This document shows, piece after piece, positions 1 through 32,265 of a stretch of DNA of 32,265 nucleotides. Below the pieces are notes generated by a model. It searched no databases. It was given only the letters and a program-made list of their open reading frames with translations, and was not told the DNA's origin. Every line of letters begins with the position of its first letter. Position 1 is the first letter of the stretch. Source of the stretch: Clostridia bacterium DTU065 (GTDB lineage Bacteria; Bacillota; DTU065); assembly GCA_001512545.1 (NCBI GenBank), contig LFSI01000024.1, positions 467 through 32,731 of the forward strand, given 5' to 3'. A program made the translations under genes and the position numbers.

Positions 1-1008
1 CTAACAGCCGTTCTCATTTCCGGTATTGTGTTCATCATCCTGACTGTTACCGGACTGAGACAGGCTATTGTGAAAGCGATACCCAATAACCTTAAGGCTG
101 GTATTGGTGCCGGTATTGGTTTGTTTATCGCATTCTTGGGCTTGAAAAACGCAGGAATTATGGTTAGCGATTCCGCAACATTGTTAGGTTTGGGAGACAT
201 GACTTCCGCACCTGTAATTCTTGCTATTGTTGGCTTGATCGTTACGGCAGTGTTGATGTACAAGAACGTCAAAGGCAGCATTTTGATCGGTATGGCGATA
301 ACCACCGTTCTTGCATGGATTACAAAGGTAGCTCCTGGACCAGCAGGCATTGTTGCATGGCCGAATCTTGGAGCTTGGAGTTCTGAAGCTCTCTTTAAAC
401 TCAGTGGCTTCAAGACCCTTGGTATCTTGGGAGTTGTCGAGGTTGTCTTTGCATTCTTCTTCGTCGATATGTTTGACACTATTGGAACTTTGGTCGGTGT
501 TGCAAAGAGAAGCAACATGTTAGATAAAGATGGCAATCTGCCAAAAATCGACAAAGCCATGTTGGCTGATGCAATTGGTACCTGTTTTGGAGCCGCTGCG
601 GGTACTCCTACAGTAACGACTTACGTTGAGAGTGCTTCCGGCGTTGCAGCAGGCGGTAAGACAGGTCTTACAGCTTTGACTGTTGCTGTTTGCTTCCTGG
701 TATTCGGTTTGTTCTTCTCGCCAATTGTCGCTGCAGTTCCTGGATTTGCCACAGCTCCCGCTCTCATCATTGTTGGCGTTTTGATGATGCAAAGCATTAA
801 AGACGTCGACTGGAGCGACTTCTCAGAAGCTCTGCCAACATTTGCAGCGATTTCCTTTATGCCATTTACATTCAGCATTTCCAACGGTATTGCATTCTCC
901 TTCATTTTCTACTCTCTGGTAAAACTTTTGTCCGGAAAAGGCAAAGAAGTACACTGGTTGATGTACGTGTTGTCACTCGCTTTTGTACTGAAGTTTGTGT
1001 TCCTATAA
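1..1008 (+). CDS. NCS2/AzgA-type purine permease, 5' end cut by window
   Basis: The frame is open from base 1, so the gene is truncated by the window edge; a GTG at 28 is internal. The protein is a run of hydrophobic helices typical of the AzgA/PbuG branch of nucleobase:cation symporter-2 transporters, which import adenine, hypoxanthine or guanine with protons across the cytoplasmic membrane. Diagnostic stretches are AIGAGIGLFIAFLGLKNAGI-like residues near position 30-50 of the visible part, FFFVDMFDTIGTLVGVAKR, the TPTVTTYVESASGVAAGGKTG loop that carries the substrate-site region, and FATAPALIIVGVLMMQ. A strong terminator follows 11 bases after the stop, so this is the end of a transcription unit. 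The exact purine cannot be told from sequence alone. Confidence 0.93.
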   Translation, partial: LTAVLISGIVFIILTVTGLRQAIVKAIPNNLKAGIGAGIGLFIAFLGLKNAGIMVSDSATLLGLGDMTSAPVILAIVGLIVTAVLMYKNVKGSILIGMAITTVLAWITKVAPGPAGIVAWPNLGAWSSEALFKLSGFKTLGILGVVEVVFAFFFVDMFDTIGTLVGVAKRSNMLDKDGNLPKIDKAMLADAIGTCFGAAAGTPTVTTYVESASGVAAGGKTGLTALTVAVCFLVFGLFFSPIVAAVPGFATAPALIIVGVLMMQSIKDVDWSDFSEALPTFAAISFMPFTFSISNGIAFSFIFYSLVKLLSGKGKEVHWLMYVLSLAFVLKFVFL

Positions 1009-1018
1009 AAAAAAGATG

Positions 1019-1048
1019 CTGGCCCCGATCTACGGGGCCAGTTTTTTT
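1019..1048 (+). terminator. Rho-independent terminator of the purine permease
   Basis: An 8-bp perfect stem CTGGCCCC/GGGGCCAG (1019-1026 with 1034-1041), a 7-nt loop and seven T residues at 1042-1048. It starts 11 nt after the permease stop codon. Confidence 0.95.
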
Positions 1049-1141
1049 GTAAGCAGGAATAAGGGCCTGGACAATGTAACTTAATAATATGCATAAGTTG
1101 AGATTTTGATTAATATGAACTGCGCAGGAGGCTTGAGGCTC

Positions 1142-2374
1142 TTGTTTTTGCGATATCGTTTATCGGTAATAACAATCTGTTTTTTTATGCTTTCCTTTCA
1201 TGCTTTTGGTTTGTCCCAACACTGGCTGGAGAAACTGGAAAACTACGAACCTATTGTGGTGGAGAACATCACGTTCAACTTCCATAGAGACAAAAGCGAA
1301 ATCTACCGGGAGATCGCAGTAGATTTGGATAAGAGAATGTATTTAAACGCCATGGATGATCGGACTCTGAAACAGAGCTACGACAACCAGACACTTGTAG
1401 ATTTGGCTATGGAACAGATTGAGAGGATAATGTCCAAACTGCCTTTATCTATTCCAGACACAAGCATCTACCTTTACCCAGATGCCGACGAGCTGTTCAG
1501 AGTTACATCCTACAGCGACAGCTTCTACGTTGTAGGGGGGAACGAAGTACACTTGAAAGCGGATGAGATGTACAAAATCACAGAGTACATTCTGGCGTAC
1601 AACTTCCCCAATATGGAAAGAAAGCTGTTAGAAGCTCTTGCCAGATACTTTACTCCGGAATACAATGGAGTTCACCAGAAGGCCCAGTACTGGCTGAACT
1701 TTCAAGAGCTACCTCCCCTTCGCACCTTCAGTGTAAAGTCGTTTGTAGCTATGACAGAGAAAGACTGGGATGCGTTCATTTCTTTTTTAGGTTTTGTTTT
1801 AGAAGAAAAGGTTAAACCAGGTTTCCTGTGGAACAACGTCAAGGATTTGGACAGTATAGCTGCGCTGCTTAAGACCACTCTCACTGATCTTGAGAGCGAA
1901 TGGTTTAGATACATCCAGAACACCTTCTATCTAAAGATGGCTAGACAAGAAGAAGTGAAAGCCGGGCAATCTGCAGCGGGCATAGTGCTTCTAGAAAACA
2001 ACAACGAACCCATACTGGACGCAAAACTAAAAGTCTATTCCTCTGTACCTGGGAGGCCTCAGTTTGAGATTGTAACTGAGGAAAACTACTACCAGATACT
2101 AACCGGTGAAAGCTTTATAATTCGCTTTCAAGCGTCAACTCCAAAGACCAGGGAGCAACTGGAAGAAAGCGCGTGGCTGAACAGAGCTTGGAACATGTTC
2201 GTCCAGACCGTCGAAGAAGGTATGAATCTACAGAAGCCTGCAGACGAACTGATTGAGAGCGAAATGGAAGCTTATCCAAAAGAGATGCTTCTCAGTGCGG
2301 TGTTTACCTACCGAGATGGTGCGGGAAAAACGCGACAAGCACTGATGAGCTACCCGGTGAAAATTGTAGAGTAA
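1142..2374 (+). CDS. Exported protein, possible inactive gluzincin (peptidase MA-like)
   Basis: About 410 residues with an N-terminal signal peptide (MFLRYRLSVITICFFMLSFH, then AFG). The frame opens earlier (TTG 1106, ATG 1115), but AGGAGG at 1126-1131 points to TTG 1142. I do not recognise a named family with certainty. The central region has the layout of peptidase_MA/gluzincin proteins: a YLYPDADELFRVT strand, then a helix where HExxH is expected but TEYIL is found, then LLEALARYFTPE in place of the usual EGLAEYF helix, and a later LTDLESEWFRYIQ stretch resembling the tail of that fold. Both zinc histidines would be missing, so it is more likely a binding protein or pseudo-enzyme. The C-terminal 100 residues look beta-rich. 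It stands alone between two hairpins. Family assignment is inference; existence as an exported protein is firm. Confidence 0.75.
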   Translation: MFLRYRLSVITICFFMLSFHAFGLSQHWLEKLENYEPIVVENITFNFHRDKSEIYREIAVDLDKRMYLNAMDDRTLKQSYDNQTLVDLAMEQIERIMSKLPLSIPDTSIYLYPDADELFRVTSYSDSFYVVGGNEVHLKADEMYKITEYILAYNFPNMERKLLEALARYFTPEYNGVHQKAQYWLNFQELPPLRTFSVKSFVAMTEKDWDAFISFLGFVLEEKVKPGFLWNNVKDLDSIAALLKTTLTDLESEWFRYIQNTFYLKMARQEEVKAGQSAAGIVLLENNNEPILDAKLKVYSSVPGRPQFEIVTEENYYQILTGESFIIRFQASTPKTREQLEESAWLNRAWNMFVQTVEEGMNLQKPADELIESEMEAYPKEMLLSAVFTYRDGAGKTRQALMSYPVKIVE

Positions 2375-2377
2375 CTG

Positions 2378-2400
2378 CTGTCCCCAGACTCTGGGGACAG
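2378..2400 (+). terminator. Hairpin after the exported protein gene, weak terminator
   Basis: Perfect 10-bp inverted repeat CTGTCCCCAG/CTGGGGACAG with a 3-nt loop, 3 nt after the stop codon. Only three T residues follow, so termination may be partial or the hairpin may protect the 3' end. Confidence 0.6.
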
Positions 2401-2425
2401 TTTAAGACCTCTGTAGTTTAGCGCA

Positions 2426-2441
2426 TTAACTTGTTAAAATA
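2426..2441. promoter_or_regulatory. Candidate HisR operator upstream of yerC/hisR-hisZ
   Basis: Contains the perfect palindrome TTAACTTGTTAA (2426-2437). Read on the minus strand the 16-mer is TATTTTAACAAGTTAA, which matches the sequence at 3949-3964 in front of hisG at 15 of 16 positions. It overlaps a TAAAAT -10-like hexamer (2435-2440) and lies 17-32 nt ahead of the ATG, a position suited to repression and autoregulation. No good -35 is visible. Assignment to the YerC/HisR product is inferred from context. Confidence 0.55.
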
Positions 2442-2457
2442 GAACGGGGGGTATCCA

Positions 2458-2763
2458 ATGGCTGCTTTAGAAAAAATCAGAGACGAACAAGTGGAACTCT
2501 TGGTTTCGGCGATTTTGGCCCTCAAAGATAGAGATGAGTGCTACAGGTTCTTTGAGGATATCTGCACCATTGCAGAGATCAAAGCCATGGCTCAAAGAAT
2601 TGCGGTAGCGAAAATGATCCAGGATGGAGAAACTTATACGGAAATCAGCGAAAAAACCGGCGCATCCACTGCAACCATTAGCAGGGTAAAGCGGTCACTG
2701 CACTACGGTGCAGACGGTTACAATACCATCCTGGCAAGACTACGAGATGAAGGTGTGATCTAA
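2458..2763 (+). CDS. hisR: YerC/YecD family TrpR-like regulator, probable histidine repressor HisR
   Basis: 101 residues, normal size for the YerC/YecD family of TrpR-related DNA-binding proteins. The helix-turn-helix lies near residues 60-85 (ETYTEISEKTGASTATISRV), preceded by the TrpR-like helical segment AEIKAMAQRIAVAKMI. ATG 2458 is preceded by a G-run Shine-Dalgarno at 2446-2451. It overlaps hisZ by one base (TAATG), so the two are translationally coupled. In Firmicutes this family is found beside his genes and has been proposed as a histidine-responsive repressor. The two matching palindromes before this gene and before hisG support that role here. Ligand and operator binding are inference. 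Confidence 0.9.
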   Translation: MAALEKIRDEQVELLVSAILALKDRDECYRFFEDICTIAEIKAMAQRIAVAKMIQDGETYTEISEKTGASTATISRVKRSLHYGADGYNTILARLRDEGVI

Positions 2764-3878
2764 TGCTTTTCGAAATACCAAAGGGAACTAAAGACTTCCT
2801 GCCTCTGGAAGCAAAGTGGAAAAAAGATATCGAAGACAATCTTTACAATATCTTGTCGTCTTGGGGATACCGCCAGGTTATTCCGCCAACGTACGAGTAC
2901 TTGAACACGTTAATGCAGGGGGAGCAACACGAAAACTACTTCAGCTTCTTTAGTGAAGACGGCCATACTTTTGCTCTTCGGAACGACTTCACCACACCGA
3001 TCGCGAGGCTGGCGACCATTGCTCTGTCAGACGAGCCTCGTCCTCTTAGGCTGTCCTATATGGGCAACCTCTTTCGCCTTCGGCGCAAAGAGCGTAGACG
3101 GGAGTTCTGGCAGGCAGGAGCAGAACTAATCGGCGATGGCTCGAAAGCTGCTGATGCAGAGATCCTGGCTCTTGCGATGGATGCCTTGGACAAACTGGGG
3201 ATAAGAGGTTGGAACTTGGATATCAGTCATAGGGGAGTAGTGGAAGGGATCTTAGAGGATTCCAACTTCGGCAGCGCGGCGAAAAAGCAGATTGAGGCGT
3301 TGCTGGTGAAAAAGGACTATGCCGATCTGAAAGGGCTAGTGGAGAAGGAAGACACAGGGCACGACCTCTTGCTTCTTCCTAAGCTTCGCGGTGGACCGGA
3401 GATTCTGACGGTGGCTAAAGAGAAGTTGACATCGACCAAAGCTAAAGGGGCTTTGGATGAAATTGCAGGGATTCTCGATGCCTTAAAGCCGTACAGCTTA
3501 GGTGCCGTCAACATCGATCTTGCAAACGCTAAGGACTTCAGCTACTACACCGGTATGTTTTTTGACGCTTACGCTCCTGGAGTTGCCAGCGTCATCTGCA
3601 CTGGGGGAAGGTATGATAAACTTCTCGGCAATTTTGGCACCCCAGAACCTGCTGTTGGCTTGGCGATAGGGATTGACGAAGTCATGGCAGTACTATCCGA
3701 GCAGAACCATAGAGACACAGCAAACTCCATACCGGACCTAGGCATCCTGTACAGCTCTGAGAGCTACGAAAAAGCGGTCTCTCTGGCAGTGGAAAAGCGC
3801 AGAGAAGGGTTGAGTGTCTTCATTGCTCCATGCGGAGAAGAAGCCGCGCCTCCAGCGAAGAAGTATCTGAAAGTTTGA
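2763..3878 (+). CDS. hisZ: ATP phosphoribosyltransferase regulatory subunit HisZ
   Basis: 371 residues, a little short for HisZ (usually about 380-420). It is a class II aminoacyl-tRNA-synthetase paralogue related to HisRS that has lost the synthetase role and activates short-form HisG in the first step of histidine synthesis. Visible marks are the N-terminal IPKGTKDFLPLEA, the motif 2 region YMGNLFRLRRKERRREFWQAGAELIG near residues 98-123, and the later FSYYTGMFFDAYAP and GGRYDKLLGNFG stretches shared with HisRS. There is no C-terminal anticodon-binding domain. It starts inside the stop codon of the regulator gene and is followed by a strong terminator, so it is transcribed separately from hisG. 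Confidence 0.95.
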   Translation: MLFEIPKGTKDFLPLEAKWKKDIEDNLYNILSSWGYRQVIPPTYEYLNTLMQGEQHENYFSFFSEDGHTFALRNDFTTPIARLATIALSDEPRPLRLSYMGNLFRLRRKERRREFWQAGAELIGDGSKAADAEILALAMDALDKLGIRGWNLDISHRGVVEGILEDSNFGSAAKKQIEALLVKKDYADLKGLVEKEDTGHDLLLLPKLRGGPEILTVAKEKLTSTKAKGALDEIAGILDALKPYSLGAVNIDLANAKDFSYYTGMFFDAYAPGVASVICTGGRYDKLLGNFGTPEPAVGLAIGIDEVMAVLSEQNHRDTANSIPDLGILYSSESYEKAVSLAVEKRREGLSVFIAPCGEEAAPPAKKYLKV

Positions 3879-3892
3879 AGACGACTGTTCTT

Positions 3893-3921
3893 AAGAAAGG
3901 TGCTACCACCTTTCTTTTTTT
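3893..3921 (+). terminator. Terminator between hisZ and hisG
   Basis: Perfect 10-bp stem AAGAAAGGTG/CACCTTTCTT (3893-3902, 3907-3916) with a CTAC loop and a T-tract to 3921. It splits the his genes into two transcription units. Confidence 0.92.
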
Positions 3922-3922
3922 C

Positions 3923-3951
3923 TTGACACTGGCAAATGGCTATGGTAGTAT
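3923..3951 (+). promoter_or_regulatory. SigA-type promoter of the hisG operon
   Basis: Consensus -35 TTGACA at 3923-3928, 17-nt spacer, -10 TAGTAT at 3946-3951. The candidate operator at 3949-3964 overlaps the -10 and the expected start point, so a bound repressor would block initiation. Confidence 0.8.
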
Positions 3952-3964
3952 TTTTACAAGTTAA
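3949..3964. promoter_or_regulatory. Candidate HisR operator at the hisG promoter
   Basis: TATTTTTACAAGTTAA. The core TTTACAAGTTAA is a palindrome with one mismatch and matches the minus strand of 2426-2441 at 15 of 16 bases. Placement over the -10/+1 region of a clear promoter is typical for repression. Confidence 0.6.
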
Positions 3965-4001
3965 CACTTTACCAAGATAAAGGACAAAAGGAGAACTTTT
4001 C

Positions 4002-4640
4002 ATGCTGACAATTGCACTTCCAAAAGGTCGGCTGATGGACAAGGTGCTGGAGCTTTTAGCAGAAGCCCAAATAATAGACTCGAAAGAACTTTGCGAGCAG
4101 TCCAGAAAGCTGATCATTGAAGACCCAAAAGCTAATTTCCGCTACATCCTGGCCAAGCCCATTGACGTACCTACGTATGTTGAGCATGGAGTGGCAGATC
4201 TCGGTGTGGTTGGCAAGGACATTCTCATAGAGAGCGAACGCTTGGTGTACGAACTCATGGATTTAGGTATCGGCAAATGCCGTATGATTGTTGCTGTGAG
4301 CGACCAGTCCAATCTAAATGAAGTAAAAGAACTCGGATTCAGTGCTAAGGTGGCAACCAAGTATCCTAACATAACCACCAGCTTTTTCAGAAGCCACGGA
4401 ATCCAATCGGAGATCATAGAACTCAACGGCTCCATCGAACTTGCACCTCTTGTGGGGCTTGCAGATGCCATCGTTGACATTACCGAAACAGGAACCACCA
4501 TTAGGGAAAACGGCCTTAGAATTATCGGAGAAGTTTTCCCGATCTCCGCACGGCTGATTGCCAACCACGTCAGCTACAAGCTCCATTACAAAAAGCTTCA
4601 AGATATCCAAGAGAAACTTGAGGGGGTAGTGCAGTGCTGA
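4002..4640 (+). CDS. hisG: ATP phosphoribosyltransferase catalytic subunit, short form
   Basis: 212 residues, the length of the short HisG that lacks the C-terminal regulatory domain and needs HisZ, which is encoded just upstream. It condenses ATP with PRPP to phosphoribosyl-ATP, the committed step of histidine synthesis. It begins with the typical MLTIALPKGRLMDKVLELL, has the VEHGVADLGVVGKDIL segment, and the PRPP-binding loop DITETGTTIRENGLR near residues 160-175. ATG 4002 is preceded by AAAAGGAGAA. First gene of the operon, under the promoter at 3923-3951. Confidence 0.97.
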   Translation: MLTIALPKGRLMDKVLELLAEAQIIDSKELCEQSRKLIIEDPKANFRYILAKPIDVPTYVEHGVADLGVVGKDILIESERLVYELMDLGIGKCRMIVAVSDQSNLNEVKELGFSAKVATKYPNITTSFFRSHGIQSEIIELNGSIELAPLVGLADAIVDITETGTTIRENGLRIIGEVFPISARLIANHVSYKLHYKKLQDIQEKLEGVVQC

Positions 4641-5962
4641 ACATTCCCATCTTGACCGTAGAAGAAAAGAGCGAATACCTACAGAGGATCGCCAGACCGA
4701 GCCTCTTGGACTTGGCAGAATCATTCCCTCCTTCTCGGGCGACAGAGCCGATCTTCGGAAAGGCTATGAAGCCCGAAGAAGCAGTAAGGAGCATCCTCCG
4801 CAAGGTCAGAACCGAGGGCGATAAAGGTGTAATGGAAGTAGCCAGAGTCCTGGATAACTTCCAGGGAGAAGCGTTGATCTATAGACCTCAGAAAACAGCT
4901 TACGACCTGGTGGCACCTGAGGTTGTCGATGCAATACGGCTCAGCATCGAAAGGGTTAAGGATTTCCACCGAAGACAGCTCCCACAGAGTTTTTTCAGTG
5001 AAGAAGAAGGGATCACCTTGGGCTGGAGGGTAAGCTCGGTGAAGCGGGCCGGATTGTACGTTCCAGGAGGAACGGCTCCTTTAGTTTCGTCGGTAATCAT
5101 GACAGCAGTTCCCGCTATCATTGCCGGAGTTGAGGACATCATCATCGCAACTCCAGTAAAAGGGGGCAGACTGCAACCGGAGATTGAAGTAGCGGCCTTA
5201 GAACTGGGCATAGAGAAGATCCTGACAGTAGGCGGAGCCCAGGCCATCGCCGCTATGGCATACGGCACCGAGAGTGTGGACCGAGTGGACGTTATTGCCG
5301 GACCGGGCAACTTGTTTGTAACGCTGGCTAAGAAAGAAGTTTACGGGCTTGTAGGCATCGACATGCTGGCAGGACCGAGCGAGATCTTAGTTATTGCAGA
5401 TCAAACAGCAGATCCGGTGCTGGTTGCCTCAGACCTGCTTTCTCAAGCAGAGCACGACACAGATGCCGCAGCAATCCTGGTTACTACCTCTCAAAAGCTT
5501 GCCGAAGCTGTTAAAGGGGAACTGGAGAAGCAGCTGGAGGAGTTGCCAAGAAAAGACTATGCGGTATCTTCCCTGGAAAACCACGGAGCTCTCATCGTTG
5601 CAAAGGACTTGAAGGAAGCTGCCGATGTAGCCAATCAGATTTCTCCGGAACACTTGGAAGTCCAGGTTGAAGATCCGGATCAGGTGCTCCCCCTTCTGGA
5701 GAATGCTGGAGCGATCTTTATCGGTAAGTACGCGTCCGAGCCGTTAGGCGATTATGTGCTCGGGCCAAACCACGTGCTTCCCACTTCAGGCACTGCAAGA
5801 TTTAGCTCTCCTCTTTCGGTTCAGACCTTTCTCAAAGCTTCAAGTCTCTTGAAAGTAAATAGACAGGGTTTCCTTAAGGTTAAAGACGGAGCCATGAAGA
5901 TCGCCGAAGTAGAAGGCCTCGACGCCCACAGACTTTCTGTCTACAGGAGGGAAAAGGCATGA
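4634..5962 (+). CDS. hisD: Histidinol dehydrogenase
   Basis: 442 residues, normal length. It carries out the last two steps, oxidising histidinol to histidine with two NAD. Visible are GLYVPGGTAPLVSSVIMTA (about 140-158), GPGNLFVTLAKK, LAGPSEILVIAD, the zinc ligands Q271 and H274 in SQAEHD, the catalytic pair E339-H340 in ISPEH, D373 in EPLGDYVLGPNHVLPT, and H433 near the end. All expected catalytic and metal residues are present by comparison with E. coli HisD from memory. The start is GTG 4634, overlapping hisG by 7 bases with a GAGGGGG site upstream. Confidence 0.97.
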   Translation: MLNIPILTVEEKSEYLQRIARPSLLDLAESFPPSRATEPIFGKAMKPEEAVRSILRKVRTEGDKGVMEVARVLDNFQGEALIYRPQKTAYDLVAPEVVDAIRLSIERVKDFHRRQLPQSFFSEEEGITLGWRVSSVKRAGLYVPGGTAPLVSSVIMTAVPAIIAGVEDIIIATPVKGGRLQPEIEVAALELGIEKILTVGGAQAIAAMAYGTESVDRVDVIAGPGNLFVTLAKKEVYGLVGIDMLAGPSEILVIADQTADPVLVASDLLSQAEHDTDAAAILVTTSQKLAEAVKGELEKQLEELPRKDYAVSSLENHGALIVAKDLKEAADVANQISPEHLEVQVEDPDQVLPLLENAGAIFIGKYASEPLGDYVLGPNHVLPTSGTARFSSPLSVQTFLKASSLLKVNRQGFLKVKDGAMKIAEVEGLDAHRLSVYRREKA

Positions 5963-6540
5963 GACGTGCAGAGTACAGCCGGATGTCCGAAGAGACGAAA
6001 ATCAGCTGCATGCTGAATCTCGACGGCACCGGAAAAGCTGAGGTAAAGACCGGAGTTGGCTTTCTGGACCATCTCCTCACCCTCTTTACCTTCCACAGTG
6101 GATTTGACTTGACGCTGAACGCCGAAGGCGACATCTACGTCGACGATCACCACACAGTTGAAGATGTGGGCATCGTCTTAGGTACAGCTCTGGACAAAGC
6201 TCTAGGAGACAGGCTGGGCATCAACCGCTATGGCTTTTTCCTTCTTCCCATGGACGAAACGCTGGCGAGAGTGGTGTGCGATATCTCAGGAAGGCCTTAT
6301 TTAGTGCTTGAGGCCGCCTTTACCCGAGAAATGATTGGAGATCTAGCTACAGAAAACCTAAAAGAGCTGCTTAAGAGTTTAGCCAACAAAGCGGGGCTTA
6401 CCCTGCACATCGATATTCTGCGTGGAGAAAACAACCACCACATGGCAGAGGCTATATTCAAAGCTCTAGGCAGAGCGCTTGGTGAAGCGGTGAAGGTCAC
6501 TTCGGATAGAAACCCGTCAACAAAGGGACTCATCGACTAG
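5959..6540 (+). CDS. hisB: Imidazoleglycerol-phosphate dehydratase
   Basis: 193 residues, the stand-alone dehydratase without the phosphatase domain seen in enterobacterial HisB. It converts imidazole glycerol phosphate to imidazole acetol phosphate. The manganese-binding motifs are intact: GFLDHLL, DDHHTVEDVGI (H64-H65) and NNHHMAEAIFKALGRAL near residue 157. It ends in the usual STKGLID. Its ATG overlaps the hisD stop (ATGA). Only 14 bases separate it from hisA, where many operons carry hisH. Confidence 0.97.
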   Translation: MRRAEYSRMSEETKISCMLNLDGTGKAEVKTGVGFLDHLLTLFTFHSGFDLTLNAEGDIYVDDHHTVEDVGIVLGTALDKALGDRLGINRYGFFLLPMDETLARVVCDISGRPYLVLEAAFTREMIGDLATENLKELLKSLANKAGLTLHIDILRGENNHHMAEAIFKALGRALGEAVKVTSDRNPSTKGLID

Positions 6541-6554
6541 AAAGGTGGAAAACC

Positions 6555-7262
6555 ATGCTCTTTATTCCAGCTATAGACATTAGGAAAGGAAAAGCCGTAC
6601 GTCTATTCCAAGGAGACTACAACCAGGAAACGATCTACAGCGAGAACCCTCTGGAACTTGCCGAAGCCTTTGCAGACAGTGGTGCCAGGAGGATCCATGT
6701 GGTGGATCTGGATGCAGCTAAGGGAGACGGATCAAACAGGGAGATCATCTGCCAGTTGGCCAAAAAGACCTCTGCAGTGATCGATACCGGAGGTGGCGTC
6801 CGCACAGAGTCCGATATCGAGGAACTGCTCGGAGCGGGAGTCTCTAGGGTGGTCTTGGGGACCGTAGCTCTAGAGAACCCCCAATTGGTCCAGTGGGCAG
6901 TGGCAAACTATCCCGGTCAGATCACCGTTGGTATTGATGCTAAAGGCGGCATTGTCAAGGTCAGAGGCTGGCTGGAGGGAGAAGGAAAGCTGGGCATGGA
7001 TCTCGCGCGGGAGATGGTAGATTTAGGTGTAGATGAGATCATCTACACCGACATCGAAAAAGACGGCACCCTAGAAGGACCTAACGAGCAAATCTACGAG
7101 GAGCTGTGCAAGTTCCCGGTTAGAATTATCGCTTCCGGAGGGGTATCGTCCCTGGAAGACCTCAAAAGGCTTAAAAAAATACCCCTGTATGGGGTAATTG
7201 CAGGTCGAGCGATATACGAAGGTAAGTTCACAGTCAGAGAAGCGTTGGAGGCTTTAACATGA
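6555..7262 (+). CDS. hisA: ProFAR isomerase HisA
   Basis: 235-residue (beta/alpha)8 barrel that isomerises ProFAR to PRFAR. The catalytic aspartates are in [18 protein letters not shown] (D8) and VGIDAKGG (D near 128). The two phosphate-binding glycine segments, DTGGGVR and [13 protein letters not shown], are present, as is the closing [24 protein letters not shown] precedes ATG 6555. It overlaps the next gene by 4 bases (ATGA). PriA-type dual TrpF function is unlikely by phylum, though not excluded. Confidence 0.96.
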
Positions 7263-8617
7263 GAATGGTAAAAGTTATACCATGTTTGGATTTCAAAGAC
7301 GGTAAGGTAGTTAAAGGCGTAGGATTCACCGGGCTGAAAGAAGTAGGTGACCCTGTAAGCTTTGCCAAGAAGTACCGAGATGCAGGCGCAGATGAGCTGG
7401 TGTTTCTAGACATCTCTGCAACCGTCGAGGGAAGGGACACTGCTGCAGGTTATGTGAAGGAAATCGCACAGGCTATCGACATTCCCCTAACCGTAGGGGG
7501 AGGCATCAAGAGCATAGAGGACATGGAGAGACTGTTTGCTCTTGGCGCAAGCAAGGTTTCAGTAAACAGCGCTGCAGTCAAAAACCCCAATCTTGTCAGC
7601 GAGGCTTCTGCGAAGTTCGGCAAAGATAGGATTGTCATTGCCATCGACGCTGCTAGATCTGGAGACAGCTGGACGGTGCTCACCTACGCCGGAGAGAAAG
7701 ACGAAGGACTGGACGTGGTCGCTTGGGCAAAAGAAGTTGAGGAGCGAGGCGCAGGAGCGATCCTTGTAACTAGCAAGGATTTCGATGGCGCGCAAAAGGG
7801 TTATGATCTAGAGCTACTCGGAGCACTCAAGCAAGCGGTGAACATTCCGGTCATCGCCTCAGGAGGAGCCGGCAACCTGGAGGACTTCAAAGCCGGAGTT
7901 GAAGCAGGAGCAGACGCAGTGCTTGCCGCTTCGGTTTTCCACTTCGATCAGATCTCTGTCAGAGAACTCAAAGAGTACCTGGCCGCAAACGGTATCCCGG
8001 TATCTGCGAAAGGGCTAGAACCTGCGTTTAACAGTGATGGTTTGGTTCCTGCTATTGCCGTAGACTACCTGGACAACAGAGTGCTCATGCAGGCCTATAT
8101 GAATAAGGAAGCTTGGGAGAAGACGCTGCAGACCAAAAGAGCTACGTACTTCAGCAGGAGCAGGAAAAAACTCTGGGTCAAAGGAGAAGAGAGCGGAAAC
8201 ATCCAGCTTGTAAAAGACATCGCTCTTGACTGCGACAGAGACTGCGTTTTGCTCTATGTAGAACAGAAAGGTCCAGCGTGTCACACCGGAAACGAGACCT
8301 GCTTTTACACTCGCCTATGTGGTGAAGACGGCACGATAGGTGAAGCCTTGACAATGGTCAGCCGTACCGTTCGCAATCGCAAGGAAAACCCCAAATCGGG
8401 ATCTTATACCAACTACCTCTTCGACCAAGGTATCGACAAGATCCTGAAAAAGGTTGGTGAAGAGACTGCAGAAGTGATTATCGCTGCGAAAAACAACTCC
8501 AGCTCTGAGTTGATCTATGAAGTTGCCGACCTAATGTATCACCTATCGGTCCTTCTTGAGGAAAGGCAGCTCACCTGGCAGGACATTGCCGCAGAACTCA
8601 AAGGTCGCGCACGGTAG
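7259..8617 (+). CDS. hisF: HisF-HisI-HisE trifunctional fusion
   Basis: 452 residues in three parts. Residues 1 to about 252 are HisF, the cyclase barrel of imidazole glycerol phosphate synthase, with D11 (IPCLDFKDG) and D130 (AIDAAR) in the catalytic positions. Residues about 259-350 are HisI, phosphoribosyl-AMP cyclohydrolase, with [27 protein letters not shown] and the zinc stretch DCDRDCV...GPACHTG. Residues about 355-452 are HisE, phosphoribosyl-ATP pyrophosphatase, with [19 protein letters not shown] and [13 protein letters not shown]. HisIE fusion is common; joining HisF to its front is not. HisF differs from the Thermotoga enzyme at several otherwise conserved places (K5, G22, A167, F175, A178). 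No stop codon or slippery run separates the domains. It is the last gene of the operon and overlaps hisA by 4 bases. Confidence 0.95.
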
Positions 8618-8685
8618 CTTGTAGCCGAGAATGCAGATTTTTCCTGTTATCTGCAGGAATTTACTGCACAATGTTCAATATAAAA

Positions 8686-8719
8686 AAAGGAAAGCACAAA
8701 TAACTTTGTGCTTTCCTTT
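8686..8719 (+). terminator. Terminator of the his operon
   Basis: Perfect 15-bp stem AAAGGAAAGCACAAA/TTTGTGCTTTCCTTT (8686-8700, 8705-8719) with a TAAC loop, 69 nt after the HisF-IE stop. A-run on the left (8682-8688) and T residues on the right, so it could act in both directions. A smaller TGCAGAT/ATCTGCA hairpin lies at 8632-8655. Confidence 0.85.
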
Positions 8720-8757
8720 ACTCAGATTGAGTTATGGGAGTATGTTGGGGTGGGGGG

Positions 8758-8884
8758 AGATGCCGGGGGGTAACCGGCATCTTTATGAAAAAGGGTGTTG
8801 GGATATATAAAAATTTAGGTGATTGCTTGGTTGTGTTCCTCCGGTGCACATATAACGGTGCAAAGCCCAAATAGTTACACCTAA
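8758..8884 (+). repeat. Structured repeat unit A
   Basis: Starts with a 9-bp hairpin AGATGCCGG/CCGGCATCT (8758-8766, 8774-8782), then GGGTGTTGG (8793-8801), a variable middle, TATAACGG (8851-8858) and AGTTACACCT (8873-8882). GGTGT near the front can pair with ACACC at the end, and TTGGG (8798-8802) with CCCAA (8866-8870). The spacings hairpin end to GGGTGTTGG (11) and TATAACGG to AGTTACACCT (22) recur in the other units. Orientation assigned as read; the transcribed strand, if any, is unknown. Confidence 0.8.
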
Positions 8885-8907
8885 TTTTGTTTTCTGGCTT
8901 TCCACAT

Positions 8908-8941
8908 AAAGAAACACTTGGTTTTACCCAAGCGTTTCTTT
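8908..8941. repeat. Isolated hairpin between repeat units
   Basis: Inverted repeat AAAGAAAC-A-CTTGG / CCAAG-C-GTTTCTTT, 13 pairs with one mismatch and a short loop. Not followed by a free T-run, so not a clear terminator. Confidence 0.6.
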
Positions 8942-8975
8942 GACAGAAAGCAGAACGGTAGGTGGTATCTACCTA

Positions 8976-9004
8976 GGTTCGTGAAGGCGAGCTTCTTGCG
9001 AACC
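8976..9004. repeat. Imperfect hairpin between repeat units
   Basis: GGTTCG...CGAACC (8976-8981, 8999-9004) enclosing GAAG/CTTC (8983-8986, 8992-8995) with a small internal bulge and a GCGAG loop. A smaller TAGGT/ACCTA inverted repeat directly precedes it. Confidence 0.5.
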
Positions 9005-9018
9005 TTATTGGGTGGAGG

Positions 9019-9084
9019 ATGTTGGGGTTAAGAATCAAAGAATAAAGGTGGGTGGATGGAAGAGTAACTGCTTACTCTTCCATC
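9019..9084 (+). repeat. Possible degenerate repeat unit with 13-bp hairpin
   Basis: ATGTTGGGGT at 9019-9028 followed by a perfect 13-bp hairpin GATGGAAGAGTAA/TTACTCTTCCATC (9055-9067, 9072-9084) with a CTGC loop. The stem shares the GATG...CATC base of the three full units but lacks the TATAACGG and AGTTACACC blocks downstream. Confidence 0.45.
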
Positions 9085-9144
9085 AGGGAAATAAGAATAA
9101 AAGTTTTATAAATGTATATATGAAAACATTTAAGATCCAAGGGG

Positions 9145-9279
9145 TTGGATGTCGGGGGTGGCCGACATCCAAATGAAAAGGGTGTTGGGGTATAAAATGT
9201 TAAGTGAATTGCATCGGATTAGTTGTTGGTTTTGAGTTTCACCTATATAACGGTAGGGGGGCGAAAAAGTTACACCTAA
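9145..9279 (+). repeat. Structured repeat unit B
   Basis: 11-bp hairpin TTGGATGTCGG/CCGACATCCAA (9145-9155, 9162-9172). Relative to units A and C the C:G pair at the fifth position of GATGCCGG is a T:A pair, a compensating change. It is followed by GGGTGTTGG (9180-9188), TATAACGG (9246-9253) and AGTTACACCT (9268-9277), again 22 nt apart. The inner TTGGG/CCCAA pairing of unit A is absent here. Confidence 0.8.
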
Positions 9280-9353
9280 AACGAAAAGTTTTTTGGTTTT
9301 TTTCGAAACCAGTTCCTAACGTTATATTAAGAAAGGGATTGGTTTGCGGTTTC

Positions 9354-9479
9354 GATGCCGGGGGGTTACCGGCATCTGTATATAAAGGGTGTTGGAAATA
9401 AATGAAACGAATAAAAGCATTTTGGCTTTCATCTGTTTTCAATAGTATAACGGAGAGACCCCAAAAAAGTTACACCTTT
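9354..9479 (+). repeat. Structured repeat unit C
   Basis: 8-bp hairpin GATGCCGG/CCGGCATC (9354-9361, 9369-9376), GGGTGTTGG (9387-9395), TATAACGG (9446-9453) and AGTTACACCT (9468-9477), the last two 22 nt apart. TTGG (9392-9395) can pair with CCAA (9461-9464), and TCTGTT (9432-9437) with AACGGA (9449-9454). A T-rich stretch follows at 9477-9482 and 9488-9493. Confidence 0.8.
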
Positions 9480-9548
9480 TTTAAAACTTTTTTCGCCTAC
9501 ATATATCACAACATAGTATACTGTTTTTGAGCAGGACTTGACCTGGAT

Positions 9549-9605
9549 GTGCTGAAGAAAGAGACTAAAGGCTTGGCTAAAGAGCTAAGGGGGCTACTGA
9601 AATGA
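9549..9605 (+). CDS. Possible 18-residue leader peptide coupled to the next gene
   Basis: GTG 9549 opens a very short frame rich in Lys, Leu and Glu (MLKKETKGLAKELRGLLK) whose stop TGA overlaps the ATG of the next gene as ATGA. The frame can be followed back to 9531 without a stop. There is no clear Shine-Dalgarno in front of GTG 9549. It may be chance, a coupling leader, or the worn end of an older gene. Confidence 0.2.
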   Translation: MLKKETKGLAKELRGLLK

Positions 9606-10222
9606 CCAGCAAGGCTTACAAAGCGGCCTGTCGTTACATACTGGGTCTTCTGGATGCAAAGGCAGAGTTTTCTGTTGCACTGAACAGCGTCATTGCCTAC
9701 TGTCAGAAACAGTTTCCCCATGAGAACTTCGAAGTCTTCAGAAATGAAAGGCTTATCAACGAAGAAATAGAATACCTGTACAAATGGTTTGGAGCGATTA
9801 TTGAGGAGTCTCCGCCTCCAGAGGAGATTGCAATTCTGTGGTTCTATATTGTCACGGAAAACGTAGCCGGAGAATACAGTATGGACTTTTGTTTTGCAGG
9901 AGACAGAAAACAAGAGCCCAAGAGGTTTGGCGATGGTCTCTTGGAATCCCCAGAGTACCTGCCAAACAACCATCTGGCTCATTCTAGTCTCCTTGAGTCT
10001 TGGGCAGACGCTTTCGAGAATCTGCCTTTTGAGTCCAGCTTTTTTGTAGAGTACATGCTGGGAATGACCTACGGCAGCTTCTTAGCAAGGGACCTTGCGA
10101 TACGTTTTGCCGACAAGCTTACAGCAGCAAGTCCGCGAATTGTGAAAGCAGGGTTCCGGCTTGGAGACTTGGTCAAAGTGGGGACAATCGAAAACGGTGT
10201 ATTCACTCGCAGCATTGAATAG
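9602..10222 (+). CDS. Unknown cytoplasmic protein, 206 residues
   Basis: I do not recognise the family. The protein is acidic, without signal peptide or membrane helix, and looks mainly helical. Notable stretches are the aromatic-rich segments EEIEYLYKWFGAIIEE and AILWFYIVTENVAGEYSMDF and a C-terminal part that looks like a small beta unit (RLGDLVKVGTIENGVFTRSIE). RBS-like AAGGGGG lies 10 nt upstream of ATG 9602. It sits between the repeat region and the convergent pcrA gene, sharing a hairpin terminator with it. Base composition and codon use look like the neighbours, so it is probably a real lineage-specific gene. No function can be assigned. Confidence 0.75.
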   Translation: MTSKAYKAACRYILGLLDAKAEFSVALNSVIAYCQKQFPHENFEVFRNERLINEEIEYLYKWFGAIIEESPPPEEIAILWFYIVTENVAGEYSMDFCFAGDRKQEPKRFGDGLLESPEYLPNNHLAHSSLLESWADAFENLPFESSFFVEYMLGMTYGSFLARDLAIRFADKLTAASPRIVKAGFRLGDLVKVGTIENGVFTRSIE

Positions 10223-10248
10223 GCGGTAAAGAGTTGCTCTTTACCGCC
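10222..10248. terminator. Shared hairpin between convergent genes
   Basis: Perfect 12-bp stem GGCGGTAAAGAG/CTCTTTACCGCC with a 3-nt TTG loop, lying exactly between the stop codons of the unknown gene and of pcrA. The plus side is followed by TTAATCTATCTTTTT, so plus-strand termination is more convincing than minus. Confidence 0.8.
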
Positions 10249-12381
10249 TTAATCTATCTTTTTAAGTTTGGCATATTCAAGAAGCAGTTTTTTCAATCCT
10301 GAACTGTCGAACACGACCGCAGCTTCCCGAGAAGCGCCTTCGCCCTTCACCTCTATGACGATGCCCTTTCCAAACTTCTCGTGGACCACTTTATCACCGC
10401 TTTTAAGATCAGGTGAGGGCTGTCCCGAGTTGGTCTTAACCGAAACAGCAGCTTTTTCTGTATCGGAATCGTCTGCTTCATCTGGAAGCTCACTGAGAAA
10501 ACGGGAAGGCATGTTGTAGGAAGTCTGCCCCCAGAGAAATCTGGTTTCGGCGTAAGTCAGGTAGCAGAGATGCATAGCCCTGGTGATGGCTACGTAGCAG
10601 AGTCTTCTTTCTTCTTCCATCTGGTGCTCGTCGTATAGAGAGCGAGACGATGGGAAGAGACCTTCCTCAAGACCGGTTACAAACACTACGGGAAACTCCA
10701 GGCCTTTGGCTGAGTGGATAGTCATGAAGGAGACGGCATTGCTTTCGTCACTGTAGCGATCTATATCGCTAATCAGGGATATCTCTTCCAGGAAGCCGTT
10801 CAAGGACCCCTGGTCTTTTGCCCGTTCGTCGTAGCTTTTTGTTACGCTGAGAAACTCCTTTAAGTTGTCGATTCTAGACAGCGCCTCATCGGTTCCTTCG
10901 TTTTCCAGCATCTCCATGTACCCGCTGGTCTTCCAAATGGACTCTACGAGTTCTGTGATGGTGAGTTGATCCTGAGTTGCGGTCAAGTGATACCAGTTCT
11001 CAGCAAACTCAGTAAGAACTTTTAGTTTGCCGCCCAGTCCGGGTATGCTTTTTGCTTGTAGCAGCGTATCCAAATAGCTCAAACCGAGCATTTCTTTACT
11101 CTGCTCGATCTTGGCGATGGTCGCAGGCCCGATTCCTCTTCTCGGTGTATTGATCGCGCGATTGAAGGAAATCGTGTCGTAGGGGTTGGCAATTAACCGG
11201 AGATAAGCCAGTGTATCTTTGATTTCGGCCCGATCGTAGAAACGGATACCGCCGTAGATGACATGGGGCAAGTTGTTGTTCAAAAACACTTCTTCAATAA
11301 CGCGAGACTGGGAGTTCATGCGGTAAAGGATTGCAATATCCTTGAGTCGAACTCCTTTTTTTGTTAGTCGTTTGATCTCGTCTGCAATAAATTGTGCCTC
11401 GTGCCTTTCGGAGGCTGCCCTGTACACGATAACTTTCTCGCCTTTGGGGTTTTCAGTCCAGAGGGTTTTAGGTTTGCGGTTTAGGTTGTGAGAAATGACG
11501 CTATTTGCCGCTTCCAGAATCCTGCAGGTGGAACGGTAGTTCTGCTCCAGCTTGATGGTTGTAGTGTTAGGGAAGTCCTTTTCGAACTCGAGGATGTTTC
11601 TGATGTCTGCATCGCGCCAGCTGTAAATGGATTGGTCGTCGTCTCCAACAACGCAGATGTTCTTGTGGTCTGCAGCAAGGAGAGCAACGAGGATGTACTG
11701 AGTGTGGTTGGTGTCCTGATACTCATCCACCATAATATATTGGTAGCGATCCTGGTACTTCTTTAAGATCTCGGGATGCTTCTTAAAGAGCAGTACTGTT
11801 TGGACGATGAGGTCGTCAAAATCCACTGCATTGCTTTCTCTGAGCTTGCTTTGGTAAAGTTTATAAAACTGCTTGATTTTCTCTTCGGTAAAGCTGTCTT
11901 CGGGATAGTCTTCCGGAAGAATAAGATTGTTTTTTGCCGTAGACACAGCGCCCAGCATCATTTTTTCTGGGAAGCGCTTCGGATCAAGATTCAGTTCCGA
12001 CAGAACCTTTTTCGCTAAGTTTTCGGAGTCGTTTGCATCATATATGGTGAATCCCCTCTTGATGCCGATGTGCTCGCCTTCTATTCTAAGCAGTCTGGCA
12101 CAAAAAGAGTGGAAAGTACTGATGGTTACGAAATCCGCAACAGGACCAATGAGACCCTTAACGCGATCTTGCATCTCACTGGCTGCTTTATTGGTGAAGG
12201 TAACCGCAAGGATGTTCATGGGTTTGACCTTGTAGTGTGCGATCAGGTAGGCGATGCGGTGGGTGATAACCCGAGTTTTACCGCTGCCGGCTCCGGCAAT
12301 GATAAGCAGAGGACCTGTGTGGTGCTGTACTGCTTGTTGCTGCTGGGGATTGAGGTTTTTCAGTAATAGTTCAGAGTTCAA
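10249..12381 (-). CDS. pcrA: ATP-dependent DNA helicase PcrA (UvrD/Rep family)
   Basis: About 710 residues, usual PcrA size. It is a 3'-5' SF1A helicase acting in nucleotide excision repair, clearing of RecA filaments and rolling-circle replication. Motifs in order: Walker A GAGSGKTR (K near 35), motif II VDEYQDTN, motif III GDDDQSIYSWRDA, motif IV LEQNYRST, motif V MTIHSAKGLEFPVVF, motif VI RRLCYVAITRA. The C-terminus has the Tudor-like GDKVVHEKFGKGIVIEVKG segment that marks PcrA. The frame opens at GTG 12396, but that codon lies in a GGAGGTG Shine-Dalgarno (12395-12389) placed 7 nt before TTG 12381, giving MNSELLLKNLNPQQ. Divergent from the methyltransferase gene; an ACCCT/AGGGT inverted repeat lies between them at 12424-12440. 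Confidence 0.96.
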   Translation of the reverse strand: MNSELLLKNLNPQQQQAVQHHTGPLLIIAGAGSGKTRVITHRIAYLIAHYKVKPMNILAVTFTNKAASEMQDRVKGLIGPVADFVTISTFHSFCARLLRIEGEHIGIKRGFTIYDANDSENLAKKVLSELNLDPKRFPEKMMLGAVSTAKNNLILPEDYPEDSFTEEKIKQFYKLYQSKLRESNAVDFDDLIVQTVLLFKKHPEILKKYQDRYQYIMVDEYQDTNHTQYILVALLAADHKNICVVGDDDQSIYSWRDADIRNILEFEKDFPNTTTIKLEQNYRSTCRILEAANSVISHNLNRKPKTLWTENPKGEKVIVYRAASERHEAQFIADEIKRLTKKGVRLKDIAILYRMNSQSRVIEEVFLNNNLPHVIYGGIRFYDRAEIKDTLAYLRLIANPYDTISFNRAINTPRRGIGPATIAKIEQSKEMLGLSYLDTLLQAKSIPGLGGKLKVLTEFAENWYHLTATQDQLTITELVESIWKTSGYMEMLENEGTDEALSRIDNLKEFLSVTKSYDERAKDQGSLNGFLEEISLISDIDRYSDESNAVSFMTIHSAKGLEFPVVFVTGLEEGLFPSSRSLYDEHQMEEERRLCYVAITRAMHLCYLTYAETRFLWGQTSYNMPSRFLSELPDEADDSDTEKAAVSVKTNSGQPSPDLKSGDKVVHEKFGKGIVIEVKGEGASREAAVVFDSSGLKKLLLEYAKLKKID

Positions 12382-12470
12382 AAGCCACACCTCCACTTGG
12401 CTTTTTCGCCACCACTTTTTCTAACCCTGCAAAATAGGGTAAATACAAACTGATGATAGGAAGATACATT

Positions 12471-13805
12471 ATGAAACTACCGCAAAGTTTTATTTTAGAG
12501 ATGGAAGCTCTTTTAGGGGAGAAGCTGCCTGGGTTTTTGCATGCTGTAACTGAAGAAAGCGCAAGACCCGGGCTCAGGGTTAACACCTTGAAAATCGCCG
12601 TAGACGAGTTTTTAGAACGCTCTCCCTGGCCTTTGGAAGAAGTACCGTGGTGTCCTGAAGGCTTCTATTATCCTGAGGACGCAAGACCGGCAAAACACCC
12701 CTTTTACCATGCCGGACTGTTCTACCTCCAAGAGCCTTCGGCTATGGCACCTGTGGTGATCCTGGATCCCCAGCCCGGCGACAGAGTGCTGGACCTCTGC
12801 AGTGCTCCTGGAGGGAAAACCCTGCAGATCGCAGCTAGAATGAAGGGTGAAGGTGTCATCGTTGCCAATGATGTTTACCCCGATCGTTTAAAGGCCCTGA
12901 GCAGAAACGTAGAGCAGGCCGGTGTGAGAAGCGCAGCGGTGCTCCAAGAAAGCCCCCTTAATCTGCAGAAACGTTTTGCAGGTTACTTCAACAAAATACT
13001 TATCGATGCACCGTGCTCAGGAGAAGGCATGTTCCGCAAAGATCCTCGGGGCATAAAGGCCTGGGAAGAATATCCGCCGGAGTTCTGTCAGAAGAGGCAG
13101 CGTGGCATTTTGGAAGAAGCAAGTACCCTTCTGCAGCCTGGAGGCGTGCTGGTCTATTCGACCTGCACTTTCAACCGGAGCGAAAACGAAGACGTCCTCA
13201 GGGACTTCCTAAACCACAATCAGGACTTTGAAGGGGTAGCCCTAGAGCCTCGCTCCGGTTTGGTACGCGGGCTTGAAGACTATACACTCAGGCTTTGGCC
13301 TCATCTAGTGGAAGGAGAAGGTCATTTCCTTGCCAAAGTGAGGAGAAAAGGGGAAGCCCAGGAGACATCTGGTTTCCGCAAAGAGAGAAGCGGCGTTTTA
13401 CCAGGTCTTTTTCAGGAGTTTTGGGAAGAAAACATTAGCTTTGCTGCAGATGACTTCAGGCTGGAGGCCTATGGCGATCATCTGTTCTATGTAAAGAAAG
13501 ATCTTCCGTCACTAGACGGGCTGAAGGTATCCCGTCCAGGCTGGTTTTTAGGCCAAATCAAACCGAAGCGGTTCGAACCGTCTCAGGCCTTGATTATGGC
13601 ATTAAAAGCCCATCAGGTAAAGCGGAAGGTAGTGCTGGATCTAAAAGATCAGAGGTTGAATGCATACCTCAAAGGGCAGACATTCAGCGCAGACGGTCCG
13701 GCAGGCTGGGTTGGTGTATTCTTAGGCGACTTTCCTTTAGGATGGGGAAAGATCACAGGAGGTACACTGAAAAATCACTATCCTAAAGGATGGAGGATGA
13801 CATAA
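12471..13805 (+). CDS. RsmF-like rRNA cytosine-C5 methyltransferase (RsmB/NOP family)
   Basis: 444 residues from ATG 12471, which has AGGAAG 7 nt upstream; an in-frame ATG at 12453 precedes that site. SAM-dependent RNA m5C methyltransferase. Motif I is DLCSAPGGKTLQIA, the motif IV cysteine is in DAPCSGEGMFRKD, and the catalytic motif VI cysteine is in VYSTCTFNRSENE. The N-terminal LRVNTLKI region and a C-terminal module ending in KNHYPKGWR match the YebU/RsmF type with its PUA-like tail, rather than RsmB with a NusB domain. The target is probably a 16S (or 23S) rRNA cytosine; the position is not predictable here. Coupled to the next gene by a TAATG overlap. Confidence 0.9.
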   Translation: MKLPQSFILEMEALLGEKLPGFLHAVTEESARPGLRVNTLKIAVDEFLERSPWPLEEVPWCPEGFYYPEDARPAKHPFYHAGLFYLQEPSAMAPVVILDPQPGDRVLDLCSAPGGKTLQIAARMKGEGVIVANDVYPDRLKALSRNVEQAGVRSAAVLQESPLNLQKRFAGYFNKILIDAPCSGEGMFRKDPRGIKAWEEYPPEFCQKRQRGILEEASTLLQPGGVLVYSTCTFNRSENEDVLRDFLNHNQDFEGVALEPRSGLVRGLEDYTLRLWPHLVEGEGHFLAKVRRKGEAQETSGFRKERSGVLPGLFQEFWEENISFAADDFRLEAYGDHLFYVKKDLPSLDGLKVSRPGWFLGQIKPKRFEPSQALIMALKAHQVKRKVVLDLKDQRLNAYLKGQTFSADGPAGWVGVFLGDFPLGWGKITGGTLKNHYPKGWRMT

Positions 13806-14512
13806 TGGAGCGTTTGGACAAAATCCTCGCTCATTTAGGTACCGGTACCAGAAAAGAGGTGCGCTCCCTAATAAGAGCAGGGCTTGTAACAGTTGACGAT
13901 ACCGTGATAACCGATCCCGGATACAAGATCGATCCTGAACATGTTAAGATAGAAGTTGATGGCCAGGAGCTGGCCTATTTGCGCCACATTTACATCATGA
14001 TGAACAAACCTTCGGGATACATCACCGCAACTGAAGATCGGTTTCAAAGTACGGTTCTGGACTTGATCGATCCGTCAGATTGGCGCAGAGACCTGTTTCC
14101 TGTGGGCAGACTGGACAAAGATACAGAAGGCCTTCTGCTCCTAACAAACGACGGAGCGCTTGCGCATATGCTTACAGCGCCCAAGTATAAAGTGCCTAAA
14201 AAGTACTACTTCGAAACCATGGAGGAAATCGACGAAAAGCGCCTGAGGACTCTTCTCGAAGGCGTTGATTTAGGCGATTTTATCGCCAAAGCAACAAGTG
14301 TGGAAAAACTCGGCCCGAAAGAAGGAGTACTGGTTATCGAAGAAGACAAGTTCCACCAAGTAAAGCGAATGTGTGCAGCACTGGGATATACGATTGTGTA
14401 CCTAGAGAGGACAGAGTTCGGTCCGCTCTTTTTAGATAGAAGCCTTCCAAGAGGCGGATACCGGTACCTTACAGAAGAAGAATTGGCTTCTCTCAAAGAA
14501 GCAGTTAGGTAA
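13805..14512 (+). CDS. RsuA-family rRNA pseudouridine synthase
   Basis: 235 residues from ATG 13805. GGAGG at 13792-13796 is 8 nt upstream, so the in-frame ATG at 13790 is within the ribosome-binding region. N-terminal S4 RNA-binding domain (MERLDKILAHLGTGTRKEVRSL-type, residues 1-60), then the catalytic domain with the active-site aspartate in GRLDKDTEGLLLLTNDG and the FHQVKRMCAALG motif of the RsuA/RluB/E/F family. RsuA itself makes pseudouridine 516 of 16S rRNA. Which family member this is cannot be fixed by eye. Pairs with the upstream rRNA methyltransferase in a probable rRNA-modification operon. Confidence 0.92.
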   Translation: MERLDKILAHLGTGTRKEVRSLIRAGLVTVDDTVITDPGYKIDPEHVKIEVDGQELAYLRHIYIMMNKPSGYITATEDRFQSTVLDLIDPSDWRRDLFPVGRLDKDTEGLLLLTNDGALAHMLTAPKYKVPKKYYFETMEEIDEKRLRTLLEGVDLGDFIAKATSVEKLGPKEGVLVIEEDKFHQVKRMCAALGYTIVYLERTEFGPLFLDRSLPRGGYRYLTEEELASLKEAVR

Positions 14513-14544
14513 ATTGACTCAGCTCGGGTGAAGGGGGTGACATC

Positions 14545-15096
14545 ATGGAGCAGAAGGACAACGTAGAACAGAAACATCCAGACGATTTCAAAGATCTTTA
14601 TGACCGCTACGTCAAAAAGATCAACGATTACCTGCTCCGGATGTCAGGAGACCCCTTGGTTGCCGAGGAGCTGACCCAGGAGACGTTCTACAGGGCATTT
14701 ACCAACCTGAGGTCTTTCAAAGGTGACAAAGTGGGCGCATGGCTGTTTCGCATCGCCCACAACCTTTATATCGACGAATACCGGCAAAGGAAGCACTTTG
14801 CCGGAGCGGAGATGCTCGACATCCAACCTGCAATCTATCCAGGGGATCTTCCGGAGAAGCACCTTGAATCTGTAGAGACCCAAAAGCGGGTTCAACAGAT
14901 CCTGCAAAAACTGCCGGAAAACTACAGATCGATCCTGCTCCTTAGAGACCACCTGGGATTGTCTTATGACGATATAGCCGAAACCATTGGAAAATCTAGT
15001 TCAACGGTTAAGGTCACCTTGTTTCGTGCAAGAGCCAAGTTCAGAGAACTGTACACAGCCTTTGAACAAAAAGGAGGGAACAAAGTTGAGAGATAA
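14545..15096 (+). CDS. ECF-type RNA polymerase sigma factor
   Basis: 183 residues. Sigma-2 region from about residue 16 (FKDLYDRYVKKINDYL, then AEELTQETFYRAFTNL and WLFRIAHNLYIDEYR, the core-binding and -10 recognition helices). Sigma-4 region from about residue 115 (LQKLPENYRSILLLRDHLG, then the helix-turn-helix SYDDIAETIGKSSSTVKVTL). RBS GGGGGTGA precedes ATG 14545. The downstream gene overlaps by 11 bases and encodes a zinc-finger membrane anti-sigma factor, the standard pairing. Together they resemble the SigM/YhdL-type envelope-stress pair of Bacillus, but the orthology is only suggested. Confidence 0.95.
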   Translation: MEQKDNVEQKHPDDFKDLYDRYVKKINDYLLRMSGDPLVAEELTQETFYRAFTNLRSFKGDKVGAWLFRIAHNLYIDEYRQRKHFAGAEMLDIQPAIYPGDLPEKHLESVETQKRVQQILQKLPENYRSILLLRDHLGLSYDDIAETIGKSSSTVKVTLFRARAKFRELYTAFEQKGGNKVER

Positions 15097-16114
15097 GTGT
15101 GATGTTGTCCAGGACCTTTTGCCAATTTACTTAGATGGAGAGCTTCGCGAAGGGACCAAGCGTTTTGTAGAAGAACACCTTAAAGAATGCAGCACATGCA
15201 GGCAGGTCTTGGAAGACTCTTTTGAGGGCGAAAAGCTGTTCAGAGAGGTTATTCAAGACAGCCGCATTGATGCCATGTCTGCTAGAAAAATGTGGTACAA
15301 ATCAATGCTTAAATATCTTGTAAAACCTGCATTTTGGGTGTTCATGATTGCTCTCATCGGCGTGATTATCTTTGCTACCATCGTTTCTCGTCCAAACTTG
15401 CTTAATTATGAGATACTGACCACTGCTGCATCAGCAGAGGAGATGCTGCACCCGGGATTTTTCAAGGCTAGCCTTAATCGCGAAAGCATCAACGCTCTGA
15501 ACTTCAACCTTGAGAAGTTCTCCAGTCCTAGCGACAACATCCGCACCACCTATCAGTACCGCGTAAGTTTGGTGAATGATTCGCTCATTTTTGAAAGACT
15601 GTATTCGTTCGAGGACAGTTCAGTTGAACTCTATTACCCCGATGTGGCAACGCCAAAGCCGGCTATGATGGATCCCACCATCGTTGCAGAGATGCTCGAG
15701 CCGACTCTGTTTACCCTCAGCTTCAACCGCTTCGTCACTTTGCAGGAACTCGAAGTCCTCTTTGAAAGTAGCGATATTGAGGTTTTGTGGTTGGGCATTG
15801 CATCGCGGAATCTCCACGATACCACTAAGTGGTTGAGCTTTTGGGATAACTGGGGCCTTCCCGTCTACTACTTACAAAGCAACATCCAGCGGCGGAAAAA
15901 CGCAGTCGAGGATGAAATGCGTAAGCGGGTAAAGTCGTTTACCGATTACGGCAAGTATTTGGCAGGAATTGATCCCTACCTGTCGCAAAGATTAGAGTAT
16001 GTGAATGAAAATGGCATCCAGGTTTATGGAGTAGTTGTTCGGACCAAAGGTCCTGTGATGTTGGATTGGTTGGAGAAGTACCCCCTTGTCCGCTACTTTA
16101 GGCGGATGTCTTAA
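15086..16114 (+). CDS. Membrane anti-sigma factor, zf-HC2 with Sigma_reg-like C-terminus
   Basis: The frame opens at 14987 inside the sigma gene, but AAGGAGG at 15071-15077 is 8 nt before TTG 15086, giving 342 residues beginning MRDKCDVVQDLLPIYLDGEL. Residues 5-38 are a zf-HC2 anti-sigma zinc finger (C5, H31, C35, C38; the HxxxCxxC core is intact). One membrane helix lies near residues 77-100 (PAFWVFMIALIGVIIFATIV). The rest is predicted outside and resembles the Sigma_reg_C region (MLEPTLFTLSFNRFVTLQEL, then DIEVLWLGIASRN). It would hold the sigma factor at the membrane until an envelope signal releases it. Overlaps the sigma gene by 11 bases. Confidence 0.92.
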   Translation: MRDKCDVVQDLLPIYLDGELREGTKRFVEEHLKECSTCRQVLEDSFEGEKLFREVIQDSRIDAMSARKMWYKSMLKYLVKPAFWVFMIALIGVIIFATIVSRPNLLNYEILTTAASAEEMLHPGFFKASLNRESINALNFNLEKFSSPSDNIRTTYQYRVSLVNDSLIFERLYSFEDSSVELYYPDVATPKPAMMDPTIVAEMLEPTLFTLSFNRFVTLQELEVLFESSDIEVLWLGIASRNLHDTTKWLSFWDNWGLPVYYLQSNIQRRKNAVEDEMRKRVKSFTDYGKYLAGIDPYLSQRLEYVNENGIQVYGVVVRTKGPVMLDWLEKYPLVRYFRRMS

Positions 16115-16138
16115 AGTCTTTGATATGGAGGGATAACT

Positions 16139-17113
16139 GTGGAGAAAATCACCCAAGCAGAAGTGCAAGAAGTGAAGCAGTTTTGCGAAAAAGTGAAGGA
16201 CAATGTGGAAAAGGTTATTATCGGCAAGTCGAAAGTTATCGATCAAGTTCTTGTTGCACTTCTCTGTGCGGGACACGTCCTTACCGAAGATGTTCCTGGA
16301 ACAGGAAAGACGATGCTAGCACGCAGCCTTGCCATCAGCCTCGGGCTGGAGTTCAACCGCATTCAGTTTACCCCAGACCTTCTTCCATCTGACGTGACTG
16401 GAGTTTCGGTGTTCAACCAAAAAACCTCAGAGTTTGAGTTCAAAGAAGGTCCGATCTTCGCACAGATCGTGCTTGCTGACGAGATCAACCGCGCCACACC
16501 CAGAACTCAGTCGGCGCTTTTGGAGTGTATGGAAGAGAAGCAGGTAACTACAGATGGCAAGACTCGGAAACTGCCAAAGCCGTTTCTGGTTATTGCAACC
16601 CAGAACCCTGTGGAGTACGAAGGTACGTTCCCTCTCCCAGAAGCCCAGCTTGACAGGTTCTTGATGAAGATCAGCTTGGGCTACCCTACAGAAAACGAAG
16701 AAAACGAAATTCTCGTAAGACTTCAGTACACCCATCCGGTGGAAACCATCGAGTCCGTTGCAGATGGAAGCAGCTTGGTACGCATGCAGGAACTGGTGAA
16801 AAAGACGTTCGTAGAGGAATCAGTGCGGGAGTATATCGTTCGTTTAGTTCACGCAACCAGAAATCACGGCGACGTCTCCATCGGCGCATCGCCTAGGGGT
16901 TCCCTTGCCCTGTACAAAACAGCTCAAGCTTATGCCACCATTAAGGGTAGAGAGTACGTCATACCCGACGATGTTAAGTACCTTGCTCCGTTAACATTGA
17001 GCCATAGAATAATTATCAAACCCGAAAGCAGCCTGAGAGGAAAGACACCAGAGAAGGTTTTAGAAGAGATTCTGGAGACCGTGCCTGTAGAGCTCGAAAG
17101 TCTAAAATCCTAA
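16139..17113 (+). CDS. MoxR-family AAA ATPase
   Basis: 324 residues, normal for MoxR (AAA_3). Walker A is DVPGTGKTMLARS near residue 50, Walker B is IVLADEINRATPRTQSALLE near 110, with the sensor segment FLVIATQNPVEYEGTFPLPEAQLDRF following and the lid domain EYIVRLVHATR...GASPRGSLALYKTAQAYA after it. Members act as chaperone-like ATPases that mature or assemble partner proteins, commonly with DUF58/von Willebrand-like proteins. Starts at GTG 16139 behind GGAGGG. It lies 24 nt after the anti-sigma gene and probably in the same operon. Confidence 0.95.
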   Translation: MEKITQAEVQEVKQFCEKVKDNVEKVIIGKSKVIDQVLVALLCAGHVLTEDVPGTGKTMLARSLAISLGLEFNRIQFTPDLLPSDVTGVSVFNQKTSEFEFKEGPIFAQIVLADEINRATPRTQSALLECMEEKQVTTDGKTRKLPKPFLVIATQNPVEYEGTFPLPEAQLDRFLMKISLGYPTENEENEILVRLQYTHPVETIESVADGSSLVRMQELVKKTFVEESVREYIVRLVHATRNHGDVSIGASPRGSLALYKTAQAYATIKGREYVIPDDVKYLAPLTLSHRIIIKPESSLRGKTPEKVLEEILETVPVELESLKS

Positions 17114-17152
17114 ACTGGTAATCTTGAGAGAAAGGAGTAGCAACCAGAGGTA

Positions 17153-17209
17153 ATGCCAGTGTATCGCCTCTGTTGCACGTGCAAAAAGTGCCCTACTGGA
17201 GAGCCTTAA
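17153..17209 (+). CDS. Possible 18-residue Cys-rich upstream ORF
   Basis: ATG 17153 opens a short frame (MPVYRLCCTCKKCPTGEP) ending at TAA 17207-17209, overlapping the first codons of the DUF58 gene in another frame. It holds four cysteines in 18 residues. Ribosome sites nearby are poorly placed (AGAGG 2 nt away, AAAGGAG 15 nt away). Could be chance. Confidence 0.15.
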   Translation: MPVYRLCCTCKKCPTGEP

Positions 17210-18417
17210 TCTGGATTGCGGGTATTTCTGCCTTGCTTTTCAAAGGCCCGTTCATCTATTTCATGTTCTACCTGCTCCTTTTGGTCTGGCTGATACCGCC
17301 CATGCTTCTGAGAAGCAGCGAAAAACATCTGCGGATTACCAGAGAGATTGAAACCGACGCAGTCTTCTTCGGCGAGCGTATGAAGGTCAAGATCAAAGTG
17401 CAAAACGCCAGTAGATTTCCCTTGGTCTGGCTGAAGATCAGAGAAGCCTGTCCCAGACAGATCGGACCTAAAATGAGATCCAGTGTGAGCTGGGTGGTCT
17501 CTCTGAAGCCAGGCGAAACCAAAACGCTGGAATACCACATCTTCGGCGGTAAAAGAGGGGCATATGTAATCGGGCCGATAAAACTGGAGTTAGGAGATAT
17601 TTTCGGGCTTTACAAACGAGAACTTGAACTGCAGTTGTTTGATTTTGTTACGGTCTATCCAAAGGTAGTTCCCATAGAAGAGCTGGGGCTCACTTCCACT
17701 CAGCCTATAGGGAATTTGAAACATCCTCAAAAAATCTATGAAGATCCTCTTAAAATCGCCGGGCTCAGAGACTACAAGCCTGGAGATTCGCCGAAGCACA
17801 TTTCCTGGAAAGCTACGGCAAGACAGGAAAAGCTTATGGTACGTGAGTATGAAGCCACGATGACACTAGATACTATGATCCTGGTTGACTTGGACAGCAG
17901 AGATTATGTTTCTGCCACCTATGAAAACGCTAAGGAGCTGGCGATCAGCGTTGCTGCTTCGATTACAGCGCACCTCACAAGAAAAAGGCAGGCAATTGGT
18001 CTGGCCACCAATGGTGTGCCAATGGCGGAAGCATCGGCTCATTCGGACACCAGGATCCTTGATGATGAACCGCTGGAGAACATCATGCCCAAGAAAGGTC
18101 AGGGTAGGCAGTTCTTAGAGATTCTCTCCCGCATCGAAGGTACAAGCAGCGGAGAATCGTTTGTCGGTTTGTGCCAAAGGATGAAGGCAAAGCTTCCTTG
18201 GGGTACCACAGTTGTTATGATCGTCCCAAGGGATACAGATGAGTTGATGAGATTTGCCCAGTCGCTGATTGAAAGTGGCTTCAAAGTGGTGATCATTACA
18301 GTTCAGAGCGCGAAGTTCAGAGAGTATCTTGGCAGGTCGACGACCTCCTCCTTGATTCTCTATCAGATTAGAGAGGAGGATGAGATGAGTGTCCTCGAAC
18401 GGAAACGAGAAGCATGA
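17173..18417 (+). CDS. DUF58 membrane-anchored protein, MoxR partner
   Basis: 414 residues from TTG 17173; GTG 17179 and GTG 17188 are also possible because none has a well-placed Shine-Dalgarno (AAAGGAG sits at 17131-17137). Two hydrophobic segments at residues 9-45, then a beta-rich region (VKIKVQNASRFPLVWLKIRE), then the DUF58 signature IAGLRDYKPGDSPKHISWKATAR near 196-218, followed by a von Willebrand A-like region starting at LDTMILVDLDS. Proteins of this family occur with MoxR in many bacteria and are thought to be its substrate or partner. The stop overlaps the next gene by 29 bases. Confidence 0.92.
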   Translation: MHVQKVPYWRALIWIAGISALLFKGPFIYFMFYLLLLVWLIPPMLLRSSEKHLRITREIETDAVFFGERMKVKIKVQNASRFPLVWLKIREACPRQIGPKMRSSVSWVVSLKPGETKTLEYHIFGGKRGAYVIGPIKLELGDIFGLYKRELELQLFDFVTVYPKVVPIEELGLTSTQPIGNLKHPQKIYEDPLKIAGLRDYKPGDSPKHISWKATARQEKLMVREYEATMTLDTMILVDLDSRDYVSATYENAKELAISVAASITAHLTRKRQAIGLATNGVPMAEASAHSDTRILDDEPLENIMPKKGQGRQFLEILSRIEGTSSGESFVGLCQRMKAKLPWGTTVVMIVPRDTDELMRFAQSLIESGFKVVIITVQSAKFREYLGRSTTSSLILYQIREEDEMSVLERKREA

Positions 18418-19927
18418 GCAAAATCTAATTATTTGGTTCATACCGTTTCTTTTAGCCTTGGTGGGTTTTGGCTTTGTCGCCGTCATGGCAGAGATCATGA
18501 GCTTCATATGGCCAGACATTGTTGATCTCCGGTATTATCTGGGCTTTTTCGGCGTCATTATGGTCTTTTTCGGCTACTTTGCAACTGCAAGACCGGAGTC
18601 ATACGAGAGAAAGAGATCCCGCATACCGGAAGTTATAGCGCTGATTTTCCTAAGTAAGCTGTACACCGCATTTGTGCTTCCTTGGGACCAGTTCGTTTCC
18701 AGGCTGGTGCCTGCTAAGTTTCTTGAAGTGAACTTTTTCTTCGCATTTATTTTGCTGTACTTCGTTTGGGTTCTGGCGCGGAGCGCCGGGAACTTGGCCC
18801 TTACAATGACCCAATCCATTGTTGATAGAGAACTAAGGAAACAGCAAGACGAAAGCTACCTCGGAGTTGCCGTCAGAGAGTCGATAACCGGATTGAAGCT
18901 AATCAAATATCTCTTCATACCCATGATCGTCGTGCTGATTTTTGTTATCGGTGCAGAGCAGAGCTTCCAAGAGCAGGTTGCCCAAAGTACAGTGTTCAAA
19001 CTTAAAGTGAACCTTTTTGGTGGAGTTATGGCTGCAGCAACCATCGCTATGGCAACGTTAGTTCTGTATCTACAAAAGAACTACCAGTGGGAGAGCGAAA
19101 GGGCCGAAGTCGAGAAGGACTTGGGTTTCAAGTGGGTGATTTGGTCGTTAGCCTTCGTCCTGCTGTTTACAGCTGTCGCTGCTTTCCTGCCGGGAGACCT
19201 GTCGCCAGTATACTTCTACATCCCCAATGCCATTAAAGCACTGCTGCCTTTCATGCATAGGGATATGCCCACAGGTCCGGTGTTCCAGCAGCGTGAGAAG
19301 AACGAACCTGTTGAGCCGCCAATCCTAGACGAGCAGACGATGGGTAAGCACCACAGCGCACTCCTTACCACTATAACCGCCACTGTACAGACTTTGATCG
19401 CCATCGCTATCGCGGTCACAGCCTTCTACTATTTGCTCAGAGTCCTTTACGAAAACTCCGATGAGCTGAAGCGTTTGGTGGACAATATCGTCCGAACCTT
19501 TAAGTATTTCATCAACGCGCTGAAAAGTCTGTTCATCAAAACCGAAACAGGTAAGGTAGATAAGAAGACTTTGGCTGAGCAAGTAGATCAGTTTTTCAAA
19601 CGTAGGAAAATCACCTACAACAAGGTGGGCATCAATGAAGTCCGCAGATTGTACGGAGAGCTGCTCCTTGAGGCCGAAAGCCGGGGCATTCGCAGAGAAG
19701 CATATGCTACTGCTTCGGAGTTTGCGGTGGTGCTGGAAAACCTGTTCCCAGAGAGGGTTCAGGAAATTGTTGATCTCACTAGAATGTACGAAGATGCAAG
19801 GTACAATAAAGATCCCGATGAGGAGACCAGCAAAAAAGCCAAAGGCCTGTTTAGCGTAGTGGTCCAAACGGTTAGAAGCTACACAAGGCGTTCAGGTAGA
19901 AAGCGAGATGCTAGTGTCGAAGATTAG
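18389..19927 (+). CDS. Polytopic membrane protein with DUF4129 C-terminal domain
   Basis: 512 residues from GTG 18389, preceded by GAGGAGG (18374-18380). About seven hydrophobic segments in the first 350 residues (for example IIWFIPFLLALVGFGFVAVM, LIKYLFIPMIVVLIFVIGA, LIAIAIAVTAFYYLLRVLY), then a soluble C-terminus whose VRRLYGELLLEAESRGIRREAY...TASEFAVVLENLFP portion matches DUF4129. In related clusters this domain is usually the tail of a transglutaminase-like membrane protein; no transglutaminase core (Cys-His-Asp) is seen here. It closes the sigma/anti-sigma/MoxR/DUF58 block, so an envelope role is likely. Function unknown. Confidence 0.85.
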   Translation: MSSNGNEKHEQNLIIWFIPFLLALVGFGFVAVMAEIMSFIWPDIVDLRYYLGFFGVIMVFFGYFATARPESYERKRSRIPEVIALIFLSKLYTAFVLPWDQFVSRLVPAKFLEVNFFFAFILLYFVWVLARSAGNLALTMTQSIVDRELRKQQDESYLGVAVRESITGLKLIKYLFIPMIVVLIFVIGAEQSFQEQVAQSTVFKLKVNLFGGVMAAATIAMATLVLYLQKNYQWESERAEVEKDLGFKWVIWSLAFVLLFTAVAAFLPGDLSPVYFYIPNAIKALLPFMHRDMPTGPVFQQREKNEPVEPPILDEQTMGKHHSALLTTITATVQTLIAIAIAVTAFYYLLRVLYENSDELKRLVDNIVRTFKYFINALKSLFIKTETGKVDKKTLAEQVDQFFKRRKITYNKVGINEVRRLYGELLLEAESRGIRREAYATASEFAVVLENLFPERVQEIVDLTRMYEDARYNKDPDEETSKKAKGLFSVVVQTVRSYTRRSGRKRDASVED

Positions 19928-19953
19928 AAGACGTTTGTAAAAAGCATAAAAAG

Positions 19954-19977
19954 GCGCTGAGCCGGTTGGCTCAGCGC
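19954..19977 (-). terminator. Terminator between DUF4129 gene and ung
   Basis: Perfect 10-bp stem GCGCTGAGCC/GGCTCAGCGC with a GGTT loop. The T-run is on the minus strand (five A residues at 19948-19952 on plus), so it fits best as the ung terminator, and it may also stop plus-strand transcription. Confidence 0.8.
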
Positions 19978-19983
19978 TCATCC

Positions 19984-20658
19984 TTAAATGTTCGGGATCT
20001 GCCAGTCGATTTCAGAAAGACCGTTTGCCTTCAGGAAGGCGTTGGTTTTAGAAAAATGCCTGCACCCGAAAAACCCTCTGCTTGCAGAGAGAGGGCTGGG
20101 GTGAGACGCAGTCAGGACCAGATGTTTGGGGTTATTGAGGAACATCCGTTTCGCTTTGGCGTTGTTGCCCCAAAGGAGGTAGACCACAGGAGCGTCTTTT
20201 TTGTTTAGAATCTGAATAATGGCGTCTGTCAGCTGTTGCCAGCCGATGCCCCGATGAGAGTTAGCTTGGTTGGCAACCACAGTAAGGCTGGTGTTTAAAA
20301 GCAGCACCCCCTGCTGCGCCCAGGGGGCAAGATACCCGTTGTTTGGAATGTAGCAGCCAAGATCGTCTGATAGCTCTTTGTAGATATTCATCAGTGAGGG
20401 AGGGATTTCCACTCCCTTCTGTACGGAAAAGGCCAGCCCGTGAGCTTGATTTTCTCCGTGATACGGATCTTGACCTAAGATAACTACTTTGGTATCCTTG
20501 TACGGGGTCAACTTGAGGGCTTCATAGATTTTGTACATGTCGGGATAGACGGTTTTTGTACGGTATTCTCTGATCAAAATTTTTCTGAGTCTTTGATAGT
20601 ATTCTTTCTGGAATTCTTCTTTAAGCAGTTCGTCCCAATCGTTTCCCAAATGTACCAT
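19984..20658 (-). CDS. ung: Uracil-DNA glycosylase, family 1
   Basis: 224 residues from ATG 20658. The frame opens at GTG 20670, but that codon is part of the AGGAGTGA Shine-Dalgarno 7-8 nt upstream. Removes uracil from DNA as the first step of base excision repair. The water-activating motif GQDPYHG (D64, H67) and the DNA-intercalation motif HPSPLSASRGFFG near residue 186 are intact, as are LLLNTSLTV and VYLLWGNNAK of the uracil pocket. Stands alone on the minus strand. Confidence 0.97.
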   Translation of the reverse strand: MVHLGNDWDELLKEEFQKEYYQRLRKILIREYRTKTVYPDMYKIYEALKLTPYKDTKVVILGQDPYHGENQAHGLAFSVQKGVEIPPSLMNIYKELSDDLGCYIPNNGYLAPWAQQGVLLLNTSLTVVANQANSHRGIGWQQLTDAIIQILNKKDAPVVYLLWGNNAKAKRMFLNNPKHLVLTASHPSPLSASRGFFGCRHFSKTNAFLKANGLSEIDWQIPNI

Positions 20659-20965
20659 CTTACAGTTCACTCCTATGTAAAGCTTCGATAAAATGCGGTG
20701 GTTTTTTCGCAGATTCGGCGCTTTTCCTTGAGCGCTTTTTTTGTTTGCAGTTTTCCACTGTTGTTACTTCTAGTTTTCGGCGGGATTACCTTTTTCGTCC
20801 GAATGCTCTAGGTATTTAGTCCCAAGGTGAAACGTTTCTGTTAACTTTTCGGTTTTTTACGCGTCATATTCAGTGAAACGGTAAGATATACCTATTTAAT
20901 TCCTAGCTGGGTTTTTGTTACAGTTTACTTGGAGTAAACTGAATACGTCAAAGGGGAGGGTTATT
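20659..20965. other. Intergenic region upstream of ung
   Basis: Divergent spacer between ung and a small membrane-protein gene. It holds a terminator-like GCGCT/AGCGC hairpin with seven T residues (about 20719-20742) that has no plus-strand gene before it, the palindrome GAAACGTTTC at 20829-20838, and the inverted repeat at 20921-20941 listed separately. I see no clear promoter hexamers for either gene. Confidence 0.5.
20921..20941. promoter_or_regulatory. Inverted repeat, possible operator
   Basis: CAGTTTACT-TGG-AGTAAACTG, perfect 9-bp arms with a 3-nt spacer, 25 nt before the start codon of the small membrane protein. The size and position suit a repressor operator, but it could also be a small RNA hairpin in the 5' leader. 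Confidence 0.45.
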
Positions 20966-21181
20966 GTGCCTTATTTTCTACTGCTGGTTATTATAGCTGC
21001 TACGCTACTTATTTCTGTTAAGTTCGTCTACCTGCTGTACACCATTAACAAGAAAAAGAAAGAGCAGCAGATAATCACTCCTTCTGAGAGGATTCAATTA
21101 CGGATTTGGTCGATAGTGTTTACCTGTACTATCGTCGGAGTATTAGTAGGAGTAAGTTCTGCGTTAATATCTTACATCTAA
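20966..21181 (+). CDS. Small two-helix membrane protein
   Basis: 71 residues from GTG 20966, preceded by GGGGAGGG at 20953-20960; the frame is open further upstream but without a ribosome site. Two membrane helices, YFLLLVIIAATLLISVKFVY (about 3-22) and IWSIVFTCTIVGVLVGVSSA (about 47-66), joined by a basic loop with KKKKEQQ. No family recognised. Followed by a hairpin terminator, so it is a one-gene unit. Confidence 0.65.
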   Translation: MPYFLLLVIIAATLLISVKFVYLLYTINKKKKEQQIITPSERIQLRIWSIVFTCTIVGVLVGVSSALISYI

Positions 21182-21256
21182 GGTTACCGCAAGTTATCAA
21201 GAAGAAAAACGGCTTTATAAATTTTAATTGTCATTCAATAGAATAGGACCTAATAG

Positions 21257-21292
21257 GAAAACCAACTGAGACGAAAAACTCAGTTGGTTTTC
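21257..21292 (+). terminator. Terminator after the small membrane protein
   Basis: Perfect 14-bp stem GAAAACCAACTGAG/CTCAGTTGGTTTTC with an 8-nt loop; the T-run is within the right arm and further T residues follow. It lies 76 nt after the stop. Confidence 0.75.
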
Positions 21293-21494
21293 TCGTTTGG
21301 TTGTAGTAAAATGCAACAGTAGCGCATAAGCTTACATAACTGAAATCCTTTGCAGCTTACCTTGCTTCCGCTGACTGAGTATAGACAGAATCGGTTTTAA
21401 GGTGTTAAGCAGGTAGTGTATCTTAGAGCAGAACTGCAGGAGTTTGAGACTGGACTTACCACCAGCGCCATCGAAAAAAAGCAAAAAATAACTC

Positions 21495-21523
21495 TTGCCC
21501 ACCTGTCGGTCTAATGCTATACT
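21495..21523 (+). promoter_or_regulatory. Promoter of the metNIQ operon
   Basis: -35 TTGCCC at 21495-21500, 17-nt spacer, -10 TATACT at 21518-21523. The expected start near 21530 is about 47 nt ahead of the SAM-I riboswitch. Confidence 0.8.
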
Positions 21524-21576
21524 ACTAATCAATATAGATTCTTACAGAATCTGGCCTACAAATGAATAAAAATAGC

Positions 21577-21678
21577 TTTCTTATCAAGAGTGGCGGAGGG
21601 ACTGGCCCAATGAAGCCCAGCAACCAGCGTAATGCAAGGGTGCTAATTCCAGCAGACAAGTGTCTGAGAGATAAGAAA
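21577..21678 (+). ncRNA. SAM-I (S-box) riboswitch controlling metNIQ
   Basis: Class I SAM aptamer. The closing stem P1 is TTTCTTATC (21577-21585) with GATAAGAAA (21670-21678). Conserved core elements visible are AAGAGTGGCGGAGGGACTGG, CCCAATGAAGCCCAGCAACC, GCAAGGGTGCTAATTCC and the final GTCTGAGAGATAAG. GATAAGAA (21670-21677) can instead pair with TTCTTATC (21703-21710), which holds part of the downstream terminator, so SAM binding favours P1 and termination, while low SAM favours antitermination and methionine import. Confidence 0.97.
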
Positions 21679-21697
21679 GGTGAAAATGACGTTTTTC

Positions 21698-21724
21698 GCC
21701 TCTTCTTATCGAAGAGGCTTTTTT
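21698..21724 (+). terminator. Riboswitch-controlled terminator (expression platform)
   Basis: 8-bp stem GCCTCTTC/GAAGAGGC (21698-21705, 21711-21718), TTATC loop, six T residues at 21719-21724. TTCTTATC (21703-21710) in its left arm and loop is complementary to the 3' strand of aptamer P1. Confidence 0.95.
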
Positions 21725-21740
21725 AATGGGGGTGATCTTC

Positions 21741-22754
21741 TTGATCAGGTTTGAAAACGTCACGAAAATATACAAAGGCGAAAACGAAGTCGTTGCTTTA
21801 AAAAACATTGACCTCACTATTAATGATGGAGAGATCTTTGGCATTATCGGACTTTCCGGTGCCGGAAAATCAACTTTGGTACGCTGCATTAATCTCCTCG
21901 AAACACCAGATGAAGGAAGAGTGCTTGTAGACGGTGTGGATATGATGAACCTTACCCGGAGAGAGCTCCGCCAGCACCGCAAGAGTATCGGCATGATCTT
22001 TCAGCACTTCAACCTCTTGTCTTCGCGAACCGTTGCAGAGAACGTGGCCTTTCCCTTGGAGCTTAGCGGGGTTCCTAAACGGCAGAGAATTAAGAAGGTT
22101 AGAGATCTTTTAGAACTGGTTGGCTTAAGCGATAAGGCCAGAGCTTACCCCTCCCAGCTTTCGGGAGGCCAGAAGCAGAGAGTAGGCATTGCAAGGGCTC
22201 TTGCCAATGATCAAAAAATCCTGCTCTGCGATGAAGCAACCTCTGCTCTAGATCCACAGACAACTATGAGCATTCTCGAGCTCCTCAAAAAGATCAACCG
22301 AGAGCGCGGCATCACCGTTGTCATTATTACCCATGAGATGCACGTGATTAAGGAAATCTGCGACAGAGTAGCGGTGATCGAGGACGGCAGGATCATCGAA
22401 ACTGGTATCGTGGAAGACGTCCTTCTCAATCCCACAACAGAAACCGCCAGAACTTTCTTAAAAACAGTCATCAAGAGCGAAGTGCCGCCAGAAGTTGCGG
22501 CACGGCTAAAAGAAAGTAACGGCGGAGAGCTGCTCCAGGTCACCTTCCTTGGAGGTAGTACTGGTGAGCCCATTATCAACGAAGTGGTCAAGAACTTCGA
22601 TGTTGTGGTGAATATCCTCTACGGCAATATCGATCAGATTCACGACATAACCTTTGGCATGTTGGTGTTGAAGCTTACGGGGCCTCAGAGGAAACAGGCC
22701 AAAGCCTTCCTCGAAGAAAAGGGCCTGAAGGTGAAGGTGATAGATGATGTTTAA
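21741..22754 (+). CDS. metN: Methionine ABC transporter ATP-binding protein MetN
   Basis: 337 residues from TTG 21741, with GGGGGTGA 5-6 nt upstream; the in-frame ATG 21726 falls before that site. ABC ATPase: Walker [11 protein letters not shown]-loop [10 protein letters not shown], signature [15 protein letters not shown], Walker [14 protein letters not shown], switch histidine ITHEM. The C-terminal 75 residues form the NIL/ACT-like domain ([20 protein letters not shown] onward) by which internal methionine inhibits transport in characterised MetNI. First gene after the SAM-I riboswitch; overlaps metI by 11 bases. Confidence 0.97.
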
Positions 22755-23406
22755 CAATCCGATGATCTGGAATGCGCTGAAGACGGCACTTCTGGAAACT
22801 CTATACATGGTGGGAGTGTCGACGTTTTTTGCAGTGCTATTCGGCCTACCTCTCGGCATCCTGCTGACGATTACGTCCCCCGGCCACATCAAACCAAACA
22901 AGTTGATCAACACGGTCTTAGGTGCAGTAGTCAATCTAGGCCGGTCTATTCCCTTCATCATTCTAATGGTGGCGATCATCAACTTCACTAGGTGGCTTGT
23001 AGGTACTTCCATCGGCACCACCGCAGCCATCGTACCACTGAGCATCTCAGCTACGCCGTTTTTTGCCAGAGTAACCGAGCAGTCTTTAAGGGAAGTAGAT
23101 AAAGGGGTGATCGAAGCTGCTGAAGCTATGGGTGCAACCACCCTGCAGATCATCTTCAAAGTACTCCTGCCCGAGGCTCTCTCGTCGCTGGTATTGGGTG
23201 TAACCATCACCGCTGTAAACCTCATCGGTTATTCAGCTATGGCAGGAGCAATCGGTGGTGGGGGACTTGGCGATCTAGCCATCAGATACGGGTATCAGCG
23301 CTTTAGGCCTGACATCATGATCATTACCGTTATCGTTTTGGTTATCTTGGTTCAGGGCGTCCAGACAGTTGGCAGCTTCATTGCCAACCGCCTTGACCAC
23401 AAATAA
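22744..23406 (+). CDS. metI: Methionine ABC transporter permease MetI
   Basis: 220 residues, typical. Five membrane segments and the ABC permease coupling motif [22 protein letters not shown] near residues 125-146. The early [21 protein letters not shown] and late [23 protein letters not shown] segments are hallmarks of MetI. Start ATG 22744 lies within the end of metN; the RBS is the GAAGGTGA stretch just upstream. Confidence 0.97.
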
Positions 23407-23420
23407 AGGAGGTACATCAA

Positions 23421-24197
23421 ATGAGAAAAACCATTCTAGTCTTGATATTGGCAATCACTGTTACCGCATTTGCCGCTGCAGTCACACTGAAGATCGGTGC
23501 AACCCCCAGACCCCATGCAGAGATTCTAGAAGTAATCAAACCTTTGGCTGCTGAAAAAGGAATCAACATCGAAATCGTCGTATTTACAGACTATGTTCTG
23601 CCCAATCTGGCGCTAGCAGATGGAGAACTTGATGCAAACTTCTTCCAGCATGTTCCCTACCTGGATACGTTCAAGAGCGACAGGCGCTTGGACCTTGCGT
23701 CTCTTGTGGCAGTGCATGTAGAGCCCATGGGTCTTTATTCCAACAAGATTAAAAGCCTGTCCGAGCTCAAGAACGGTGCGTTGATCGGCATCCCCAACGA
23801 TCCCACAAACGGAGGCCGTGCTTTGCTTCTGCTCCAAACTGCCGGATTGATCGAAGTAGACAAAGCCGCGGGGATCACGCCTACTGTGTTTGACATCACC
23901 AAGAACCCGAAAAACCTTAAGTTTACCGAGCTTGAAGCTGCAATGCTTCCGAGATCTCTCCAGGATCTAGATGCAGCGGTAATCAACACCAACTATGCCT
24001 TAGAAGGCGGTTTGGTGCCAACGAAAGATGCCCTGATCATGGAAGGTGAAGAGTCGCCATACGCAAACATTGTTGCTGTAAGAACCGCAGATCTGGAGAA
24101 ACCTGAGTTTGCGATTCTCGCGGAACTTCTAACCTCCGATGCGGTAAGAGAGTTCATCGAAACCGAGTATAAAGGTTCGATTGTTACAGCATTCTAA
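23421..24197 (+). CDS. metQ: Methionine-binding protein MetQ (NlpA family) without lipobox
   Basis: 258 residues. NlpA/MetQ substrate-binding protein for methionine uptake, with LKIGATPRPHAEILEVIKP, DGELDANFFQHVPYL, and the ligand-region stretches IPNDPTNGGRALLLLQ and AAVINTNYALEGGL. It starts with a cleavable signal peptide (MRKTILVLILAITVTAFAAA) that has no cysteine, whereas most MetQ proteins, including those of Bacillus and E. coli, are lipoproteins. The protein would be released outside a monoderm membrane or stay in the periplasm of a diderm. RBS AAAGGAGG 7 nt before ATG 23421. Last gene of the operon. Confidence 0.95.
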   Translation: MRKTILVLILAITVTAFAAAVTLKIGATPRPHAEILEVIKPLAAEKGINIEIVVFTDYVLPNLALADGELDANFFQHVPYLDTFKSDRRLDLASLVAVHVEPMGLYSNKIKSLSELKNGALIGIPNDPTNGGRALLLLQTAGLIEVDKAAGITPTVFDITKNPKNLKFTELEAAMLPRSLQDLDAAVINTNYALEGGLVPTKDALIMEGEESPYANIVAVRTADLEKPEFAILAELLTSDAVREFIETEYKGSIVTAF

Positions 24198-24208
24198 AAC
24201 TAAAGCTG

Positions 24209-24240
24209 GAAACGCCCTCAGCATACAGGGCGTTTCTTTT
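24209..24240 (+). terminator. Terminator of the met operon
   Basis: 10-bp stem GAAACGCCCT/AGGGCGTTTC (24209-24218, 24227-24236), 8-nt loop, four T residues. It lies 12 nt after the metQ stop. Confidence 0.92.
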
Positions 24241-24282
24241 GTGGACGTTCCAAACGGCAGGATATGGTAAATTTTTGTTTAA

Positions 24283-26618
<2,336 letters not shown>

Positions 26619-26633
26619 GGAGGGTGGACAACT

Positions 26634-28094
26634 TTGGATATACTAAAAAAATCAGTACTTGAACTCAGAGAGCTTCTGGACAAAGGCGAGATTTCCAGTA
26701 GGGAGATCGTCCAAGCTTATATAGATCGCATAGAAAAGACCGAGCCCAAACTGAACAGCTTCGTAACCCTGACCTTCGAAGAGGCACTCAAAGATGCCGA
26801 CAGGGCAGACGAAATGATCAGAAATAAGACCCATACAACTCTTACCGGTATTCCTATTGCGCTGAAGGATAACATCAGCACATATCATGTAAAGACAACC
26901 TGTTCTTCCAAGATGTTGGAGAACTACCGTCCACCGTTTGACGCTACTGTCGTAGAGCTCATCAAACAGGCCGGTATGCCCATTCTCGGCAAGACCAACA
27001 TGGATGAATTTGCTATGGGTTCGTCTACAGAGACCTCTTACTTCGGTCCCACAAAGAACCCCTGGAACCTGGAATACGTACCAGGTGGGTCTTCGGGAGG
27101 TTCTGCAGCTAGCGTTGCAGCTAAACAGGCACCTCTAGCCTTAGGAACAGATACAGGAGGTTCCATTAGGCAGCCTGCTGCATTCACCGGCATTGTAGGC
27201 ATTAAGCCTACCTACGGTCTGGTTTCCCGGTATGGTGTAGTGCCGTTTGCATCTTCTCTCGATCAGGTTGGTCCTTTTGCACGAACTGTTGCAGAGAGTG
27301 CTGCTCTCCTAAGCTTGATCGCCCAGTACGACAAGTACGACTCCACCAGCTTGAACAACCCCAGACCGGACTATCTGAGATCGCTGGAGAAAGACGTTAA
27401 AGGACTTAGAGTCGGAGTTCCCAAGGAGTTTTTCATCGACGGTCTCGATGCAGAAGTGGAACAGGCTGTACGCAAAGCAGTCAAGGCTTTGGAGGATCAA
27501 GGCGCAGAGATTGTGGACATTGAACTGCCTCACTCTGACAAGGCTCTGGCTACTTACTATATTGTAGCTACAGCAGAATGCAGCTCGAACCTAGCCCGTT
27601 TTGACGGTGTAAGGTTTGGCCATCGTTCGGAGAACACCAAAGACTCAGTAACCATGTTCAAGCACACAAGAGCCGAAGGCTTCGGACCTGAAGTTAAGCG
27701 CAGAATTATGCTGGGCACCTATGCTCTCAGCGCAGGTTACTACGACGCCTACTATCTAAAAGCTCTGAAAGTACGAAGGCTGATCAAAGAAGACTTTGAT
27801 AAGGCCTTTACCAAAGTCGACGTTATCATCACGCCGACAACGCCATCAACTGCATTTAAATTTGGCGAAAAAGTACAGGATCCAATAGCTATGTACCTAT
27901 CTGACGTCTTCACCACTACGGCGAACCTTGCAGGCATCCCAGCTCTCAGCATGCCGGCAGGATTGTCGTCAAACAACCTGCCAATCGGCGTGCAGATCAT
28001 CGCTCCAAGTCTAGCTGAAGAAGTCATGTTAAGTACGGCATATTCCATAGAAAAAGCCCTTGGCAGTATCGGCCTGCCAGAACTGGAGGTGTAG
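26634..28094 (+). CDS. gatA: Asp/Glu-tRNA amidotransferase subunit A (amidase)
   Basis: 486 residues. It hydrolyses glutamine to supply ammonia for converting Glu-tRNA(Gln) (and/or Asp-tRNA(Asn)) to Gln-tRNA (Asn-tRNA). The amidase-signature catalytic triad is intact: K78 in ALKDN, cis-Ser153 in PGGSSGGSAAS and the nucleophile Ser177 in DTGGSIRQPA. Starts at TTG 26634, with GGAGGGTGG upstream, 15 bases after gatC. Presence of the complex indicates that glutaminyl-tRNA and/or asparaginyl-tRNA is made by the indirect route. Confidence 0.97.
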   Translation: MDILKKSVLELRELLDKGEISSREIVQAYIDRIEKTEPKLNSFVTLTFEEALKDADRADEMIRNKTHTTLTGIPIALKDNISTYHVKTTCSSKMLENYRPPFDATVVELIKQAGMPILGKTNMDEFAMGSSTETSYFGPTKNPWNLEYVPGGSSGGSAASVAAKQAPLALGTDTGGSIRQPAAFTGIVGIKPTYGLVSRYGVVPFASSLDQVGPFARTVAESAALLSLIAQYDKYDSTSLNNPRPDYLRSLEKDVKGLRVGVPKEFFIDGLDAEVEQAVRKAVKALEDQGAEIVDIELPHSDKALATYYIVATAECSSNLARFDGVRFGHRSENTKDSVTMFKHTRAEGFGPEVKRRIMLGTYALSAGYYDAYYLKALKVRRLIKEDFDKAFTKVDVIITPTTPSTAFKFGEKVQDPIAMYLSDVFTTTANLAGIPALSMPAGLSSNNLPIGVQIIAPSLAEEVMLSTAYSIEKALGSIGLPELEV

Positions 28095-28097
28095 TTC

Positions 28098-29567
28098 ATG
28101 CCACTTGAAGACTATACAATTGTAATCGGTTTAGAAGTTCATGCTGAACTAGCCACAGACTCCAAGTTGTTCTGCGGGTGTAGTACCTCTTTTGGCAGCG
28201 AGGCTAACACACAGATTTGTCCCCGGTGTCTGGGTCTGCCCGGAACCTTGCCTGTATTAAATAAAAAAGCAGTTGAGTACGCAGTACGGGCTGGTTTGGC
28301 TCTCGACTGCAAGATCAACAAGTTCAGCAAGTTCGATCGGAAAAACTACTTTTATCCCGATTTAAGCAAAGCCTACCAGATCTCCCAGTACGATCAGCCC
28401 ATATGCGAGCACGGGCACGTAGAGTTTTACGTTGGTGGAGAAAAGAAGGTAGTTGGCATCACCAGAATCCATCTTGAAGAAGAGGCTGGTAAGTCTATCC
28501 ATTCAGGAACGTCCATTTCAGATAGCGACTTCTCACTGGAAGACTACAACAGGTCCGGAATTCCTCTCATTGAAATCGTTTCCGAACCGGATATCCGCTC
28601 TCCTGAAGAAGCGAGAATCTACATGGAGACCTTGCGCAGCATCCTGCGCTATATAGGTGTAAGTGACTGCAAAATGGAGGAGGGCTCGCTGAGGTGCGAT
28701 GCCAACATCTCCTTGATGCCGAAAGGTGCCACTGTGTTCGGCACCAGAACTGAGATCAAGAACATGAACTCGTTTAGAGCAGTGCAAAAAGCTCTTGAGT
28801 ATGAAGCAGAAAGGCATGCCAAGCTTCTCGACAGTGGCGAGAAGATCGTCCAGGAGACCAGAACTTGGGATGACAACCTGGGAATCACTCTGTCAATGAG
28901 AAGCAAAGAAGAAGCTCATGACTACAGATACTTCCCAGAACCAGATCTTGTGCCGGTGATTCTCGAGGACGAGTTCGTTACCGATATCAAAAACAGCCTT
29001 CCAGAACTGCCTGCAGAGAAGTTCCGCAGATACTTAGAGGAGTTTGGACTTCCCGAGTATGATGCAGAGCTCATCACTGCCGACAGAGATCTTGCTGAGT
29101 ACTTCGAAGCTGTTGTGGCTATTTACAACAAAGACTACAAGGCAGTTTCTAACTGGATTATGGGCGAGTTCATGCGCCTCATGAATGAACAGGGCATTGA
29201 GGTTGGCGAAGTGAAGATCAAACCTGAAGACTTCGCTGCTATGCTCAAGCTGATGGATGAAGGCGTTATCTCTTCGAAAATCGCTAAAGTGGTCTTTGAA
29301 GAGATGTTCAACACTGGCAAGGAGCCAAAAACCATCGTGGGAGAGAAAGGTCTGGTCCAGATCAGCGATTCGTCGGCAATCGAACAGATCGTCGCGGATG
29401 TCATTAAAGACAACCCAGGTCCGGTGGCCGAGTACCTCGGAGGCAAGGATAAGGTCCTTGGCTTCTTGGTAGGTCAGGTTATGAAGTTGAGTAAGGGCAA
29501 AGCCAACCCACAGATGGCTAATGAGTTCCTCAAAAAGGCTCTGGCCGAATTGAGTAAAAATCAATAA
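28098..29567 (+). CDS. gatB: Asp/Glu-tRNA amidotransferase subunit B
   Basis: 489 residues, complete. The kinase-like subunit phosphorylates the misacylated tRNA and receives ammonia from GatA. The N-terminal [17 protein letters not shown] is typical. A zinc site is visible at C26, C28, C41 and C44 (CGCS, CPRC). Further marks are [34 protein letters not shown] and the C-terminal YqeY-like helical region ending [11 protein letters not shown]. Starts 3 bases after the gatA stop with GGAGGTGTAG upstream. Confidence 0.97.
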
Positions 29568-29575
29568 CGTCAAGT

Positions 29576-29604
29576 AAAGAGGCCGCATTAAGGCGGCCTC
29601 TTTT
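29576..29604 (+). terminator. Terminator of the ligA-gatCAB operon
   Basis: Perfect 11-bp stem AAAGAGGCCGC/GCGGCCTCTTT (29576-29586, 29593-29603), 6-nt loop, T-run to 29604. Confidence 0.92.
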
Positions 29605-29689
29605 GCATAAGTATACATAGATGATGATTGGATATTCCCTGTATACACTGATACATGATACATTGTGCTGTATGTTTATTGCCAAAAAC

Positions 29690-29719
29690 TTGACATGATT
29701 ATGCTGTCTGTAATAAGAT
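29690..29719 (+). promoter_or_regulatory. Promoter of the homocitrate/Re-citrate synthase-like gene
   Basis: Consensus -35 TTGACA at 29690-29695, 18-nt spacer, -10 TAAGAT at 29714-29719. Predicted start near 29726 leaves an 84-nt leader. Confidence 0.6.
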
Positions 29720-29733
29720 AACTAATAACACTC

Positions 29734-29780
29734 TGCCCACAGAAGCTACTCGCAGAAGTAGTTTGCACGCTTTACGGGCA
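29734..29780 (+). promoter_or_regulatory. Structured 5' leader, function unknown
   Basis: Outer pairing TGCCC (29734-29738) with GGGCA (29776-29780) encloses an inner hairpin AAGCTACT/AGTAGTTT (29743-29750, 29757-29764, one wobble). No T-box sequence, no leader-peptide codon run and no terminator are seen, so regulation by this structure is speculative. Confidence 0.3.
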
Positions 29781-29809
29781 AGGGATACTTATCATGGAGG
29801 TGAAAAGCC

Positions 29810-31090
29810 TTGAATGAACCTGTAGTCAGGGGAGATAAACCGCGAATATACCTCATCGACGTCACAAATCGTGATGGAGTTCAAACAGCAAAGATCGGGC
29901 TGTCTAAACTACAGAAGACAATGATCAACCACTATCTCGATGAGATGGGCATATTTCAATCGGAGTTTGGCTTCCCAGCTTTAGAACATGAAACCAATTA
30001 CATCAATGCCAACTTAAAACTACATGAAAAAGGTTTCTTTAAGAACATCAGGTTAGAAGGTTGGGTTAGGGCAACACCTGAAGATGTTTACAAAGCATTG
30101 CAATTGACTAAAGTTGAACACTTAAACCTATCGATCTCGACATCCCTTATTATGACCCACGGCAAATTTGGCGGTAGGATGAGTCGAGAAGATGTTCTAA
30201 AGATGATGACGGAAGCAGTAGATGCAGCAAGGCAAGCCGGCGTGAAGTCTATCGGTGTTAATGCTGAAGACGCTTCCCGCACTGCAGCTGAAAGAGAAGA
30301 CGGTGGATACGACGAAGACTACTTACTTAAATTTGCCTTAGCTGCGAAAAAGCATGGTGCTGACCGTATTCGCTACTGCGACACTTTAGGTTACGACCGT
30401 ACGCAGAGCATTTACGACACCGTTCACATGCTGGCAAAAGAGGTCCAACTGCCTATCGAGCTCCACTGCCATAACGACACCGGTTTTGCCGTAGCAAACT
30501 CTGTAGAAGGCGCTATGGGAGCGATCGATGCTGGAGTTGATGCCTACGTTAACGTGACAGTGAACGGCATGGGAGAGCGTGCAGGTAACGCAGACCTTGT
30601 CTCGGTCATCCTGGCTATCACAAAATCTCGAGGACTGAGAAATCTGGATATTTTGGATCCCAAGATCGATCTCACCAAAGCGTGGAAGATAGCCAACTAC
30701 GTGGCTCGTTCTTTCCAGGTGCCGATTCCTATCAACCAAGTGGGTGTTGGTGCAAACGCTTTTGCCCACGAGTCCGGAATCCATGCTGACGGAGTCCTGA
30801 AGAACCGTAAAAACTACGAAATCTACTCTCCTGAAGAACTGGGAATACCCAGTGAGCTTACTTTAGAAAGCGGTAGAATCATTACCACCGGTGAGTATGG
30901 CGGCATCAAAGGAATGCGACATGTCTACAGTAAGATGGGTGTGGAACTTCCAGCTGACCTTGAGAGACGGATTCTGCATTTGGTGCAAATAGCGACGATG
31001 CACAATCAGCAGCCCTTAGTTGAAGACGAGCTGAAGTTTATTGCCGAGTACCCAGAGGAAGCTGCGCTTCTCATGACCGTAATACCGTAG
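29810..31090 (+). CDS. Homocitrate/Re-citrate synthase-like DRE-TIM enzyme
   Basis: 426 residues from TTG 29810, with GGAGGTGA 7-8 nt upstream. Member of the DRE-TIM acyl-transferase family (2-isopropylmalate, homocitrate, citramalate and Re-citrate synthases), which condense acetyl-CoA with a 2-oxo acid. The metal and substrate motif is DVTNRDGVQT, where isopropylmalate synthases usually have RDGEQ. The metal histidines are in PIELHCHNDTG, the GMGERAGNADL loop is present, and the catalytic-type histidine is in AFAHESGIHADGVLKN. There is no LeuA regulatory domain (length about 100 residues too short). It stands alone with its own promoter and terminator, not beside leu, lys or nif genes, so a Re-type citrate synthase or homocitrate synthase is more likely than LeuA. 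The substrate cannot be decided by eye. Confidence 0.85.
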   Translation: MNEPVVRGDKPRIYLIDVTNRDGVQTAKIGLSKLQKTMINHYLDEMGIFQSEFGFPALEHETNYINANLKLHEKGFFKNIRLEGWVRATPEDVYKALQLTKVEHLNLSISTSLIMTHGKFGGRMSREDVLKMMTEAVDAARQAGVKSIGVNAEDASRTAAEREDGGYDEDYLLKFALAAKKHGADRIRYCDTLGYDRTQSIYDTVHMLAKEVQLPIELHCHNDTGFAVANSVEGAMGAIDAGVDAYVNVTVNGMGERAGNADLVSVILAITKSRGLRNLDILDPKIDLTKAWKIANYVARSFQVPIPINQVGVGANAFAHESGIHADGVLKNRKNYEIYSPEELGIPSELTLESGRIITTGEYGGIKGMRHVYSKMGVELPADLERRILHLVQIATMHNQQPLVEDELKFIAEYPEEAALLMTVIP

Positions 31091-31095
31091 AAAAG

Positions 31096-31125
31096 CTGCT
31101 GCAAGTTATTTGCAGCAGTTTTTTT
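31096..31125 (+). terminator. Terminator after the synthase gene
   Basis: 9-bp perfect stem CTGCTGCAA/TTGCAGCAG (31096-31104, 31110-31118), 5-nt loop and seven T residues at 31119-31125. Confidence 0.95.
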
Positions 31126-31272
31126 GCGACCGAAAACTCCTGACTAAAGGTTGAAGAAGTAAAGGAATAGGACAGCCACAAAGAGAAAGACTTACTGTAC
31201 ATAAAACGCGGTTATCAGCAGAGACTTTAGGTCAGGATTAAGGGATATAGATCTGGAAGAAGGTGAAGGATC

Positions 31273-32175
31273 GTGAAGAAGCGTAGTGGCTTAGTGTTCG
31301 TACTACTCGCGATCACGGCAGTGGCGATTATTACAGTTGTTCTTTTGCGGAATTACTTCATGTACTACAGCGCAGAAGAAGTGATGATAGACTGGGGTGA
31401 GCTTTTCAGCCAGACCCCGGGTCAAGGTGGGGTTACCATTATAGGTTATGTGATCTATTCCGAGGGAGATGAGTTTATCTTGGATGTGGTGCGGCAGGAT
31501 GGGCCTACAGTGAGAGCGCCGTCGCTGTACCACATTGCCGACTTCACCAAAGTCTGGCAGCGGAATAGATGGATGAAGCTGAAGAAGACACCGGAGGTGG
31601 GCAGCGCTGTTATAATGCATGTTCCGTGGCTTGGCGATCATTCCAATCAAGTGGCGGGAATTGAATTTTTGGATCTCGATCTCATCGACGGCGACTTGGA
31701 AAACATCGAAAAGTGGTCTGGAGTTACTGACATCCTTGGACGTCTTATCAAAGAATCCAGAGCTTTGTGGGAAAAGGAAGGGTTAGAGGTTGTAGATATC
31801 CAGGTGGATGTAACAGCCGAAGGCATCGAACTTACCGGATTTGATAAAGCCCATAAAGGAGGAATAGCTCACAGCATATGCCACTTCTACACGTCGGATG
31901 GCGAGTTTATCAGCAGCGAGAAGTTTCTCCCATTCGATATGTTTGATATTCAGGTGGAATATGCAGGAGATCTTTACATGATGAAAAGTCGTTACGTGTC
32001 CTTAAGTGACTTGGATCTGGGAGAAGATGATCTGGAATTCATAGGTAGAGATTTCTACTACCGCTATCGGCTTTATTCTGTAAAAGGTCAGAACGACTAC
32101 CTGATTTCAGAGTCGGGATGGGAAGGTATGTATCATGTGTGGGAGAAGAATGCACAGGAGTTGTCGGAATTTTAG
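31273..32175 (+). CDS. Membrane-anchored protein of unknown function
   Basis: 300 residues from GTG 31273, preceded by AAGGTGAAGG. An N-terminal membrane helix or uncleaved signal (SGLVFVLLAITAVAIITVVLL, residues 5-25) is followed by a hydrophilic, acidic domain predicted outside the membrane. The first part looks like a small beta-barrel (GVTIIGYVIYSEGDEFILDV, then SAVIMHVPWLG); the second half is a mixed alpha/beta region (ALWEKEGLEVVDIQVDVTAEGIELTGF). No cysteine lipobox and no known motif. Not recognised. Its gene is preceded by a terminator and about 145 bp with no clear promoter. The 90 bases after it hold a TTGACA at 32194-32199 without a matching -10. Confidence 0.7.
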   Translation: MKKRSGLVFVLLAITAVAIITVVLLRNYFMYYSAEEVMIDWGELFSQTPGQGGVTIIGYVIYSEGDEFILDVVRQDGPTVRAPSLYHIADFTKVWQRNRWMKLKKTPEVGSAVIMHVPWLGDHSNQVAGIEFLDLDLIDGDLENIEKWSGVTDILGRLIKESRALWEKEGLEVVDIQVDVTAEGIELTGFDKAHKGGIAHSICHFYTSDGEFISSEKFLPFDMFDIQVEYAGDLYMMKSRYVSLSDLDLGEDDLEFIGRDFYYRYRLYSVKGQNDYLISESGWEGMYHVWEKNAQELSEF

Positions 32176-32265
32176 AGACGGGCTGGCTTCTTGACAAGGG
32201 CAAACAGAAGTTCACTTCCGGGCTCTAAAAAGGTGCAGCGAAACCAATTGTGTTAGTATATAAAA

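Follow-up and report, generated by a model that had tools for sequence, protein, structure and literature searches.

A candidate structured noncoding RNA in the hisIE-orf206 gap of one family of uncultured Bacillota

We analyzed a 32,265-nt stretch of DNA (the window) from an uncultured Bacillota bacterium, in which a 984-nt gap separates a hisIE-type reading frame from orf206, with pcrA following orf206 on the opposite strand (Table 1). The orf206 protein is 38 to 60% identical among full-length copies from the family; it had no match in Pfam, NCBIfam, or PHROGs, and its predicted model (mean pLDDT of 67, a moderate confidence) gave no convincing fold match in the PDB. The his gene cluster is headed by a Trp-repressor-family protein (window positions 2458 to 2763), encoded just before a histidyl-tRNA synthetase-like (HisZ-type) gene and possibly a his regulator.

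Table 1. Features in and around the hisIE-orf206 gap (window positions)
Feature	Positions	Strand	Details
Fused hisF/hisA-type and hisI/hisE-type reading frame	7259-8617		Pfam His_biosynth, PRA-CH, PRA-PH
Strong hairpin with A/T tails after hisIE	8686-8720		Probable (bidirectional) terminator
S unit A	8759-8882	+	P1 hairpin 8759-8781; GGGTGTTGG 8793-8801; TATAACGG 8851-8858; AGTTACACCT 8873-8882; covariance model 110 bits (own sequence in model)
Hairpin AAAGAAACACTTGG..CCAAGCGTTTCTTT between unit A and L domain	8908-8941		Probable terminator
L domain	8954-9090	+	AGGTGGTATCTACCT 8960-8974; hairpin AGGTTCG..CGAACCT 8975-9005; GGGTGGAGGATGTTGGGG 9010-9027; hairpin 9055-9084
S unit B	9148-9277	+	P1 9148-9169; GGGTGTTGG 9180-9188; TATAACGG 9246-9253; AGTTACACCT 9268-9277
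U-rich tract after unit B	9289-9303	+	
S unit C	9354-9477	+	P1 9354-9376; GGGTGTTGG 9387-9395; TATAACGG 9446-9453; AGTTACACCT 9468-9477; covariance model 106 bits
U-rich tract after unit C	9478-9493	+	Possible AAAAAAGTT/AACTTTTTT hairpin, competing with the pseudoknot
-10-like TATACT and AGCAGGACTT box, downstream of unit C	9517-9539	+	Probable orf206 promoter (putative role)
orf206	9602-10222	+	Conserved protein of unknown function; present in 5/5 family genomes

The gap contains three copies of an element, the S unit, of 124 (A), 130 (B), and 124 (C) nt. Each consists, in order, of a GATG(C/T)CGG..CCG(G/A)CATC hairpin, 10 to 11 nt, GGGTGTTGG, a middle stretch, TATAACGG, and AGTTACACCT, the last starting exactly 22 nt past the start of TATAACGG in every window unit. 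A preliminary description of the locus had reported these motifs, their order, and the fixed 22-nt step, all of which are present where it placed them. Its middle of 58 to 66 nt is correct if counted from the start of GGGTGTTGG, but between the two motifs the stretch measures 49, 57, and 50 nt in units A, B, and C. The three units are 54 to 60% identical to one another, which indicates that the duplication is old in the window's genus. The proposal that the copies are old rather than fresh holds for this genus, but in the relative G004 the three S units are mutually 82 to 85% alike.

The second hairpin and probable pseudoknot of the S unit, the U-rich tracts, and an upstream L domain are features that go beyond that description. 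The L domain lies upstream of an S unit in every genome and carries AGGTGGYA..CTACCT and GGGTGGAGGRTGTTGGGG (window 9010-9027). Its exact 18-nt G-rich motif occurs once in the window's own genome, once each in G001 and G002, and twice in G004; it was not found in the two outgroups searched. The order of elements is hairpin-S-hairpin-L-S-S in the window, hairpin-L-S in G002, and hairpin-L-S-hairpin-L-S-S in G004, a terminator-like hairpin preceding all five copies of L; S unit A has no recognizable L domain. Folding of the L domain gave z scores of -1.4 to -3.7. The long L stem of G002 and G004 reads CTGGGTA/TACCCAG, but CTGAGT/ACTCAG in copy 2 of G004, which on inspection of the alignment is a compensatory change. 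By eye, a possible GGYAUC/GAUGUU pairing in the window's genus corresponds to GGCAC/GUGUU in G004. Short peptides in the S or L region, such as MKRVLGY, were considered and rejected, as their frames shift or have no start in other units.

To the extent that we could sample it, the element belongs to a single family and a single position. Among 61 genomes, the exact core TATAACGG-N14-AGTTACACC was found only in the window's own genome, where all three copies lie in the hisIE-orf206 gap, and in three other members of the family, with two copies in G001, a single copy in G002, and three in G004. The gap holds one to three intact S units in all four family genomes in which it is assembled. The fifth, G003, was left out of this comparison, as its contig begins within orf206 and a hisIE search gave no convincing candidate; in the collection used, the class is represented by these five genomes only. 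In total, nine intact units and one truncated unit were recovered from the four genomes, every one of them inside this gap. The truncated unit is an extra first unit in G001, the counterpart of unit A, which is without the 3' half and scores 67.5 bits. The nine intact units score 106 to 132 bits with a covariance model built from the same units; with such scores and a shared intergenic gap, the S units are not a chance pattern.

The covariance model detected no other intact copy elsewhere in the window's own genome, and no intact S unit lay outside the gap in any family genome searched. A sequence similar to the 3' half of an S unit (ACCTATATAACGGT..AGTTACACT), with P1 absent, stands alone in G001 away from the his locus (L011, 1464-1529; 21.7 bits, a weak score). 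A scan of 84,980 species for the exact core returned 15 stretches; GGTGTTGG stands upstream in only three of these, all from this family, and the others look like chance matches. Covariance models run on about 400 genomes of the phylum found no convincing relative, under the strict filters of large searches and in phylum samples that largely overlap. Weak model matches in other families of the phylum (E values of 0.016 to 0.1) were rejected because the cores are absent. Neither a DNA similarity search of phages and plasmids nor a core-pattern search of viral contigs found a relative of the array.

We then considered the structure of the S unit. The preliminary description had noted a C:G to T:A change in the stem of unit B and concluded that structure is under selection. 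The change is real, but one compensatory change in three copies is insufficient for this conclusion, and it is the relatives that provide the evidence. In P1 (GATGCC.GG/CC.GGCATC), 96% of the alignment cells are paired, and three pairs are changed on both sides, in what is a small sample of four genomes only. When the two-helix structure is slid along the alignment, pairing drops to 35 to 51%. These changes indicate that P1 is a hairpin under selection. The closing pairing that had been proposed between GGTGT and ACACC is available throughout: P2 (GGGUGU/ACACCU) is complementary in all units (100% paired) and nearly invariant. A candidate TATATA/TATATA helix in the middle of S was dropped because unit C is unable to form one. 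The single-sequence folding energies of S are unremarkable (z scores of -0.8 to -2.1).

The consensus fold contains a second hairpin, P3 (UUUCACC-UAUAUAAC-GGUGAGA), whose loop is largely the TATAACGG box and presents UAUAAC in most units. It is perfect in G004 unit 3, with 9 pairs, and G001 unit C has 10 pairs including G-U; window units B and C have a short or weak version. Over 7 pairs, 84% of cells are paired, versus 35 to 52% in slid versions, and the summed helix score of 118 compares with a maximum of 96 in 2,000 flank shuffles; P3 does not rise above a row-shuffle control. Read on the + strand, P3 has 22 G-U cells versus 4 A-C cells, which favors that strand. In 9/9 units, the UAAC of the P3 loop is complementary to an invariant GUUA directly before CACC, within AGUUACACCU. 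This pairing is likely an H-type pseudoknot. In this layout, stem P3, a UAUA loop, and the second stem UAAC/GUUA would come in turn, the two stems directly abutting; the third loop would be A-rich and about 6 to 14 nt long, and P2 would close the whole. We infer the pseudoknot from complementarity, since UAAC/GUUA never varies; given that P2 and the pseudoknot show no variation, covariation speaks neither for nor against either of them.

The element is well kept in comparison with its neighborhood. The nine intact units have 48 invariant alignment columns in common, and both position and core sequence are kept across genera, whereas third codon positions of orf206 are 25 to 42% identical among family genomes, which is near random. 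The window and G001 represent two species of one genus. Between them, the orf206 proteins are 60% identical and the third codon positions agree at 40%, which is close to saturation, whereas S unit B keeps 89% identity with its G001 counterpart. The S unit next after the L domain, unit B, is the best conserved in the window's genus, and the counterpart of unit A in G001 is without its 3' half; for both reasons, the L domain and unit B are probably the functional core in this genus.

The signals around the array bear on where transcripts may start and stop. A U-rich tract (at least 6 T in 8 nt, no more than 40 nt downstream) follows 9/9 units, versus 34% of positions in these gaps, although the nine units are related and the counts are therefore not nine independent observations. 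The hairpins ahead of these tracts are weak. The tracts are as would be expected of a + strand RNA that ends there. A sigma-70-like promoter search of the window's gap found none. Downstream of the array, the last S unit ends about 125 to 135 nt before the orf206 start codon and the AGCAGGACTT box lies about 70 to 81 nt before it, in 4/4 genomes. The box with its -10-like TATACT, placed between unit C and orf206, suggests that the orf206 transcript begins downstream of the array. Boxes containing AGCAGGA occur at window positions 9530-9539 and 1052-1058 and in loci L082 and L083, several of them 5 to 9 nt after a -10-like hexamer and near gene starts; elsewhere in the genome they also follow TAAAAT or TATAAT, and the one at 1052 comes after a terminator-like hairpin and upstream of an ORF at 1106. 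The box is possibly a recurrent transcription-start element of this lineage.

Taken from sequence comparison, the array is most likely a previously undescribed structured noncoding RNA restricted to one family of uncultured Bacillota. In our preferred reading, to which we assign a probability of about 0.5, an L domain and a pseudoknotted S domain together make up a structured RNA encoded in the gap, which would most likely be a noncoding RNA in its own right and bind a protein or ligand. The suggestion of a structured noncoding RNA had been made in the preliminary description, and it is supported by the compensatory changes, the strand-specific G-U pairs, and a conservation far above that of the flanking gene. 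Secondary structure appears to be selected, as judged from the changes in P1 and the slide and flank-shuffle controls of P3. The RNA would be read from the + strand, with a 5' L domain and a 3' S domain in one to three copies. In each S domain, the UAAC of the P3 loop would pair with the GUUA just before CACC, so that AGUUACACCU would act as one continuous strand, pairing first with the P3 loop and then with GGGUGU to form an H-type pseudoknot closed inside a larger helix, with the A-rich third loop. The RNA would end near the U-tract after S, a protein or small molecule would bind the folded S domain, and L+S would act as an independent RNA of which the extra S copies are paralogues. The probable orf206 promoter box downstream of the last unit in four genomes fits an RNA separate from the orf206 leader.

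The main rival is a cis-regulatory leader of orf206, with the S units serving as aptamers in tandem or as attenuators that bind a protein, a possibility that we rate well below the preferred reading. Termination would be switched by competition of P2 and the pseudoknot with an A/U hairpin that AAAAAGUU and AACUUUUU could form in front of the U-tract, and it is because this hairpin overlaps the pseudoknot strand and can form in some units that the leader is the strongest competitor. The array lies on the strand of orf206, always just upstream and at a near-constant distance, each unit has its U-tract, and a competing hairpin is possible at unit C, with a similar pairing readable in G002. However, not every unit shows the competing hairpin, the probable promoter and start box of orf206 lie beyond the last unit, and a terminator-like hairpin separates unit A from L in the window and S1 from L2 in G004. 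The opposite neighbor offers a less probable explanation, namely, that read-through transcripts of the his operon carry the array as a 3' untranslated element that stabilizes or regulates the his mRNA. The array always comes directly after hisIE on the same strand and has no recognizable promoter of its own, but a terminator-like hairpin follows shortly after hisIE in all four genomes (G001, G002, and G004 in addition to the window's).

We consider it similarly improbable that the array acts at the DNA level, as a series of protein-binding sites, or as a - strand RNA. Short, unvarying boxes with constant spacing would be in keeping with a binding protein; the hairpins after hisIE score as terminators on the - strand, and two pairs, one in P1 of G001 unit C and the other in the g1 terminator hairpin, would be G-U on that strand only. 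Against both stand the compensatory changes in P1 and the departures from pairing in P3, which on the + strand are G-U rather than A-C. The remaining proposal, a family of small palindromic mobile elements (REP or MITE), is very improbable. Hairpin-containing repeats in several copies and the weak L011 fragment would agree with it, but two findings contradict a mobile origin, namely, the unvarying place of the array between one pair of genes in four genomes, across genera, and the lack of intact copies elsewhere; the phage and plasmid searches also gave no match. What the sequence offers instead is conservation in relatives, with no match to a REP or MITE family.

We also compared the noncoding RNA that we favor with known RNA systems. 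At the gathering threshold, Rfam 15 (4,227 families) matched the window only at 21578, a SAM riboswitch, and had no match in the relatives' loci; at permissive settings, nothing came near threshold for the array, and a tRNA and tmRNA search of the gap found none. These results agree with the earlier statement that the array matches no known RNA form. Riboswitches of the SAM-II, preQ1, and fluoride types combine a compact hairpin with an H-type pseudoknot from the loop to the 3' strand and an A-rich third loop. The S domain, if folded as proposed, resembles them in all three respects, and it has a conserved, aptamer-like core with selected pairing, in the form of its invariant boxes and the compensatory changes in P1. 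Unlike them, it has no covariance-model match, has no clear place in the leader of the gene that follows, and is repeated one to three times behind an L domain. OLE, GOLLD, ROOL, and HEARO are large ornate bacterial RNAs. The array is like these types in having several structured domains and in apparently not coding, whereas it is shorter (L+S of about 330 nt), is not detected by Rfam models, and has other neighbors.

The array also resembles orphan structured RNA motifs, such as those in a survey of motifs from comparative genomics (PMC2864571), in being intergenic, with a conserved structure, a fixed gene neighborhood, and an unknown function; it differs in its lack of a match among the Rfam 15 families and in being known from a single family of uncultured Bacillota. 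The repeated, closed pseudoknot domain proposed for it is unusual. More tentatively, the array may represent a new multi-domain class of bacterial RNA in an uncultured Bacillota lineage. In such an RNA, one to three copies of a closed H-type pseudoknot domain would stand behind a structured 5' domain and form a multivalent scaffold or a tandem ligand sensor. The array looks like a strongly conserved RNA family tied to one gene neighborhood, and its putative pseudoknot core is compact and lends itself to testing. As a sensor, it would give a clue to the role of the orf206 protein; as an independent RNA, it would join the orphan bacterial RNAs that are more conserved than the neighboring proteins.

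The SAM riboswitch itself (21578-21677; 94.9 bits) lies upstream of genes for an ABC transporter with an NIL domain, a permease, and an NlpA lipoprotein, and this transporter is likely a methionine importer.
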